From contig NZ_JASZYT010000002.1 of the NCBI RefSeq assembly GCF_030316765.1, forward strand, positions 558,001 to 622,000: a stretch of DNA of 64,000 nucleotides. Reading direction: 5' to 3'. The position numbers and the translations under genes were made by a program. This document shows, piece by piece, positions 1 to 64,000 of the stretch (position 1 is its first letter; every line of letters begins with the position of its first letter). The notes beneath the pieces are model-generated. The model made no database searches, was not told the DNA's origin, and saw nothing but the letters and a program-made list of their open reading frames with translations. The DNA is from Variovorax saccharolyticus. GTDB lineage: Bacteria > Pseudomonadota > Gammaproteobacteria > Burkholderiales > Burkholderiaceae_C.

Positions 1-735
1 GCCGTCCGGGCCGTCCTCGAGCAGCACGTCGGTCACGCGCTGCTCGAAGCGGATCTCGCCGCCGAGCCGGACGATCTGCTCGCGCATGTTCTCGACCACC
101 TTGACCAGCTTGAAGGTGCCGATGTGCGGGTGGGCCACGTAGAGGATCTCGGGCGGCGCACCGGCCTTGACGAACTCCTCCATCACCTTGCGGCCGAGGA
201 AGCGCGGGTCCTTGATCTGGCTGTAGAGCTTGCCGTCGGAAAAAGTGCCGGCGCCGCCTTCGCCGAACTGCACGTTCGACTCCGGGTTCAGCACGCTCTT
301 GCGCCACAGGCCCCAGGTGTCCCGGGTGCGCTGTCGCACGGTCTTGCCGCGCTCCAGCACGATCGGCTTGAAGCCCATCTGGGCCAGCATCAGGGCGGCG
401 AAGATGCCGCAGGGGCCGAATCCCACCACCACCGGGTGCAGCGGCAGCGCGCCCGGCGCCTCGACCGGTGCCTGCCAGGACATGTCGGGCGTCACGCCGA
501 TACGGGGGTTTTCGGCGAACTTCGCCAGCAGGCGGGCTTCGAGCGCGGGATCGGAGATCGCCACGTCGACGATGTAGACCTGCAGCAGTTCGGCCTTGCG
601 GGCGTCGAAGCTGCGCTTGAAGACCGTGTGGCCGGCCATTGCGTCGGCACCGATGCCGAGGGTGGCGGCGATGGCCTGGGGCAGGGCCGTCGCGTCGTGC
701 GCGAGGGGGAGCTTGATTTCGGAGATGCGGATCAT
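1..735 (-). CDS. FAD-dependent dehydrogenase (COG2509-like), N-terminal part
   Basis: The 245 codons present run from an ATG at 735 off the left edge without a stop, so only the N-terminal part is seen. A leading domain of about 95 residues is followed by a dinucleotide-binding motif VVVGFGPCG (residues 102-110) and an acidic residue at the end of the second strand (LERG, E128), as in Rossmann-type FAD proteins. Further on, NVQFGEGGAGTFSDGKLY is typical of the uncharacterised NAD(FAD)-dependent dehydrogenase family COG2509. Substrate is unknown. It is transcribed divergently from the toxin-antitoxin pair across a 77-bp gap. The family assignment is firm; no specific reaction can be claimed. 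Confidence 0.85.
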   Translation of the reverse strand, partial: MIRISEIKLPLAHDATALPQAIAATLGIGADAMAGHTVFKRSFDARKAELLQVYIVDVAISDPALEARLLAKFAENPRIGVTPDMSWQAPVEAPGALPLHPVVVGFGPCGIFAALMLAQMGFKPIVLERGKTVRQRTRDTWGLWRKSVLNPESNVQFGEGGAGTFSDGKLYSQIKDPRFLGRKVMEEFVKAGAPPEILYVAHPHIGTFKLVKVVENMREQIVRLGGEIRFEQRVTDVLLEDGPDG

Positions 736-780
736 GGCTGGAGGCCCGTATCGATCGGGCAAGGGCTGTGATCCCACGAG

Positions 781-801
781 TGTATTACAATTTTGTATTA
801 C
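781..801 (+). promoter_or_regulatory. Candidate operator: tandem TGTATTAC repeat upstream of the antitoxin
   Basis: The octamer TGTATTAC occurs at 781-788 and again, identically, at 794-801, separated by 13 bp start to start. It lies just upstream of the antitoxin start codon at 813 and is much more AT-rich than its surroundings. Ribbon-helix-helix antitoxins commonly repress their own operons by binding tandem short sites of this kind, so autoregulation is the natural inference. A second reading is that the AT-rich block is simply the promoter. Confidence 0.5.
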
Positions 802-812
802 GGAGACGATCC

Positions 813-1079
813 ATGACCCTGTCGATTCGATTGCCGGCGGAAGACGAGGTGCTGCTCGAGCGCGCCGCCGAGGCCCTGCGCATCAGCAAGTCGGAATTCA
901 TCCGCCGCAGCATTGCCGCCTATGCGGCCAAGGTGATGCCGATCGACCGCGCGGCGACCGAGATCGACGCGATGTACATCGGCCAGGGCGGCGGCCTGCG
1001 GCAGCCCGGGCAGGTGGCGAATCCGGCCAAGCGCGCGATCCTGGAGCGGCTGCGTGAAAAGCACGGATACGCTCGCTGA
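813..1079 (+). CDS. Ribbon-helix-helix (CopG-type) antitoxin
   Basis: This 88-residue protein starts with the pattern MTLSIRLPAEDEVLLERAA, an N-terminal beta strand followed by two helices, as in ribbon-helix-helix DNA-binding domains; the second helix begins at SKSEFIRRSI. The C-terminal half is likely the toxin-neutralising tail. The ATG at 813 is chosen because it places the strand at the N terminus; an upstream extension to 768 adds only low-quality sequence. The reading frame overlaps the downstream PIN-domain gene by 26 bases, which couples the two and marks them as a type II toxin-antitoxin pair. A tandem repeat just upstream could be its operator. Confidence 0.8.
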   Translation: MTLSIRLPAEDEVLLERAAEALRISKSEFIRRSIAAYAAKVMPIDRAATEIDAMYIGQGGGLRQPGQVANPAKRAILERLREKHGYAR

Positions 1080-1476
1080 CACCGGCTTCCTGGTCGCGCT
1101 TTTCAACGACGGCGACGCCCACCACGCGGGCGCCGTCGCGATGCTGCAGCAGCTGTCCGGCAGGCGTCTCTACACGGTCTGGGAAGTGCTGACCGAGGCC
1201 GGCCACCTGCTCGACGATCGCGCCTGGTTCCACCTGCTGCGCTGGGCCGCCGCCGGCCGGCTGACCGTGCTGGCCAGCGACCCGGCCGACCTGTCCGAGA
1301 TCGACGATTTCACCGAGCGCTATGCCGACGGCGGCGCCGACCTGGCGGACGTGGCGCTGGTCTTCGCTGCGGATCGGACCGGCATCTACAACGTGCTGAC
1401 GGTGGATCGCAAGGACTTCGACCGCTATCGAAGTCCGCGTGGGCAGCGGTTGAAGCGGATCTGGGTCAAGGATTGA
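1054..1476 (+). CDS. PIN-domain ribonuclease toxin (VapC-like)
   Basis: This 140-residue protein has the PIN-fold pattern: an N-terminal strand ending in LADTGFLVALFN with the first acidic residue at D9, conserved acidic residues at E44 or E48, a central pair D96/D99 in GADLADVAL, and D118 in LTVDRKDF. These are the positions that hold catalytic metal in VapC-type RNases. It overlaps the antitoxin by 26 bases, so expression is coupled. The target RNA cannot be read from sequence. The length is usual for the family and no key acidic residue appears lost, so the toxin is probably active. Confidence 0.85.
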   Translation: MKSTDTLADTGFLVALFNDGDAHHAGAVAMLQQLSGRRLYTVWEVLTEAGHLLDDRAWFHLLRWAAAGRLTVLASDPADLSEIDDFTERYADGGADLADVALVFAADRTGIYNVLTVDRKDFDRYRSPRGQRLKRIWVKD

Positions 1477-1493
1477 CGGACGGCTGCGTCTGA

Positions 1494-1575
1494 TCAGTTG
1501 AGGACAGAGCAAAAACCGCTGCGCGGTTTCTTGGTCTGTCCCGCAAAGTCTCACGCTGTCCCGCAAAGCCTCACG
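1494..1575. repeat. Dispersed structured repeat, copy 1, with terminator-like hairpin
   Basis: This sequence lies between the convergent ends of the toxin gene and cysK. It shares about 60 bases, in opposite orientation, with 54507-54566. A long imperfect hairpin spans 1502-1541: outer arms GGACAG and CTGTCC, inner arms AAACCGC and GCGGTTT around a TGC loop. At the cysK side a 20-base unit beginning CTGTCCCGCAAAG is tandemly repeated (1536-1555 and 1556-1575, one mismatch), and the second unit contains the cysK stop codon. Relative to copy 2, the inner stem carries CC/GG in place of TT/AA, so pairing is preserved. It probably terminates transcription from one or both sides. Confidence 0.8.
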
Positions 1576-2491
1576 AGGGGAGAAACCCCTCCACCGAAAG
1601 ATAGCGCTCACCGGTGTCGTAGTTGAACCCAAGCACCACCGCATTGGCCGGCAGCGAGGGCAGCTTCTGCGCGATGGCGGCCAGGGTCGCGCCCGACGAG
1701 ATGCCGACCAGCATGCCTTCCTCGCGGGCGCAGCGGCGCGCCATCTCGCGCGCCGGCTCGGCGTCGACCTGCAGCACGCCGTCGAGCAGCGCGGTGTCGA
1801 GGTTCTTCGGGATGAAGCCGGCGCCGATGCCCTGGATCGGATGCGGCGAGGGCTGGCCGCCGGAGATCACCGGCGAGGCCACCGGCTCGACCGCGAAGAC
1901 CTGCAGCTTCGGCCACTTCTTCTTGAGCACGCGGGCGCAGCCCGTGATGTGGCCACCGGTGCCGACGCCGGTGATCAGCACGTCGATGCCATCGGGGAAG
2001 TCGGCCGCGATCTCCTCGGCCGTGGTGCGCTCGTGCACCGCGATATTGGCCGGGTTGTCGAACTGCTGCGGCATCCAGGCGCCGGGCGTGCCGGCGACGA
2101 TCTCCTCGGCCCGCGCGATCGAGCCCTTCATGCCCTTCTCGCGCGGCGTCAGGTCGAAGCTGGCGCCGTAGGCCAGCATCAGCCGGCGGCGTTCGACCGA
2201 CATGCTGTCGGGCATCACGAGGATCAGCTTGTAGCCCTTCACCGCGGCCACCATCGCCAGGCCGATGCCGGTGTTGCCGGAGGTCGGCTCGACGATGGTG
2301 CCGCCGGGCTTCAGGGCGCCCGAGCGCTCGGCATCCTCGACCATCGAAAGGGCGATGCGGTCCTTGATCGAGCCGCCGGGGTTGGCGCGCTCGCACTTGA
2401 TCCAGACTTGCTGCGTCGCGTGGCCGAAGAGGCGCTGGATGCGGACGTGCGGCGTGCCGCCGATGGTTTGCAGGATGGTGTCGGCTTTCAT
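1571..2491 (-). CDS. cysK: Cysteine synthase (O-acetylserine sulfhydrylase)
   Basis: The 306-residue product makes L-cysteine from O-acetylserine and sulfide using pyridoxal phosphate. The cofactor lysine is K43 in NPGGSIKDR, the substrate loop TSGNTG is at residues 70-75, and the phosphate-binding glycine loop [10 protein letters not shown] follows in the second half. Size and motifs are those of CysK/CysM enzymes; I favour CysK but cannot exclude a CysM-type specificity. The start at 2491 is supported by the Shine-Dalgarno AAGGAGA seven bases upstream. It is divergent from rnpB. Its stop codon lies inside the outermost unit of the adjacent dispersed repeat, which may supply its terminator. 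Confidence 0.92.
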
Positions 2492-2549
2492 TCGGTCTCC
2501 TTGGGGCCGGGCCCCGGGGTCGGAAAAAGGGGAGGAGCGCCATTGTGGC

Positions 2550-2555
2550 GATAAT
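2550..2555 (+). promoter_or_regulatory. -10 element of rnpB
   Basis: GATAAT at 2550-2555 lies six bases before the first base of the P1 helix of RNase P RNA (2562). This fits a sigma-70 -10 box whose transcript begins at the mature 5' end. No good -35 hexamer is visible at 16-18 bp spacing. The spacing is useful as an internal yardstick for the many protein genes here that carry a similar hexamer six bases before their start codon. Confidence 0.6.
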
Positions 2556-2560
2556 CCACG

Positions 2561-2900
2561 GGTGGAGCACGCCGGACCGCCGCTGGTGCAAGTCTCGAAA
2601 GAGCGCACTGGAGGAACGTCCGGACTGCACAGGACAGCGCAGGAGCTAACGGCTCCCCACCGCGAGGTGAGGATCAGAGCAACAGAGACGAGTCGGCCAG
2701 GGGCAACCCGGGCCGGGTGAAACGGGCAATCTCTGCGCGCAGCAACACCAAGTAGGCCAGCGTCGATGTGGTTCCGCAGAGCTGGCGGGTAGGTGGCATC
2801 GAGCCGTTTGGCGACAAACGGCCCAGAGTAATGGCGGTCACGCTGGGGGCTCGCAAGAGTCCTCAGTGCACAGAATCCGGCTTACAGGCGTGCTCCACAC
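2561..2900 (+). ncRNA. rnpB: RNase P RNA, class A (M1-like ribozyme)
   Basis: The RNA component of RNase P removes 5' leaders from tRNA precursors. The first and last segments pair perfectly over 12 bp (2562-2573 with 2887-2898), forming helix P1. Conserved core elements are present: GAGGAACGTCCGGACTGCAC and ACAGGACAG near the 5' end, CCCAGAGTAATGGC in the later core, and ACAGAATCCGGCTTAC before the 3' P1 strand. The order, spacing and total length of about 340 bases match bacterial type A RNase P RNA of betaproteobacteria. Exact termini are inferred from P1. A -10-like GATAAT sits immediately upstream. Confidence 0.93.
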
Positions 2901-2941
2901 TTTTCGGCGTCGCGATCGGGCTCGCCGCCCGGTCGCCGGGT

Positions 2942-3433
2942 TCAACTCTTGCCGCCGTTGCCGTTGCGCTTGTAGTTCTCGATCTTCTCCTTCAGCTCGG
3001 TGTACTGCTCGCAGGGCAGCCAGCAGAGCTTGTCCAGCGCCTTGAGGTGCGCCTCGGCATCCTGGACGCGGCCCACCTGCAGGTAGGCCTCGCCGATGTA
3101 CTCGTGGGCGTCGCGATGCTTCGGGTTGAGTTGCAAGGCGCGCTCGTAGTGCTTGAACGAGTTGTCCATGTCCCCGATGTGCCGGTATGAGAAGCCGAGC
3201 AGGTTCCAGGCATCGGCATTGTTCGGGTCGACCTGGATGACCAGCGTGAGCCGGCCGATCGCGTCCTTCCATTGCTCGGCCTTGATGGCGGCCTGGGCCG
3301 TGGTGTAGTTCGGGTCGACCGGCTTCGTTTCGACGCCGCCGCCACCGCCCCCGCCCCCGCCGCCACCGGCGGGCCATGCAGGAAGGCTCAGAACCGCCAG
3401 GCAGATCGCTGCCGCCAATGCTGACTTGCGCAT
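2942..3433 (-). CDS. Secreted or periplasmic TPR-repeat protein with polyglycine linker
   Basis: This 163-residue protein begins with a signal peptide (MRKSALAAAICLAVLSLPAWPA), then a run of eleven glycines, then two to three tetratricopeptide repeats recognisable from AWNLLGFSYRHIGDMDNSF and AHEYIGEAYLQVGRVQDAE. TPR units usually mediate protein contacts, so an exported scaffold or assembly role is possible; nothing more specific is visible. A CWLPC segment follows the last repeat, offering a possible disulfide. The start at 3433 has GGGAG nine bases upstream; a longer frame to 3472 would bury the signal peptide. The polyglycine tract is encoded by a GGC/GGG-rich run that could slip. Confidence 0.75.
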   Translation of the reverse strand: MRKSALAAAICLAVLSLPAWPAGGGGGGGGGGGVETKPVDPNYTTAQAAIKAEQWKDAIGRLTLVIQVDPNNADAWNLLGFSYRHIGDMDNSFKHYERALQLNPKHRDAHEYIGEAYLQVGRVQDAEAHLKALDKLCWLPCEQYTELKEKIENYKRNGNGGKS

Positions 3434-3562
3434 GTGGATGCTCCCAGGATGGTTCGTCCCGGCTGCATTCAAATCCCGCGCGCCAGGGGTGTCAACACGG
3501 TCGCGGCATACGTATCCCGCGCTCAGGGTGTTTGCTGTGGCTGGCGCGCGGCGGCGCCGCGC

Positions 3563-4273
3563 TCAGAACCGTTCGTTCGGCGTCAGGTAGCGCCACTGGC
3601 CCGGCAGCAGCCCCGACAGCGGCACGCGGCCGATACGGATGCGCTTCATCGCCAGGATCTGCAGCCCGGCGTCGTCGCAGATGTGGGCGATCTGGCCCGG
3701 GCGGGCGCCCTTCAGCGCGAAGCGCAGGCCGGTGTGGCCTTCGGCCTGCTGGCCGATGCTGACGCGGGCCGGCGAGCGCTCCAGGCGGGCCAGCGTCTCG
3801 GGCCCGACCGGGCCGGCGACATCGACCATCACCTCGTGCTCGATGATGCCGGCGTCTTCCTGCAGCTTGCGCTCGACCCGGAACTCCTGCGTGAACACCA
3901 CCAGCCCGCTGGCGCCGGTCTCCAGCGGCGTCATGCAGCGCTGGGCCGCCACGTGGCGCGGCAGGAAGCGCAGTCCGGCGCGTTCGGGATCCTGGTGGTT
4001 GGCCGCCACCAGCAGCCGGTGCGACGCGTCGGTCGCCATGCCGGCGGGCTTGTGCAGCAGCAGCGTGACCGGCACCACCGGCTCGGGCCGGGCGCCGGAT
4101 TCGATCTCGACCTGCTGGTGCGCATGCACCCGCGCCTGCGGGACCAGCGCCGGCTGGCCGTCGACCCGCACCGCGCCGTTCTCGATCAGCAGCTCGGCCT
4201 CGCGCCGCGAACAGCCGGCCAGCGCGGCGACCCGCTTGGCCAGCCGGATGCCTTCGTCGTCGGCGTCCTTCAT
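3563..4273 (-). CDS. rRNA pseudouridine synthase homolog (RluB/RluF/RsuA family) with Glu at the catalytic Asp position
   Basis: This 236-residue protein has an N-terminal S4 RNA-binding domain (residues 8-55, RVAALAGCSRREAELLIENG) followed by a pseudouridine synthase fold starting at LLLHKPAGMATD. Members of this family isomerise specific uridines in rRNA. The catalytic motif is normally GRLDxxTxGLL; here the aligned segment is TPLETGASGLVVFT, so the essential aspartate is Glu (E118, codon GAG). The enzyme may be inactive, altered, or act only as an RNA-binding protein. Its start overlaps the stop of the upstream Nudix-MBL gene by four bases (ATGA), so the two are translated together. Confidence 0.8.
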   Translation of the reverse strand: MKDADDEGIRLAKRVAALAGCSRREAELLIENGAVRVDGQPALVPQARVHAHQQVEIESGARPEPVVPVTLLLHKPAGMATDASHRLLVAANHQDPERAGLRFLPRHVAAQRCMTPLETGASGLVVFTQEFRVERKLQEDAGIIEHEVMVDVAGPVGPETLARLERSPARVSIGQQAEGHTGLRFALKGARPGQIAHICDDAGLQILAMKRIRIGRVPLSGLLPGQWRYLTPNERF

Positions 4274-5955
4274 GGCTTGGCCGCCTGACGGATGCGTTCG
4301 ACATGCGCCGCCAGCGAGCGCGCGGCCACCGGCCACATGCGTTCGGGCACGTCGTCGTAGGCCAATGGCAGCCACTCCTCGGGCGTGCCGTTCGGCAGCT
4401 GGCGCATCACCGCCTCGATCTTGGCTTCGCGCTTCAGGCGGTGCGCCTTCAGCTGCGCGATGGCGGCACGGGCCTCGCCGATCACGTAGCCGTGCGCCGG
4501 CAGGATGAAGCCGACGCCGCCCTTGGCGCAGGCCGCATCGAGCTTGTCGAGCGAAGCGAGGTAGGCGTCCATGTTGCCGTCCGGCGGATCGACCACGGTG
4601 GTGCTGCCGTTCAGGATGTGGTCGCCCGAGAACAGCAAGCCGTCTTCTTCCAGCAGCAGGCACAGGTGGTTGGCCGCGTGGCCCGGCGTGTGGATCGCGC
4701 GCAGCGTGTGGGCCGGCACCCGGGTCTCGCCGGTGTCGCTGATCGCCGGCGCGGTCAGCACCAGGCGCTCGCCGTCCTGCAGGACGCGGTCGGGCGTGAA
4801 GCGGGCGGTGGAGCGTGCCGTCGGCGCCGATGCCAGGCCGAGGATCGGCGGCTGGGTCTTGCACAGCTTCTGCAGCGGCAGGGCGCCCGGCGAGTGATCG
4901 GCGTGCGAATGGGTGCAGACGATCATCCGGATGTCGCCCTGGGTCGCGCGCCAGAGCCGGCCGATGTGGTCGAAGTCGTTCGGGCCCGGGTCGATCACGA
5001 TGTAGCCGCTGTCGGCGTCGCCGACGATGTAGCTGTTGGTGCCGGGGCCGGTCATCGCGCTCGGGTTGGGCGCGGTCAGGCGCTGCACGTTCTTCAGCAG
5101 CGGCACGGCGTGCTCGCTCTGCCAGTCGAGCGGATGGACGATCTGGCCGTCGGGGCTGACCATGGCGAGTTCGCCGAAGGGCGATTCGTGCTCCATGTAG
5201 CGGGCTTCCTTGCCGGCCAGCCAGCCGGCGCGCGGGCAGCTGGTCCACAGCGGGCCTTCGCCGGCCGCGCGGTGGGCGCAGGCATCGAGCACCGCATCGA
5301 CCGTCGGGTAGGCAACCATCCGCTCGAGCGTGCGCACGGTCGGGAAGATCATGAAGAAGCTGCCCGCCGCATGGCGCTCCAGCGCGTCGGCCGGCCGCAC
5401 CCAGCAGGGCTCGAACTGCTCGGTCTCGTCGGCGGTCGGCGTCTGGCCCTCGGGCATCTTCGCCACCAGGAAGGGCACGTCGAAGCGCTTGGGCAGGTCG
5501 CGGTCGGTGATCCAGTGCGCGAAGGTGAAGATTCTGTCGGTCGACAGCTGCAGCCCGCGCTGCGCGCACTGGTCGGCGAAGGCCACCGTGGTGCTGGCGG
5601 TGCTGCGGTCCATCGCGGCGACCTCTTCGGCGCTCACCGGCCGGCCGTCGGCGTGGTGGGCCAGCAGCACGCCGAGCTCCTCGAAGCTCTCGCGCACGGC
5701 GGCAATGGCCTGCGTGAGCTGGACCCGGCTCTGGGTGCGGCGGCGGGTGGCGATGGCGCGCGCGGTGGTGTCGCCCTCGTCGATGCGGCCGCCGGGGAAG
5801 ACGTAGGCGCCGGGCGCGAAGCTGGCGCTGGCGGAGCGCCGCGTCATCAGGACCTCGATGCCTTCGGGCGTATCGCGCAGCAGCAGCACGGTGGCGGCGG
5901 CGCGAACCGGCGCCGGCTCGCGCTGGGAATGGAGAAGTTGGGTGGGGCGTACCAT
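4270..5955 (-). CDS. Nudix hydrolase-metallo-beta-lactamase fold fusion protein
   Basis: The 561-residue protein joins two hydrolase domains. Residues ~15-230 form a Nudix-like domain: FPGGRIDEGD begins the Nudix box and AVRESFEELGVLL supplies the REx2EExG core, with a longer than usual gap between them. The C-terminal half is a metallo-beta-lactamase fold with CTHSHADHSPG (the HxHxDH zinc motif), HTPGHAANH, FSGDHILNG and LPAHGYVIG. C-terminal domains of this type resemble the LACTB2/glyoxalase II-like group. Substrates are unknown. A GATAAT lies eight bases before the start at 5955. It is the first gene of a two-gene unit with the pseudouridine synthase homolog. Confidence 0.85.
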   Translation of the reverse strand: MVRPTQLLHSQREPAPVRAAATVLLLRDTPEGIEVLMTRRSASASFAPGAYVFPGGRIDEGDTTARAIATRRRTQSRVQLTQAIAAVRESFEELGVLLAHHADGRPVSAEEVAAMDRSTASTTVAFADQCAQRGLQLSTDRIFTFAHWITDRDLPKRFDVPFLVAKMPEGQTPTADETEQFEPCWVRPADALERHAAGSFFMIFPTVRTLERMVAYPTVDAVLDACAHRAAGEGPLWTSCPRAGWLAGKEARYMEHESPFGELAMVSPDGQIVHPLDWQSEHAVPLLKNVQRLTAPNPSAMTGPGTNSYIVGDADSGYIVIDPGPNDFDHIGRLWRATQGDIRMIVCTHSHADHSPGALPLQKLCKTQPPILGLASAPTARSTARFTPDRVLQDGERLVLTAPAISDTGETRVPAHTLRAIHTPGHAANHLCLLLEEDGLLFSGDHILNGSTTVVDPPDGNMDAYLASLDKLDAACAKGGVGFILPAHGYVIGEARAAIAQLKAHRLKREAKIEAVMRQLPNGTPEEWLPLAYDDVPERMWPVAARSLAAHVERIRQAAKP

Positions 5956-5963
5956 GGCTCGCG

Positions 5964-5969
5964 ATTATC
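5964..5969 (-). promoter_or_regulatory. -10-like hexamer upstream of the Nudix-MBL gene
   Basis: On the minus strand GATAAT ends eight bases before the ATG at 5955. It faces the nfeD promoter across an 84-bp divergent region. No convincing -35 hexamer is seen, so the promoter call rests on the hexamer and its position. Confidence 0.4.
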
Positions 5970-6004
5970 GGGAGATCGGGCGCGCCGCGCGCGGCGGGCG
6001 CCGT

Positions 6005-6033
6005 GTGACAGCGCCGCGGTCGGTCCCTAGAAT
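6005..6033 (+). promoter_or_regulatory. Sigma-70 promoter of the nfeD operon, predicted leaderless transcript
   Basis: GTGACA at 6005-6010 matches the -35 consensus in five of six positions; after a 17-bp spacer TAGAAT at 6028-6033 matches the -10 in five of six. Transcription would begin at about 6040, which is the A of the nfeD ATG. This is the best-formed promoter among the group of genes with a -10 box six bases before the start codon. Confidence 0.65.
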
Positions 6034-6039
6034 GAAGAA

Positions 6040-7386
6040 ATGGGGTCCGCCGCGACATGGCTGATGGCACTGGTCCTCCTCGCCCACGCGGTGGGAGCGG
6101 CCGGCGCCCAAGCCGTGCCTGCCGCGGCGCCGGCTTCCAACTCCCCCGGCACCGTCGTCCTGATGGAGCTCGACGGCGCCATCGGACCCGCCGCGGTCGA
6201 TCATGTGCGCCGCGGCCTCCGGCTGGCGTTGCGCCAGCAGGCCCGGCTGGTCGTGATCCAGCTCGATACGCCGGGCGGGCTCGACACCTCGATGCGCAGC
6301 ATAGTCAAGGACATCCTGGCCTCGCCGGTCCCGGTGGCGACCTTCGTCGCGCCCGACGGCGCCCGTGCCGCGAGCGCCGGCACCTACATCCTCTACGCCA
6401 GCCAGATCGCCGCGATGGCGCCGGCCAGCAACCTCGGTGCCGCGACACCGGTGGCGATCGGTGCGGCACCGGCGCCGGCACCCGACCCGATGGCGGCCAA
6501 GCGGGTGGCCGACGCCTCGGCCTACATCCGCAGCCTGGCGCAGCTGCGCGGACGCAATGCGGAGTGGGGCGAGCAGGCGGTGCGCGACTCGGTCAGCCTG
6601 TCGGCCCCGGAGGCGCTGCAGAAGAACGTCATCACGCTGATCGCCCAGGACGTGGCCGACCTGCTGCGGCAGGCCGACGGCCGCGAAGTCCGCACCGTGC
6701 TGGGCGAGGTGCGGCTGGCAACCCGGCATGCACAGGTGCTGGTGTTCGATGCCGATTGGCGCAGCCGGGTGCTGTCGGTGATCACCGAACCCAGCCTGGC
6801 CCTGGTGCTGATGATGCTGGGCATCTACGCACTGCTGTTCGAGTTCTCCAATCCGGGCTTCGTGCTGCCCGGCGTGATGGGTGCGATCTGCCTGGTGCTG
6901 GCGCTCTTCGGGCTGCAGATGCTGCCGGTCAGCTACGCCGGCCTGGGGCTGATCTTCCTCGGCGTCGCCTTCCTGGTCGCCGAGGCCTACCTGCCGAGCT
7001 TCGGTGCGCTCGGGGTCGGCGGCATCGTCGCCTTCTCGATCGGTGCCGTGCTGCTCATCGACAACGACACGCCGGGCTTCGGCGTGCCGCTGTGGCTGGT
7101 CGGCGTGCTGGCCGTCGTGTCGGCGGCCTTCGTCCTGCTGGTCGCGGGGATCGCGGCGAAGACGCGGCGGCGGCCGCTGGTGCTTGGCGTCGCGACCCTG
7201 GTCGGCGCCACCGGTGAGCTGGTCGAGTTCGCCGATGGCGAGGGCTGGGCGCAGATCCAGGGCGACTACTGGAAGGTGCTCGGCGCGGACGGCCTGCGGG
7301 CGGGCCGCCGCATCCGCGTGACGCGCGTGCAGGGGCTGGCCCTGCAGGTGGCGGAGGACGACACGGAGGGCCCCGTGGGGGTTTGA
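6040..7386 (+). CDS. nfeD: NfeD-type membrane-bound serine protease (ClpP-class)
   Basis: The 448-residue protein has a signal sequence, a ClpP-like serine protease domain (residues ~38-235), four to five membrane spans (~255-375) and a C-terminal NfeD soluble beta-barrel (~385-448). The serine nucleophile is likely S112 in ARAASAGTYIL and the general-base lysine K154 in MAAKRVADASAYIRSLA, matching the Ser-Lys dyad of characterised NfeD proteases. Such proteases cleave partner stomatins. The stomatin-like gene follows after three bases, the classic NfeD-stomatin operon. The ATG at 6040 is preceded by a strong promoter but no Shine-Dalgarno, so the mRNA may be leaderless. Confidence 0.9.
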   Translation: MGSAATWLMALVLLAHAVGAAGAQAVPAAAPASNSPGTVVLMELDGAIGPAAVDHVRRGLRLALRQQARLVVIQLDTPGGLDTSMRSIVKDILASPVPVATFVAPDGARAASAGTYILYASQIAAMAPASNLGAATPVAIGAAPAPAPDPMAAKRVADASAYIRSLAQLRGRNAEWGEQAVRDSVSLSAPEALQKNVITLIAQDVADLLRQADGREVRTVLGEVRLATRHAQVLVFDADWRSRVLSVITEPSLALVLMMLGIYALLFEFSNPGFVLPGVMGAICLVLALFGLQMLPVSYAGLGLIFLGVAFLVAEAYLPSFGALGVGGIVAFSIGAVLLIDNDTPGFGVPLWLVGVLAVVSAAFVLLVAGIAAKTRRRPLVLGVATLVGATGELVEFADGEGWAQIQGDYWKVLGADGLRAGRRIRVTRVQGLALQVAEDDTEGPVGV

Positions 7387-7389
7387 ACG

Positions 7390-8175
7390 ATGTTCTTCAA
7401 CGTCAACATGGTGTTGTCGGTGCTCTTCGTGCTGCTGCTGGCGATGCTCGCGGTGGCCTCGCTGCGCATCCTGCGCGAGTACGAGCGCGGCGTGGTGTTC
7501 CAGCTCGGCCGTTTCTGGAAGGTCAAGGGGCCGGGGCTGGTGATCCTGATTCCCGGCGTGCAGCAGATGGTGCGGGTCGGGCTGCGCGTGATGGTGCTCG
7601 ACGTGCCGAGCCAGGACGTGATCACGCGCGACAACGTCTCGGTCAAGGTCAACGCGGTGCTGTATTTTCGTGTCGTCGATCCCGAGAAGGCGGTGATCCA
7701 GGTCGAGAAGTATTTCGACGCCACCAGCCAGCTCGCGCAGACCACGCTGCGCGCGGTGCTCGGCAAGCACGAGCTCGACGACCTGCTGGCCGAACGCGAG
7801 CGGCTCAACCTCGACATCCAGAAGATCCTCGCCGCCCAGACCGACCTCTGGGGCATCAAGGTGACCAACGTCGAGATCAAGCATGTCGACCTCAACGACA
7901 ACATGGTGCGGGCGATCGCCCGGCAGGCCGAGGCCGAGCGCGAGCGGCGGGCCAAGGTGATCCACGCCGAGGGCGAGCTGCAGGCCGCTGCCAAGCTGGC
8001 CGAGGCGGCCGAGATCCTGGGCCGCCACCCGCAGGCGCTGCAGCTGCGCTACCTCGAAACCCTCACGGTGATCGGCGCCGATAAGAACTCGACCATCGTC
8101 TTCCCGCTGCCGCTCGAACTGCTCGGGGCGCTGCTGCGGCGGCTCGATGCGAGGCCGCAGGAGCCCGGCGGCTGA
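7390..8175 (+). CDS. SPFH/band-7 stomatin-like protein (slipin)
   Basis: The 261-residue protein has one N-terminal membrane anchor (residues ~5-27), an SPFH/band-7 domain beginning at [14 protein letters not shown] and covering [26 protein letters not shown], and a charged helical region ([19 protein letters not shown]) expected to oligomerise. Stomatin homologs form membrane microdomain scaffolds, and in prokaryotes they are the usual partner of NfeD proteases. It begins three bases after nfeD, so the pair is one operon. The C terminus ends in a short hydrophilic tail. Function beyond membrane scaffolding is not evident. Confidence 0.9.
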
Positions 8176-8247
8176 CCCGCGGCGGACGGCGGCCCCGCAG
8201 GCCGGCCGTGGCAAGATCGATTCGTCTCCACTGCCCGGGCCTTCGCA

Positions 8248-9222
8248 ATGCTCATCAACTGCGTCGTCTACGAAGACGGTTCCAAGCTCGCCGACATCCA
8301 GGTGTCCGAGATCGGCGAGTACCTGTCGCGGCCGGGCTGCTTCGTCTGGGTCGCGCTGCACGAGGCCACGGCGGCCGAGCTGGCCGAGCTGCAGCGCCAG
8401 TTCGGCCTCCACCCGCTGGCGGTCGAGGATGCCCAGCATGGCCACCAGCGGCCGAAGGTCGAGGAATACGCCGATTCGCTGTTCGCCGTGATGCACCTGC
8501 TGGAGCCCGGCACGGCGAGCATGGGTGAAGCGGGAGTCGGCGAGGTCGACGTCTTCGTCGGCCGCAACTATGTCGTCTCGGTGCGCAGCCGCAGCGAGCA
8601 CGGCTTCGTCGAGGTCCGCGAACGCTGCGAGCGCGAGCCGGAACTGCTGCGGCAGGGCCCGGGCTTCGTGCTCTATGCGCTGATGGACGCGGTGGTCGAC
8701 CGCTATTTCCCGGTGATCGACGCGCTCGAGGTCGAGCTCGAGACGATCGAGATGCGGATCTTCACCAAGGGCGCCGCGCGGGAGAGCATCCAGCGGCTGT
8801 ACGAACTGAAGCGGCGGCTCACGGTGCTCAAGCACGCGGTCGCGCCGCTGCTGGAAGGCGCCGCCAAGCTGCACGGCGGCCGGGTGCCGCAGCTGTGCGC
8901 CGGGTCGCAGGAGTACTTCCGCGACGTGGTCGATCACCTGGGCCGGATCAATGCGTCGGTCGATGCCAGCCGCGACACCATCGGCACCGCCATCAGCGTC
9001 AACCTCTCGATGGTGACGATCGAGGACGGCGAGGTCACCAAGCGGCTGGCCGCCTGGGCTGCGATCTTCGCGGTCTGCACCGCGTTCGCGGGCATCTGGG
9101 GCATGAACTTCCAGCACATGCCGGAGTTGCAGTGGCGCTTCGGCTATCCGGCCGCCTTGCTGCTGATCGCGGCGACTTCGGGCTACCTCTACCACCGCTT
9201 TCGCCGCGCCGGCTGGGTCTGA
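8248..9222 (+). CDS. corA: CorA-family magnesium/cobalt transporter
   Basis: The 324-residue protein has a large N-terminal cytoplasmic domain, a long stalk helix and two C-terminal membrane spans. The signature GMN tripeptide that lines the pore entrance is at residues 285-287 (GIWGMNFQHMPEL), followed by a polar loop and the last span, with a basic C terminus RFRRAGWV. CorA pentamers import Mg2+ and can pass Co2+ and Ni2+. Length and topology are typical. The downstream response-regulator gene is convergent and shares a palindrome with the corA stop codon. Confidence 0.93.
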   Translation: MLINCVVYEDGSKLADIQVSEIGEYLSRPGCFVWVALHEATAAELAELQRQFGLHPLAVEDAQHGHQRPKVEEYADSLFAVMHLLEPGTASMGEAGVGEVDVFVGRNYVVSVRSRSEHGFVEVRERCEREPELLRQGPGFVLYALMDAVVDRYFPVIDALEVELETIEMRIFTKGAARESIQRLYELKRRLTVLKHAVAPLLEGAAKLHGGRVPQLCAGSQEYFRDVVDHLGRINASVDASRDTIGTAISVNLSMVTIEDGEVTKRLAAWAAIFAVCTAFAGIWGMNFQHMPELQWRFGYPAALLLIAATSGYLYHRFRRAGWV

Positions 9223-9240
9223 GGCCGCGGCGGGCCTCAG
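9219..9240. terminator. Bidirectional terminator-like palindrome containing both stop codons
   Basis: CTGAGGCC at 9219-9226 and GGCCTCAG at 9233-9240 form a perfect 8-bp stem around a 6-base loop between the convergent corA and response-regulator genes. Each arm contains the TGA of one gene, so the two stop codons lie symmetrically in the hairpin. There is no T-tract, so efficiency as an intrinsic terminator is uncertain. Confidence 0.5.
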
Positions 9241-9917
9241 CCCTCCGGTTCCTCGAAGGCGAAGCCCACACCGTAGACCGATCGGATCGTGTCGTGTGCC
9301 GGCACGGCCGCAGCCAGCTTGCGGCGCAGGTTCTTCACGTGGCTGTCGACCGCTCGCTCGGTCACATCGACGCTGTCCTCGTAGGCCAGGTCCAGCAGCT
9401 GGGCACGCGAGAAGATCCGCCCCGGCTGCCGCGACAGCGCCTGCAGCAGGCGGAACTCGAGCCGCGTCAGGTTGAGCGCCACGCCGTCGAAGCTGGCGCG
9501 CCAGTGCGTGTCGTCGAGCTGCAGCCGCCTGGGCGACGCAGGCGCCGCGGCCCCGCCAGCGCTGCGCCGCAGGACGGCGCGCACCCGGGCCACGACTTCG
9601 CGCGGCGAGAAGGGCTTGCAGATGTAGTCGTCGGCGCCGAGCTCCAGGCCGAGCAGGCGGTCGACCTCCTCGATGCGCGCGGTGAGCATGATCACCGGGT
9701 GCGTGCCGTGCAGGCGGGCGCGCCGCAGCACCTCCATGCCGTCCAGCCGCGGCAGCATGATGTCGAGCAGCGTGAGACCGGGCGGCTCCTGCAGCATGCG
9801 CTCGAGTGCGCGCTCGCCATCGGCGACGCGCTCGGTCTGGTAGCCCGCGTGCCGCAGGTAGTCGACCAGCACCGATGCGATGTCGTCCTCGTCCTCGACG
9901 ATCAGGATGCGGTTCAT
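9237..9917 (-). CDS. OmpR/PhoB-family response regulator
   Basis: The 226-residue protein has an N-terminal receiver domain with acidic pocket residues E8, D9 and phosphoacceptor D52 (LTLLDIMLPRLDG), plus T79 and K101. The C-terminal winged-helix domain (from ~130) contains LTRLEFRLLQALSRQPGRIFSRAQLLD and ends with RSVYGVGFAFEEPEG. It activates or represses transcription when phosphorylated by its partner kinase, encoded ten bases upstream. AGGAG lies six bases before the start. Family members nearest in pattern include BaeR, but the regulon cannot be assigned from sequence. Confidence 0.9.
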   Translation of the reverse strand: MNRILIVEDEDDIASVLVDYLRHAGYQTERVADGERALERMLQEPPGLTLLDIMLPRLDGMEVLRRARLHGTHPVIMLTARIEEVDRLLGLELGADDYICKPFSPREVVARVRAVLRRSAGGAAAPASPRRLQLDDTHWRASFDGVALNLTRLEFRLLQALSRQPGRIFSRAQLLDLAYEDSVDVTERAVDSHVKNLRRKLAAAVPAHDTIRSVYGVGFAFEEPEG

Positions 9918-9927
9918 CAGGGGCTCC

Positions 9928-11541
9928 TCAAGGCAGCGTTTCCGTGTGCGTCAGGGGCAGCGTCAAGACGATGCGCAGCCCTCCCAGCGGCGATGGCGCC
10001 GCGACGATGCTGCCGCCGTGCGCCTCGACCGTCGCGCGGCAGATCGCCAGCCCGAGCCCGGAGCCACCCAGGGCCCGGCTGCGCGAGGCCTCGCTGCGGA
10101 ACAGCCGCTCGAACAGCCGCGGCAGCTCGGCGGCCGCGACGCCGGGCGCGCTGTCGTCGAAGCGCAATACCAGCCGCTCGCTGCCCGCCGCGCCCTCGAT
10201 CCGCGCGCCGATCTCGAGCCGACCGCCGGCATCGGTGTAGGACAGCGTGTTTTCCAGCAGGTTCACACAGACCATGTGCAGGCGGCGCGGATCGCCCTGC
10301 AGCGCGGGGCGGCACTGTGCCGACAATTGTTCGAGTCCGGCCGCGTCGACGGCGATGCCGTGCTGCGCGAAGCGTTCGCGCGTCAGGGCCAGGGCCTCTT
10401 CCAGCAGCGCCAGCGGGAACACCGTGACGAAAGGGGGCGGGGCCTCCTCGCCGCGGTCGCGCATGCTGCTGCGCAGGTCGTCGACCAGCTGGCTGAGCCG
10501 CATCACCTGGCGGTGCAGGCGCAGCGCCGCCTTGTCGTCGAAGCTGCGCACGCCGTCCTGCAGCGCCTCGATCTCGGCCCGCATCGCGGCCAGCGGCGTG
10601 CGCAGCTCGTGCGCGACATCCGCCAGCCAGGCGCGGCGCGAGGACTCGATGCCGTCCAGGCGTTCGGCCATGTCGTTGAAGGTCCGGCCCAGCAAGGCCA
10701 GTTCATCCTGGCCGCGGACCGGCACGCGGGCGTCCAGGCGGCCTTGCGCGATGCGCTCGGCACCCTCGGTCAGGGCCTCGATCGGCGCGAACCAGCGCCG
10801 CGCCAGCAGCCACGACAGCAGCAGCGCGATGGCGAGGCCGGCGATGCCGGTCCAGACCACGAAGCTCGATTGCCGGGCGACGAAGGCGCGATCGGCCTCG
10901 GTCTCCAGGCCTTCGAGCGGTGCCAGCAGGAGCACGCCGATGATGCGATCGCCGTCGCGCAGCGGCAGCCGGGCCGCGGTGGCGGGATCGACGCGGGCGC
11001 CGGCGATCCAGTGGTCGGCGGCGTCGACCAGGCCCAGGCGCCGGTAGATCGAGTCGGGGTGGTTGCGAGGGTCCCTCATCGATCCCGGCGGGGGCAGCGG
11101 CAGGGTCATGCGCGGCGGCAGCAGTTCGGGCGGCAGCATCCCGCGCGGCCCGCTCGGGGGGGAGAAGGGCGGCCCGTCCTGCCACGGCGGCGGGCGGAAG
11201 TCGCGCGGCGGCCACGGCGGAACGGAGCGCTTGGCGCCGCTGTCCGGCTCGCTGGAAGGGGTACCGCCGCCGGGCCGTCCTTGCGGACGGAAGGGCGACA
11301 TCTGCAGGTGAAACCAGGTCTCCTCGTCGTCGCGCAGCGAGTTCCAGTTGCCCTCGGCCGCGTGCTGCTTCTTGAGGATCTCCGCGAACCAGTCCATGCG
11401 CCGGAGCTCGACCTCGGCCACATAGGGGCCGAGTCCCCGCTGCAGGCCGAGCCAGGAGAAGCTCGCGAAGATCAGCAAGAGGGCCAGCAGCAGGACGGCG
11501 AGCGCGAGGAATATCTTTCGGAAGAGGGTCAGGCGAGGCAT
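9928..11541 (-). CDS. Membrane sensor histidine kinase
   Basis: This 537-residue kinase has two membrane spans (~8-30 and ~228-250) bracketing a periplasmic sensor region, a HAMP domain (RRWFAPIEALTEGAERIAQG), a dimerisation domain with phosphoacceptor H311 (DVAHELRTPL), and an ATPase domain with N-box NLLEN (~427-431), G1 DDSAPG and G2 GGSGLGLAI. The sensor region contains an unusual proline- and arginine-rich stretch (~residues 80-150). It phosphorylates the response regulator encoded ten bases downstream. Upstream on the same strand lies a degenerate kinase-like gene whose C terminus resembles that of this protein. The signal sensed is unknown. Confidence 0.9.
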   Translation of the reverse strand: MPRLTLFRKIFLALAVLLLALLLIFASFSWLGLQRGLGPYVAEVELRRMDWFAEILKKQHAAEGNWNSLRDDEETWFHLQMSPFRPQGRPGGGTPSSEPDSGAKRSVPPWPPRDFRPPPWQDGPPFSPPSGPRGMLPPELLPPRMTLPLPPPGSMRDPRNHPDSIYRRLGLVDAADHWIAGARVDPATAARLPLRDGDRIIGVLLLAPLEGLETEADRAFVARQSSFVVWTGIAGLAIALLLSWLLARRWFAPIEALTEGAERIAQGRLDARVPVRGQDELALLGRTFNDMAERLDGIESSRRAWLADVAHELRTPLAAMRAEIEALQDGVRSFDDKAALRLHRQVMRLSQLVDDLRSSMRDRGEEAPPPFVTVFPLALLEEALALTRERFAQHGIAVDAAGLEQLSAQCRPALQGDPRRLHMVCVNLLENTLSYTDAGGRLEIGARIEGAAGSERLVLRFDDSAPGVAAAELPRLFERLFRSEASRSRALGGSGLGLAICRATVEAHGGSIVAAPSPLGGLRIVLTLPLTHTETLP

Positions 11542-11601
11542 GGCGGGGGAGGGCGGGCCACATTCTGCGGCATGGTCCGGAAGAGCAAGGGAAGCGCAGG
11601 A

Positions 11602-12240
11602 TCAGGAGAGCAGGGACGAGGCGCCGAAGCCGCGCGCGTGCTCGGCCGCCGTGCGTTCCAGCGGCAGGCGCAGCGTGATGCCCAGGCCGCCGAGCGGCGA
11701 CGGCGCGGCATAGATGCGCCCACGGTGATCGCTCACGATCTGCTCGCAGAGGGCGACGCTCGCGATCGCGTCGAGGTCGCCGCGCAGGCGCGGACTGCGT
11801 GCCGCCGCGGCGTCGAAGCAGCGTGCGAGCCGCGGCTCGTCGAGGCCCGGTGCGGCATCGATGAAGTTGACCACGGCATGGGCGCCGTCGATTCGGCCGA
11901 GCACCTTCAGCGTGCTGCCTGCGTGCATCGCGCGGCAGGCCAGATCGACGATGCGGGCCAGCACCTCCTGCATGCCCGAGCGATCGAGCACCACCGGCAA
12001 GGCATCGGCCGGCAGCGCCAGTTCGAGCGCCATGCCGGCCGCCTGCAGCCGGCCGCGCAGCGACTCCGACATCTGGTGCAGCAGCTGGCGCACGTCGGTG
12101 CGCGCGCGCGGGCCGGGGGCATGGGCGAGGCGGGTGACGGCGGGCCGGTTCGGCGCGGCCGCCCGGGGCCGCAGCAGGCGCCAGGGCACGCAGAGCAGCA
12201 ACGCAAGGAGGAGGGCGATGCAGGCGGGAATGGGGCTCAT
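11602..12240 (-). CDS. Membrane-anchored protein with degenerate histidine-kinase ATPase domain
   Basis: This 212-residue protein has one N-terminal membrane span (ACIALLLALLLCVPWRLL) and a C-terminal region that aligns with the ATPase domain of the neighbouring kinase: IDAAPGLDEP matches the G1 box and APSPLGGLGITLRLPL matches the kinase C terminus. Key elements are missing: the N-box asparagines are replaced (RIVDLACRAM), the G2 glycines are gone, and there is no phosphoacceptor helix. It therefore cannot be a normal kinase. It is the first gene of a unit with the kinase and response regulator, suggesting a modulator of that system. An alternative start at 12273 has AAGGA upstream. Confidence 0.65.
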   Translation of the reverse strand: MSPIPACIALLLALLLCVPWRLLRPRAAAPNRPAVTRLAHAPGPRARTDVRQLLHQMSESLRGRLQAAGMALELALPADALPVVLDRSGMQEVLARIVDLACRAMHAGSTLKVLGRIDGAHAVVNFIDAAPGLDEPRLARCFDAAAARSPRLRGDLDAIASVALCEQIVSDHRGRIYAAPSPLGGLGITLRLPLERTAAEHARGFGASSLLS

Positions 12241-12420
12241 CGGGGGTGGAAATTCAGTTGCGACGCCGCGCATTAGTCCTTGCCTGCGGCTTTTGCGCAA
12301 CAACTCCCGGCGGCGGCGGCAGGCCTTCAAGATGTCTCCCCATTCGGGGTGCAGCATGCGGTTCGGCATCGCCTCACCTCGTACCATGGAGGCTTCGTCG
12401 TCCTCCTGCCGAAGCGTTCC

Positions 12421-13620
12421 ATGTCCCTGCCTCATGCCCTCCTGATCCGCAACGTCCGGCCCCTGGGCAAGGCGCCGGTCGACCTGCTCGTGCGCGACGG
12501 CCGGATCGCGGCGATCGGCGCCGCACTGGCGCCGCCCGCGGAGCTGCCGACCGAAGAGGAAGACGGCGGCGGCGCCTTGCTGCTGCCGGGTCTGGTCGAA
12601 GGCCATACGCATCTCGACAAGACGCTCTGGGGCATGGACTGGTACCGCAACGAGGTCGGCAGCCGGCTGGTCGACAAGATCGACAACGAGCGCGCCTTCC
12701 GCCATGCCAGCGGCCACGACGCCGCCGGCCAGTCGCTGGCGCTGGCCCGGGCCTTCCTGGCGCGCGGCACGACCCGGCTGCGCACCCATGTCGACATCGA
12801 CACGCAGGCCGGGCTGCGCCACCTCGAGGGCGTGATCGGCACCCGCAGCGCAATGCAGGCGACGCAGCAGATCCAGATCGTCGCCTTTCCGCAGTCGGGA
12901 CTGCTGCTGCGGCCCGGCACCGAGGCGCTGCTCGAGCAGGCGATGGCCGAGGGCGCCGACCTGCTCGGCGGCCTCGATCCCTGCGCCATCGACGGCGACC
13001 CGGTGCGCTCGCTGGACGTGCTGTTCGGCATCGCCGAGCGCCGCGGCTGCGGCATCGACATCCACCTGCACGAGCCCGGCGCCATGGGCGCCTTCTCGCT
13101 CGGGCTGATCATGGACCGCGTGGCCGCGCTCGGCATGCAGGGCCGGGTCGCGATCAGCCACGGCTTCTGCCTCGGCGACCTGCCGCCGCCCGAGCGCGAT
13201 CCGCTGATCGCGCGCATGGCGCAGCTGGGCCTGGTGCTGATCACCAGCGCACCGGCGTCGCGCAGCGTGCCGCCGCTGATGGCCTGCCGCCAGGCCGGCC
13301 TCACGGTGCTGGGCGGCAACGACGGCATCCGCGACACCTGGTCGCCCTACGGGAACCCCGACATGCTCGAGCGCGCGATGCTGATCGGCCTGCGCTACAA
13401 CCTGCGCCGCGACGACGAACTCGATGTCGCGCTCGACTGCGTCACCTACGCCGGTGCGCGCGGCTGCGGTTTCGCCGCCTACGGCCTGGCGCCGGGCGAC
13501 CGTGCCGACCTGGTGCTGGTCGAGGCCCGGAGCGTCGCCGAAGCCATCGTGGCGCGGCCGGTGCGCCGCCGGGTGGTGGCCGGCGGCCGCATCGTCGCCC
13601 GCGACGGCGCATTGATCTGA
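12421..13620 (+). CDS. Amidohydrolase, cytosine deaminase-like
   Basis: The 399-residue protein is a metal-dependent amidohydrolase: GHTHLDK at residues 61-67 gives the HxH metal ligands, followed by THVDID, DIHLHEPG, ISHGFCLGD and GGNDGIRDTWSPYGNPDMLERA, the last being characteristic of the cytosine deaminase/N-isopropylammelide hydrolase branch. It probably deaminates a pyrimidine-like ring, but substrate specificity in this branch varies. The next gene, 23 bases downstream, encodes a second zinc deaminase of a different fold, so the two likely form a salvage or catabolic operon. The start at 12421 has no clear Shine-Dalgarno. Confidence 0.82.
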   Translation: MSLPHALLIRNVRPLGKAPVDLLVRDGRIAAIGAALAPPAELPTEEEDGGGALLLPGLVEGHTHLDKTLWGMDWYRNEVGSRLVDKIDNERAFRHASGHDAAGQSLALARAFLARGTTRLRTHVDIDTQAGLRHLEGVIGTRSAMQATQQIQIVAFPQSGLLLRPGTEALLEQAMAEGADLLGGLDPCAIDGDPVRSLDVLFGIAERRGCGIDIHLHEPGAMGAFSLGLIMDRVAALGMQGRVAISHGFCLGDLPPPERDPLIARMAQLGLVLITSAPASRSVPPLMACRQAGLTVLGGNDGIRDTWSPYGNPDMLERAMLIGLRYNLRRDDELDVALDCVTYAGARGCGFAAYGLAPGDRADLVLVEARSVAEAIVARPVRRRVVAGGRIVARDGALI

Positions 13621-13643
13621 CATCCGGCAGCGAGGAACCCGCC

Positions 13644-14144
13644 ATGTACCAGGAGCGATTCATGCGGCGCGCCATCGCGCTGTCGGCCCAGGCCCTGCAG
13701 ACCCCCGGCACCGAGCCCTTCGGCGCCGTCGTGGTGAAGGACGGCGAGATCGTCGGCGAAGGCTTCAACCATTCGGTGGCGCATTCCGATCCGACCTCGC
13801 ATGGCGAGATCGAGGCCATCCGGGACGCCTGCCGCAGGCTGCAGACCGTCGACCTGAGCGGCTGCGAGCTCTACACCTCCTGCGAACCCTGCGCGCTGTG
13901 CGTCGCGGCCATGCGCATCGCCGGCATCGGGCCGCTCTTCTATGCGGCTTCGCTGGCGCAGTCGGGCGCAGCCTTCGTGGGCCTGCCTGTCGCGGCGCGC
14001 CATCCGATCGATGTCGACCTGCTGCGGCAGGAAGCCGGCGCGCCGTTGGCGCAGCGCGTTCCGGCGGCCGAGCAGAAGCTGGATGACGAGGCGCTGAAAA
14101 TTTTGGAAACCTGGGCGCGAGTACGAAAGTTGAAGCCCGACTGA
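13644..14144 (+). CDS. Zinc-dependent nucleoside/nucleobase deaminase (CDA fold)
   Basis: This 166-residue protein carries the cytidine-deaminase-fold zinc motifs: H53 and catalytic E55 in SHGEIEAI, and C83/C86 in SCEPCALCVAAM. The overall pattern, with TEPFGAVVVKDGEIVGEG near the start, is that of guanine deaminase and tRNA-adenosine-deaminase-like enzymes. Because a dedicated tRNA deaminase is usually longer at its basic C terminus and this protein sits beside an amidohydrolase that also deaminates bases, a free base or nucleoside substrate is more likely. A GAGGAA sequence about seven bases upstream provides a ribosome site. Confidence 0.85.
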   Translation: MYQERFMRRAIALSAQALQTPGTEPFGAVVVKDGEIVGEGFNHSVAHSDPTSHGEIEAIRDACRRLQTVDLSGCELYTSCEPCALCVAAMRIAGIGPLFYAASLAQSGAAFVGLPVAARHPIDVDLLRQEAGAPLAQRVPAAEQKLDDEALKILETWARVRKLKPD

Positions 14145-14169
14145 GCATTCGAGGCAGAATCCGGTCCAG

Positions 14170-14670
14170 ATGAATGTCCGGACCGCTGCGTCAATCAGCG
14201 TCGCCTTGATTTGCCTGGCGTCCCGGGGCGCCTTCGGCCAGTCGGCCGAAGTTCAGGATCCATTCAGCAAGCCTTGGTGGGAAGCGGTCGTCGGCCCTTT
14301 CGCGATCCACTTCAGCAACGAGGACGAGCACACGCATGTGTACCTGCTGGGCCTCGAGCGCAACCAGCCCGACGGCTGGATCTGGGGCTTCTCGGCGTTC
14401 CAGAATTCTTTCGGCCAGCCCTCCGCCTACGCCTACTACGGCTATCGCTGGGAGGGGCTGTTCGGCAACCCCGCGATCTACGCCAAGCTGTCGGGCGGCA
14501 TCATTTACGGCTACAAGGACGAGTACAAGGACAAGGTGCCGTTCAATCACAACGGCTTCGGCCTCGGCATCATCCCGGCGATCGGCTACCGGCTGACCCG
14601 GGCGGATGCGGTGCAGGTGGGGGCGCTCGGCACCGCGGGGCTGATCTTCACCTACAACCGCAGGTTCTAG
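14170..14670 (+). CDS. Exported beta-barrel protein, candidate remote PagP relative
   Basis: The 166-residue product has a signal peptide (residues ~1-23) and then alternating aromatic and glycine-rich strands ending in phenylalanine, as expected of a small outer-membrane barrel. The stretch FSAFQNSFGQ followed by YYGYRWE resembles the PagP segment with its AFKDSW and GYGWE pattern; the PagP catalytic Asp-Ser pair would be N79-S80 here, and H47 could correspond to the catalytic histidine. PagP transfers palmitate to lipid A. The match is weak and partial, so lipid modification is only a hypothesis. It lies between a deaminase gene and dapF. Confidence 0.55.
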   Translation: MNVRTAASISVALICLASRGAFGQSAEVQDPFSKPWWEAVVGPFAIHFSNEDEHTHVYLLGLERNQPDGWIWGFSAFQNSFGQPSAYAYYGYRWEGLFGNPAIYAKLSGGIIYGYKDEYKDKVPFNHNGFGLGIIPAIGYRLTRADAVQVGALGTAGLIFTYNRRF

Positions 14671-14709
14671 CTCGGTATCGCCGGTCTGGGACGCCGCTGC
14701 GGGGCAGCA

Positions 14710-14715
14710 GATAAT
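14710..14715 (+). promoter_or_regulatory. -10-like hexamer six bases before dapF
   Basis: GATAAT at 14710-14715 precedes the dapF ATG at 14722 by exactly six bases and resembles the rnpB -10 region, including the following CC. A clear -35 is absent. If used, the dapF mRNA would be leaderless. Confidence 0.45.
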
Positions 14716-14721
14716 CCCCGG

Positions 14722-15597
14722 ATGCGAATCCGCTTCACCAAGATGCAGGGCGCCGGCAACGACTTCGTCGTGCTGGACGAAACCCGTGCGCCGCTCGGTC
14801 TCGATGCGGCGCAGTACCGCTTCCTGGCCGACCGCCACTTCGGCGTCGGCGCCGACCAGATCCTCTCGGTGCGGCCATCGCCCTCGGCCGACATCGACTT
14901 CCAGTACGTGATCCACAACGCCGACGGCGGCGAAGTCGAGCAATGCGGCAATGGCGCGCGCTGCTTCATGCGCTTCGTGCGCGAGCGCCAACTGACGGCC
15001 AAGGACGCGGTGCGCGTGCAGACCCTGTCGGGCGTGATCGAGCCGCGCATGGGGGCCGATGGCCGGGTCACGGTCGACATGGGCGCGCCGGTCTTCGAGA
15101 CCGCCCGCGTGCCCTTCGACACCGCCGGGCTCGACCCGCAGCCCGAGGGCGGCTGGCACACCTGGCACCTGGCGCTCGACACCCACGCCGGCAGCGCCAT
15201 CGTCGCCGTGGCCGTGCTGTCGATGGGCAACCCGCACGCGGTGCAGATCGTCGCCGACGTCGATACCGCGCCGGTCGCGGTCCAGGGCCCGCTGATCGAG
15301 CACCATCCCCGTTTTCCGCAGCGCGTCAACGCCGGCTTCATGCAGGTGGTGGACCGCGCGCAGGTTCGCCTGCGTGTCTTCGAGCGTGGCTCCGGCGAGA
15401 CCCTGGCCTGCGGCACCGGCGCCTGCGCGGCGGTGGTGGCGGGCATCCGGCTCGGCCTGCTCGATGCCCGGGTCGATGTCCAGACCCGCGGCGGCCTGCT
15501 CACCATCGAATGGGCCGGCGACGGCTCACCGGTGCTGATGACCGGCCCCGCGGTCACCGTGTTCGAAGGCGACATCGAGGTGCCGGACGCGTCATGA
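14722..15597 (+). CDS. dapF: Diaminopimelate epimerase
   Basis: The 291-residue enzyme converts LL- to meso-diaminopimelate, the last step before lysine and the direct precursor for MurE in this window. Two catalytic cysteines act as acid and base: C75 in EQCGNGARC and C230 in [11 protein letters not shown], each in its conserved motif. The N terminus [17 protein letters not shown] is standard. No Shine-Dalgarno precedes the start; a -10-like GATAAT does. The stop overlaps the start of the DUF484 gene by four bases (ATGA), so dapF heads a tightly coupled unit running to the rRNA methyltransferase. Confidence 0.95.
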
Positions 15598-16283
15598 ACA
15601 ATTTCAACTCCAACGCCATGAACCCGATCACCGAAGACGACATCGCCAACTACCTCTCGAACACGCCCGACTTCTTCGAGCGCCATGCCCAGCTGCTCGG
15701 GCAGGTGCAGCTGACCAGCCCGCACGGCAACCGTGCCGTCAGCCTGCAGGAGCGCCAGGCCGAGATGCTGCGCGAGAAGATCAAGGCGCTCGAGCACCGC
15801 GTGATGGACATGGTGCGCCACGGCACCGAGAACGTGGTCACGGCCGACCGCCTGCAGCGCTGGACCCGCGGCCTCTTGACCACGCGGGACCCGCGCCTGC
15901 TGCCGGCGCAGATCGCCGGCCAGCTGCAGAGCCTGTTCCTGGTGCCGCAGACCGCGATCAAGGTCTGGGACTGCGACAGCGCCTACCAGGCCGAGCCCTA
16001 CGCCCAATGGGTCAGCGACGACGTGAAGGCGCTCGCCACCTCGCTGACTGCGCCGTACTGCGGCCTGAACTCCGGCTTCGAGGCGGCGGGCTGGCTGGCC
16101 GAGCCGCAGGCCGCGGTGTCGATCGCCCTGATCCCTCTGCGGCCCGAGCCCGAGGCCGCGGCCTTCGGCCTGCTGGTGCTGGCTTCGCCGGATGCCCAGC
16201 GCTACAACGCCGAGATGGGCACCGACTTCCTGGAGCGCATCGCCGAGCTGGCCTCGGGCGCGCTGTCGCGCCTGCGGCCTTGA
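15594..16283 (+). CDS. DUF484 (GAF-like) family protein
   Basis: This 229-residue protein begins with [26 protein letters not shown] and [26 protein letters not shown], the hallmark N-terminal segment of DUF484, followed by a GAF-like domain. Its function is not known. DUF484 genes typically sit between dapF and xerC, which is the order here apart from one extra gene. It overlaps dapF by four bases and its own stop overlaps the next start (TTGA), so it is translated as part of the dapF-xerC operon. Two nearby in-frame methionines follow the first; the overlapping ATG at 15594 is preferred. Confidence 0.85.
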
Positions 16284-16897
16284 ACCGGCACCTGCGGCGC
16301 GGCGCCTGGGGCGCTCTCGCGATCCTCGTGGCCGGCTACGCCGCGATCCACCTGATGGTCTGGCGCAATGCGCTCGCCCGCCTGGCCGAGCCGCCGCAGC
16401 GCCCCGCCGATGCGGCGCTGATCCTCGGCAACCGGGCCTACAAGGATGGCCGGCCGAACCCCTGCCTGACCGGCCGGGTCGATGCCGGCCTGGCGCTGGC
16501 GCAGGCCGGCACCGTGCGTCAGCTGGTGTTCTCGGGCGGCGTCGATCGCGAGGACGGCCGCATCGAGGCCGAAGTGATGGAGCAGCATGCGCGCAGCGCG
16601 GGCTACACCGGTGCGCTGCTGCTGGAGCCGGCGTCGCAGTCGACCCGGGAGAACCTGTCGATGTCGCGCGGGGTGCTGGAGGCCGCGGGCATCCGCAGCG
16701 TGGTCATCGTGACCGAGCCCTATCACCTGTGGCGGGCCGAGCGGCTGGTGCGCGCGACCGGCTTCGACCGCCTGTTCGAGGTCCAGTTCGCCGCCGCGAC
16801 CAGCAGCTGCTGGCAGACCTGGGGCATGGCCTTCAAGGGCGCGTTGCGTGAGCCCTTTGCAATCGTCAACAATGCTGCCAATGGCTACCTCCACTGA
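16280..16897 (+). CDS. DUF218/YdcF-like membrane protein
   Basis: The 205-residue protein has an N-terminal membrane span (WGALAILVAGYAAIHLMV) followed by the DUF218 fold: ADAALILGNRAYKDGRPNPCLTGRVDAGLAL, QLVFSGGVDREDG, EPASQSTRENL and VVIVTEPYHLWRAERL. YdcF/SanA/ElyC-type proteins of this superfamily are linked to envelope integrity. The start is inferred to be TTG at 16280, overlapping the DUF484 stop; no ATG lies near the beginning of the domain. Its end overlaps xerC. This gene is an insertion between the usual DUF484-xerC neighbours. Confidence 0.75.
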   Translation: MNRHLRRGAWGALAILVAGYAAIHLMVWRNALARLAEPPQRPADAALILGNRAYKDGRPNPCLTGRVDAGLALAQAGTVRQLVFSGGVDREDGRIEAEVMEQHARSAGYTGALLLEPASQSTRENLSMSRGVLEAAGIRSVVIVTEPYHLWRAERLVRATGFDRLFEVQFAAATSSCWQTWGMAFKGALREPFAIVNNAANGYLH

Positions 16898-17912
16898 CGC
16901 CGCGCTGCCCGCGCTGCCGGTCCAGATCGAGAAGTACCTCGAATACGTGCGGGTCGAGCGCCGGCTCGCGGCGCGTACGGTCGAGCTGTATGCCATCCAC
17001 CTGGCGACGCTGGCGCGGAACGCCGCTACGGCCGGATTGGCGCTCGAACAGGTGCAGACCGCCCACGTCCGGCGCTGGATGGCCCAGCTGCACGGCGCCG
17101 GCCGCGAGTCGCGCGGCATCGCGCTGGTGCTGTCGTGCTGGCGCAGCTTCTACCGCTGGCTCGGCAACGAGGGGCGGGTCGGATCGAACCCGGTGCAGGA
17201 CGTCCATGCACCGAAGGCTGCCCGGCCGCTGCCCAAGGCACTGGCGGTCGACGAGGCGGTGCGGCTGGCCGAACTGCACGACGCCGAAGCCGACCCCTGG
17301 GACGAAGCGCGCGACCGCGCGATCGTCGAGCTGCTCTACGGCTGCGGCCTGCGTGTGGGCGAGCTGGTCGGCCTGGACGTGCGCGCGAGCAGCGGCGCCC
17401 GGGGCTGGATCGACCCCGACGCCGCCGAGGCCCAGGTGCTCGGCAAGGGCAGCAAGCGCCGCATCGTTCCGGTCGGCAGCAAGGCGCTCGAGGCGCTGCA
17501 GGCCTGGCTGGCGCTGCGCGACGACTGCGCCGGGCTCGAAGCCGCGCGGCTGCGCGATCCCGGCAGCGCCGCGGCCCTCTTCATCGGCCGCAACGGCAAC
17601 CGCCTGTCGGCCCATGCGGTCTGGAAGCAGCTGCGCGCGCGCAGCCTCAAGGCCGGCTTGACCGCGCCGGTGCACCCGCACATGCTGCGCCACTCCTTCG
17701 CCAGCCACCTGCTGCAGTCCAGCAGCGACCTGCGCGCGGTCCAGGAACTGCTGGGCCATGCCAACATCTCCACCACCCAGGTCTACACGCGGCTCGATTT
17801 CCAGCATCTGGCCAAGGCCTACGATGCCGCCCATCCGCGGGCCCGGGCCCGCGACGACAGTCCGCCGCCGATCGGCGACGCGCTGCGAAAGAACAAGAGC
17901 AGGAACCCATGA
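16881..17912 (+). CDS. xerC: Tyrosine recombinase XerC
   Basis: The ~343-residue protein resolves chromosome dimers at dif together with XerD. The N-terminal SAM-like core-binding domain is followed by the catalytic domain with the conserved set: Arg in CGLRVGELVGLD, Lys in GKGSKRRIVPV, His-x-x-Arg in HPHMLRHSF, His in LLGHANISTTQVYT, where the final Tyr is the nucleophile. Placement downstream of dapF and DUF484 is the standard context. Starts at 16872 or 16881 are both possible and neither has a good ribosome site; coupling to the overlapping upstream gene is likely. The stop overlaps the next gene by four bases. Confidence 0.92.
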   Translation: MATSTDAALPALPVQIEKYLEYVRVERRLAARTVELYAIHLATLARNAATAGLALEQVQTAHVRRWMAQLHGAGRESRGIALVLSCWRSFYRWLGNEGRVGSNPVQDVHAPKAARPLPKALAVDEAVRLAELHDAEADPWDEARDRAIVELLYGCGLRVGELVGLDVRASSGARGWIDPDAAEAQVLGKGSKRRIVPVGSKALEALQAWLALRDDCAGLEAARLRDPGSAAALFIGRNGNRLSAHAVWKQLRARSLKAGLTAPVHPHMLRHSFASHLLQSSSDLRAVQELLGHANISTTQVYTRLDFQHLAKAYDAAHPRARARDDSPPPIGDALRKNKSRNP

Positions 17913-19111
17913 AGCTTCTCCGTCTGCGGTCCGGCAAGGAGCGTTCGCTGCTGCGCCGCCACCCCTGGGTCTTCGAATCCGCGATCGCCAAGGGCGGCGG
18001 CGACGCCGGCGAGACGGTCCGCATCGAGGCCGAGGACGGCCGTTTCCTGGCCTGGGCAGCGTACAGCCCGCACTCGAAGATCCGCGCCCGCGCCTGGAGC
18101 TTCGACGAGGCCCAGCGCATCGACGCCGCCTTCCTGGCGGGGCGGGTCGCTCAGGCGGTCCGGGCGCGCGCGCTGTTCGACCTCCAGAGCGACGGCATGC
18201 GCCTCGTCCATGGCGAGGCCGACGGCCTGCCGGGCCTGATCGTCGACCGCTATGGCGACACGCTGGTGGCGCAGTTCCTGTCGGCCGGCGTCGAGCGCTG
18301 GAAGGCGCCGCTGGCCGATGCCCTGCTGGCCGCCACCGGCCTGGACAAGCTCTACGAGCGCTCCGATGCGAGCGGCCGCGAGCGCGAGGGGCTGAAGCCG
18401 GTCACCGGCTGGCTGCGCGGCAGCGGCCCGACCGAGCTGCGCATCCGCGAGCACGGCTGGCAGCTGGGCCTGGACATCGCGACCGGCCACAAGACCGGCT
18501 TCTACCTCGACCAGCGCGACAGCCGCCGGCGCTTCGCCGAGCTGGCCGAGCGGCGCCGCTTTCGGCGCGTGCTCAACTGCTTCTGCTACACCGGCGGCTT
18601 CACGGTCGCCGCCCTGGCCGGTCTCGAGGCGGCGGGCGCGATCGAGGGCGCCGAGCTGATCTCCATCGATTCGTCGCAGCCGGCGCTGGAGCGCGCGCGG
18701 GCCCACGTGGCGCTCAACGGCTTCGATGCGGCCCGCACCGAGTTCCTGGACGCCGATGTCAACGCCAGCCTGCGCCGCTTCGTCGACGAGGGCCGGCAGT
18801 TCGATGCGATCGTGCTCGACCCGCCGAAGTTCGCCCCCACGGTGGCCCACGCCGAGCGCGCCGCGCGGGCCTACAAGGACCTCAACCGGCAGGCCTTCAA
18901 GCTGCTGGCGCCGGGCGGCCACCTGCTGACTTTCTCGTGCTCGGGCGGCATCGGCGCCGACCTGTTCCACAAGATCGTGGCGTCGGCCGGCATCGATGCC
19001 GGGGTCGACGGCTACATCACCGAGCGCCTGGGCGCCGCGCCCGACCATCCGATGACCGTCGAGTTCCCCGAGGGCGAGTACTTGAAAGGTCTGGTGGTGG
19101 TGCGCAAGTAG
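17909..19111 (+). CDS. rlmI: Class I SAM-dependent 23S rRNA methyltransferase (RlmI-like)
   Basis: The 400-residue enzyme has an N-terminal PUA domain (LRLRSGKERSLLRRHPWVFESAI), a central segment including DGLPGLIVDRYGD, and a Rossmann methyltransferase domain with NCFCYTGGFTVAAL as SAM motif I, SIDSSQPALERA, and the LDPPKFA and TFSCSGG motifs; the cysteine in the last is the likely catalytic thiol. RlmI methylates C1962 of 23S rRNA at C5; the assignment of the exact base is by family analogy. It starts four bases inside the xerC end (ATGA), the last member of the dapF operon. Confidence 0.88.
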   Translation: MKLLRLRSGKERSLLRRHPWVFESAIAKGGGDAGETVRIEAEDGRFLAWAAYSPHSKIRARAWSFDEAQRIDAAFLAGRVAQAVRARALFDLQSDGMRLVHGEADGLPGLIVDRYGDTLVAQFLSAGVERWKAPLADALLAATGLDKLYERSDASGREREGLKPVTGWLRGSGPTELRIREHGWQLGLDIATGHKTGFYLDQRDSRRRFAELAERRRFRRVLNCFCYTGGFTVAALAGLEAAGAIEGAELISIDSSQPALERARAHVALNGFDAARTEFLDADVNASLRRFVDEGRQFDAIVLDPPKFAPTVAHAERAARAYKDLNRQAFKLLAPGGHLLTFSCSGGIGADLFHKIVASAGIDAGVDGYITERLGAAPDHPMTVEFPEGEYLKGLVVVRK

Positions 19112-19206
19112 CCTTTGTCCCTGCCGACGCGGGGCCGGGCGGCCGTCGCTAAACTTCCCGCCTTCCCCCGCACTACCCGTTCCCCTCGTTTCCCCGGAGC
19201 ATCCCC

Positions 19207-20259
19207 ATGGCCCTCATTCCCGCCACCATCCTCACCGGCTTCCTCGGCTCCGGCAAGACCACCCTGCTCAAGCGCATCCTGAGCGAGGCCCACGGCCAGA
19301 AGATCGCCGTGATCGAGAACGAGTTCGGCGAGGAGAACATCGACAACGACATCCTGGTCACCGAGTCGAAGGAGCAGATCGTCCAGATGAGCAACGGCTG
19401 CATCTGCTGCACCATCCGCGAAGACCTGCGCGAGGCCTTGCAGCTGCTGGCGGCCAAGAAGCGCAAGGGCCTGCTCGACTTCGACCGCGTCGTGATCGAG
19501 ACCACCGGCCTGGCCGACCCCGGCCCGGTGGCCCAGACCTTCTTCATGGACGACGAGATCGCCGAGAGCTACCTGCTCGACTCGATCCTGACCCTGGTCG
19601 ATGCCAAGCACGCCCCGCAGCAGCTCAACGACCGCCAGGAGGCGCGCCGCCAGGTCGGCTTCGCCGACCAGATATTCATCAGCAAGAGCGACCTGGTCGC
19701 CGAGGAAGAAACCGAGGCGCTGATCCACCGGCTCAAGCACATGAACCCGCGCGCGCCGCAGCAGAAGGTGCATTTCGGCGAGGTGCCGATCAAGGACGTG
19801 TTCGACCTGCGCGGCTTCAACCTCAATGCCAAGCTGGACATCGACCCGGACTTCCTCAAGGAGGAAGAGGCGCACGACCACGACCATGACCACGCGCATG
19901 GCGAGCATTGCGACCATCCCTCGCATGCGCACGAGGGCCATGGCCACCACCACCATCACGACGACGACGTCAAGAGCTTCGTCTACCGCTCCGACCGGGC
20001 CTTCGATCCGGCCCGGCTGGAAGACTTCCTGGGCGCCATCGTCAACATCTACGGCCCGCGGATGCTGCGCTACAAGGGCGTCCTCCACATGCAGGGCACC
20101 GAGCGCAAGGTGATCTTCCAGGGCGTGCACCAGCTCATGGGCAGCGACCTCGGCCCGGCCTGGGGCGCCGACGAAAAGCGCACCAGCCGCATGGTATTCA
20201 TCGGCATCGACATGCCGCGCGAGATCCTGGAACAAGGCCTGGACCAGTGCCTGGTCTGA
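19207..20259 (+). CDS. COG0523 (CobW-like) GTPase with histidine-rich metal-binding loop
   Basis: This 350-residue G3E-family GTPase has Walker A GFLGSGKTT at residues 11-19, the metal motif CICC around C65-C68, a switch region VVIETTGLADP and the SKSDL guanine-specificity motif. A stretch of about thirty residues (~223-254) is packed with His and Asp. The C-terminal CobW_C domain completes the protein. Family members deliver zinc or other metals to client proteins. The next gene encodes a DksA homolog without its zinc cysteines, a pairing reminiscent of zinc-starvation gene sets, but no recognisable Zur box is visible upstream. Confidence 0.9.
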   Translation: MALIPATILTGFLGSGKTTLLKRILSEAHGQKIAVIENEFGEENIDNDILVTESKEQIVQMSNGCICCTIREDLREALQLLAAKKRKGLLDFDRVVIETTGLADPGPVAQTFFMDDEIAESYLLDSILTLVDAKHAPQQLNDRQEARRQVGFADQIFISKSDLVAEEETEALIHRLKHMNPRAPQQKVHFGEVPIKDVFDLRGFNLNAKLDIDPDFLKEEEAHDHDHDHAHGEHCDHPSHAHEGHGHHHHHDDDVKSFVYRSDRAFDPARLEDFLGAIVNIYGPRMLRYKGVLHMQGTERKVIFQGVHQLMGSDLGPAWGADEKRTSRMVFIGIDMPREILEQGLDQCLV

Positions 20260-20465
20260 TCCAGCGGCCCGCCGGCCGGGGTTCTCTATACAATCGCGCG
20301 CCTGTTCCGGGAGCTGCGATCGACCTTCTTTGACCAAGTGTGACTTCCGGCATAGGGCCGGGCGCGTTTCGAGGCTGAATTCGGGGGTATAACCCCGGGG
20401 TTCGCCATTCGGCGAGCCCCCATGATTTGAATGCGCGTCCGAGTCCAACGAAGGAGCCAGTCACC
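20260..20465 (+). promoter_or_regulatory. Leader region of the dksA homolog with stem-loop
   Basis: This 206-base gap contains a stem-loop at 20397-20420 (arms GGGGTTCGCC and GGCGAGCCCC with one G-T pair, loop ATTC) and, just before it, the perfect palindrome AACCCCGGGGTT at 20391-20402. AAGGAG at 20451-20456 is the Shine-Dalgarno for the GTG at 20466. TTGACC near 20330 could be a -35 but lacks a convincing -10. The hairpin may terminate the upstream GTPase transcript or control dksA; no T-tract is present. Confidence 0.4.
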
Positions 20466-21344
20466 GTGAAGAAACCCGCCGCCAAGCCCACGCCCGCTTC
20501 GAAGCCGGCCGTCAAGAAGACGGTGGCGGCCAAGCAGGCTGTACCCGCGGCGAAGAAGGTTTCCGCCAAGCCCGCCGCGGCGCCCAAGCCTCCCACCCGG
20601 AGCCCGGCCCCTGCGGCGGTCGCAAGCACCCCCTCCTCCAAACCGGCCGGCCCCCACGCCGCGCCACCTGCACCATCGAGTCCCATGAAAAAAACGGCTG
20701 CCGCCTCCACCACCTCCGTCCCGGCGACGCCCGCAACGACTGCCGCCCCCGCCCGCGGCGGCCGGGTGTCGCGGCTGTCCCAGCTCACGGTTCCTTCCAT
20801 GCCGCAATCGGTGGCTTCCACGGCGGCCAAGTCCAGCTTCGTGCAGATCACCTCGAACGCGCTGGTGCCGCCGCCGCCGATCGCGGTCAAGAAAGACCCC
20901 AAGCTGGTCAACAACTGGAAGACCAAGTCGCCCGAGGAGCTCTCCGACGCCGAAGTGATCGCGATGCCGGACTCCGAGTACATGAACGAGAAGCAGATGG
21001 CGTTCTTCCGCCTGAAGCTGCAGGAACTCAAGCGCGGCATCCTCGAGAACGCCGGCGAGACCACCGAGCACCTGCGCGAGGACACCGTGGTCGTGCCCGA
21101 TCCGGCCGATCGCGCCACCATCGAGGAAGAGCACGCGCTCGAGCTGCGCACCCGTGACCGCGAGCGCAAGCTGCTGAAGAAGATCGAACAGTCGATCCAG
21201 CGCATCGACGCCGGCGACTACGGCTACTGCGACGAGACTGGCGAACCGATCGGCGTCGGCCGCCTGCTGGCGCGCCCGACCGCCACGCTGTCGCTCGAAG
21301 CACAGCAGCGCCGCGAGCTGAAGCAGAAAATGTTCGGCGACTGA
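20466..21344 (+). CDS. dksA: DksA-family RNA polymerase-binding regulator with long basic N-terminal tail and lost zinc cysteines
   Basis: The 292-residue protein ends in a DksA domain (~residues 150-292): a coiled coil whose tip carries DPADRA (the DxxDxA motif that acts in the polymerase secondary channel) and the C-terminal segment DYGYCDETGEPIG. In E. coli DksA four cysteines bind zinc; here only one remains (GYCDETGE, then TLSLEAQQ), so zinc is not required. The first ~130 residues are Lys/Ala/Pro-rich like histone H1 tails and probably disordered. The GTG start is chosen for its AAGGAG nine bases upstream. DksA with ppGpp retunes transcription under starvation. Confidence 0.88.
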   Translation: MKKPAAKPTPASKPAVKKTVAAKQAVPAAKKVSAKPAAAPKPPTRSPAPAAVASTPSSKPAGPHAAPPAPSSPMKKTAAASTTSVPATPATTAAPARGGRVSRLSQLTVPSMPQSVASTAAKSSFVQITSNALVPPPPIAVKKDPKLVNNWKTKSPEELSDAEVIAMPDSEYMNEKQMAFFRLKLQELKRGILENAGETTEHLREDTVVVPDPADRATIEEEHALELRTRDRERKLLKKIEQSIQRIDAGDYGYCDETGEPIGVGRLLARPTATLSLEAQQRRELKQKMFGD

Positions 21345-21374
21345 TTCCCCGGGAGTCGAACGGAGACGCTGCGC

Positions 21375-22946
21375 ATGGCCAAGGAAGATTCCGGTCGCTT
21401 GCTGTCGAAGGTGGCGAAGTTCGTTCGCAATCCCCTGAAGGATTGGTCCGAACTCGACGCCGACGACTCGTCGACGCTCGAAAACGGCTACAGCCGTGAA
21501 ATGCTCAAGGAGATGATCGAGCGGCGGCAGCGCAACGACTTCGTGCGCCGCCGCGAGTTCGACATGCTGCGCAAGCTGCGCCAGCGCGAGGCGGCCGGCG
21601 GACGCGATCCGGCGGCCACGCCGTCTTCCTTCAACGTCAGCAGCACCTCCGGCAAGTCGGATGGCCGGGCACTCACGCTCAAGAAGATCGACGAGATCGA
21701 AGAGCAGATGTCCCAGCAGTGGTGGAAGGGACGCGACCCCCGCGCTGCGGCACCGGCCGCTGAGGGGGCGCCGCCCGCCGATGGTTCGCAGATGGCCGAG
21801 CAGCATGCGCGGGCCTATGCCGACACCGTGCCTGGCGTGCCGCAGGGCGGGGTCCAGGGGCTGCAGGTGCAGCTGCCGGCGCACGACGGCAGCATCGAAG
21901 AGGCCGCGATCCGCTATGCCCATGGCGACGATGCGGGCGCCGAGGCGATCCTGCTGCAGGCGCTGGCGCCCGACAGCCAGACCAGCGAGCACGACGACAC
22001 CTGGCGCACGCTGCTCGATCTCTATCGCGCCACCGGCGATGCCGAGAAGTTCGTGGCCGCCAGCACCCGCTATGCGCAGCGCATGAAACTGGCGGCGCCC
22101 GAATGGATGTCGTTCCGGGCCTTGGCGAATTCGGCCCGTGCCTCGAGCGCGGCGCAGCCGCAGCCACCATCGTCCGTGGCGGCCGGCGAGGCCGACTGGG
22201 CCAGCCCGCCGCGGCTGGCGCGCGAGGGCCTGATCGGCCTGACGCGCGCCCTCGGCGCCGCGGGCCCGTCCTGGCGGCTCGACTGGAGCGGGCTCGAGGC
22301 CATCGAGCCCGACGCCGCCGGGCCGTTGCGGGCCCTGTTCACCCATTGGGCCGACTCCACCGTGCAGCTGCGTTTCCGCGGCGGCGACCGGCTGCTGCTG
22401 GCGCTGGCCGAAGCCACGCCGGCCAACGACCGCGGCGTCGATGCGGTCTGGTGGCAGTTGCACATGGCCGCGCTGCGCGTGATGCACCGGGCCGACGAGT
22501 TCGAACTGCTGGCGCTCAACTACTGCATCACCTACGAGGTGTCGCCGCCGCCCTGGGAGGATCCCAAGGGCAACTACGCGTCGCTCGATCCGGACACGCC
22601 GGCGCCGAAGCCGGCCGCGAAGGCCTTCTCGCTCGATTCCGACGCCCCGGCGCCGGCCGCTGCAGGCGCCGGGCGCGGCCAGCTGGTCGGCGAACTGGTC
22701 GGCGAATCGCTTTCGACCTGGCAGCGGCTCGACGCCGAGCTGGCCGAGGAGCCGGCGCCCGTCGTCTCGTGCGCGGCCCTGGTGCGGATCGATTTCGCTG
22801 CCGCCGGCACGCTGCTCAACTGGGTCACCGACCACCACGGCCGCGGCCAGAGCCTGCAGTTCGTCGATGCCCACCGGCTGGTCGCGGCCTTCTTCGACGT
22901 CATCGGCATCGCCGACCACGCCTCGGTTTCGCTCAGAAAAGACTGA
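21375..22946 (+). CDS. Conserved protein with tandem STAS-like domains
   Basis: This 523-residue protein has a charged N-terminal region (about 100 residues, KDWSELDADD and arginine-rich helices), a linker, a helical TPR-like part (AGAEAILLQALAP to FVAASTRYAQRM), then two segments resembling STAS domains: WRLDWSGLEAIEPDAAGPLR and, at the C terminus, ALVRIDFAAAGTLLNWV to QFVDAHRLVAAFFDVIGI. STAS domains occur in anti-sigma antagonists and in MlaB of the lipid-transport system. No enzyme motif is seen. It lies between the dksA homolog and hslV. The function is unknown. Confidence 0.7.
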   Translation: MAKEDSGRLLSKVAKFVRNPLKDWSELDADDSSTLENGYSREMLKEMIERRQRNDFVRRREFDMLRKLRQREAAGGRDPAATPSSFNVSSTSGKSDGRALTLKKIDEIEEQMSQQWWKGRDPRAAAPAAEGAPPADGSQMAEQHARAYADTVPGVPQGGVQGLQVQLPAHDGSIEEAAIRYAHGDDAGAEAILLQALAPDSQTSEHDDTWRTLLDLYRATGDAEKFVAASTRYAQRMKLAAPEWMSFRALANSARASSAAQPQPPSSVAAGEADWASPPRLAREGLIGLTRALGAAGPSWRLDWSGLEAIEPDAAGPLRALFTHWADSTVQLRFRGGDRLLLALAEATPANDRGVDAVWWQLHMAALRVMHRADEFELLALNYCITYEVSPPPWEDPKGNYASLDPDTPAPKPAAKAFSLDSDAPAPAAAGAGRGQLVGELVGESLSTWQRLDAELAEEPAPVVSCAALVRIDFAAAGTLLNWVTDHHGRGQSLQFVDAHRLVAAFFDVIGIADHASVSLRKD

Positions 22947-22999
22947 CCGCGGCCGACGCCGGGGCTTGAGATCCGGGCCTTCGCCCTGAAGTTGCTTCG

Positions 23000-23548
23000 A
23001 TGGAACAATTTCACGGAACCACGATCGTCAGCGTCCGCCGCAAGATTGCCGGCGCCCCTGACCAGGTCGCCATCGGCGGCGACGGCCAGGTCACGCTCGG
23101 CAACATCGTCATCAAGGGCACGGCGCGCAAGGTGCGCCGGCTCTACCACGGCAAGGTGCTGGCCGGCTTCGCGGGCGCGACCGCCGATGCCTTCACTCTG
23201 TTCGAGCGCTTCGAGGCCAAGCTCGAGAAGCACCAGGGCCACCTGGCGCGTGCCGCCATCGAACTCACCAAGGACTGGCGCACCGACCGCGTGCTGCGCC
23301 GCCTCGAGGCCATGCTGGCGGTGGCCGATGCCACCACCTCGCTGATCATCACCGGCAACGGCGACGTGCTGGAGCCCGAGAACGGCATCATCGCGATCGG
23401 ATCCGGCGGCGCCTACGCGCAGGCCGCGGCCAAGGCGCTGCTCGACAATTCCGAGCTGTCCGCAGAGCAGATCGTGAAGAAATCGCTGGAGATCGCCGGC
23501 GATCTCTGCATTTACACGAACATGCACCACACGGTCGAGACCCTTTGA
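23000..23548 (+). CDS. hslV: HslV peptidase subunit of the ATP-dependent HslUV protease
   Basis: The 182-residue protein is the proteasome-like peptidase chamber. After removal of a short propeptide (MEQFHG) the N-terminal threonine of TTIVSVRR becomes the nucleophile; GDGQVTLGN and the [12 protein letters not shown] segment are conserved. Twelve HslV subunits form the core capped by HslU hexamers. hslU begins 18 bases after the stop, as a normal hslVU operon. Length is usual. Confidence 0.95.
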
Positions 23549-23565
23549 GAAGCGCGAGTCCCTCC

Positions 23566-24888
<1,323 letters not shown>

Positions 24889-24908
24889 GGCCTCCGTCGT
24901 AGGACGCG

Positions 24909-24989
24909 GCTCACGCATTACTTTCAGTGCGTGAGCTAAGTGCTTCATTTGCAACGGAATTCGGTGTTTTGCCAGTTGCAAAAACACCG
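24909..24989. terminator. Two stem-loops downstream of hslU
   Basis: GCTCACGCA (24909-24917) pairs with TGCGTGAGC (24928-24936), and CGGTGTTTT (24962-24970) pairs with AAAACACCG (24981-24989), the latter extendable inward by GC pairs. Both hairpins lie in the AT-richer gap after hslU and are followed by T-containing but not pure T stretches. They most likely separate the hslVU transcript from the dcw cluster. Confidence 0.5.
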
Positions 24990-25032
24990 CTAAGTCGTTG
25001 ATTCCATTACAAAAAATACCCCCGAAGCCCGG

Positions 25033-25060
25033 TTGCGGAGTAGGCGTTTCCTGCTACAGT
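25033..25060 (+). promoter_or_regulatory. Candidate promoter of the dcw cluster
   Basis: TTGCGG at 25033-25038 and TACAGT at 25055-25060 are separated by 16 bp and fit a sigma-70 promoter. The initiation point would fall near 25067, inside the array of AGTG repeats that may bind MraZ. This gives a leader of about 80 bases before mraZ. Confidence 0.5.
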
Positions 25061-25093
25061 GCAAAAAAGTGCAGTTAAGTGGGAAAAAGTGTC
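25058..25093 (+). promoter_or_regulatory. Candidate MraZ operator: four AGTG repeats at exact 10-bp spacing
   Basis: AGTGNN occurs at 25058, 25068, 25078 and 25088 (AGTGCA, AGTGCA, AGTGGG, AGTGTC), precisely one per helical turn, joined by A-rich spacers. MraZ is known in other bacteria to bind short direct repeats of this type (TGGG-type with 5-base spacers in E. coli, AAAGTG-type in Mycoplasma) upstream of its own operon. The array overlaps the predicted promoter and start site, so binding would directly affect transcription. Confidence 0.65.
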
Positions 25094-25148
25094 GAGCAAG
25101 ACCTGATTCGGGTCCTGCGGCAAGTCCCACCACCGGGGTCTCGTGGTC

Positions 25149-25577
25149 GTGTTTCAAGGCGCTTCATCGCTCAGTCTGGATGCCAAGGGGAGGCTCTCCG
25201 TGCCGACCCGGCATCGTGACGTCCTGAGCGCGACCGCCGCCGGCCAACTCACCATCACCAAGCATCCGCACGGCTGCCTGATGGTGTTCCCGCGGCCCGA
25301 ATGGGAGAAGTTCCGCGAGCGCATCGCCGCGCTGCCGATGTCGGCGCAGTGGTGGAAGCGGGTCTTCCTCGGCAATGCCGTGGACGTCGAGATGGACGGC
25401 ACCGGCCGCGTGCTGATCTCCCCGGAATTGCGTGCCGCTGCGGGCATCTCGCGCGACACTCTGCTGCTGGGCATGGGCAATCACTTCGAACTCTGGGACA
25501 AGGCGACCTACGAAGCCAAGGAAGCCGAAGCCACCCAGGGCGAGATGCCCGATGTCTTCCAGGACTTTTCGTTCTGA
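25149..25577 (+). CDS. mraZ: Transcriptional regulator MraZ
   Basis: This 142-residue AbrB-like regulator has two repeats, each with the DxxGR signature: [16 protein letters not shown] and [16 protein letters not shown]. MraZ oligomers bind direct repeats and control the division/cell-wall cluster that it heads. Start: GTG at 25149 gives the family N terminus [11 protein letters not shown]; a GTG two codons upstream (25143) is an alternative. The next gene, rsmH, starts eight bases downstream. A four-fold AGTG array 55-90 bases upstream is its probable operator. Confidence 0.92.
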
Positions 25578-25585
25578 GGCGCGCA

Positions 25586-26512
25586 GTGGAACAGCCGTGG
25601 ACCCACACCACCGTCCTGCTGAAGGAGGCGGTGGATGCTCTTTTTCCGGACCCGTCGCAGGCCGCGGGCACCTATGTGGATGCGACTTTCGGGCGCGGCG
25701 GCCATGCCCGCGCGATCCTGGCCAGGCTGGGGCCGGAGGGCCGGCTGATCGCGTTCGACAAGGACGCGGAAGCGGTGGCCGAAGCAGCGCGCATCGAGGA
25801 TGCGCGTTTTTCCATTCGGCACCAGGGGTTCCGGGACCTCGGGGAACTGCCGCCTCGCAGCGTGGCCGGCCTGCTGATGGACCTCGGCATCAGTTCCCCC
25901 CAGATCGACAACCCCGCACGGGGTTTTTCTTTTCGTTTCGACGGACCGCTCGACATGCGCATGGACACCACGCGCGGCGAGAGCGTGTCCGAATGGCTGG
26001 CGACAGCCGAGCAGCAACAGATTGCGGAGGTGATTCGTGACTATGGCGAAGAACGGTTTGCTGTTCAGATTGCAAAGGCGATTGTTGCTCGCCGACAAGA
26101 ACGGGGCTCAATTTCAACCACCGCCGAGCTGGCCGAGCTCGTGGCTGGCACGGTCAAAACCCGCGAGCCGGGCCAGAACCCTGCAACGCGCACATTTCAG
26201 GCTTTTCGGATTTTCATCAACGCCGAGCTTGAAGAGCTGCAACAGGCGCTAGAGGCGAGCCTCTCCGTGCTGCAGCCCGGGGGCCGCCTCGCGGTGATCA
26301 GCTTCCATTCGCTGGAAGACCGCATCGTGAAGCAGTTCATCGCCCAGCATTCGAAGGAGGTCTACGACCGCCGCGCGCCCTTCGCGGCGCCGAAGGCGAT
26401 GAAGCTCAAGGCCCTGGCGCGCGTCAAGCCTTCGAAGGCCGAGGTCGACGGCAACCCGCGCTCGCGCAGCGCGATCCTGCGCGTCGCCGAACGCACGGCC
26501 GAGGGGCTCTGA
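25586..26512 (+). CDS. rsmH: 16S rRNA (cytosine-1402 N4) methyltransferase
   Basis: The 308-residue enzyme (also MraW) uses SAM to methylate C1402 of 16S rRNA. Motifs include [30 protein letters not shown] (SAM site), [29 protein letters not shown] and [14 protein letters not shown]. The GTG at 25586 is the only start that keeps the conserved N terminus. Roughly 26030-26200 is visibly less GC-rich in third positions than the rest of the cluster. ftsL follows one base after the stop. Confidence 0.94.
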
Positions 26513-26513
26513 C

Positions 26514-26855
26514 ATGGCCCGCCTCAACTTGCTGCTGCTGATCGCCGTGCTCGGCTCGGCGGTCTACCTCGTCCACACGCAGTACCTGTCGCGCCAGCTC
26601 TTCACCGAGCTGCACCGCATCGAGCTCGAGGCGCGCCGCCTGGAGCTCGACCGCGACCGGCTTCAGGTCGAGAAGCGCGCCCAGGCGACGCCGCTGCGGG
26701 TCGAGAAGCTGGCCAAGGAGCAGCTCAAGATGCGCACCACCACGCCGGCCATCACGCAGTACGTTCGCGCCGACGGCACCGTGATCCCGGCCGTGGCGCC
26801 GCCGCCGGCCACCACGCCGGCCGGCCGCGCCGCGCCTTCGAAGGGAGCGCACTGA
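26514..26855 (+). CDS. ftsL: Cell division protein FtsL
   Basis: This 113-residue bitopic protein has one membrane span near the N terminus (LNLLLLIAVLGSAVYLVHTQY) and a periplasmic leucine-zipper-like coiled coil (LFTELHRIELEARRLELDRDRLQ). FtsL forms a complex with FtsB and FtsQ that activates septal peptidoglycan synthesis by FtsW-FtsI. The C-terminal tail is Pro/Thr/Ala-rich. It sits one base after rsmH and its stop overlaps the ftsI start (TGATG), the standard dcw position. Confidence 0.9.
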   Translation: MARLNLLLLIAVLGSAVYLVHTQYLSRQLFTELHRIELEARRLELDRDRLQVEKRAQATPLRVEKLAKEQLKMRTTTPAITQYVRADGTVIPAVAPPPATTPAGRAAPSKGAH

Positions 26856-28603
26856 TGGCTCGTCGCAGCGTCCAGTACACGACCAGCCCCCTGCTGGCCA
26901 GCAAGACCCCGGTCTGGCGCAGCAAGTTCATCGTCGCGGCGATCGCCGGCGGCTTCGTGCTTCTGGCGGCCCGCGCGGCCTATGTGCAGGTGCTGGACAA
27001 CGCCTTCTTCCAGCGCCAGGGCGAGGTCCGCTTCACGCGCACGCTGGAGCTGCCCGCCAACCGCGGCCGGATCCTCGACCGCAATGGCCTGCTGCTGGCC
27101 TCCAGCGTGGTGGCGCCGAGCATCTGGGCGATCCCCGAGGACATCGAGCGCGACGACCCGGAGGTCAAGGCCAAGCTCAAGCAGGTCGCCAAGCTGCTCG
27201 AGATGCCGCAGAAGGAGTTCGACAAGAAGCTCGAGGACGAGGACAAGACCTTCGTCTGGGTCAAGCGACAGGTCGACGAGCCCATTGCCAAGCAGATCGC
27301 CGCGCTCAACATCAAGGGCATCTACCAGCGCAAGGAATACAAGCGCCAGTACCCCGAGGGCGAATCCGCCGCGCACGTGGTGGGCTTCACCAATGTCGAG
27401 GACCACGGCCAGGAAGGCATCGAGCTGGCCTTCAACAAGGACCTGGCCGGCAAGGCCGGCTCGCGCCGCGTCATCAAGGACCGCCTGGGCCGCGTGGTCG
27501 AGGGCGTCGGCGAGCAGGTGCCGCCGCTGGATGGCAAGGACATTCAGCTCAGCGTCGACAGCAAGGTGCAGTTCTTCGCCTACCAGAAGCTGCGCGACGC
27601 CGTGACGATGCACAAGGCCAAGGCCGGCAGCGTGGTGGTGCTGGATGCCATCACCGGCGAGGTGCTGGCGCTGGCCAACTACCCGAGCTACGTGCCCGAC
27701 AAGCGGCAGAACCTGACCGGCGAACAGTTACGCAACCGCGCGCTGACCGACACCTTCGAGCCCGGTTCGACCATGAAGCCGATCACGGTCGGGATGGCGC
27801 TGGAGGCCGGCCGCGTGACGCCGCAGACGGTGATCTCCACCGCCCCCGGACGCATGAGCCTGGGCGGCTTCACGATCAGCGACACCCACAACTACGGCTC
27901 GCTGACGGTCGAGGGCGTGATCCAGAAGTCGAGCAACATCGGCGCGCTCAAGATCGCCCAGAAGATGGCGCCGCGCGAGATGTGGGACACCTACACCGCG
28001 CTGGGCTATGGCCAGAAGCCGCAGATCCAGTTCCCGGGCGCGGTCACGGGGCGGCTGCGGCCCTGGAAGTCGTGGAAGCCGGTCGAGCAGGCCACCATGG
28101 CCTACGGCTACGGCCTGTCGGCCTCGCTGTTCCAGATGGCGCATTCGTACACCGCCTTCGCGCACGACGGCGACATCATCCCGGCGACGATCCTCAAGAG
28201 CCCCGAGCCGGCGGTCGGCGTCAAGGTGTTCTCGGCCCAGAACGCGCTGGCGGTGCGCAAGATGCTGCAGATGGCGGCCGGCCCCGGCGGCACCGGTCCG
28301 CTGGCGCAGACCATCGGCTACTCGGTGGGCGGCAAGTCGGGCACCGCGCACAAGCAGGTCGGCAAGGGCTACGCGAGCAAGCAGTACCGTTCGTGGTTCA
28401 CCGGCATGGCGCCGATCGAGAAGCCCCGCATCATCGTCGCGGTGATGATCGACGAGCCGAGCAACGGACAGTACTTCGGCGGCCTGGTGGCGGCGCCGGT
28501 GTTCAGCGAAGTCGTGCAGCAGACCCTGCGCATGATGAACGTGGCGCCCGATCTCGCAGTCAAACCCCTGGTCGTGACCAAGGGCGTGGAAGAGAGCTTC
28601 TGA
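26855..28603 (+). CDS. ftsI: Septal peptidoglycan transpeptidase FtsI (PBP3)
   Basis: The 582-residue class B penicillin-binding protein cross-links peptidoglycan at the septum. A short cytoplasmic tail and one membrane span (~24-46) precede the PBP dimerisation domain (RGRILDRNGLLLA). The transpeptidase domain has the three active-site motifs: SxxK at S305-K308 (EPGSTMKPI), SSN at 359-361, and KSGT at 494-497. It works with FtsW encoded downstream. Start and stop each overlap the neighbours by one base (TGATG), implying coupled translation. Confidence 0.95.
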   Translation: MARRSVQYTTSPLLASKTPVWRSKFIVAAIAGGFVLLAARAAYVQVLDNAFFQRQGEVRFTRTLELPANRGRILDRNGLLLASSVVAPSIWAIPEDIERDDPEVKAKLKQVAKLLEMPQKEFDKKLEDEDKTFVWVKRQVDEPIAKQIAALNIKGIYQRKEYKRQYPEGESAAHVVGFTNVEDHGQEGIELAFNKDLAGKAGSRRVIKDRLGRVVEGVGEQVPPLDGKDIQLSVDSKVQFFAYQKLRDAVTMHKAKAGSVVVLDAITGEVLALANYPSYVPDKRQNLTGEQLRNRALTDTFEPGSTMKPITVGMALEAGRVTPQTVISTAPGRMSLGGFTISDTHNYGSLTVEGVIQKSSNIGALKIAQKMAPREMWDTYTALGYGQKPQIQFPGAVTGRLRPWKSWKPVEQATMAYGYGLSASLFQMAHSYTAFAHDGDIIPATILKSPEPAVGVKVFSAQNALAVRKMLQMAAGPGGTGPLAQTIGYSVGGKSGTAHKQVGKGYASKQYRSWFTGMAPIEKPRIIVAVMIDEPSNGQYFGGLVAAPVFSEVVQQTLRMMNVAPDLAVKPLVVTKGVEESF

Positions 28604-30111
28604 TGACCATGACGACGCTGCACAGCCCCGATGAAGCCGCTGCCTGGCTGCGCTCGCGCGTGCGCGGCGCGCTGCATGCCGACAGCCGCCCGGTGGCTGC
28701 GGGCGATGGCTTCATCGCCTGGCCCGGCGCCGCGACCGACGGCCGGCGTTTCGTCGCCCAGGCGCTCGCGCAGGGCGCTGCGGCCTGCCTGGTCGAAGCG
28801 GAGGGCAGCGCGGCCTATGCCTTCGAGGGCGAGGCGATCGCCACCTATGCCGGCCTCAAGGCCGCGACCGGACCGATCGCGGCCGCCTATTACGACACGC
28901 CCTCGGCCGAACTCGAACTGGTCGCGGTCACCGGCACCAACGGCAAGACCTCGACCGCCTGGTGGCTGGCGCAGGCGCTGTCGGTCGGGACGCCCGATGC
29001 CGTGGGCAAGCCCTGCGCCGTGGTCGGCACGCTGGGCATCGGCGTGCCGCCCGACCTGACCTACACCGGCCTCACGACGCCGGACCCCGTGATGCTGCAG
29101 CGTGAACTGCGCGCCTTCGTCGACCGCGGATTCGGCGCCTGCGCGATCGAGGCCTCGTCGATCGGCATCGCCGAACGCCGCCTCGACGGCAGCCGGATCG
29201 CGGTGGCGGTGTTCACCAACTTCACTCAGGATCATCTGGACTACCACGGCAGCATGGATGCCTACTGGCAGGCCAAGGCCGAGCTGTTCCGCTGGCCCGG
29301 CCTGCGTGCCGCGGTGGTCAACATCGACGACGTGCACGGCGCGGCCCTGGTGGCCAACCTGATCGAGCACGGTGTCGGCGCGCTCGATGTCTGGACCGTG
29401 TCTGCCGAGGGCGCCCCGGCCCGGCTGCGGGCGGACGACATCGGCTACGACGCGCAAGGACTGGTCTTCTCGGTGCTCGAGGATGGCGTGGCGCCGCAGC
29501 GTCTCGCGACCTCGCTGATCGGCCAGTACAACGTCGCCAACCTGCTGGGCGTGCTGGGTGCGCTGCGCGCGCTCGGCCTGTCGCTGGAGGCGGCCGTGCG
29601 CGCCTGCAGCGGCCTGGACAGCGTGCCGGGCCGCATGGAGCGCCTGAGCCTGCCCGGGCGTCCCCTGGTGGTGGTCGACTACGCCCACACGCCCGATGCG
29701 CTCGACAAGGCGCTGGCCGGCCTGCGGCCGCTGGCACGCCAGCGCGGCGGCGCACTGTGGTGCCTGTTCGGCTGCGGCGGCGACCGCGACAGCGCCAAGC
29801 GGCCGATGATGGCCGCGGTGGCCGAGACGCAGGCAGACCGCGTGGTGGTGACCAGCGACAACCCGCGCAGCGAGAAGCCCTCGGCGATCATCAGCCAGAT
29901 CCTGCTGGGCCTGGCGCGGCCCGAAGCGGCGCAGGTCGAGCCCGACCGCGCGCGGGCGATCGCCGGGACGCTGGCCCAGGCGCGCGCCGAAGACGTCGTG
30001 CTGCTCGCCGGCCGCGGCCACGAGGCGTGGCAGGAGATCGCCGGCGAGCGGATCGCGTTCTCGGACCGCAGCCACGCGCTCGATGCGCTCACGGCGAGGA
30101 GCGCGACATGA
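28603..30111 (+). CDS. murE: UDP-MurNAc-L-Ala-D-Glu:meso-diaminopimelate ligase
   Basis: The 502-residue cytoplasmic ligase adds meso-diaminopimelate to the peptidoglycan precursor. The ATP loop GTNGKT is at residues 111-116, the substrate lysine region is in the central domain, and DNPR at 419-422 (SDNPRSEKP) is the signature that selects meso-diaminopimelate over lysine. dapF in the same window makes that substrate. It overlaps ftsI by one base and murF by four. Confidence 0.95.
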   Translation: MTMTTLHSPDEAAAWLRSRVRGALHADSRPVAAGDGFIAWPGAATDGRRFVAQALAQGAAACLVEAEGSAAYAFEGEAIATYAGLKAATGPIAAAYYDTPSAELELVAVTGTNGKTSTAWWLAQALSVGTPDAVGKPCAVVGTLGIGVPPDLTYTGLTTPDPVMLQRELRAFVDRGFGACAIEASSIGIAERRLDGSRIAVAVFTNFTQDHLDYHGSMDAYWQAKAELFRWPGLRAAVVNIDDVHGAALVANLIEHGVGALDVWTVSAEGAPARLRADDIGYDAQGLVFSVLEDGVAPQRLATSLIGQYNVANLLGVLGALRALGLSLEAAVRACSGLDSVPGRMERLSLPGRPLVVVDYAHTPDALDKALAGLRPLARQRGGALWCLFGCGGDRDSAKRPMMAAVAETQADRVVVTSDNPRSEKPSAIISQILLGLARPEAAQVEPDRARAIAGTLAQARAEDVVLLAGRGHEAWQEIAGERIAFSDRSHALDALTARSAT

Positions 30112-31565
30112 CCGGCACCACCGCAGCGACCCCCATGATGACCCTCGGCGAGGCCCTGGCCTGGATCCCCGGCGCGCGCCTGGTCGGCGATCCCGCGACA
30201 CCGATCCAGCGGGTCCACACCGACACCCGCACCCTGGCGGCCGGCGACCTGTTCGTCGCCTTGAAGGGCGAGCGCTTCGACGCCAACCAGTTCCTGCCCG
30301 ACGCCCGCGCCCGCGGCGCCGTGGCCGCGATCGCCCATGGCGGCCTCGAGGCCGCGGGCCTGCCGGGCCTCGAAGTGCCCGACAGCCTGGCGGCGCTGGG
30401 CGCCTTGTCGGCCGGCTGGCGCGCCCAGTTCGAGCTGCCCCTGATCGCGGTCACCGGCAGCAACGGCAAGACCACCGTGACGCAGATGGTGGCGTCGATC
30501 CTGCGCGCCGCCTGCGGCGAGGGCGCGCTGGCCACGGCCGGCAATTTCAACAACGAGATCGGCGTGCCGCTGACCTTGCTGCGGCTGCGCGCGCGCCACC
30601 AGCGCTCGGTGGTCGAACTCGGCATGAACCATCCGGGCGAGATCGAGCGGCTGGCGCGGATCGCGCGGCCGACCATCGCGCTGGTCAACAACGCGCAGCG
30701 CGAGCACCAGGAATTCATGGCCACGGTCGAGGCGGTGGCGCGCGAGAACGGCGCGGTGTTCGAGGCGCTGCCGCCGCAGGGCACCGCGGTGTTCCCGTAC
30801 GCGGACGAATTCACTCCCCTGTGGAGGGAGATCGCGCAGCGGGGCGCGCCGCGCCGCTGCCTGACTTTCGGCGAGCAGGCCGGCGCCGACATCGCGCTGG
30901 CGGCCGCCGACTGGTCCGACGGCGCCTGGCAGGTTGCCGCCCGCACGCCGCTGGGCGAGCTGCGCTTCGCCCTGCGCATCGCCGGCCGGCACAACGTCGT
31001 CAATGCGCTGGCGGCGATCGCCTGCGCGCTGGCCAGCGGCGTCTCGCTCGACCGCATCGCCGACGGCCTGTCGGCCTTCGAGCCGGTCAAGGGCCGCTCG
31101 CGGGCGATCGCGCTGGCGCTGGCCGGCGGGCGCTCGATCACGCTGGTCGACGACACCTACAACGCCAATCCCGATTCGATGCTGGCCGCGATCGACGTCC
31201 TCGCCGCGCTGCCGGGCCCGCGCCTGCTGGTGATCGGCGACATGGGCGAGGTCGGCGACCAGGGTCCGCAGTTCCATGCCGAGATCGGCGTGCGGGCGCG
31301 CGAGCGCGGCATCGAGGCGGTGTTCGCGCTCGGCCGCGAATCGGCGCACGGCATCGCCGCCTATCGCGAAGCCGGCGCCGCCGGCGAGGGCCGGCATTTC
31401 GAAGACATCGATTCGCTCAACGCCGCCGTCCGGGCGCAGCTGCCGCAGGCCGCCAGCGTGCTGGTCAAGGGCTCGCGCTTCATGCAGATGGAGCGCGTGG
31501 TCCAGGCCGTCGCCGGCTGGGCCGAATCACAACAACAAGACAAGGAGGCCGGTCATGCCGCATGA
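30108..31565 (+). CDS. murF: UDP-MurNAc-tripeptide:D-alanyl-D-alanine ligase
   Basis: The 485-residue ligase attaches D-Ala-D-Ala to complete the UDP-MurNAc-pentapeptide. VTGSNGKTT at ~115-123 binds ATP; GNFNNEIGVPLTLL, VVELGMNHPGEI and DDTYNANPDSM are MurF-specific. Its D-Ala-D-Ala substrate comes from Ddl encoded downstream. The ATG at 30108 overlaps the murE stop by four bases; alternative methionines at residues 10 and 11 are possible. A 54-base gap precedes mraY, the largest within murE-murD. Confidence 0.95.
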   Translation: MTGTTAATPMMTLGEALAWIPGARLVGDPATPIQRVHTDTRTLAAGDLFVALKGERFDANQFLPDARARGAVAAIAHGGLEAAGLPGLEVPDSLAALGALSAGWRAQFELPLIAVTGSNGKTTVTQMVASILRAACGEGALATAGNFNNEIGVPLTLLRLRARHQRSVVELGMNHPGEIERLARIARPTIALVNNAQREHQEFMATVEAVARENGAVFEALPPQGTAVFPYADEFTPLWREIAQRGAPRRCLTFGEQAGADIALAAADWSDGAWQVAARTPLGELRFALRIAGRHNVVNALAAIACALASGVSLDRIADGLSAFEPVKGRSRAIALALAGGRSITLVDDTYNANPDSMLAAIDVLAALPGPRLLVIGDMGEVGDQGPQFHAEIGVRARERGIEAVFALGRESAHGIAAYREAGAAGEGRHFEDIDSLNAAVRAQLPQAASVLVKGSRFMQMERVVQAVAGWAESQQQDKEAGHAA

Positions 31566-31619
31566 GTCGCGCATCGAGGCCCGTTCCGCCATGCATCAAT
31601 TTCCGACGAGGTCGCGCCC

Positions 31620-32798
31620 ATGCTGCTGAGCCTCGCCATGTGGCTGCAGACGCTGTCGCCGGACTTCGGCTTCCTGCGCGTCTTCCAGTACCTGACCTTC
31701 CGCGCGCTGATGGCGGCGCTGACCGCGCTGCTGCTCGGGCTGGCTGCCGGCCCCTACGTGATCCGGCGCCTGACCGCACTGAAGATCGGCCAGCAGGTGC
31801 GCAGCTACGGCATGCAGAGCCACCTGACCAAGAGCGGCACGCCGACCATGGGCGGCGTGCTGGTGCTGTTCTCGATCGCCTTCTCGACGCTGATGTGGTT
31901 CGACCTCTCGAACCGGTTCGTCTGGATCGTGCTGTGGGTCACGCTGGGCTTCGGCGCCATCGGCTGGGTCGACGACTGGCGCAAGGTGGTGCGCAAGGAC
32001 CCCGAGGGCATGCGCTCGCGCGAGAAGTACTTCTGGCAATCGGTGGTCGGGCTGGTGGCCGCGTTCTACCTGCTGTTCAGCATTTCCGAGAGCTCCAACT
32101 GGCGCGTGCTCGAACTGTTCTATGCCTGGGTGCGCTCGGGCTTCGACCTCGACTTCCCGCCCAAGATCAACCTGCTGGTGCCCTTCTTCAAGGAGATCAG
32201 CTATCCGCTCGGCGGCATCGGCTTCGTGATCCTGACCTACCTGGTGATCGTCGGCGCCAGCAACGCGGTGAACCTCACCGACGGCCTCGACGGCCTGGCG
32301 ATCATGCCGGTCGTGATGGTCGGCTCGGCGCTCGGCGTCTTCGCCTATGTCACGGGCAGCGCGGTGTATTCGCGCTACCTGCTGTTCCCGCACATCCCGG
32401 GTTCGGGCGAGCTGCTGGTGTTCTGCTCGGCGATGGCCGGTGCCGGCCTGGCCTTCCTGTGGTTCAACACCCACCCGGCGCAGGTCTTCATGGGCGACGT
32501 GGGCGCGCTCGCCCTCGGCGGCGCGCTCGGCACCATCGCCGTCATCGTGCGCCAGGAGATCGTGTTCTTCATCATGGGCGGCATCTTCGTGGTCGAGGCG
32601 ATCTCGGTGATGGCGCAAGTCAGTTACTTCAAATACACGAAGAAGCGTTTCGGCGAAGGCCGGCGCGTGCTCAAGATGGCGCCGCTGCACCATCATTTCG
32701 AAAAGAGCGGCTGGCGCGAGACGCAGGTCGTGGTCCGCTTCTGGATCATCACGATGCTGCTGTGCCTGGTCGGCCTGTCGACTCTGAAGCTGCGTTGA
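31620..32798 (+). CDS. mraY: Phospho-MurNAc-pentapeptide translocase
   Basis: The 392-residue integral membrane enzyme transfers phospho-MurNAc-pentapeptide to undecaprenyl phosphate, giving lipid I. About ten membrane spans are evident. The catalytic Asp pair is D118-D119 (GWVDDWRK), with [10 protein letters not shown] and the C-terminal [13 protein letters not shown] loop also conserved, as is [13 protein letters not shown] near the start. murD follows after four bases. Confidence 0.96.
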
Positions 32799-32802
32799 CA
32801 CC

Positions 32803-34578
32803 ATGCGGCATCTGAAAGACCTCCACGTCCTCGTCCTCGGCCTCGGCGCGTCCGGCCTGGCGATGGCGCGCTGGTGCGCGCGCCACGGCGCAGTGCTCAC
32901 GGTCGCCGACACCCGCGAGGCGCCGCCGCAGCTGGCGACGCTGCGCGCCGAACTGCCCGACGCGGTGTTCGTCGGCGGGCCGCTGTCGGCCGCGCTGGTC
33001 GAAGGCACGCCGGTGCGCGCGGTCTATCGCTCGCCGGGCCTCTCGCCTGCCTCGGTGGCGGTGGTGGTCGATGCGGCGCGGGCCATGGGGCTGCCGGTGG
33101 GCGGCGAGCTGGACCTGTTCGCGCGCGCGCTGGCGGACCTGCGCACGGTCGAGGTGGTCGAAGCGCCCGAGCCTGCGCCTGCCGCCGAAGCCGCCGAAGC
33201 CGCCGAGCCGCCGGCGCTGGAGCCGCCTGCCGCCACGCAGGCCGACCTCCACGCCAGCGACTTCGAGCCGCAGCCGCCCGCGGCCGACGCACCCGAGTTC
33301 GAAGCCGCCCGGCCGGCCGAGGCGATCACGGCCGCGCTGCCCGACGACGACGAGGATTCGTTCACGCCGCCGCCCGAGGTCGTGCTGCCGCCGCCGGTGC
33401 CGCAGGGCTATACGCCGGCGGTGCTGGCCATCACCGGAACCAACGGCAAGACCACCGTCACGGCGCTGACCGGCCAGCTGGTCGAGCGCGCCGGCAAGTC
33501 GGTCGCCGTGGCCGGCAACATCGGGCCGACGCTGCTTGATACGCTGGCGGCCCGCATGGATGCCGATGACCTGCCCGAGGTCTGGGTGCTCGAGCTGTCG
33601 AGTTTCCAGCTGGACGGCGTGCAGGGTTTCGAGCCGACCGCCGCGACCGTGCTGAACCTGTCGCAGGACCACCTGGACTGGCATGGCGACATGGCGAACT
33701 ACGCCGCCGCCAAGGCCCGCATTTTCGGCGGCAAGGGCGTGATGGTGCTCAACCGCGAGGACGAAGCCGTCATGGCGATGCGGCCGGCGCCAGTCAAGCT
33801 GGCGCGCGGCCAGGTGGCGCGCAGCGTCGTCACCTTCGGCGCCGCGATGCCGCTGCGCCCGGGCGACTACGGCCTCGAGCGCCTGAACGGCATGGCCTGG
33901 CTGGTGCGCGCCCTGGAGGCCGACGAAACGCAGAAGCGCAAGCGCGGTGCGGCCGTGGAGGAAGAAGAGATCTTCATCCAGCGCCTGATGCCCGCGGACG
34001 CACTGCGCATCCGCGGCCGCCACAACGCGCTCAATGCGCTGGCCGCATTGGCCCTGGCCACCGCGGCCGGCTGCCAGCTGGCGCCGATGCTCTACGGCCT
34101 GCGCGAATACCGCGGCGAGCCGCACCGGGTCGAGCCGGTGGCGATCGTCCGCGATGTCGAGTACTTCGACGACAGCAAGGGCACCAACGTCGGTGCCACC
34201 GTGGCGGCGCTGGTCGGCCTCGGCGAGGAACGCCGGCTGGTCGTGATCCTCGGCGGCGAGGGCAAGGGCCAGGACTTCACGCCGCTGGCCGCGCCGGTCG
34301 CGCAGTACGCTCGTGCCGTGGTGCTGATCGGCCGCGACGCGCCGCAGATCGAGGCCGCGCTGGCCGCCACCGGCATCGCGCTGCTGCATGCGCCATCGCT
34401 GCCCGAGGCGGTGACGATGGCGGCCGGGCGCGCCCATCCGGGCGACGCGGTGCTGCTGTCGCCGGCCTGCGCCAGCTTCGACATGTTCCGGGACTATGCG
34501 CACCGGGCCGCAGTCTTCTGCGAGGCCGTGGAAGCGCTCGCCGACCTGCCGGCCAACCCGGCGGAGGACCTGCAATGA
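32803..34578 (+). CDS. murD: UDP-MurNAc-L-alanine:D-glutamate ligase with acidic/proline-rich insert
   Basis: The 591-residue ligase adds D-Glu to UDP-MurNAc-L-Ala. The N-terminal domain has [12 protein letters not shown]; the ATPase loop TGTNGKTT is at residues 211-218, about 100 residues later than in E. coli MurD (438 residues in all). The displacement is due to an inserted stretch, ~115-202, rich in Ala, Pro and Glu/Asp and probably disordered. A second smaller charged insert lies near 365-385 ([12 protein letters not shown]). [12 protein letters not shown] and FDDSKGTN show the catalytic core is intact. It overlaps ftsW by four bases. Confidence 0.93.
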
Positions 34579-35867
34579 ACAGCGCGACCAGCGCCTCGCC
34601 CGACAAGGCCGGCCGCTTCGGCGGCTGGTTCAGCCGCGCCAAGAGCGGCATCGATGCGCTGCCCATGCACCTGCCCGTGCGGCTCGGCAACGCCGGCATG
34701 ACGCAGACCAAGGCGGCGCCGGTGCGCGTGCTCGGCTTCGACCAGGCGCTGGTCTGGGTCACGGTGGCGCTGCTGGCCTGGGGCCTGGTGATGGTGTATT
34801 CGGCCTCGATCGCGCTGTCCGACAGTCCGCGCTTCGCGCGCGCCGGCTACACGCCGACCTACTTCCTCACCCGCCATGCGGCCTCGCTGGTGATCGCCGC
34901 GATCGCCGGCCTGCTGGCGTTCCAGGTGCCGATGAAGACCTGGGAGCGCGCCGCGCCCTGGCTCTTCGTCGCCTCCCTGCTGCTGCTGGTGGCGGTGCTG
35001 ATCCCGCACATCGGCATCAACGTCAACGGCGCCCGGCGCTGGCTGCCGCTGGGCTTCATGCGCTTCCAGCCCTCGGAGCTGGCCAAGCTCGCGATGGTGC
35101 TCTATGCCGCCAGCTACATGGTGCGCAAGATGGAGATCAAGGAGCGCTTCTTTCGCGCCGTGCTGCCGATGGGCATCGCGGTGGTGGTGGTCGGCATGCT
35201 GGTGATGGCCGAGCCCGACATGGGCGCCTTCATGGTGATCGCGGTGATCGCGATGGGCATCCTGTTCCTGGGCGGCGTCAATGCGCGCATGTTCTTCGTC
35301 ATCGCCGCGCTGGTGGTGGTGGCCTTCGGCACGATCGTCGCGACCAGCCCGTGGCGGCGCGAGCGCATCTTCGCCTATCTCGATCCGTGGAGCGAGGAGC
35401 ACGCGCTCGGCAAGGGCTACCAGCTCTCGCATTCGCTGATCGCGATCGGCCGCGGCGAGGTCTTCGGCGTCGGCCTGGGCGGCAGCGTCGAGAAGCTGCA
35501 CTGGCTGCCCGAGGCCCACACCGACTTCCTGCTGGCGGTGATCGGCGAGGAGTTCGGGCTCATCGGCGTGCTGCTCGCGATCGGCCTCTTCTTGTGGCTC
35601 ACGCGCCGCATCATGCACATCGGCCGCCAGGCGATCGCGCTCGACCGCGTGTTCGCGGGCCTGGTGGCGCAGGGCATCGGCATCTGGATCGGCTTCCAGG
35701 CCTTCATCAACATGGGTGTGAACCTCGGTGCCTTGCCGACCAAGGGCCTGACCTTGCCGCTGATGAGCTTCGGCGGCTCGGCGATCCTCATGAACGTGGT
35801 GGCGCTGGCCGTGGTGCTGCGCATCGATTACGAGAACCGCGTTCTCATGCGCGGAGGCCGCGTATGA
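34575..35867 (+). CDS. ftsW: Septal peptidoglycan glycosyltransferase FtsW (SEDS family)
   Basis: The 430-residue membrane protein has about ten spans and the SEDS hallmarks: VYSASI early, [61 protein letters not shown], and near the end [10 protein letters not shown]. It polymerises glycan at the septum with FtsI. A hydrophilic N-terminal extension of about 50 residues precedes the first span. A second SEDS gene, rodA, lies at 51616. ATGA overlaps couple it to murD and murG. Confidence 0.95.
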
Positions 35868-36925
35868 GTCGTTGCGCATTGGTCATGGCCGGCGGCACGG
35901 GAGGTCACATCTTCCCGGGTCTGGCCGTGGCCGAGGCCCTGCGCGAGCGCGGCTGGCGCGTGCATTGGCTCGGCGCCCCGGGCAGCATGGAAGAAAAGCT
36001 GGTGCCGCCGCGGGGCTTCGCCTTCGAGCCGGTGCAGTTCGGCGGCGTGCGCGGCAAGGGGCCGCTGACGCTGGCCTTGCTGCCCCTGCGCCTCCTGCGG
36101 GCCTTCCTGCAGAGCATTGCCGTGGTGCGCCGCGTCAAGCCCGACGTGGTGGTCGGCCTCGGCGGCTACATCACCTTCCCGGGCGGCATGATGAGCGTGC
36201 TGCTGGGCAAGCCGCTGGTGCTGCACGAGCAGAACTCGGTCGCGGGACTCGCCAACAAGGTGCTCGCGGGCGTCGCCGACCGGGTCTTCACCGCCTTCCC
36301 GAACGTGCTCAAGAAGGCGCAGTGGGTCGGCAATCCGCTGCGCCCCGCCTTCACCTCGCAGCTCGAGCCGGCCAAGCGCTTTGCCGGCCGTGGCGGCCCC
36401 CTCAAGCTGCTGGTGGTCGGCGGCAGCCTCGGTGCGCGAGCGCTCAATGCGGTGGTGCCGAAGGCGCTGGCCCTGATCGCGGCAGCCGAACGGCCGCAGG
36501 TCACGCACCAGAGCGGCGCCAAGCAGATCGACGAACTGCGCGCCAACTACGCCGCCGCCGGCGTCGACGGCGAACTCACGCCCTTCATCGAGGACACGGC
36601 CGAGGCCTATGCCGAGGCCGACCTGATCGTCGCCCGCGCCGGCGCCAGCACCGTCACCGAAATCGCGGCCGTCGGCGCAGCAGCGCTGTTCGTGCCTTTC
36701 CCTTCCGCCGTGGACGACCACCAGACCACCAATGCCCGCTTCCTTGTCGACGCGGGCGGGGGCTGGCTCGTTCAACAAACCGAACTGACTCCTGAATTGC
36801 TGGCCGAATTGCTGAAGAACACCGGGCGCGCTGCGCTCCTGGAACGCGCCGAGAAGGCGAAGACGATGCAGAAAACCGAAGCGGTCGACCATGTCGTCCG
36901 CGCCTGCGAGGAGCTGGCGAAATGA
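35864..36925 (+). CDS. murG: UDP-GlcNAc:lipid I N-acetylglucosaminyltransferase
   Basis: The 353-residue peripheral membrane enzyme converts lipid I to lipid II. It is a GT-B glycosyltransferase: the N-terminal glycine loop [41 protein letters not shown] and, in the C-terminal half, [26 protein letters not shown] and [14 protein letters not shown], the UDP-GlcNAc site. Start and stop overlap ftsW and murC by four bases. Confidence 0.95.
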
Positions 36926-38373
36926 AGCACGCGATCCGTCACATCCATTTCGTCGGCGTCGGCGGCTCGGGCATGAGCGGCATCGCCGAAGTGCTGCTCA
37001 ACCTCGGCTACCGGATCTCCGGCTCGGACCTGTCCGACAGCGCGACCCTGAAGCGCCTGGCCAGCCTCGGCATCGCGACCTTCGTCGGCCATGACGCGGC
37101 CCACATCGCGGGCGCCGACGCGGTCGTCACCTCGACCGCGGTCAACGCCGAGAACCCCGAGGTGGTGGCGGCGCGCGAGAAGCGCATCCCCGTGGTGCCG
37201 CGCGCCATGATGCTGGCCGAGCTGATGCGGCTCAAGCAGGGCATCGCGATCGCCGGCACCCACGGCAAGACCACCACCACCAGCCTGGTGGCGAGCGTGC
37301 TGGCGGCGGCCGGGTTCGATCCGACCTTCGTGATCGGCGGCCGGCTCAACAGCGCCGGCGCCAACGCGCAACTGGGCAGCGGCGACTACATCGTGGTCGA
37401 GGCCGACGAATCCGACGCCTCGTTCCTGAACCTCCTGCCGGTGATGGCGGTGGTCACGAACATCGATGCCGACCACATGGAGACCTACGGGCACGACTTC
37501 GCGAAGCTCAAGAAGGCCTTCGTCGACTTCCTGCACCGCATGCCCTTCTACGGCGTCGCGATCCTGTGCACGGACGATCCGGCGGTGCGCGAGATCGTGA
37601 CCCAGGTGTCCTGCCCGGTGACCAGCTACGGCTTCGGCGAGGAGGCCCAGGTGCGCGCGGTCAACGTGCGCGCGGTCGGCTCGCAGATGCACTTCACGGC
37701 CCAGCGCCGCAACGGCGTCACGCTGCCCGACCTCGACATCGTGCTGAACCTGCCGGGCGAGCACAACGTGCGCAACGCGCTGGCGGTGATCGCGGTGGCG
37801 GTCGAGCTCAACGTGCCCGACGAAGCGGTGCAGCGCGGGCTGGCCGACTTCAAGGGCGTGGGCCGGCGCTTCCAGGGCTATGGCGAGGTGCCGCTGTCGG
37901 GTGCCCGCACCGGCCGCTTCACGCTGATCGACGACTACGGCCACCACCCGGTCGAGATGGCGGCCACCATCGCGGCGGCGCGCGGCGCCTTTCCGGGCCG
38001 GCGCCTGGTGCTGGCCTTCCAGCCGCATCGCTTCACGCGCACTCGCGACTGCTTCGAGGATTTCGTCAAGGTCATCGGCCAGGCCGATGCGGTGCTGCTG
38101 GGCGAGGTCTATGCCGCCGGCGAGGCGCCGATCGTGGCGGCCGACGGCCGCTCGCTGGCGCGCGCGCTGCGTGTCGCGGGCAAGGTCGAGCCGGTGTTCG
38201 TCGACCAGATCACCGCCATGCCGCAGGCGATCCTCGACAACGCGCGCGAGGGCGACGTGGTGATCTGCATGGGGGCCGGCTCGATCGGTGCCGTGCCGGC
38301 CAAGGTGGTCGAGATCGGTGGGCTGGCGCCGCAGAAGTCGGAGCGCTTCACGCGCGAAGGGAGGGCGCTGTGA
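36922..38373 (+). CDS. murC: UDP-N-acetylmuramate:L-alanine ligase
   Basis: The 483-residue ligase adds the first residue, L-Ala, to UDP-MurNAc. The Rossmann-like start [18 protein letters not shown] binds UDP; the ATP loop GTHGKTTTT begins at residue 112; [19 protein letters not shown] and DDYGHHPVE are conserved. It is homologous to Mpl at the other end of the window but differs in the central domain. It overlaps murG (ATGA) and ddl (GTGA). Confidence 0.95.
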
Positions 38374-39353
38374 GCGTCGTTGATCCGAAGACCCTCGGCA
38401 AGGTGGCGGTGCTGTTCGGCGGCAGCTCGGCCGAGCGCGAGATTTCCATCATGTCGGGCACCGGCGTGCTCGAGGCCCTGCGTTCGCGCGGCGTCGACGC
38501 GCATGCCTTCGACCCGGCCGGACGCGATCTGTCCGAACTCAAGCGCGAGGGCTTCGCGCGCTGCTTCGTCGCCCTGCACGGCCGCCACGGCGAAGACGGC
38601 ACGGTGCAGGGCGCGCTCGAATTGCTCGGCCTTCCCTACACCGGCTCGGGCGTCATGGCCTCCAGCGTGGCGATGGACAAGGTCATGACCAAGCGCATCT
38701 GGCAGGCCGACGGCCTGCCGACGCCGCGCTACGTGCGCCTGGCCTTCGACCAGCAGAGCCGCGAGCAGATCAACGCCGTGCCCGACGTGCTGGGCCTGCC
38801 GCTGATCGTGAAGCCGCCGCGCGAGGGCTCCTCCATCGGCGTCACCAAGGTCGAGGGCTACTCGCAGATGCAGGATGCGGTGGCGCTGGCGGTGCGCTAC
38901 GACGCCGACGTGTTGTGCGAGGAGTTCATCGAGGGCGAGGAAGTGACCTGCGCCGTGCTCGGCAGCGGCCTCGACGCCGTGGCGCTGCCGGTGGTGCGCA
39001 TCGCCGCGCCCGAAGGCGCCTACGACTACCAGAACAAGTACTTCACCGACGACGTGAAATACCACTGCCCGAGCGGCCTGCCCGAGGCCGAGGAGCACGA
39101 GATCCGCCGCATCGCGCTGGCCGCCTACCACCAGCTCGGCTGCCGCGGCTGGGGCCGCGCCGACCTGATGATCCGCGCCAGCGACCGCAAGCCCTTCCTG
39201 CTCGAGATGAACACCTCGCCGGGCATGACCAGCCACTCGCTGGTGCCGATGTCGGCCCGCGCGGCCGGCATCGCCTACGAGGACCTGTGCCTGCGCGTGC
39301 TGGCGACGGCCACGCTCGATTCCGGCCTGCCTGGAGGCGCCGCCACGCCATGA
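38370..39353 (+). CDS. ddl: D-alanine:D-alanine ligase
   Basis: The 327-residue ATP-grasp enzyme forms D-Ala-D-Ala for Mur[21 protein letters not shown] opens the protein, [13 protein letters not shown] and [13 protein letters not shown] follow, [13 protein letters not shown] lies in the ATP-grasp fold, and [18 protein letters not shown] holds metal and substrate ligands. The start is GTG at 38370, overlapping the murC stop; it corresponds to the DdlB type found in dcw clusters. Confidence 0.94.
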
Positions 39354-40132
39354 CACGAAGCATCCCCGTGCCCTTCGACGTCAAGCTCATGAACGTGCTC
39401 GCGAGCCTCGTGTTCGCGCTGTTCGCGTTCATGCTGCTGGCGGCGGGCGGCTGGTGGGTGCTGCGTCAGCCCTTCTTCCCGCTGGCCGGCATCAAGGTCG
39501 ACGGCGAGGTCACGCACAACAACGCGGTCACCCTGCGCGCCAACGTCGCGCCGCAGCTGGCGGGCAACTTCTTCACGGTCGACCTGGCGCGCGCGCGCAG
39601 CGCTTTCGAGTCGGTGCCGTGGGTGCGCAAGGCGGTGGTGCGGCGCGAGTTCCCGAACAAGCTGCGCGCCACCCTGACCGAGCACGTGCCGGTCGCGCAC
39701 TGGGGCGATGAAGCCGGCTCGAGGCTGATCAACGGCTTCGGCGAAGTCTTCGAGGCCAACGTGGCGGAGGTCGACGACAGCCTGCCGCGGCTGGACGGTC
39801 CGACCGAGCAGGCCGGCCAGGTGCTCGGCATGTACCGCGTGCTGGCGCCGCTGTTCCAGCCCTACGAGCTGGCCATCGACCAGCTCACGCTGACCAGCCG
39901 CGGCAGTTGGCGCGTGCTGCTCGACACCGGGGCCGTGATCGAGCTCGGGCGCGGCCAGGGCGAGGAGGTGGTGGCACGCACGCAGCGCTTCCTGCGCACC
40001 GTGACGCCGGTGGCGGGGCAGTACGGGCGCACGGTGGCGTCGGTCGAGGGCGCCGACCTGCGACACAACGAGGGCTACGCGCTGCGGCTGCGTGGCGTGA
40101 CGACGGTCGTTGCCGACCCGAAGAAAAAGTAG
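39350..40132 (+). CDS. ftsQ: Cell division protein FtsQ
   Basis: This 260-residue bitopic protein has a short cytoplasmic tail, one membrane span (~16-38, [20 protein letters not shown]), a POTRA domain ([19 protein letters not shown] to [20 protein letters not shown]) and the FtsQ/DivIB domain. It recruits FtsB/FtsL to the divisome. Overlap with ddl is four bases; ftsA follows after 22 bases with its own ribosome site. Confidence 0.93.
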
Positions 40133-40154
40133 AGAGAGCGAACAGAGGAAGCAC

Positions 40155-41384
40155 ATGTCCAAAGAGTACAAAGATCTCGTTGTCGGCCTCGACATCGGCA
40201 CCGCCAAGGTGATGGCGGTGGTCGCCGAGGTGCTGCCCAACGGCGAGCTCAAGCTGGCCGGGCTCGGCATCGCGCCGAGCAACGGGCTCAAGCGCGGGGT
40301 GGTGGTCAACATCGACGCCACCGTGCAGAGCATCCAGCAGGCCCTCAAGGAGGCCGAGCTGATGGCCGACTGCAAGATCAGCCGCGTCTACACCGGCATC
40401 ACCGGCAGCCACATCCGCGGCATCAATTCGAGCGGCATGGTGGCGGTGAAGGACAAGGAGGTCACGCCGGCCGATGTCGCCCGCGTGGTGGAAACGGCAC
40501 GCGCGATCAACATCTCGAGCGACCAGCGCCTGCTGCTGGTCGAGCCGCAGGAGTTCGTGATCGACGGCCAGGACGTCAAGGAGCCGATCGGCATGAGCGG
40601 CATGCGGCTGGAGGCCAAGGTGCACATCGTCACCGGCGCCCAGAGCGCGGCCGAGAACATCATCAAGTGCGTGCGCCGCTGCGGCCTCGAGGTCGACCAG
40701 CTGATGCTGAACCCGCTGGCCTCCAGCCTCGCGGTGCTGACCGAAGACGAGCGCGAGCTCGGCGTGGTGCTGGTCGACATCGGTGCCGGCACCACCGACG
40801 TCGCGATCTTCACCAACGGCGCGATCCGCCACACGGCCGTGATCCCGATCGCCGGCGACCTGATCACCAGCGACATCGCGATGGCGCTGCGCACGCCGAC
40901 CAAGGACGCCGAGGACATCAAGGTCGAGAACGGCTATGCCAAGCAGCTGCTGGCCGACCCCGACACCCAGGTCGAGGTGCCGGGCCTGGGCGACCGCGGC
41001 CCGCGCATGCTGAGCAAGCAGGCGCTGGCCGGCGTGATCGAGCCGCGCATCGAGGAGATCTTCTCGCTGGTGCAGCAGGTGGTCCGCGAGTCGGGCTACG
41101 AGGAGGTGCTGTCGTCCGGCGTGGTGCTGACCGGCGGCAGCGCCGTGATGCCCGGGATGGTCGAGCTCGGCGAGGACATCTTCCTCAAGCCGGTGCGGCG
41201 CGGCATTCCGAAGTATTCGAGCGCGCTGTCGGACATGGTCGCGCAGCCGCGCGCCGCCACCGTCATGGGCCTGCTCGAGGAGGCCCGCTATGCGCGCCTG
41301 CGCGGCTTCAAGGTGGCGCAGAAGAACGGCTCCGTCAAGACCGCCTTCGGACGCTTCAAGGACTTCATCGTGGGGAACTTCTGA
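40155..41384 (+). CDS. ftsA: Cell division protein FtsA
   Basis: The 409-residue actin-like ATPase tethers FtsZ to the membrane. GLDIGTAKVMAVV is the first phosphate loop, VDIGAGTTDVAIF the second, and VVLTGGSAVMPG the adenosine motif; the 1C domain lies between. The C-terminal amphipathic helix FGRFKDFIVGNF is the membrane-targeting sequence. The ATG at 40155 is supported by GAGGAA seven bases upstream. A 162-base gap separates it from ftsZ. Confidence 0.95.
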   Translation: MSKEYKDLVVGLDIGTAKVMAVVAEVLPNGELKLAGLGIAPSNGLKRGVVVNIDATVQSIQQALKEAELMADCKISRVYTGITGSHIRGINSSGMVAVKDKEVTPADVARVVETARAINISSDQRLLLVEPQEFVIDGQDVKEPIGMSGMRLEAKVHIVTGAQSAAENIIKCVRRCGLEVDQLMLNPLASSLAVLTEDERELGVVLVDIGAGTTDVAIFTNGAIRHTAVIPIAGDLITSDIAMALRTPTKDAEDIKVENGYAKQLLADPDTQVEVPGLGDRGPRMLSKQALAGVIEPRIEEIFSLVQQVVRESGYEEVLSSGVVLTGGSAVMPGMVELGEDIFLKPVRRGIPKYSSALSDMVAQPRAATVMGLLEEARYARLRGFKVAQKNGSVKTAFGRFKDFIVGNF

Positions 41385-41546
41385 CCATGAATCCTCACCG
41401 TCTCTGGCTGGCGCGCGGCAGTCCGCCTCTGCACTTCAACGAGCGATGGCGGCGAACAGGACCTCCGCCCTGACGAAGCTCTACGGTTACCCACAAAAAA
41501 TTCATTCATCAATACACGGCAACTGCAAATTCAAGGAGTCAGAAAA
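41385..41546 (+). promoter_or_regulatory. ftsA-ftsZ intergenic region with possible ftsZ promoter
   Basis: This is the longest gap inside the cluster after mraZ. Its second half (about 41490-41545) is AT-rich (CACAAAAAATTCATTCATCA), unlike the rest of the operon, and ends with AAGGAG at 41536-41541 before the ftsZ ATG. A dedicated ftsZ promoter here is plausible but no unambiguous -35/-10 pair can be fixed. A 28-codon open frame begins at about 41387 but has no ribosome site. Confidence 0.35.
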
Positions 41547-42752
41547 ATGGCTATCGAAATGATCGAGATCGAAGAGTTCAACCAGGGCACCCAGATCAAG
41601 GTGATCGGCGTCGGCGGTGGTGGCGGCAATGCCGTCGCCCACATGATGGAGCGCGGCGTGCAGGGCGTTCAGTTCGTCTGCGCCAACACCGATGCGCAGG
41701 CGCTGTCGCGCAGCAACGCGCACAAGACCATCCAGCTCGGCACCAACGGCCTGGGCGCCGGCAGCAAGCCCGAGAAGGGCCGCGACGCCGCAGAGGCAGC
41801 GATCGACGACATCCGCGAATCGATCGCCGGCGCCCACATGCTGTTCATCACCGCCGGCATGGGCGGCGGCACCGGCACCGGCGCGGCGCCCGTGATCGCG
41901 CGCGTGGCCAAGGAGATGGGCATCTTGACCGTCGGCGTCGTGACCAAGCCTTTCGACTGGGAGGGCGGGCGCCGCATGACCAACGCCGATGCCGGCCTGG
42001 CCGAGCTCGAAGCCAACGTCGATTCGCTGATCGTGGTGCTCAACGAGAAGCTGCTCGACGTGCTCGGCGAGGACGTGACGCAGGACGAGGCCTTCGCGCA
42101 TGCCAACGACGTGCTGAAGAACGCGGTCGGCGGCATCTCGGAAATCATCAACGAGTACGGCGGCGTCAACGTCGACTTCGAGGACGTGCGCACCGTGATG
42201 GGCGAGCCGGGCAAGGCGATGATGGGCACGGCCGCCGCCAGCGGCCCGGACCGCGCCCGCATCGCCGCCGAGCAGGCCGTGGCCTGCCCGCTGCTCGAAG
42301 GCATCGACCTGTCGGGCGCCAAGGGCGTGCTGGTGCTGGTCACGGCGTCGAAGTCCTCGCTCAAGCTGAGCGAATCCAAGCTCGCGATGAACACCATCCG
42401 CGCCTACGCATCGCCGGACGCGCACGTGATCTACGGCGCCGCCTACGACGACGCGCTGGGCGACGAGATGCGCGTGACCGTGGTCGCGACCGGCCTGTCG
42501 CGCCAGGACGCGCGCCGCCAGGCGCCGACGCTCGAAGTGATCCGCACCGGCACCGACAACATCCCGTTCACCGTCCCGACCCTCGGCGGCGCTACCGGCC
42601 ATGCCGGCAGCCAGCCGAACTACGACGGCATGGCGGTGCCCAGCGTGTGGCGCACCAACCGCACGATGGCCGCGGCCAAGGTCGATGCGCTGTCGTCCGG
42701 CGGCATGGACGACTTCGAGATCCCGGCCTTCCTGCGCCGCCAGGCGGACTGA
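41547..42752 (+). CDS. ftsZ: Cell division GTPase FtsZ
   Basis: The 401-residue tubulin homolog forms the Z ring. The GTP signature GGGTGTG is at residues 106-112, the T7 synergy loop is NVDFEDV, and [12 protein letters not shown] near the N terminus contacts nucleotide. A variable linker (~320-385) ends with the conserved C-terminal peptide [14 protein letters not shown] that binds FtsA. A strong AAGGAG precedes the ATG. Downstream a GC-rich hairpin separates it from lpxC. Confidence 0.97.
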
Positions 42753-42794
42753 GGTTGCGCGGGTGACGGCTATCGGGGACATAGCGAGGCGGAC

Positions 42795-42824
42795 GGTGCG
42801 GGGACTGCCCCGCACCTCTAAAAT
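42795..42824 (+). terminator. Hairpin between ftsZ and lpxC, followed by a -10-like TAAAAT
   Basis: GGTGCGGGG (42795-42803) and CCCCGCACC (42808-42816) form a perfect 9-bp stem with an ACTG loop. TAAAAT at 42819-42824 follows at once and lies seven bases before the lpxC GTG. The hairpin may end ftsZ transcripts while the hexamer serves an lpxC promoter; the lack of a T-tract leaves termination uncertain. Confidence 0.5.
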
Positions 42825-42831
42825 CGCGTCC

Positions 42832-43755
42832 GTGCTGTCCCAACGTACCCTCAAATCGATCACCCGTGCCGTTGGCGTGGGGCTGCACAGCGGGCAGCGG
42901 GTCGAGCTCACGCTGCGGCCGGCGCCGGTGGATCACGGCATCGTGTTCCGCCGGGTCGACCTGCCCGAGCCGGTCGATATCCCGATGACGGCCGAGTCGG
43001 TGACCGACACCCGGCTGGCTTCGACCATCTCGTCGGGCGGCGCCAAGGTCCAGACCGTGGAGCACCTGATGTCGGCCTGTGCCGGCCTGGGCATCGACAA
43101 CCTGCTGATCGACATCACGGCCGACGAGGTGCCGATCCTCGACGGCTCGGCCTCGTCCTTCGTCTTCCTGCTGCAGAGCGCCGGCATCGTGCCGCAGGCG
43201 GCGCCGCGGCGCTTCATCCGCGTCACCAAGCCGGTCGAGGTGCGCGAAGGCGAGGGCGCCGATGCCAAGTGGGCGCGGCTCGAGCCTTATCACGGCTTCA
43301 AGCTCAGCTTCGAGATCGACTTCGACCACCGCGTGGTCAATTCGACCGGCCAGCGCGTCGAGTTCGACCTCGGCAGCGGCTCCTACAGCCGCGACATCGC
43401 GCGGGCCCGCACCTTCGGCTTCACCAAGGAAGTCGAGTACATGCGATCCAAGGGCCTGGCCCTGGGCGGCGGGCTCGACAACGCGATCGTGATGGACGAC
43501 ACCAAGGTGCTCAATGCCGGCGGGCTGCGCTACGACGACGAGTTCGTCAAGCACAAGATCCTCGACGCCATGGGCGACCTGTATGTGATCGGCCGGCCCC
43601 TGCTGGCCGCCTACAGCGCCTTCCGCTCGGGCCACGGGCTCAACAACAAGCTGCTGCGCGAACTGCTCGCGCATCCCGAAGCCTACGAGGTCGTGACCTT
43701 CGACGACGAGAAGCGGGCCCCGTCCGGCTTCGCCGAAGTCGCGCGCGCCTGGTAG
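42832..43755 (+). CDS. lpxC: UDP-3-O-acyl-N-acetylglucosamine deacetylase
   Basis: The 307-residue zinc amidase performs the committed step of lipid A synthesis. Zinc ligands fall in [11 protein letters not shown] (His) and [10 protein letters not shown] (His and Asp); [29 protein letters not shown] and [13 protein letters not shown] (catalytic His) are conserved. The GTG at 42832 gives the family N terminus [21 protein letters not shown]. The end of the dcw cluster is its usual location. Confidence 0.95.
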
Positions 43756-43767
43756 CGCTGCTGCACG

Positions 43768-43944
43768 ATGCTGCTGTTCCGCTGGGCCATCCTGCTGCTG
43801 TTGCTGGTGGCCGGCGTTTCATTCGCCTTCTACGTGGGCACCGGACAAACCAGGTACCGCCGCTTCGGCTGGGTCGTGCTCAAGTGGACGCTGCTGGCCG
43901 CCTTCGGCTTCTTTGCGGTGCTGATCGCCGAGCGGGCCTTCTGA
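43768..43944 (+). CDS. Small two-span membrane protein of 58 residues
   Basis: An ATG twelve bases after lpxC opens a 58-codon frame. The product has two hydrophobic stretches, residues ~3-22 (FRWAILLLLLVAGVSFAFYV) and ~37-56 (VVLKWTLLAAFGFFAVLIAE), joined by a basic loop with TRYRRFGW, so both ends likely face the same side. Codon use matches its neighbours, which argues for a real gene. No family name is recognised. It is probably cotranscribed with lpxC. Confidence 0.65.
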   Translation: MLLFRWAILLLLLVAGVSFAFYVGTGQTRYRRFGWVVLKWTLLAAFGFFAVLIAERAF

Positions 43945-43958
43945 GACCTTATTAGATC

Positions 43959-44507
43959 TCAGCGCGTCCGCCCGTCCCGATACCGCCCGGTGGTGCTGCG
44001 CCCCAGCACGGTCGCCTGCCCCAGCCGTGCCAGCGAAGCGCCCACATGGGCATGCGTGATCGCGATCCCGAGCGCGTCCGCCGCATCGCTGCCCGGCAGC
44101 CCCGGCAGTTGCAGCAGCCGCTTGACCATCTCCTGCACCTGCGCCTTGGCCGCCCGGCCATGGCCGGCCACCGCCTGCTTCATCTGCAGCGCCGTGTACT
44201 CCGAGACCGCGAGATCGCGCGTCACCAGCGCGGTCAGGCAGGCGCCGCGGGCCTGGCCCAGCAGCAGGGTCGACTGCGGATTGACGTTGACGAACACGAT
44301 CTCCACCGCGGCCGTGTCGGGCTGGTAGCGCGCGGCCAGCTCGCCGATGCCGTCGAAAAGGACCTTGAGCCGCGCCGGCAGCTCGCCGGTGCCCAGATGG
44401 CGGGTGCTGATCGTGCCGCTGGCGACATAGCGCAGCGCGTGGCCGTCGACGTCGACCACGCCGAAGCCGGTGGTCTGCAGCCCGGGATCGATGCCGAGGA
44501 TTCGCAT
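43959..44507 (-). CDS. ruvC: Holliday junction resolvase RuvC
   Basis: The 182-residue endonuclease resolves Holliday junctions with RuvAB. Catalytic acids are D7 ([14 protein letters not shown]), E68 region ([12 protein letters not shown]) and the C-terminal pair in [15 protein letters not shown]. The ATG at 44507 places MRILGIDPG at the N terminus. ruvA and ruvB are not adjacent. It is convergent with the small membrane protein gene and lies seven bases downstream of the cdsA-like gene on the same strand. Confidence 0.94.
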
Positions 44508-44514
44508 GGGGATC

Positions 44515-45579
44515 TCAGGCGTCGAAGTACCAGCGCACGGCATGGAAGAACACGGGCGCCGCGAAGCAGAGCGCATCGACCCGGTCGAGCAGCCCGTTGG
44601 CGCCGGTCACCCCGACGCCGCGCCGGCCCCAGTTGGGGATGCCGCGGTCGCGCTTGAGCGCCTTCATCACGAGGTGCCCCATCGAGCCCGCCACGCAGGC
44701 GATCAGCGACACCGCGAGCGCCTGGCCGAACTTGAACGGCGTGATGAAGGAGAGCAGCGCTCCGGCCACGCTCGCGATCGCCATGCCGAGCGCCCAGCTG
44801 GTCCAGTTGAAGCTGCGGCTGACCCGCGGCGCGAACGGCGGCTGCATGAACAGGCGATGCCGGATCGCCCCCAGCAGGCCGGGCAGCGGTTCGGGTTCCG
44901 GCGCGCCATCGGGCGGCATCGCCTTGCGCCGCGACACCAGGTGCTGCACCAGCATGCAGGTCTGGACCACGAACACCAGGAAGAACACCAGGAAGGCGCT
45001 CTTGCCCTCGTAGCCCGGGAAGGACAGCAGCAGCAGCGCAGGCACGTGGCTCATGCCGTAGACACAGACCATGATGCCCCACTGCAGCTTGGCATTGCGC
45101 TCGAGGAAGTGGCTGGGATCGTCGGCCAGCGCGCTGACCACCGGGATCGCGAGGAAGACGTAGACCGGGATGAACACCGTGAACAGGTCGAAGTGCGCGG
45201 TCGCGACCAGCCAGAACTGGATCGGCAGCACCACGAAGAAGGCCAGGATCAGGCTTCTGTGGTCGCCGCGCCGGGTCGGCGACAGGGTGATGAACTCACG
45301 CAGCGCCAGGAAGGAGATCAGCGCGAACAGCAGTGTCGCGACCTTTTCGCCAAGCGCCCAGCCGACCCAGAACACGATGGCCATGAACCAGGTGGTGCGC
45401 AGCAGCGTGCGGAAATGCTGCAGCTCGCGCTGCCAGATCTCGTCGTGAACCGGATTGCGGCGCTCCCTGAAGCTCAGCATGAAGGCCACGGTGCTGACGA
45501 TGAACAGCAGTCCGAAGACGATCACGAACAGGGCCGCGACCTGGTGCGTCGGCGAGAGATTGCGCAGGTAGTGATTCAT
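44515..45579 (-). CDS. Phosphatidate cytidylyltransferase-like membrane protein
   Basis: This 354-residue protein has about eight membrane spans and a C-terminal CTP-transferase signature region [20 protein letters not shown] followed by [12 protein letters not shown]. Compared with classical CdsA (KRDxGIKDFG then HGGxxDRxD), the second part reads ANGLLDRVD and is separated by extra residues, as in the YnbB-type subgroup. It would make CDP-diacylglycerol from phosphatidic acid. The plsC-like gene ends directly at its start (TAG-ATG), so the product of the acyltransferase could feed this enzyme. A second, canonical cdsA may exist elsewhere. Confidence 0.8.
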
Positions 45580-46371
45580 CTAGACGTTCCGCAGCGCCAC
45601 TACGGCCTCGCGCGCCCGGTCGAGGAAGGGCCGCCGCTCTTCGCCTTCCTCGAGCCGGATCGGTGCGCCGAAGGTGACCGAGCACAGGATCGGCACCGGC
45701 ACCACCTCGCCCTTGGGCATCACGCGCTGCACGTTGTCGATCCAGGCCGGCACCAGCACCACCTCGGGGAACATCTGGGCCAGCGTGAAGAGTCCCGACT
45801 TGAATTTCTGCGGCTCGCCCGTGTGGCCGCGCGTGCCTTCGGGAAAGATGATGATCGAGTCGCCGCTCTGCAACGCCTCGATCAAGGGCTGCAAGGGCGC
45901 GAGGGCCTCCGCGCTGCCCGGGGGCGCGAGCGGCGAGGGCTCGGCGGCGGGCGGCGGCAGCGGGATCTCGATCTGCGCGCCGGCCGGCTCCGGCTCGGCG
46001 GCTGCAAGCGTCTGCGGCGCATCGTCGAAGGACGGATCGATCCGCTCGACGGCCGGCGGCTCGGGCGGCGCGGGCGGCACCACCGGCGCGCCGCCGCCGC
46101 GCTCGACATAGATCGCGTGGAACACCTCGGTCGTGATCCAGCGCTTGAACGGCGTGTTGGCCCAATAGTCGCGCGCCGCGATCGGCCGCGTGATGCTGCG
46201 CAGCTCTTCGGGCAGGGCGGCCCAGATCATCACGAGGTCGAGGTGGCTCTGGTGATTCGCGAAGTAGATGCGCTGCTCGGCCTTGGGCGGACAGCCCCAC
46301 CAGCGCGCCTGCGCGCCGGTGAGCAGCCGGATCAAGGCCAGCAATCCCCACCCCGTGAACTTTGCAAGCAT
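45580..46371 (-). CDS. plsC: 1-acylglycerol-3-phosphate acyltransferase-like protein with proline-rich insert
   Basis: The 263-residue acyltransferase has the HX4D motif H40-D45 (ANHQSHLD) and PEGTRG at 178-182 region (IIFPEGTRG), the catalytic and substrate motifs of PlsC enzymes. Between them, residues ~91-157 are Pro/Ala/Glu-rich and probably disordered, an unusual interruption. It likely makes phosphatidic acid, the substrate of the CdsA-like enzyme encoded immediately downstream. A -10-like TATCAT lies seven bases upstream of the start. Confidence 0.85.
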   Translation of the reverse strand: MLAKFTGWGLLALIRLLTGAQARWWGCPPKAEQRIYFANHQSHLDLVMIWAALPEELRSITRPIAARDYWANTPFKRWITTEVFHAIYVERGGGAPVVPPAPPEPPAVERIDPSFDDAPQTLAAAEPEPAGAQIEIPLPPPAAEPSPLAPPGSAEALAPLQPLIEALQSGDSIIIFPEGTRGHTGEPQKFKSGLFTLAQMFPEVVLVPAWIDNVQRVMPKGEVVPVPILCSVTFGAPIRLEEGEERRPFLDRAREAVVALRNV

Positions 46372-46392
46372 GGCGGCGATGATACGGGGCGC

Positions 46393-47142
46393 TCAGGGCA
46401 GTTCGGCCGCCGGCATGCGCGCCGCGATCGTGCCCGACCGGCTGGCCAGATAGGCCGAGCCTTGCCGGCGCTCGAAGAACTTCGGGCTCGGCAGCATCAC
46501 GGCGAGCCGCGCCGCCTCGTTCGCGCCGAGCCGCGAGGCCGGCTTCCTGAAGTAGTGCTGGGCGGCGGCTTCGGCGCCGAAGATGCCTTCGCCCCATTCG
46601 ACGTTGTTGAGGTAGATCTCGAGAATCCGCTCCTTGCTCAGGAACAGCTCGAGCGCGGTGGCGAGCACCAGTTCCTGGCCCTTGCGGAGCATCGTGCGCT
46701 CGCCCGACAGCAGCAGGTTCTTGGCCAGCTGCTGGGTGATGGTCGAGCCGCCGCGCAGCTGGGCCGGGCGCGGTTCCTTGCCGCGCGCACGCCGCTGCGC
46801 GGCCCGCTTCGCGGCCAGCTCCTCGGCCTTGGCGTTGCGCTGGCGGGCCCGCTCGATGGCTTCCCACTCCACCCCCTGGTGGTAGCTGAACTCGCTGTCC
46901 TCGCTGGCGATCACGGCGCGCTTGAGCGTGTCGGCGATCTGGCTGTAGGGCACCCACTGCTGGCGCCAGTCGCGCTCGCCGTTGCTGCGGCCCTGGGTCG
47001 CGAGCTGCCAGGCCTCGGAGCGCTGGAATGCGGTCGACTGCGGGTCGATCACCGCCATGGCGGCGATCCGCAGGATGAAGAAGAGCTGCAGCGCGAAGGC
47101 CGCGATCAGCACGCAGCCGAACAGGCGCAGGACGGCCCTCAC
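46393..47142 (-). CDS. mtgA: Monofunctional peptidoglycan glycosyltransferase
   Basis: The 249-residue enzyme polymerises lipid II without transpeptidation. An N-terminal membrane anchor (residues ~5-28) is followed by the GT51 domain: the catalytic Glu is E81 in IASEDSEFSYHQGVEW, with RGGSTITQQLAKNLLLS, LELFLSKERILEIYLNNVEWG and AEAAAQHYFRKPAS conserved. A basic, Ala-rich insert of about 25 residues (~100-128) lies between the first two motifs. The start GTG overlaps the aroE stop (GTGA). Confidence 0.92.
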   Translation of the reverse strand: MRAVLRLFGCVLIAAFALQLFFILRIAAMAVIDPQSTAFQRSEAWQLATQGRSNGERDWRQQWVPYSQIADTLKRAVIASEDSEFSYHQGVEWEAIERARQRNAKAEELAAKRAAQRRARGKEPRPAQLRGGSTITQQLAKNLLLSGERTMLRKGQELVLATALELFLSKERILEIYLNNVEWGEGIFGAEAAAQHYFRKPASRLGANEAARLAVMLPSPKFFERRQGSAYLASRSGTIAARMPAAELP

Positions 47143-47984
47143 CGCGCCTCGACGAGGGCGCGCAGCTCGGCCAGCACCGGCGCGGTCGGCGGGCGCACGC
47201 CGCGCCAGATCTCGAAGGCCTCGGCGGCCTGCTCGACCAGCATGCCGAGGCCGTCGCGCGGCACCGCGCCATGCTCGCGCGCCCACGCCATGAAGCCGGC
47301 GGCGGCAGGCCCGTACATCATGTCGACCGCCAGCGCCTCGGGCTTCAGGACGCTGGCCGGCACCGGCACCGCGCCGCCCGCGAGGCTGGAGGCCGTGGCA
47401 TTGACCAGCACGTCGAAGTTGCCGGGCACGGCATCGAGCGGCTGTGCTTCGAGGGACACGTGGTGCTGCAGCGCCAGCGCCGCGTGCCGCTGCACCAGCG
47501 CGATCGCCTTGCCCAGCGTGCGGTTGGCCACCACCACGCGGCGCGGACCGGCTTCGAGCAGCGGGCCGAGCACGCCGGCCGCGCCGCCGCCGGCGCCCAG
47601 CAGCAGCAGCTCGCGGTCTTTCAGCGCCACGCCGGCGTGCTGCGTGATGTCGTTGACCAGCCCGATGCCGTCGCTGTTGTCGCCGTGCACGCCGTCCTCG
47701 CGGAAGCTCAGCACGTTGACCGCCTGGGCCAGTGCGGCGCGCGGCGTCAGGTGGCGGGACAGCGCAGCCGCCTCGAACTTGAACGGCACCGTGACGTTGC
47801 AGCCGCGCGCCGTGCCCGCGGCCTCGGCCTGGAAGGCGGCGACCGTGCCGGCGAAGTCGTCGAGCGGTGCCAGCCGGCGGCCGTACTCGAGCTGCTGGCC
47901 GGTCAGTTCGGCGAATCGCGCGTGGATCCACGGCGAACGGCTGTGTTCGACCGGGTGGCCCATCACGCAGTACAGGTCGGTCAT
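47139..47984 (-). CDS. aroE: Shikimate dehydrogenase
   Basis: The 281-residue NADP enzyme reduces 3-dehydroshikimate to shikimate. VMGHPVEHSRSPWIH binds substrate, catalytic K69 is in GCNVTVPFK and D105 in HGDNSDGIGLV; the nucleotide loop is LLLGAGGGAAGVL. aroG at 54805 encodes the first enzyme of the same pathway. It overlaps mtgA by four bases and starts just downstream of the TonB-like gene. Confidence 0.94.
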   Translation of the reverse strand: MTDLYCVMGHPVEHSRSPWIHARFAELTGQQLEYGRRLAPLDDFAGTVAAFQAEAAGTARGCNVTVPFKFEAAALSRHLTPRAALAQAVNVLSFREDGVHGDNSDGIGLVNDITQHAGVALKDRELLLLGAGGGAAGVLGPLLEAGPRRVVVANRTLGKAIALVQRHAALALQHHVSLEAQPLDAVPGNFDVLVNATASSLAGGAVPVPASVLKPEALAVDMMYGPAAAGFMAWAREHGAVPRDGLGMLVEQAAEAFEIWRGVRPPTAPVLAELRALVEAR

Positions 47985-47994
47985 CGTCGAATGC

Positions 47995-48852
47995 TCATTG
48001 TCTGGACGAAAGCTGGGTCTCCAGCGTCTCGTCGCGGGTGAACTTGAAGCGCGAGGGCAGCACGATCTGGTCGGTCTGGCGGCGCATCGCGTCGGTGAAC
48101 TTGCCGAAGCCGCCAATGCTGCGCACGATGGCCTGCGCACGCCGGTCGAGCGTGCGGTCGCCGGAACTCTCGACGATGTCGGTCGACAGGATCGAGCCGT
48201 CGTGGTTGACGGTCACCATCATGGTCAGCTCGCCGTACAGCTTCTTGCCGGCGGCCTCGGGGAAGTTCTCGGTGCCGCGGACCTCGATCTTGCGGCGCAG
48301 CGCGTCGACGTAGGCCGCGTAGGCCGCCTCGCGCGTGGCCGGGCTGATGTAGCGCTTCTTGGGGCGCGCGTTTTCCTCGTTCACGCGGCGCTCGATCTCG
48401 GCCAGCAGTTCGACCAGCTGGCGCCGTTTCTCTTCGCGCGCCGCGGCTTCGCTCGGGTTGCCCTGCGCCCGCGGGTCGGGCACCGGCATGTTGGCGAGCT
48501 GCTGCTTGATCTGCGCCAGCAGCAGCATCTGCTGCTGCTGCATCGCCTCGACCTGGCGCTGGGCGTCCTCCATCGAGTCGCCGATGGCCGTGAAGGTGGA
48601 GGGCGGCAGCGGGCTGGTGGCGCGCCCCTTGTCGAGGTCGCCGCCGCCGGCCAGCGAGGTCTGGGCGATCGCGCGGGCCTTGTCCGGCCGCTCGTTGGTC
48701 TTGGCGTTGACCAGGATCACCTCGAGCGGGGTCTCCTTGAAGACCCGGTTGAAGGACTCCGGGTCGACGAAGCGGACCGCCAGCAATGCGGCATGCGCGA
48801 CGATCGACACGCCGAGCGCGATCTGCAGCGTGCTGAGGTCGCGCAGGTTCAT
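47995..48852 (-). CDS. TonB-family energy-transducing protein
   Basis: This 285-residue protein has an N-terminal span (LQIALGVSIVAHAALLAV), a glutamine-rich helical segment (QRQVEAMQQQQMLLLAQIKQQL) and a C-terminal TonB-like domain (~200-285) with KLYGELTMMVTVNHDGSILSTDIVESSG and RRAQAIVRSIGGFGKF. TonB proteins carry proton-motive energy to outer-membrane transporters, but the absence of nearby exbB/exbD and the central coiled coil instead of a Pro-rich linker leave the role open; a TolA-like role is an alternative. It overlaps the RNB gene by four bases (ATGA). Confidence 0.8.
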   Translation of the reverse strand: MNLRDLSTLQIALGVSIVAHAALLAVRFVDPESFNRVFKETPLEVILVNAKTNERPDKARAIAQTSLAGGGDLDKGRATSPLPPSTFTAIGDSMEDAQRQVEAMQQQQMLLLAQIKQQLANMPVPDPRAQGNPSEAAAREEKRRQLVELLAEIERRVNEENARPKKRYISPATREAAYAAYVDALRRKIEVRGTENFPEAAGKKLYGELTMMVTVNHDGSILSTDIVESSGDRTLDRRAQAIVRSIGGFGKFTDAMRRQTDQIVLPSRFKFTRDETLETQLSSRQ

Positions 48853-50909
48853 GCCGGTGTGTTCTCCGCAGCGGCCTCGCTGTCGGCCAGGTCGACGGCG
48901 ATGGCGATCGGGCCGGCGACTTCTTCCTCGTCCTCGCCGCTCTCGTCCTCGGCCTGCGCGTCGGCCGAGGCCGTGTCGAGCCGCTCGATGACGGTGCCGT
49001 GGACATCGAGCGCGATCTCGTCGATCTCGCCGAGCCGCACGCGCACCCGCGCACCGCGCTGCAGGCCTTGGGTGCCGGCCACCTCGAACACCAGCGGCAG
49101 GGTGTCGGCACGCACCAGCGCGCCATTCGGCAGGTCCTTGATCAGGGTCGCCTCGAGCTCGGTGATGCCCTGCTGCTGCAGGTACTTGAGGGTCCAGAAG
49201 CGTTCCATGCCGCCCTGGTGCCCGTTGTAGGTGCTGTAGGCGGCATCGAAGCCCGAGAGGATCGAGAACAGGTCGGCGTCCTTGGGCTTGAACGGCGCCG
49301 CCAGCGCGGCGGTCTTGCCGTGGCGCGCGGCCGCGATGATCTGCCACTGGTTCACGAGGTCGGTGTAGCGGCGCAGCGGCGAGGTGCTCCAGGCATAGCT
49401 CTTGACGCCCAGGCCGGCGTGCGGCAAGGCCCGCGTGCCCATCCGTACCTTGATGCCGGGCGCCAGGCTGGCCTGGCTGCGATAGAGGCCCGGCACGCCG
49501 AGCTCGCCGAGCCAGCCGCCCCAGCTGCTGTTGGCCAGGATCATGGCTTCGGAGACGATCAGGTCGAGCGGCGCGCCGCGCCGGCGGGTGCCGATCTGCA
49601 CTTCCTCGTTGCCGGTCGGCTCGCCGTCGTGGCCGACGAGGCGGAAGGTGTAGTCGGGCCGGCTGAAGTTCTCGGGCTTGCCGCGCACCACCTCGCGCTG
49701 CGCCTTGAGCTGCTTCGCGAGGCGGAACAGGAAGGACAGCGGCGCGCGCAGCGGTGCCAGCATCGCGGGCGTGTCCGCCGCGCCGAAGGAAGCGTCTTCG
49801 AGCCATTCCTGGCCGATCACCGCGTCGAGCTGGTCATGGCGCAGGTTGGCGACGATCGGCACCCGCTCGAGCCGGGTCTCGGTGCCTTTCAGCGCCAGCG
49901 TTTCTTCGTCGAAGGTGGCGTAGAGCGAGACCGCGGGGCAGTCGCGCCCTTCTTGCAGCGTGTAGGCCTCGACCACGTGGTCGGGCAGCATCGTGATCTT
50001 GTGGCCCGGCATGTAGACCGTCGACATGCGCGTGCGCGCCACCTGGTCGATCGCGCTGCCCGGCACCAGGGCCAGCCCGGGCGCCGCGATGTGGATGCCC
50101 ACCACCACGGTGCCGCTGCCGAGCCCCTGGACCGACAGCGCGTCGTCGATCTCGGTGGTCTGCGAATCGTCGATCGAGAAGGCCTGCACCGCGGCCAGCG
50201 GCAGCTCGTCGGCGATCGCCGGGGCCTGCAGCGCCGGGAAGCCGGTGCCTTTCGGGAAGTTCTCGAACAGGAAGCGGCGCCAGTGGAACTGGTAGGCCGA
50301 GTCGATGGCGCCGGCCCGCTTCAGCAGCTCGAGCGGCGGGCGCTGGGTGGCGCGGGCGGCGTCGACGACCGCCTTGTACTCGGGCGCGTTCTTGTCGGGC
50401 TTGAACAGGATCTTGAACAGCTGCTCGCGCACCGGCGCCGGGCATTCGCCCGCGGCCAGCTGGCCGGCCCATTCGGTGATCTGGGCCTGCACCAGCTTCT
50501 TCTTCTCGATCGCGGCCAGTGCCTGCTGGATGATCTCGGCCGGCGCCTTCTTGAAGCGGCCCTTGCCGGCGCGGCGGAAGTAGTGCGGCGCCTCGAACAG
50601 CGCCAGCAGCGCCGCCGCCTGCTGCGCCAGCGTCGGACGGGCCTGGAAATACTCGGCGGCCAGCTCGTCGAAGGCGAATTCGCCCTCGGGCGCGAATTCC
50701 CAGGCCAGGTCGAGATCGACCGTGGCCGCCAGCGCGCGCCCTTCGGCGATCAGCTCGGCCGGCGACGGTTTCTCGAAGCGCAGCACGATGTTGGCGCCCT
50801 TGACCTTGACCCGCTTGCCGGTCTCGAGCTCCACCTGCGCCGAGGACTCGGCCTCGGACAGGACGCGGCCGCCCAGGTATTTGCCGGCTTCTTCGAACAA
50901 TACAAACAT
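48849..50909 (-). CDS. RNB-domain 3'-5' exoribonuclease (RNase II/R family)
   Basis: The 686-residue protein has the RNB catalytic domain: FSIDDSQTTEIDDALSV carries the metal-binding acids, VGIHIAAPGLALVPGSAID, ARTRMSTVYMPGHKITMLP and STSPLRRYTDLVNQWQ follow. An S1-like domain sits near 600-650 and the C terminus is acidic. The N-terminal third differs from classical RNase II cold-shock domains. It degrades RNA processively from the 3' end. A GACAAT hexamer ends six bases before the ATG at 50909. Confidence 0.9.
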   Translation of the reverse strand: MFVLFEEAGKYLGGRVLSEAESSAQVELETGKRVKVKGANIVLRFEKPSPAELIAEGRALAATVDLDLAWEFAPEGEFAFDELAAEYFQARPTLAQQAAALLALFEAPHYFRRAGKGRFKKAPAEIIQQALAAIEKKKLVQAQITEWAGQLAAGECPAPVREQLFKILFKPDKNAPEYKAVVDAARATQRPPLELLKRAGAIDSAYQFHWRRFLFENFPKGTGFPALQAPAIADELPLAAVQAFSIDDSQTTEIDDALSVQGLGSGTVVVGIHIAAPGLALVPGSAIDQVARTRMSTVYMPGHKITMLPDHVVEAYTLQEGRDCPAVSLYATFDEETLALKGTETRLERVPIVANLRHDQLDAVIGQEWLEDASFGAADTPAMLAPLRAPLSFLFRLAKQLKAQREVVRGKPENFSRPDYTFRLVGHDGEPTGNEEVQIGTRRRGAPLDLIVSEAMILANSSWGGWLGELGVPGLYRSQASLAPGIKVRMGTRALPHAGLGVKSYAWSTSPLRRYTDLVNQWQIIAAARHGKTAALAAPFKPKDADLFSILSGFDAAYSTYNGHQGGMERFWTLKYLQQQGITELEATLIKDLPNGALVRADTLPLVFEVAGTQGLQRGARVRVRLGEIDEIALDVHGTVIERLDTASADAQAEDESGEDEEEVAGPIAIAVDLADSEAAAENTPA

Positions 50910-50915
50910 GGCGCG

Positions 50916-50921
50916 GATTGT
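50916..50921 (-). promoter_or_regulatory. -10-like hexamer six bases before the RNB exonuclease gene
   Basis: On the minus strand GACAAT ends six bases before the ATG at 50909, in the 36-base gap after the YqiA-like gene. No -35 hexamer is clear. It belongs to the group of genes with this exact spacing. Confidence 0.35.
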
Positions 50922-50945
50922 CCCATGCGCGGCCCGGGCGGTCGC

Positions 50946-51536
50946 TCAGACCGGATCGATGAAGCGCAGGACCTCGTCGAGGTGCTGGCTCTCGAAATCC
51001 GACAGGGCATGGTCGCCGCCCTCGAGGATCTTCAGCCGGCTGCCCGGGTAGCGGTCCGACATGTCGCGCCAGTCGAGCGCCTCGTCGCCCTTGGCGATGA
51101 TCGCGAAGACCTGCTCGGGCCGGTCCAGCGGCCCGGCCTCGAGCGCCCGCAGCTCGGCGATGTACTCGGGCCGGAAATGGAAATGCTCGGTCGGGTCGTG
51201 CCAGAGGGTCTGGTCGCCGATGTGGCGCATCAGGTCGCGTGCCGGGTCCACCGCCGGGTTCAGCAGCACCGCCCGGCAATAGGTGGTGGCTGTCACGTAG
51301 GTGGCATAGAAGCCGCCGAGCGAGGAGCCGACCACCGCCATCGAGCTGCGCGGCCAGTCGGCGATGCCCCGCATCACGAGCGCGACCGCCTCCCGCGGGG
51401 AGGGCGGCAGCTGCGGGCACCACCAGCGCAGGTTCGGGTGCTGGCTGGCCACGCGCCGCGCCATCTGGCTGGCCTTGGTCGACCGGGGCGAGGAGCGGAA
51501 GCCGTGGAGGTAGAGCAGGTGGGTGGTGGGCGGCAT
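50946..51536 (-). CDS. YqiA-like alpha/beta-hydrolase (esterase)
   Basis: The 196-residue protein is a small alpha/beta hydrolase. LLYLHGFRSSPRSTKA is the oxyanion region, the nucleophile is S72 in VVGSSLGGFYATY, an acid lies in IAKGDEALDW and the histidine in EGGDHALSDFE. This is the UPF0227/YqiA family, esterases of unknown physiological substrate. The ATG at 51536 is chosen because the hydrolase fold begins at once; GATAAT lies six bases upstream. Confidence 0.88.
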   Translation of the reverse strand: MPPTTHLLYLHGFRSSPRSTKASQMARRVASQHPNLRWWCPQLPPSPREAVALVMRGIADWPRSSMAVVGSSLGGFYATYVTATTYCRAVLLNPAVDPARDLMRHIGDQTLWHDPTEHFHFRPEYIAELRALEAGPLDRPEQVFAIIAKGDEALDWRDMSDRYPGSRLKILEGGDHALSDFESQHLDEVLRFIDPV

Positions 51537-51542
51537 GCCGCG

Positions 51543-51607
51543 ATTATCGGGAAGCCGGCCCGAAATTGGCCCTGGAGCCCATCCGGAGGGCTTCGGGCGC
51601 GGATAAT
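51543..51607. promoter_or_regulatory. Divergent -10-like hexamers for the YqiA-like gene and rodA
   Basis: In the 79-bp divergent region GATAAT occurs on the minus strand at 51548-51543, six bases before the YqiA-like ATG, and on the plus strand at 51602-51607, eight bases before the rodA ATG. Neither has an obvious -35. Both genes lack a Shine-Dalgarno, consistent with short or absent leaders. Confidence 0.4.
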
Positions 51608-51615
51608 TGCGGCCC

Positions 51616-52770
51616 ATGTCGGCCGTCTTCCATCAACCTTCGCTCGCACGGCGCCTGTTGCCCGTGTTCCAGGGCTTCGACGGCTTTCTCGCCTTCGCCG
51701 TGCTGCTGCTGGCCTGTGCCGGCATGCTCACCATGTATTCGTCCGGCTTCGACCATGGCACGCGTTTCGTCGACCACGGCCGCAACATGCTGCTGGCCGG
51801 CTTCATCATGTTCGTCGTGGCGCAGGTGCCGCCGCAGCGCCTGATGACGCTGGCGGTGCCGATCTACACCGTCGGCGTGGGCCTGCTGGTGGCGGTCGCG
51901 CTGTTCGGCATCACCAAGAAGGGCGCCCAGCGCTGGATCAACGTCGGCGTCGTGATCCAGCCCAGCGAGATCCTCAAGATCGCGATGCCGCTGATGCTGT
52001 CCTGGTGGTTCCAGCGCCGCGAAGGGCAATTGAGGCCGCTCGATTTCATCGTCGCGACGGTGCTGCTGGCGGTGCCGGTCGGCCTGATCATGAAGCAGCC
52101 CGACCTCGGCACCTCGCTGCTGGTGCTGGCCACCGGGCTGTCGGTGATCTTCTTCGCCGGCCTGTCCTGGAAGCTGATCGTGCCGCCGGTGGTGATCGGC
52201 ATCGTTGCGGTCGCGCTGATCGTCGGCTTCGAATCCACGCTGTGCGCCAACGGATTCGACTGGAAGGTGCTGCACGAGTACCAGAAGCAGCGCGTCTGCA
52301 CGCTGCTCGACCCGACCAAGGACCCGCTCGGCAAGGGCTTCCACATCATCCAGGGCATGATCGCGATCGGCTCCGGCGGGATCGGCGGCAAGGGCTTCAT
52401 GCAGGGCACCCAGACGCACCTGGAGTTCATCCCCGAGCGCACCACCGACTTCATCTTCGCCGCCTACTCGGAAGAATTCGGCCTGGCCGGCAACCTGGCG
52501 CTGATCGCGGGCTTCATCTTCCTGATCTTCCGCGGCCTGGCGATCGCGCTCGATGCGCCGACGCTGTTCTCGCGGCTGCTGGCGGGCGCGGTCACCATGA
52601 TCTTCTTCACCTACGCCTTCGTGAACATGGGCATGGTGAGCGGCATCCTGCCGGTGGTGGGCGTGCCGCTGCCCTTCATCAGCTACGGCGGCACCGCGAT
52701 GGTCACCCTGGGGCTGGGGCTGGGTATCCTGATGTCCATTTCGCGCGCCAAGCGATTGATGCAAAGCTAA
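51616..52770 (+). CDS. rodA: Elongation peptidoglycan glycosyltransferase RodA (SEDS family)
   Basis: The 384-residue membrane protein is a SEDS polymerase of the rod complex. Hallmarks are TMYSSGFDHG, GAQRWINVGVVIQPSEILKIAMP, KQPDLGTSLLV, GSGGIGGKGFMQGTQTHLEFIPERTTDFIFAAYSEEFG split over two conserved loops, and GVPLPFISYGGTAMV near the C terminus. Shape points to RodA rather than FtsW, and ftsW is in the dcw cluster. Upstream mreBCD/mrdA are not in the window. A dispersed repeat follows the stop directly. Confidence 0.93.
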   Translation: MSAVFHQPSLARRLLPVFQGFDGFLAFAVLLLACAGMLTMYSSGFDHGTRFVDHGRNMLLAGFIMFVVAQVPPQRLMTLAVPIYTVGVGLLVAVALFGITKKGAQRWINVGVVIQPSEILKIAMPLMLSWWFQRREGQLRPLDFIVATVLLAVPVGLIMKQPDLGTSLLVLATGLSVIFFAGLSWKLIVPPVVIGIVAVALIVGFESTLCANGFDWKVLHEYQKQRVCTLLDPTKDPLGKGFHIIQGMIAIGSGGIGGKGFMQGTQTHLEFIPERTTDFIFAAYSEEFGLAGNLALIAGFIFLIFRGLAIALDAPTLFSRLLAGAVTMIFFTYAFVNMGMVSGILPVVGVPLPFISYGGTAMVTLGLGLGILMSISRAKRLMQS

Positions 52771-52771
52771 C

Positions 52772-53029
52772 CCCCAGGTTGGCTCACTGCGTGTAGCCGC
52801 CCACCCCCTTTCAGGGGGCGCAGTCAGCGGCCCGGCGAAGCCGGTTCCGCGACTGCCCACCAACGGGCGGGCGCTGCGCGCCGCCGTAGAACAACACGGC
52901 GCCGGATTGCTATTGGCCGGCGCAGCCAGGTCCGTTGGTGAAACACCGCGGAACCGGCTTTGCCGGGCCGCTGGTGTTGCCCCCGGTAGGGGGTGGGCGC
53001 CCGGAAACGAAGTGCCGGGCAACCTGAGG
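52772..53029. repeat. Paired inverted REP-like elements (BIME/MITE-like), copies A and B
   Basis: Copy A (52772-52859) contains AGGTTGGCTCACTGCGTGTA, then a CACCCCCT/GGGGG hairpin and a CCGGC-GAA-GCCGG hairpin. Copy B (52938-53029) is its reverse complement with local differences. Between them CACCAACGG (52858-52866) and CCGTTGGTG (52932-52940) form an inverted pair enclosing a GC-rich core. A further single copy lies at 61005-61100. The whole unit fills the rodA-tldD gap and codes for nothing convincing. Confidence 0.8.
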
Positions 53030-53036
53030 GCGAGCC

Positions 53037-53042
53037 TAGAAT
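53037..53042 (+). promoter_or_regulatory. -10-like hexamer six bases before tldD
   Basis: TAGAAT at 53037-53042 precedes the tldD ATG at 53049 by six bases, the same arrangement as at nfeD. No -35 is evident and the upstream sequence is the repeat unit. Confidence 0.4.
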
Positions 53043-53048
53043 GTTCCG

Positions 53049-54509
53049 ATGATTTCTCGCGAACCCACCATCGAGCGCCTCGCCACGGCGCAGAACCTCC
53101 TGCTCACCCCCTTCGGCCTCGACGAATCGCACCTGTCGCGTGCGCTCGCCGAGATCAAGGCGCACCAGGTGGACGACGCCGATCTCTACTTCCAGTACAC
53201 CCGCAGCGAAGGCTGGAGCCTCGAAGAGGGCATCGTCAAGACCGGCAGCTTCAGCATCGACCAGGGCGTCGGGGTGCGGGCGGTGAGCGGCGAGAAAACC
53301 GCCTTCGCCTACTCGGACGACATCTCCGAGGCCTCGCTGCTCGATGCCGCGCGCACCGTGCGCAGCATCTCGTCGGCCGGCAAGACCGCCCGGGTCAAGG
53401 CCCCGGCGCGCAAGATCGCCGGCAGCCGCTCGCTCTACAACGGCATCGACCCGATCTCGACCCTGGACAGCACGGCCAAGGTCAAGCTGCTCGAGAAAGT
53501 CGAGCAGCTGGCGCGCTCGCGCGACCCGCGCGTGGCCCAGGTCATGGCCGGCCTGGCAAGCGAATACGACGTGGTGCTGGTGGCGCGCGCCGACGGCACC
53601 CTGGCGGCCGACGTGCGGCCGCTGGTGCGCCTGTCGGTCACCGTGATCGCCGAGCAGAACGGCCGCCGCGAAGTCGGCTCGGGCGGCGGCGGCGGGCGTT
53701 TCGGCCTCGCCTACTTCGACGACGAGCACATCGCCGAATACGTCGACCAGGCGGTCAAGTCGGCCCTCACCAATCTCGATTCGCGCCCGGCACCGGCCGG
53801 AGAGATGACCGTCGTGCTCGGCCCGGGCTGGCCCGGCATCCTGCTGCACGAGGCCATCGGCCACGGGCTCGAAGGCGACTTCAACCGCAAGGGATCGAGC
53901 GCCTTCTCGGGCCGCATCGGCGAGCGCGTGGCGGCCAAGGGCGTGACCGTGCTCGACGACGGCACCATCGCCGACCGCCGCGGCTCGCTCAATGTCGACG
54001 ACGAAGGCAACGCGACCCAGCGCAACGTGCTGATCGAGGACGGCATCCTCAAGGCCTACATCCAGGATTCGCTCAACGCCCGGCTCATGAAGGCCAAGCC
54101 CACCGGCAACGGCCGCCGCGAGAGCTATGCGCACGCGCCGATGCCGCGCATGACCAACACCTACATGCTCGGCGGCGGCCGCGAGCCCGGGGAAATCGTC
54201 GCCAGCATCAAGAAGGGCCTCTACGCCACCAATTTCGGCGGCGGCCAGGTCGACATCACGAGCGGCAAGTTCGTGTTCTCGGCCAGCGAGGCCTACTGGG
54301 TCGAGAACGGCAAGATCCAGTACCCGGTCAAGGGCGCGACCATCGTCGGCAACGGCCCCGACGCACTCACGCGCGTGACCATGATCGGCAACGACATGGC
54401 GCTCGATTCGGGGGTCGGCACCTGCGGCAAGGAAGGGCAGAGCGTGCCGGTGGGCGTCGGGCAGCCCACGCTTCGCATCGACGGGCTGACTGTGGGCGGT
54501 ACAGCCTGA
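53049..54509 (+). CDS. tldD: Metalloprotease TldD
   Basis: The 486-residue protein is a TldD/PmbA-family zinc protease, usually acting as a TldD-TldE heterodimer on unfolded peptides and some modified peptide precursors. The zinc motif HEAIGHG starts at H267, with the third ligand expected later in the C-terminal domain. RRESYAHAPMPRMTNTYM and GGGQVDITSGKFVFSASEAYW are typical. No tldE/pmbA partner is in the window. The TGA stop lies in the first bases of dispersed repeat copy 2, whose hairpin could terminate the transcript. Confidence 0.93.
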   Translation: MISREPTIERLATAQNLLLTPFGLDESHLSRALAEIKAHQVDDADLYFQYTRSEGWSLEEGIVKTGSFSIDQGVGVRAVSGEKTAFAYSDDISEASLLDAARTVRSISSAGKTARVKAPARKIAGSRSLYNGIDPISTLDSTAKVKLLEKVEQLARSRDPRVAQVMAGLASEYDVVLVARADGTLAADVRPLVRLSVTVIAEQNGRREVGSGGGGGRFGLAYFDDEHIAEYVDQAVKSALTNLDSRPAPAGEMTVVLGPGWPGILLHEAIGHGLEGDFNRKGSSAFSGRIGERVAAKGVTVLDDGTIADRRGSLNVDDEGNATQRNVLIEDGILKAYIQDSLNARLMKAKPTGNGRRESYAHAPMPRMTNTYMLGGGREPGEIVASIKKGLYATNFGGGQVDITSGKFVFSASEAYWVENGKIQYPVKGATIVGNGPDALTRVTMIGNDMALDSGVGTCGKEGQSVPVGVGQPTLRIDGLTVGGTA

Positions 54510-54566
54510 GACCTTGCGGGACAGATCAAGAAATTGCGCAGCAATTTTTGCTCTGTCCTCAACTGA
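54507..54566. repeat. Dispersed structured repeat, copy 2, with terminator-like hairpin
   Basis: The inverse of copy 1 at 1494-1575. The hairpin spans 54519-54558: outer arms GGACAG and CTGTCC, inner arms AAATTGC (54531-54537) and GCAATTT (54541-54547) around a GCA loop. Two adjacent base pairs of the inner stem differ from copy 1 on both strands, keeping the stem intact. As at copy 1, the element begins at a gene's stop codon, here the TGA of tldD, and a run of Ts follows the inner stem. A terminator role for tldD is likely. Confidence 0.8.
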
Positions 54567-54617
54567 CTAAATCCCCTCCCCGATTCAAAAATGCAGCCGT
54601 GATCGCCGCACCTGTGC

Positions 54618-54623
54618 TAGAGT
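54618..54623 (+). promoter_or_regulatory. Candidate -10 of the aroG leader transcript
   Basis: TAGAGT at 54618-54623 lies eight bases before the leader-peptide ATG at 54632. It matches the -10 consensus at four positions and no good -35 is seen, so the call is tentative. The transcript would consist of the leader peptide, the terminator and then aroG. Confidence 0.35.
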
Positions 54624-54631
54624 TGTCGCCC

Positions 54632-54706
54632 ATGTCTTTCTCCCGCGCTTATTACTTTGCCTTCTTTTGGTTCCCGGTTCCCGGCGGACGAGAGGCGCGC
54701 GCGTAA
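54632..54706 (+). CDS. aroG leader peptide (24 codons), attenuation control
   Basis: This short frame runs from ATG at 54632 to TAA at 54704-54706. Eight of its 24 residues are aromatic: F3, Y7, Y8, F9, F11, F12, W13, F14, clustered between codons 7 and 14, followed by P-V-P-G-G. Such clustering is the hallmark of leader peptides that sense charged tRNA. A perfect 11-bp intrinsic terminator follows at 54732-54764, 26 bases after the stop. The segment CCGGCGG (54681-54687) inside the peptide frame is complementary to the terminator's 5' arm CCGCCGG (54736-54742), allowing an alternative structure. The following gene is aroG, the first step of aromatic amino-acid synthesis. Confidence 0.8.
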   Translation: MSFSRAYYFAFFWFPVPGGREARA

Positions 54707-54731
54707 AGCAAGCAGACAACAGAACCCTCCC

Positions 54732-54767
54732 AAAACCGCCGGTGCCCAAAGCCCCGGCGGTTTTTTT
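54732..54767 (+). terminator. Intrinsic terminator (attenuator) upstream of aroG
   Basis: AAAACCGCCGG (54732-54742) and CCGGCGGTTTT (54754-54764) form a perfect 11-bp stem with an 11-base loop, followed by an unbroken run of T to 54767. This is the clearest intrinsic terminator in the window, yet it lies 38 bases before the aroG start rather than after a gene. Its 5' arm can also pair with CCGGCGG at 54681-54687 in the leader-peptide frame, the expected antiterminator. Confidence 0.88.
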
Positions 54768-54804
54768 ATTGCCTCACGAAACCTGACCCTCCAAGGAAGC
54801 ATAC

Positions 54805-55923
54805 ATGAGCACGAAAGCCGCCCCGCCCAGCGACACCTGGTACGCGAACGTCGAGAAAACCAGCCGGACCGACGACGAACGCATCAAGGACATCACTGTG
54901 TTGCCTCCCCCCGAACATCTGATCCGCTTCTTCCCGATCGCCGGGACGCCGGTGGAATCGCTGATCACCGGCACCCGCCATGCGATCCACAAGATCATGG
55001 CCGGCAAGGACGACCGGCTGCTGGTGATCATGGGTCCCTGCTCGATCCACGACCCGGCCGCTGCGCTCGACTACGCGCGCCGCCTGAAGGCCGAGCGCGA
55101 CAAGTACGCGGGCACGCTGGAGATCGTGATGCGCGTCTACTTCGAGAAGCCGCGCACCACGGTCGGCTGGAAGGGGCTCATCAACGACCCCTACCTCGAC
55201 GAGAGCTTCCGCATCGACGAGGGCCTGCGCATCGCGCGCCAGCTGCTGATCGACATCAACCGCCTGGGCCTGCCGGCCGGCAGCGAGTTCCTCGACGTGA
55301 TCTCGCCGCAGTACATCGGCGACCTGATCTCCTGGGGCGCGATCGGTGCCCGCACCACCGAGAGCCAGGTGCACCGCGAGCTGGCCTCGGGCCTGTCGGC
55401 GCCGATCGGCTTCAAGAACGGCACCGACGGCAACATCCGCATCGCCACCGACGCGATCCAGGCGGCGGCCCGCGGCCATCACTTCCTGTCGGTGCACAAG
55501 AACGGCCAGGTCGCGATCGTCCAGACCAACGGCAACCGCGACTGCCACGTGATCCTGCGCGGCGGCAAGGCGCCCAACTACGACGCCACCAGCGTCGCCG
55601 CGGCCTGCAAGGACCTCGAGGCCGCCAAGCTGCCGCCCAAGCTGATGGTCGACTGCAGCCACGCCAACAGCAGCAAGCAGCACCAGAAGCAGATCGACGT
55701 GGCGCGCGACATCGCCGACCAGATCGCGGGCGGCAGCCACAGCGTGTTCGGCCTGATGGTCGAGAGCCACCTGAAGGCCGGGGCGCAGAAGTTCACGGCC
55801 GGCAAGGATCCGATCACGGCGCTCGAGTATGGCCAGAGCATCACCGATGCCTGCCTGGGCTGGGAGGATTCGACCCAGGTGCTGGAGATCCTCTCGCAGG
55901 CGGTCAAGAAGCGCCGCAAGTGA
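54805..55923 (+). CDS. aroG: 3-deoxy-7-phosphoheptulonate (DAHP) synthase, class I
   Basis: The 372-residue enzyme condenses phosphoenolpyruvate and erythrose-4-phosphate, the entry to the shikimate pathway. VIMGPCSIHDPAAALDYA contains the metal-binding Cys; MRVYFEKPRTTVGWKGL, GARTTESQVHRELASGLS, GFKNGTDG and MVDCSHANSSK are conserved catalytic loops. Type I-alpha enzymes are feedback-inhibited by Phe, Tyr or Trp; which one cannot be told here. AAGGAAG precedes the ATG. The upstream leader peptide and terminator indicate attenuation by aromatic amino-acid supply. Confidence 0.94.
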   Translation: MSTKAAPPSDTWYANVEKTSRTDDERIKDITVLPPPEHLIRFFPIAGTPVESLITGTRHAIHKIMAGKDDRLLVIMGPCSIHDPAAALDYARRLKAERDKYAGTLEIVMRVYFEKPRTTVGWKGLINDPYLDESFRIDEGLRIARQLLIDINRLGLPAGSEFLDVISPQYIGDLISWGAIGARTTESQVHRELASGLSAPIGFKNGTDGNIRIATDAIQAAARGHHFLSVHKNGQVAIVQTNGNRDCHVILRGGKAPNYDATSVAAACKDLEAAKLPPKLMVDCSHANSSKQHQKQIDVARDIADQIAGGSHSVFGLMVESHLKAGAQKFTAGKDPITALEYGQSITDACLGWEDSTQVLEILSQAVKKRRK

Positions 55924-55944
55924 AGGCCGGCCCGGCGCCGGCCT
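55924..55944. terminator. Bidirectional hairpin between convergent aroG and cupin genes
   Basis: AGGCCGGC (55924-55931) and GCCGGCCT (55937-55944) form a perfect 8-bp stem with loop CCGGC. It starts at the base after the aroG stop and ends four bases before the cupin stop, so it can serve both convergent genes. No T-tract is present on either side. Confidence 0.5.
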
Positions 55945-55947
55945 GGA

Positions 55948-56448
55948 TCAGATCAGCTTCGCGAGCTCGGGCCAGTGGTGGCGCATCAGCGCCGCCTCGT
56001 CGCCTTCGGGCTGCATGAAGGCGAAGTCGTCGAAGTCGAAGCCCGGTCCGACGGTGCAGCTCACCAGCGTGTAGTCGGGGCCCGCCGGGGTGATGATCGG
56101 CCGCGCCGCCTGCCACTGGCCGGCCGGCACCGTGTGCTGCGGTCGGGTGCCATGGACATCGACCGGGCCGAGGCGCAGGTGGGCTGGTGGCGTGCGCAGC
56201 GCCGCATCGCTGGTCCAGAGCGCCAGCGGGGCGCCTTCCAGATGGATCCAGACCTCGTCGGACTGCACCCGGTGCCAGCGCGAATGCTGGTCGGCCTCGA
56301 GCAGGAAGTAGATGGTCGTGAGCGCATTGCGCGCGGCGCGCCCGTCGGCGGGTGTGACCTGCGCCGGCGAGCGGAAGATCTCGCGGAACCAGCCGCCCTC
56401 GGGGTGAGGCTGGAGCTGCAGGGTCTCAATGAGTTGTCGTGCGCGCAT
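55948..56448 (-). CDS. Cupin (DUF985) family protein
   Basis: The 166-residue protein belongs to the DUF985/Cupin_5 family: LIETLQLQPHPEGGWFREIFRS at the start, TTIYFLLEADQHSRWHRVQSDEVWIHLEG with potential metal-binding His residues, QHTVPAGQWQAARP and CTVGPGFDFDDFAF. These are small beta-barrel proteins, some linked to sugar-epimerase-like activity, but no reaction is established. GGAGGAA precedes the ATG at 56448. It lies eleven bases downstream of mpl and is probably cotranscribed with it. Confidence 0.85.
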   Translation of the reverse strand: MRARQLIETLQLQPHPEGGWFREIFRSPAQVTPADGRAARNALTTIYFLLEADQHSRWHRVQSDEVWIHLEGAPLALWTSDAALRTPPAHLRLGPVDVHGTRPQHTVPAGQWQAARPIITPAGPDYTLVSCTVGPGFDFDDFAFMQPEGDEAALMRHHWPELAKLI

Positions 56449-56459
56449 GGAATTCCTCC

Positions 56460-57860
56460 CTAGGCTTCGCGCAGTGCCGAAAGCAGCTTCTCGTGGATGC
56501 CGCCGAAGCCGCCGTTGCTCATGCAGACGATGTGGTCCCCGGCGCGCGCCGATGCCGCCACCTGCGCCACGAGGACGTCGATCGCCCCGGCCACGCGGGC
56601 CCGGTCGCCCATCGGCGCCAGCGCGGCAGCGGCGTCCCAGTCGAGTCCGCCGCTGTGGCAGAACGACAGGTCGGCCGCTTCGAGGCTCCAGGGCAGCTGG
56701 GCCGCCATGGTGCCCAGCTTCATGGTGTTGCTGCGGGGTTCGAAGACCGCGAGGATGCGGTCCTGCCGGTGGCCGGCGGCGTCCAGCTTCTGGCGCAGGC
56801 CGTCGAGCGTGGTGCGGATCGCCGTCGGATGATGGGCGAAATCGTCGTAGACCGTGATCGTCCCCGGAGTGCGCTGCACGCTGCCGCGCAGTTCCATCCG
56901 CCGGCGCACGTTGCGAAAGCTGGCCAGCGCGGCGGCGGCCTCTGCCGGCGCGACGCCGACGTGCTCGGCGGCGACGATCGCCGCCAGCCCGTTCATCTGG
57001 TTGTGCAGGCCCGAAAGCCCCCACTCGACCCGGCCGACGCGCTCGCCGCGGCGCAGCACGTCGAAGGCATCGTGCGGCCCCGCGGCCTGCCATTCGCCGC
57101 CGGCCCCGAAGCGCGCGAGCTCGCTCCAGCAGCCCTGGGCCAGCACGCGCTGCAGGCTCTCCTCGGTGGCGTTGACGACCACCCGCCCCTGGCCGGGAAC
57201 CGTGCGCACCAAGTGATGGAACTGCCGCTCGATCGCCGCCAGGTCGTCGAAGATGTCGGCGTGGTCGAACTCGAGGTTGTTCAGGATCGCGGTGCGCGGG
57301 CGGTAGTGGACGAACTTGCTGCGCTTGTCGAAGAAAGCGGTGTCGTATTCGTCCGCCTCGATGACGAACGGAGCGGCCGTATCCGCACCCAGCCGGGCCG
57401 AGACGCCGAAATCGAGCGGCACGCCGCCGACCAGGAAGCCCGGCGCCCGGCCGGCGCGCTCGAGGATCCAGGCCAGCATCGAGGTGGTGGTGGTCTTGCC
57501 GTGGGTGCCGGCGACCGCCATGACGTGGCGGCCCTGGAGCACCTGCTCGGCCAGCCACTGCGGGCCGCTGGTGTAGGGCACGCCGGCGTCGAGGATGGCT
57601 TCCATCAGCGGGAACTTGGGGCTGCCGTCCGCCAGCCGGGCCCGGGACACCACGTTGCCGACCACGAAGACGTCAGGCTTCAGGGCCAGCTGGTCGGCGC
57701 CGAAGCCCTCGATCAGATCGATGCCGAGCGAGCGCAGCTGGTCGCTCATGGGCGGATAGACGCCGGCATCGCAGCCGGTCACCCGGTGCCCGGCTTCGCG
57801 CGCAAGTGCCGCCACACCCCCCATGAAGGTGCCGCAGATGCCGAGAATGTGAATGTGCAT
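56460..57860 (-). CDS. mpl: UDP-MurNAc:L-Ala-gamma-D-Glu-meso-DAP ligase
   Basis: The 466-residue recycling ligase re-attaches murein tripeptide to UDP-MurNAc. IHILGICGTFMGGVAALA is the UDP domain, [12 protein letters not shown] (residues 117-126) the ATP loop, VIEADEYDTAFFDKRSKFVHYRP is specific for Mpl versus MurC, and YDDFAHHPTAIRTT is conserved. It complements the de novo pathway encoded in the dcw cluster. TAGAAT ends six bases before its ATG. Confidence 0.94.
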   Translation of the reverse strand: MHIHILGICGTFMGGVAALAREAGHRVTGCDAGVYPPMSDQLRSLGIDLIEGFGADQLALKPDVFVVGNVVSRARLADGSPKFPLMEAILDAGVPYTSGPQWLAEQVLQGRHVMAVAGTHGKTTTTSMLAWILERAGRAPGFLVGGVPLDFGVSARLGADTAAPFVIEADEYDTAFFDKRSKFVHYRPRTAILNNLEFDHADIFDDLAAIERQFHHLVRTVPGQGRVVVNATEESLQRVLAQGCWSELARFGAGGEWQAAGPHDAFDVLRRGERVGRVEWGLSGLHNQMNGLAAIVAAEHVGVAPAEAAAALASFRNVRRRMELRGSVQRTPGTITVYDDFAHHPTAIRTTLDGLRQKLDAAGHRQDRILAVFEPRSNTMKLGTMAAQLPWSLEAADLSFCHSGGLDWDAAAALAPMGDRARVAGAIDVLVAQVAASARAGDHIVCMSNGGFGGIHEKLLSALREA

Positions 57861-57866
57861 CGGTCG

Positions 57867-57923
57867 ATTCTAGGGACGCGCAAGGGCCTTCCGCCTGTGC
57901 AAGCCGCGCAGTGCGGGCAAAAT
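57867..57923. promoter_or_regulatory. Divergent -10-like hexamers for mpl and the 57930 gene
   Basis: In a 69-bp divergent gap, TAGAAT on the minus strand (57872-57867) ends six bases before the mpl ATG, and CAAAAT on the plus strand (57918-57923) ends six bases before the ATG at 57930. The symmetry of spacing supports both as -10 boxes of leaderless transcripts, though -35 hexamers are poor. Confidence 0.45.
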
Positions 57924-57929
57924 GCCCGG

Positions 57930-58526
57930 ATGGACACGTCGAAGCAGGAAATCGCCGCCGCCGCGGCCCGCCTCGTGGTCGAGGAGGGGCTGGAATACGG
58001 GCCCGCCAAGCGCCGCGCACTGCGCGACCTCGGCTTGCCCACGCGCACCGCGCTGCCGAACAACGACGAAGTCGAAACCGAGGTCCGCGACTACATCCAG
58101 CTCTTCTGCGCCGACACCCAGCCGCAGGAACTGCACGCCCTGCGCCTGCTGGCCCTCGAGTGGATGGAGCGCATGGCGCAGTTTCGCCCGCATGTGGGCG
58201 GCGCCGTCTGGCACGGCACCGCGACGCGGCTGTCGGACATCTATATCCAGCTGTTCTGCGACGACTCGAAATCGGCTGAGATCGCGCTGATCGATCATCA
58301 CGTCGACTACGAGCCGCGCATGGTCACCGGCTTCCACGGCGAACAGGTCGAGGCGCTCAGCGTCCACGCCAGCAGCCGCACCCTGGGCGAAGAGATCGGC
58401 GTGCACTTGCTGGTCTACGACCTGGACGACCTGCGCGGCGCGCTCAAGCCCGACTCGCAGGGGCGGGCGCCGCGGGGCAACCTGGCGGCGCTCCGGCGGC
58501 TGATGGAAAAAGAAAAGGACTCCTGA
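57930..58526 (+). CDS. Conserved hypothetical protein
   Basis: This 198-residue protein is not assigned to a function. It is soluble, without signal peptide or membrane span. A helical N-terminal part (EIAAAAARLVVEEGLEYGPAKRRALRDLG) is followed by an alpha/beta part containing ALEWMERMAQFRPHVGGAVWHGTATRLSDIYIQLFCDD in two stretches and ALIDHHVDYEPR; the alternation of strand and acidic residues is faintly like nucleotidyltransferases, but no motif is complete. A TlpA-like gene follows after two bases, so the two are probably cotranscribed. Confidence 0.7.
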   Translation: MDTSKQEIAAAAARLVVEEGLEYGPAKRRALRDLGLPTRTALPNNDEVETEVRDYIQLFCADTQPQELHALRLLALEWMERMAQFRPHVGGAVWHGTATRLSDIYIQLFCDDSKSAEIALIDHHVDYEPRMVTGFHGEQVEALSVHASSRTLGEEIGVHLLVYDLDDLRGALKPDSQGRAPRGNLAALRRLMEKEKDS

Positions 58527-58528
58527 GA

Positions 58529-59068
58529 ATGACTTCAAGCCCGACGCGCCGAGGCTGGCTGTACGGGAGCGTGGCCGCGGTCGCCGCCGCCGCCGGGATC
58601 GGCGGCGCATGGTGGAAGCAGCAGCGCCCGGGCGGGGGCGGCAGCGCCGAAAAGCTGGATTCCGCCTTCTGGGCGCTGCGTTTCGAGCGCCCCGAGGGCG
58701 GCGAGGTGACCTTCGAGAGCCTGCGCGGGAAGCCTCTGCTGATCAACTTCTGGGCGACCTGGTGTCCGCCCTGCGTCGAAGAAATGCCCATGATCGACGC
58801 TTTCTTTCGTGAAAACAGTGGCAACGGTTGGCAAGTCGTCGGCTTGGCGATCGATCAGCCGAGCGCCGTCCGCAAATTCCTGGCCCGCACGCCGGTCAGC
58901 TACCCGATCGGGCTGGCCGGCTTGCAGGGCACCGAGCTGGTCAAGCAGATGGGCAACACGGCGGGCGGATTGCCCTTCACCCTGGTGGTCGATTCGGGCG
59001 GATCGGTGGCGGCGCGTAAAATGGGCAAGCTCGATGCCGCCGACCTCCAAACATGGCGACGGGCATAG
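58529..59068 (+). CDS. TlpA-like membrane-anchored thiol-disulfide oxidoreductase
   Basis: This 179-residue protein has an N-terminal membrane anchor or uncleaved signal (residues ~10-27, [20 protein letters not shown]) and a periplasmic thioredoxin fold with WCPPC (C79, C82) in [18 protein letters not shown] and a cis-Pro loop near [10 protein letters not shown]. Such proteins reduce disulfides in the periplasm, for example for cytochrome maturation. AAGGA precedes the ATG. It sits two bases after the hypothetical gene. Confidence 0.9.
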
Positions 59069-59183
59069 TTCACGGCTAGAATCCAGCCCCTATCAATCCG
59101 GTAGTTGGCGCTCAAACGCCGAAATAACCGGATCTTCAGGCGAGTTAAATTCAAATGACCGGCAAAGCCGGCGCTGGAGTCCC
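59069..59183 (+). promoter_or_regulatory. accB leader region
   Basis: This 115-base gap carries TAGAAT at 59077-59082, a possible -10 giving a leader of about 95 bases, and a short stem CCGGC-AAA-GCCGG just before the GGAG ribosome site at about 59176. In other bacteria accBC is autoregulated by AccB; no direct operator can be identified here. Confidence 0.35.
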
Positions 59184-59651
59184 ATGGATCTACGCAAGCT
59201 CAAGACACTGATCGACCTGGTGTCCGAATCCAACATTTCCGAACTGGAAATCACCGAAACCGAAGGCAAGGTCCGTATCGTCAAGGGCGGTGTCGCGGCA
59301 CCGGTCCAGTACGTCCAGACCCTCGCCGCGCCGCCCGCCGGCGGCCCGCAGGCGGCGGCCGCTCCGGCGGCTGCAGCCGCGGCGCCCGCTGCGGCGCCGG
59401 TCGAATCCGCTCCGGTCGGCCACGCGATCAAGTCGCCGATGGTCGGTACCTTCTACCGTTCGTCGAGCCCGGGCGCTCCGGCCTTCGTCGAAATCGGCAG
59501 CCAGGTCAAGGAAGGCGACACGGTCTGCATCATCGAGGCCATGAAGATCCTGAACGAGATCGAGGCCGACAAGTCGGGCACCGTGACCCAGATCCTCGGC
59601 GAGAACGGCCAGGCGGTCGAGTACGGCCAGCCGCTGTTCATCATCGAGTGA
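59184..59651 (+). CDS. accB: Biotin carboxyl carrier protein of acetyl-CoA carboxylase
   Basis: The 155-residue carrier has a conserved N-terminal segment ([23 protein letters not shown] in two parts), an Ala/Pro-rich flexible linker (~50-78) and the biotinyl domain with [10 protein letters not shown]121 carries biotin. It shuttles carboxyl groups from AccC to the carboxyltransferase in fatty-acid synthesis. The accC start overlaps or directly follows its stop. Confidence 0.95.
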
Positions 59652-59653
59652 GC

Positions 59654-61003
59654 ATGTTCAAGAAGATCCTGGTCGCCAACCGCGGCGAGATTGCTTTGCG
59701 GATCCAGCGCGCCTGCAGCGAACTGGGCATCAAGGCGGTGATGGTGTATTCCGAAGCCGACCGCGACGCCAAGTACGTCAAGCTGGCCGAGGAAGCGGTG
59801 TGCATCGGCCCCGCGCCGTCCTCGCAGAGCTACCTGAACATGCCGGCCATCATCTCGGCGGCCGAAGTGACCGACTCGGAGGCGATCCATCCGGGTTACG
59901 GCTTCCTGAGCGAGAACGCCAACTTCGCCGAAAGAGTCGAGCAGAGCGGCTTCCAGTTCATCGGCCCGACGCCCGAGTCGATCCGCATCATGGGCGACAA
60001 GGTGTCGGCCAAGCAGGCGATGATCAAGGCCGGCGTGCCCTGCGTGCCGGGCTCCGAAGGCGAGCTGTCCGACGACGCGACCACCAACAAGCGCATCGCC
60101 CGGGCGATCGGCTACCCGGTGATCATCAAGGCCGCGGGCGGCGGCGGCGGTCGCGGCATGCGCGTGGTCCACACCGAGGCGGCACTGGTCAACGCGATCC
60201 AGATGACCAAGGCGGAAGCCGGCGCGGCCTTCAACAATCCGGCCGTCTACATGGAGAAGTTTCTCCAGAACCCGCGCCACATCGAGATCCAGATCCTCGC
60301 CGACAAGCACAAGAACGCTGTCTACCTGGGCGAGCGCGACTGCTCCATGCAGAGGCGCCACCAGAAGGTGATCGAGGAATCGCCGGCACCGGGCATCCCG
60401 CGCAAGCTGATCGAGAAGATCGGCGAGCGCTGCGCGGCGGCCTGCAAGAAGATCGGCTACCGCGGCGCCGGCACTTTCGAGTTCCTCTACGAGAACGGCG
60501 AGTTCTACTTCATCGAGATGAACACCCGCGTGCAGGTGGAGCATCCGGTGACCGAGTTCACCACCGGCATCGACATCGTGAAGACGCAGATCATGGTGGC
60601 GGCGGGAGAGAAGCTGCCCTTCACCCAGCGCCAGATCGAAGTGCGCGGCCACGCGATCGAGTGCCGCATCAACGCCGAGGATCCGTACAAGTTCACGCCC
60701 TCGCCGGGGCGCATCACGATGTGGCACCCGCCGGGCGGGCCGGGCGTTCGCGTGGATTCCCACGTGTACACCAACTACTTCGTGCCTCCGAACTACGACT
60801 CGATGATCGGCAAGATCATCGTCTACGGCGACACGCGCGAGCAGGCGATGGCGCGCATGCGCACGGCGCTCAACGAGACCGTGATCGAAGGCATCCAGAC
60901 CAACATGGCGCTGCACCGCGAGCTGATGGTGGACGCCAAGTTCATGAGCGGCGGCACCAACATCCACTATCTGGAAGAGTGGCTCGCTGCGCATAAGCGT
61001 TGA
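59654..61003 (+). CDS. accC: Biotin carboxylase subunit of acetyl-CoA carboxylase
   Basis: The 449-residue ATP-grasp enzyme carboxylates biotin on Acc[48 protein letters not shown] (ATP loop), [17 protein letters not shown] and [16 protein letters not shown] are all present. The ATG at 59654 gives the standard N terminus; a GTG two codons earlier overlaps the accB stop. A REP-like element follows the stop codon. Confidence 0.96.
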
Positions 61004-61004
61004 C

Positions 61005-61100
61005 CTCCCCCAGGTTGGCTCACTTCGTGTAGCCGCCCACCCCCTCGCCGGGGGCAACACCAGCGGCCCGGCAAAGCCGGTTCCGCGGTGTTTCACGAAG
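61005..61100 (+). repeat. REP-like element, copy C
   Basis: A single copy of the element paired at 52772-53029: AGGTTGGCTCACTTCGTGTA, the hairpin CACCCCCT/GGGGGCA, then CCGGCAAAGCCGG and CCGCGGTGTTTCAC. It lies between accC and prmA, again directly after a stop codon and outside coding sequence. The two hairpins are preserved among copies. Confidence 0.8.
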
Positions 61101-61166
61101 GGGCTTCGCTTCGCTGGCCAGGTAGAGCCGGGATCGTGCCTCGGTGGATGACTGAGAGGATTTGCC

Positions 61167-62051
61167 ATGTTCGAACTTCGCCTGCTGGCGCCCGAGGATC
61201 TCGTCGAGACCGTCAGCGATGCGCTCGACGCGCTCGATGCGCTGAGCGTTTCCGTCGAGGACGCCGACGCCCAGACCGACGCCGAGCAGGCCCTGTTCGG
61301 CGAGCCCGGCATGCCGCCGCCCAAGGATGGCTGGCAGCGCTCCCGCGTGATCGCGCTGTTCGCGACCGAGGCCCTGGCGCGCGAAGCGGCGGCGCTGCTC
61401 GAGGCGCAGGACTTCTTCGTCGAGTGCCGCCTGCTGGGCCTGGCCGACGTGCCCGAGCAGGACTGGGTGCGGCTGACGCAGTCGCAGTTCGCGCCGGTGG
61501 AGATCACACCCGAATTCTGGATCGTGCCGACCTGGCACGAGCCGCCGGCTCAGGCCCGCCAGGTGATCCGGCTCGATCCCGGGCTGGCTTTCGGCACCGG
61601 CACGCATCCGACCACGCGCATGTGCCTGCGCTGGATCGCGACGCGCGGCGCTGCTGGCGGCAAGCGGGTGCTCGACTACGGATGCGGCTCCGGCATCCTG
61701 GCGATCGGCGCGGCGAAGTTCGGCGCTGCCGACATCGATGCGGTCGACATCGATCCGGCTGCGGTGGAGTCGACCGAGCTCAACGCCGAGGCCAATGGCG
61801 TTCAACTGAAGGCAGGGCTGCCGGACGCATCGGCAGGCCGCTACGGCATCGTGCTCGCGAACATCCTCGCGACGCCGCTCAAGGTGCTGGCGCCCCTGCT
61901 GTGCGCGCATGTCGCGCCGGGTGGCTCGCTGGTGCTCGCCGGGATCCTCGAGCGCCAGGCCGACGAGCTCAAGGCCGCCTATGCGCCGTACGCTGCGCTG
62001 GAAGTCAGCGACAGCGAGGACGGCTGGATCCTGATGACCGCCACGCTGTAG
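61167..62051 (+). CDS. prmA: Ribosomal protein L11 methyltransferase
   Basis: The 294-residue SAM enzyme trimethylates ribosomal protein L11. A substrate-binding N-terminal domain is followed by DPGLAFGTGTHPTTRMCLRW, SAM motif I LDYGCGSGILAIGAAKFGA, VDIDPAAVEST and LANILATPLKVLAP. GAGGA precedes the ATG. Placement after accC is the common proteobacterial order (accB-accC-prmA). Confidence 0.95.
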   Translation: MFELRLLAPEDLVETVSDALDALDALSVSVEDADAQTDAEQALFGEPGMPPPKDGWQRSRVIALFATEALAREAAALLEAQDFFVECRLLGLADVPEQDWVRLTQSQFAPVEITPEFWIVPTWHEPPAQARQVIRLDPGLAFGTGTHPTTRMCLRWIATRGAAGGKRVLDYGCGSGILAIGAAKFGAADIDAVDIDPAAVESTELNAEANGVQLKAGLPDASAGRYGIVLANILATPLKVLAPLLCAHVAPGGSLVLAGILERQADELKAAYAPYAALEVSDSEDGWILMTATL

Positions 62052-62094
62052 CGCGCAGTGGGCGTCGGCCCGGCAACCCTACAATCGGCGCCTC

Positions 62095-63405
62095 ATGAGC
62101 CTGGCCACCCGCTGCCCCGCCTGCGACACCACTTTCAAGGTGGTGCGGGACCAGCTTCGCATCTCCGATGGCTGGGTGCGCTGCGGGCGTTGCAGCCAGG
62201 TGTTCGATGCCACCGTCGACCTGCATGAGTCGGCGGATGCCCAGCCCGCGGCACCGGTGCCGCCGTCCGGGCCCGCGCCGACCCTGGACGAGCAGCATTC
62301 CCAAGCCGAGCCCGAAGCCGAAGCTGAGCCTGAGCCTGAGCCTGAGCCCGAGCCCGAGCCCGAGCCCGAGCCTGGGCGTGAGCCTGATGCCGAAGCCGAA
62401 GCCGAAGCCGAAGCCGAAGCCGAAGCCGAAGCGGCCGACGATTCGAAACAGGACCTCGCCGAGACCGATTTCCTCGACGAGGAGTCGGGCCCGATGCCGC
62501 TGACCGAGGCGCCGGCTCTGCCGGCTGCCAGCGCGGTCTCCTGGCCCGATCCGGATTCGCTGCTGCTCGGTGACCACGGCCGAATCGCCGTGCGACCGCC
62601 GGCACCGCCGCCGCTCTCCTTCCCCGACATCGATCTCTCGCTGCCGCCCCGCCCCGCACTGGCTGCCAGCGAGGCGGCAGCGCCGGAGTTCGACGACTCC
62701 GGCCATGCGCAACTGCAAAAGGCGCTGCGCCGTGCGCGGGTCAAGGCCGCCAAGGTCGCGAAGGCCAAGGCCAGGGAGCAGCAGGGGGCCGCAGAGACTG
62801 GGGTCACGCCGGTGGTGCTGGCCGCGAGCGAGGCCGAGCAGCCCGGGGGGCCGATGCTTCCGGTCGAAGTGCCCCGGGCGCCGGCCTTCCTGGGCGGCGA
62901 CGAAGCTGCCTCCTGGTGGCAGCGTCCCGCGGCCCGGCGCTCGCTGGCGGGCGCCGCGATCCTGGCGGCGCTCCTGCTGATCGCCCAGGTGCTGCACCAT
63001 GAACGCGACCTGATCGCGGCGCGCCAGCCCGCACTGCGTCCGCTGCTGGCGAGCATGTGCCGGCTGACCGGTTGCGAGCTCTCGGCCCTGCGGCAGATCA
63101 ACGACATCAAGATCGATGGCGCATCGTTCGCGCGCGACAAGAACGGCGATGGGTTCCAGCTCAGCTTCACGGTGCGCAATGTCGCCGCCGTGCCGCTCGC
63201 GATGCCGGCGGTCGAGCTGTCGCTGCTCGACACCCAGGAGCGCGCCGTGGTGCGACGCGTGCTCATGCCCCCCGACTTCGGCGCCCCGGCGGTGCTGGCG
63301 GCGCGCGCCGAGCGCTCGGCGTCGCTGTCGCTCAACCTCGGCGGCGCCGATGCGGCGTCCATGCCGCCGGTCGCCGGCTTCCGCATCGAGGCGCTCTATC
63401 CCTGA
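62095..63405 (+). CDS. Zinc-ribbon DUF3426 membrane protein with Pro-Glu and Ala-Glu repeats
   Basis: The 436-residue protein starts with an MJ0042-type zinc ribbon (C7, C10, C30, C33 in RCPACDTTFKV and RCGRCSQVFD), continues with a low-complexity acidic stretch of alternating Pro-Glu and Ala-Glu (~71-112), a long linker, one membrane span (~282-302) and a C-terminal DUF3426 domain with GASFARDKNGDGFQLSFTV. The role is unknown; the gene commonly follows prmA. The acidic stretch is built from six-base DNA repeats at 62305-62435. TACAAT lies nine bases before the start. Confidence 0.85.
   Translation: MSLATRCPACDTTFKVVRDQLRISDGWVRCGRCSQVFDATVDLHESADAQPAAPVPPSGPAPTLDEQHSQAEPEAEAEPEPEPEPEPEPEPEPGREPDAEAEAEAEAEAEAEAADDSKQDLAETDFLDEESGPMPLTEAPALPAASAVSWPDPDSLLLGDHGRIAVRPPAPPPLSFPDIDLSLPPRPALAASEAAAPEFDDSGHAQLQKALRRARVKAAKVAKAKAREQQGAAETGVTPVVLAASEAEQPGGPMLPVEVPRAPAFLGGDEAASWWQRPAARRSLAGAAILAALLLIAQVLHHERDLIAARQPALRPLLASMCRLTGCELSALRQINDIKIDGASFARDKNGDGFQLSFTVRNVAAVPLAMPAVELSLLDTQERAVVRRVLMPPDFGAPAVLAARAERSASLSLNLGGADAASMPPVAGFRIEALYP
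62305..62435 (+). repeat. In-frame hexanucleotide tandem repeats inside the DUF3426 gene
   Basis: Consecutive six-base units of the types GAGCCT, GAGCCC and GAAGCC fill this stretch, encoding Glu-Pro and Glu-Ala pairs. Because each unit is two codons, gain or loss of units keeps the frame. Units are homogeneous over short runs (GCCGAA repeated near 62389-62430), as produced by slippage. Confidence 0.8.
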
Positions 63406-63453
63406 GCGCGCCGATCTTCCCGCTCCTTTTTCAGTTCAACCAACAGCTCTCCC

Positions 63454-64000
63454 ATGGCAGCAGTAATTTGCGGTTCTCTCGCGTTCGACACCATCATGAC
63501 TTTCGAGGGGCGGTTTGCGGACCAGATCCTGCCGGATCAGCTGCACATCCTCAACGTGTCTTTCCTGGTGCCGGGCCTGCGGCGCGACTTCGGCGGCTGT
63601 GCGGGCAACATCGCCTACAGCCTCAATGCCCTGGGCGGCACGGCGCTGCCGATGGCGACGGTCGGCAGCGACGGCGCCGACTACATCGAGCGCCTGCGCA
63701 CGCTGGGCATCAGCACCGAATTCGTGCGCCAGGTCGGCGACACCTTCACGGCCCAGGCCATGATCATGAACGACCGTGACAACAACCAGATCACGGCCTT
63801 CCATCCGGGCGCGATGCAGCAGGCGCACATCACGAAGGTCGCCGCGCGCGACGACATCAAGCTCGGCATCGTGGCGCCCGACGGCCGCGATGCGATGCTG
63901 CAGCATGCCGAGCAGTTCAAGGCGGCCGGCATTCCCTTCGTCTTCGATCCGGGGCAGGGCCTGCCGATGTTCGACGGCAAGGACCTTTCGCATTTCGTCG
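63454..64000 (+). CDS. PfkB-family carbohydrate (adenosine-type) kinase, N-terminal part
   Basis: The 182 codons present continue beyond the right edge. VICGSLAFDTIMTFEGRF starts the fold and FGGCAGNIAYSLNALGGTALPMATVGSDGADY is the first PfkB/ribokinase signature. The lid and later TAFHPGAMQQAH fit adenosine-kinase-like members of the family. The phosphate-binding C-terminal motif lies outside the window. Substrate cannot be fixed. The gap after the DUF3426 gene is 48 bases and no ribosome site is obvious. Confidence 0.88.
   Translation, partial: MAAVICGSLAFDTIMTFEGRFADQILPDQLHILNVSFLVPGLRRDFGGCAGNIAYSLNALGGTALPMATVGSDGADYIERLRTLGISTEFVRQVGDTFTAQAMIMNDRDNNQITAFHPGAMQQAHITKVAARDDIKLGIVAPDGRDAMLQHAEQFKAAGIPFVFDPGQGLPMFDGKDLSHFV

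Follow-up and report, generated by a model that had tools for sequence, protein, structure and literature searches.

Through analysis of the window, a stretch of 64,000 nucleotides from Variovorax saccharolyticus, a group of three genes has been identified on the minus strand, in the order: CA-like gene, BaeS-like sensor kinase, BaeR-like response regulator. According to the ORF coordinates, 60 nt separate the CA-like gene from the kinase gene and 10 nt separate the kinase gene from that of the regulator. The features are as follows:

11602..12240, minus strand: CA-only pseudo-histidine-kinase protein, 212 aa (ORF, Pfam HATPase_c, AlphaFold, CA fold, dN/dS)
12175..12231, minus strand: its predicted transmembrane helix, residues 4-22 (AlphaFold model; hydropathy and charge count)
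11656..12105, minus strand: its degenerate CA domain, residues 46-195 (motif counts in 66 members and 34 kinases; secondary structure of the model)
11662..11721, minus strand: the family signature GRIYAAPSPLGGLGITLRLP, residues 174-193, with near-invariant R175, Y177, T189 and R191
9928..11541, minus strand: BaeS-like sensor kinase, 537 aa, with HAMP, HisKA and HATPase_c domains and all kinase motifs present
9237..9917, minus strand: BaeR-like OmpR-family response regulator, 226 aa, with Response_reg and Trans_reg_C domains

The layout read earlier from the letters alone (the sequence-only reading), with the small gene ahead of kinase and regulator on one strand, is thereby confirmed. The adjacent kinase and regulator resemble BaeS (and SmeS) and BaeR in that these models score best: NCBIfam BaeS_SmeS with 339.8 bits (cut-off 500) and BaeR with 267.2 bits (cut-off 380). 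Both proteins stay under the cut-offs, and the kinase is named BaeS-like because the equivalog cut-off is not reached. We know of no such third gene in the baeSR locus of E. coli. The end given in the sequence-only reading, 12273, is an in-frame ATG upstream of the CA-like gene, preceded by an AAGGA-like sequence. Its counterpart in the closest relative (L031) lies in a different frame from the CA gene, which favours the ATG at 12240 as the start even though it has no clear Shine-Dalgarno sequence before it.

In the Pfam scan the CA-like protein is recognised as HATPase_c (E 3.6e-7, 31 bits, cut-off 26.4), and it aligns with the adjacent kinase at 40% identity across 113 residues (E 5e-14), and thus the likeness, already pointed out in the sequence-only reading, is not due to chance. 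The C-terminal endings (APSPLGGLGITLRLPL and APSPLGGLRIVLTLPL) are common to both proteins. The small protein begins at the DHp-CA linker; no HisKA match was obtained in the Pfam scan, and the DHp domain with its phosphoacceptor His is missing. Predicted alone, as had been proposed, it adopts a CA fold (AlphaFold, pLDDT 86.3). The top structural match is DivL (4q20_B; Z 16.9, rmsd 2.4, 141 residues), with many ordinary kinases scoring within 1 or 2 of this Z, i.e. as near ties, and Foldseek gives E 2.1e-11 to CpxA. The model holds only one N-terminal helix before the CA-like domain and no helical hairpin with a phosphorylatable His. This helix (mean hydropathy 2.25 over 19 residues) agrees with the membrane anchor predicted earlier, and the Arg-rich stretch following it suggests a cytoplasmic CA-like domain. 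The hydropathy test for an anchor is passed by 53 of 66 members; Xenophilus members look poor in it.

Residues were counted in 66 Variovorax loci, the remaining three of the 69 (L055, L125 and L133) having been missed or cut by the gene caller, and compared with 34 of 50 collected kinases, 16 duplicates or distant kinases being left aside. The Mg-binding Asn occurs in none of the 66 family members and the first N-box Asn in one, against 34/34 kinases for each. The G2 glycines are gone and the ATP lid is gapped or missing throughout the family, so the absences noted earlier for a single protein hold family-wide. At the position of G1 Asp128, D is found in 62 and E in 4 of the 66 members; some Xenophilus members lose it and retain the GRxY...TxRLP motif of the signature. 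Within that motif R175 and Y177 are each kept in 64/66 members, T189 and R191 each in 65/66, and it is also present in 9/9 Xenophilus sequences. As judged from these alignments, GRxY...TxRLP is a motif gained by the CA-only family itself. By strand alternation only, its four residues should project away from the sheet on its outer side. All six distant members scanned (L061, L049, L057, L133, L144 and L145) lie under the HATPase_c cut-off or give no match; because the Pfam model misses most distant members in this small test, proteins of this kind may be annotated elsewhere as hypothetical.

Selection on the gene is purifying. In three close pairs the dN/dS of the CA domain (residues 46-195) is 0.08-0.16, and the frame is open in all 9 orthologues sharing the same gene arrangement. 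In 12 of 13 pairs the kinase changes more slowly than the CA protein, and one paralogue is decayed (L093 in J22P240). The two observations named beforehand as fatal to the earlier proposal, decay in close relatives and want of linkage to the kinase elsewhere, did not turn up, since no decay was found and the same-strand arrangement recurs in other genomes. With neither a DHp domain nor the N-box Asn, Mg Asn, G2 glycines and lid of an active histidine kinase, the protein is, by its sequence features, a pseudo-histidine-kinase, i.e. kinase-derived, deprived of catalytic residues and maintained by selection, as had been supposed.

The claim that it arose by duplication of the adjacent kinase found no support. 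In the trees the CA-only family forms one clade, outside that of the adjacent kinase's orthologues, and forcing the two together gives p-AU of 0.038 and 0.0299 in two trees, so that such an origin is disfavoured by tree position, at marginal p-AU. The family profile scores up to 129 bits with another BaeS-type kinase versus 53 bits with the adjacent one. Among full kinases, the nearest are other BaeS-type ones (L051/L052), to which the family is joined on long branches and with an unsupported node (84/34).

The family was seen only in Variovorax and Xenophilus. This range is not firm, because the wider profile searches (399 genomes at order level and 399 at family level) scored the best 8 candidates per genome. 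The three short open frames followed up outside the family (G111, G248 and G279) are ordinary kinase CA domains with the N-box Asn kept. At least one intact member (that of G014, in L133) escaped the genus search, which took the best 32 candidates per genome, and the Variovorax counts are therefore lower bounds. ORFs of the compared loci were obtained with a codon-score caller, and the starts of 37 proteins were chosen by hand. At least 69 Variovorax loci carry the CA gene. In 19 of them it immediately precedes the BaeS orthologue and shares its strand; in a further 26 the orthologue is on the other strand, no more than 8.5 kb away and with other genes intervening. BaeS, linked in 45/69 loci, is thus the commonest single context besides porins. 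All 9 Xenophilus copies are directly upstream of a BaeS orthologue (52-55% identity, versus 35% for a control kinase), so this is the context common to both genera. The other classes overlap: a porin adjoins the CA gene in 36/69 loci, a further two-component pair in 7, an RND pump in 5 (alone in 2) and another regulator in 4, and 6 loci precede FecI-FecR-TonB-receptor genes with no adjacent kinase. Four loci fall outside all classes, among them L111, cut by a contig end. Neighbours outside the CA-BaeS pair vary by lineage (CorA, DNA ligase D, RND pump, porin), and the order porin-CA-BaeS-BaeR occurs in two Xenophilus loci.

Among 100 Variovorax genomes, 56 carry both genes, 2 the CA gene only, 9 BaeS only and 33 neither (Fisher p 7e-16, a value that ignores relatedness, with CA calls from the best 32 candidates per genome). 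In six of the BaeS-only genomes (G001, G006, G083, G084, G085 and G489) tblastn of 13-16 kb found the kinase itself only; in the other three (G010, G022 and G496) a contig edge was reached and the presence of the CA gene could not be judged. No CA gene was found beside one Xenophilus BaeS (L160). BaeS can thus do without the CA protein.

The predicted CA fold, the absence of DHp and of ATP and Mg motifs, the family's own motif and purifying selection, together with long retention near a BaeS/BaeR-type two-component system (often with a porin) in two genera, lead to a preferred reading to which we give even chances: the CA-like protein would serve the BaeSR locus as an accessory without catalytic activity, working by contact. 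As far as sequence can indicate, the small protein probably tunes a stress-sensing kinase by binding, not by catalysis. It would work ATP-free, its helix keeping the CA-like domain at the inner membrane face beside BaeS, where it may bind BaeS (DHp or CA domain) or BaeR, with R175, Y177, T189 and R191 as the candidate contact surface. Binding would shift the kinase/phosphatase balance or regulator access, and whether this activates or damps cannot be told. Docking onto DHp is aided by the ATP lid in ordinary kinases, and the loss of the lid from the CA-like protein speaks against the contact model. The faster evolution of the CA protein, the BaeS genes found without it and the members with no clear anchor also count against this reading.

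A role confined to BaeS sits poorly with the FecI, other-regulator, RND-pump-only and unclassed loci and with the interrupted opposite-strand ones. Copies beside FecI/FecR and other regulators misfit a role tied to this kinase alone, and those before FecI/FecR/TonB-receptor genes, lacking an adjacent kinase, argue for wider reuse. A general plug-in module, serving whichever envelope regulator or transport gene adjoins and having BaeS as one client or neighbour, would account for the varied contexts and the porin-first Xenophilus loci; we consider it somewhat unlikely, given that BaeS linkage outnumbers every single context but porins and is shared by both genera. The protein might instead sense a ligand, a purine compound or cyclic dinucleotide bound in the old ATP pocket or on the outer side of the sheet, and relay the signal. 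The G1 Asp, retained in most members, is the adenine-recognising residue of kinases. In the alignment made here with the PDB sequence, R175-I176 falls on W523-I524 of CckA via a G-x-I motif, and W523, Y514 and K518 are among the c-di-GMP contacts given in the accessible text of a review (PMC7288161). Positions matching Y514 and K518 are, however, not conserved, and the Xenophilus members that lose Asp128 yet keep GRxY...TxRLP make a ligand sensor improbable.

By analogy with DivL, which reads DivK~P, the protein may be imagined as tethering the response regulator to the membrane or sequestering it. The main regulator-docking part of kinases is DHp, which is lacking here. DivL, a pseudokinase repurposed as sensor of a phosphorylated regulator (PMC4211667, accessible part), is the best structural match, yet it uses a DHp-CA unit with PAS domains and leads by near ties, so that we hold this role to be decidedly unlikely. 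Were the gene a decaying leftover from duplication of the adjacent kinase, the decayed paralogue and the six BaeS loci without the CA gene would fit; this reading is very improbable in view of purifying selection and tree position, and decay of the gene is ruled out by dN/dS together with the conserved motif. For a split kinase, in which the CA-like domain phosphorylates DHp in trans as CheA4 does with CheA3, the CA-type fold and the linkage to a kinase gene could be cited. With its ATP motifs lost, and with the adjacent kinase carrying its own complete CA domain, the protein does not look by sequence like a split-kinase CA subunit, and this reading is hardly credible.

The preferred accessory role has partial counterparts in known systems. 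DivL of Caulobacter likewise combines a CA fold without kinase output with regulation of a real kinase pathway; it differs in possessing PAS and DHp domains with Tyr replacing His (PMC4211667, in part), where the present protein consists of a CA domain and a membrane helix. ChpT and Spo0B share a Bergerat-like domain with the ATP lid replaced and no ATP bound, as described in the accessible portion of PMC3433190, whereas ChpT retains the hairpin of helices bearing the phosphorylated His, which is missing here. Kinase-type domains are split among proteins also in CheA3/CheA4 and Hik36/Hik43 (PMC7656254 for Hik, in part), but CheA4 binds ATP and phosphorylates CheA3 (PMC3591291, in part), whereas the present protein has lost its ATP motifs and stands beside a complete kinase. 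In Corynebacterium glutamicum a CA-inactivated kinase, ChrS, alters signalling through paralogue heterodimers (PMC9491836); there a full kinase was frameshifted during laboratory evolution, whereas the present family is natural and CA-only.

In the literature searched, mostly without subscription papers, nothing was found on a CA-only pseudokinase family or this locus, and PHROGs gave matches to kinase-like or unnamed families only. The known pseudo-histidine-kinases, to our knowledge, keep the DHp domain. A natural, selected family with a dead CA domain alone would therefore show the CA fold by itself as a regulatory part and would offer a clean system for CA-domain roles besides catalysis. 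A broader proposal, possible but doubtful, is that the family constitutes an ATP-free binding module with R175, Y177, T189 and R191 as its new conserved surface on the outer face of the sheet, born at BaeSR and copied to other envelope regulators, including the kinase-less FecI/FecR, as a reusable membrane-tethered modulator. Relatives in two genera of soil bacteria, Variovorax and Xenophilus, keep the CA protein in the same gene cluster.

Through analysis of the window, the CA protein (a CA-only pseudo-histidine-kinase) has been placed at the head of three consecutive open reading frames on one strand. This order agrees with the sequence-only reading; the CA gene and the kinase are separated by 60 nt, and the kinase and the regulator by 10 nt:

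12240-11602, minus strand: CA-like protein, 212 aa, first of the three genes
11541-9928, minus strand: BaeS-like kinase, 537 aa, second gene
9917-9237, minus strand: BaeR-like regulator, 226 aa, third gene

The kinase carries a proline-rich segment of about 70 residues (residues 84-155; window 11077-11292, minus strand) in its predicted periplasmic part. On the 5' side of the CA gene, a 24-nt block (window 12323-12346) is identical in L031, the locus of the closest relative, within diverged surroundings, and is perhaps a candidate regulatory site.

The CA protein possesses a predicted hydrophobic helix (residues 4-22), a linker and a CA-type domain. A Pfam scan detected HATPase_c with 31 bits, above the cut-off of 26.4, but not HisKA, and BLASTP aligned the protein with the neighbouring kinase at 40% over 113 residues (E 5e-14). 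The AlphaFold2 model, built on an alignment of 16 sequences (mean pLDDT 86.3, pTM 0.75), has a mixed sheet with helices, as in CA domains, and an ordinary ATP lid would not fit into it. The top PDB matches in Foldseek are CpxA chains (E 2.1e-11). The pseudokinase DivL is ranked first by VIA-align (Z 16.9, rmsd 2.4, 141 residues), which carries little meaning because true kinases score within 1 or 2 units.

Residues were counted in 66 Variovorax members and 34 full kinases; many of the 66 are closely related, so the counts are not independent. The loss of ATP motifs, described from sequence alone for the N-box asparagines and G2 glycines, proved to be a property of the family: (i) the first N-box Asn occurs in 1/66 members against 34/34 kinases; (ii) the Mg-binding Asn in 0/66 against 34/34; (iii) the G2 glycines are lost and the lid columns are largely gaps. 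The G1 Asp position holds D in 62/66 and E in 4/66. Other positions characterize the family relative to the kinases: D49 (66/66 against 8/34), R51 (61/66, 2/34), R175 (64/66, 3/34), Y177 (64/66, 0/34), P180 (66/66, 13/34) and R191 (65/66, 7/34); T189 stands at 65/66 against 23/34. The motif GRxY...TxRLP is retained in 9/9 Xenophilus sequences, some of which miss the G1 Asp. Judging by alternation along two strands, R175, Y177, T189 and R191 would point outward from the sheet, and the conserved positions look like a new contact surface, not decay. One member (L133:14778-15362) lacks about 20 further residues round the former lid in a frame that is still open.

That the gene is not decaying is indicated by purifying selection: in the three pairs examined, dN/dS is 0.139, 0.157 and 0.082 across residues 46-195, whereas residues 1-45 gave 0.37-0.71. 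Whole CA proteins gave 0.135-0.425 (17 pairs, counting method). The neighbouring kinase (0.036-0.289, 13 loci pairs) lies below the CA protein in 12/13, so constraint on the CA domain is clear, though weaker than on the kinase. A broken third copy is present in Variovorax sp. J22P240 (L093).

Across 100 Variovorax genomes, at least 68 members in 57 genomes matched the family profile, each at 129 bits or more; one further member, in genome G014, was spotted on inspection. BaeS has an orthologue in 65/100, at E 1e-100 or better. Both genes occur in 56 genomes, CA only in 2, BaeS only in 9 and neither in 33 (Fisher p 7e-16, relatedness ignored). In the two CA-only genomes the copies adjoin another regulator or RND pumps (L048, L059, L124). 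Within the genus Xenophilus, 9/15 genomes gave a non-kinase CA-like match (E 1e-20 or better). Order and family searches (399 genomes each, best 8 candidates per genome) revealed no members outside Variovorax except in Xenophilus; the other strong matches are full kinases, including the short-frame ones on follow-up. Genome G083 (L128) has no CA gene and only a fragment of the porin adjoining BaeS, a pattern that suggests loss of both.

Linkage to the kinase recurs elsewhere. Among 69 Variovorax loci, in overlapping classes, 19 have BaeS no more than 5.5 kb downstream in the same orientation, and 26 have it on the other strand at a distance of up to 8.5 kb, with intervening porin, NERD-domain, Omp85 and regulator genes. 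A porin adjoins the CA gene in 36; a further regulator-kinase pair follows it in 7, RND pump genes lie beside it in 5 and another regulator in 4, and 4 fitted no class. In Xenophilus, 9/9 CA genes immediately precede the BaeS orthologue in the same orientation (matched ends about 230-350 nt apart); identity of these orthologues is 52-55% across at least 400 residues, against 35% for a non-orthologous control kinase. Two Xenophilus loci and Variovorax L042 share the order porin-CA-BaeS-BaeR. The outer flanks differ (CorA, DNA ligase D, RND pump, others), and therefore the CA-BaeS pair has been maintained through changing surroundings. In three species (L032:5165-5983, L035:6368-7081, L038:4568-5203) the CA gene and BaeS are separated by a gene related to intradiol dioxygenases, a family that Pfam matches in the copies of L032 and L035.

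The proposal that the CA gene arose by duplication of the adjacent kinase did not fare as well. In two maximum-likelihood CA-domain trees (37 members with 24 kinases; 19 with 31) the family forms a single clade (100/100), outside the separate clade of BaeS orthologues of this locus, and a constraint that joins these clades is marginally rejected (p-AU 0.038 and 0.0299). The nearest kinases are BaeS-type kinases from other loci, which reach up to 129 bits with the family profile against 53 for the adjacent kinase; RND pump genes adjoin the kinase in the four such loci fetched (L051, L052, L146, L147). These results disfavour an origin from the adjacent kinase, though the long branches call for caution.

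Since the DHp, Mg-binding Asn, glycines and lid are absent, kinase-type ATP binding and phosphorylation are not expected, and the CA protein should perform neither. What is left is a CA-shaped body that would be held at the membrane, with a conserved surface, encoded alongside a kinase and a regulator. We infer, at roughly even odds, that this body makes contact with BaeS or BaeR and adjusts their phosphate traffic. Copies beside other two-component genes are covered by such contact; those heading FecI/FecR clusters are left unexplained and would favour a wider plug-in role for the family, which we consider unlikely. A ligand-sensing role is possible: one position of the family signature lines up with a residue through which CckA contacts c-di-GMP, but other such contacts are without match in the family. 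The nearest known kinds to the CA protein are the pseudo-histidine-kinase DivL (PMC4211667), ChpT, whose CA domain likewise has no lid (PMC3433190), split kinases (PMC3591291) and the evolved pseudokinase ChrS (PMC9491836). In the available portions of these papers, the combination of a CA-only protein without DHp and a membrane helix was not found for any of them.

The FecI-associated genes are paralogous CA-like genes in 6/69 Variovorax loci (L049, L064, L067, L121, L122, L123), located 280-405 nt ahead of FecI at the head of FecI-FecR-TonB-receptor clusters. In Xenophilus azovorans, a single frame directly before BaeS (L095:4286-5533) joins a CA-like domain to a GDSL-type hydrolase domain and also contains a short run of hydrophobic residues, a possible periplasm-to-cytoplasm fusion.
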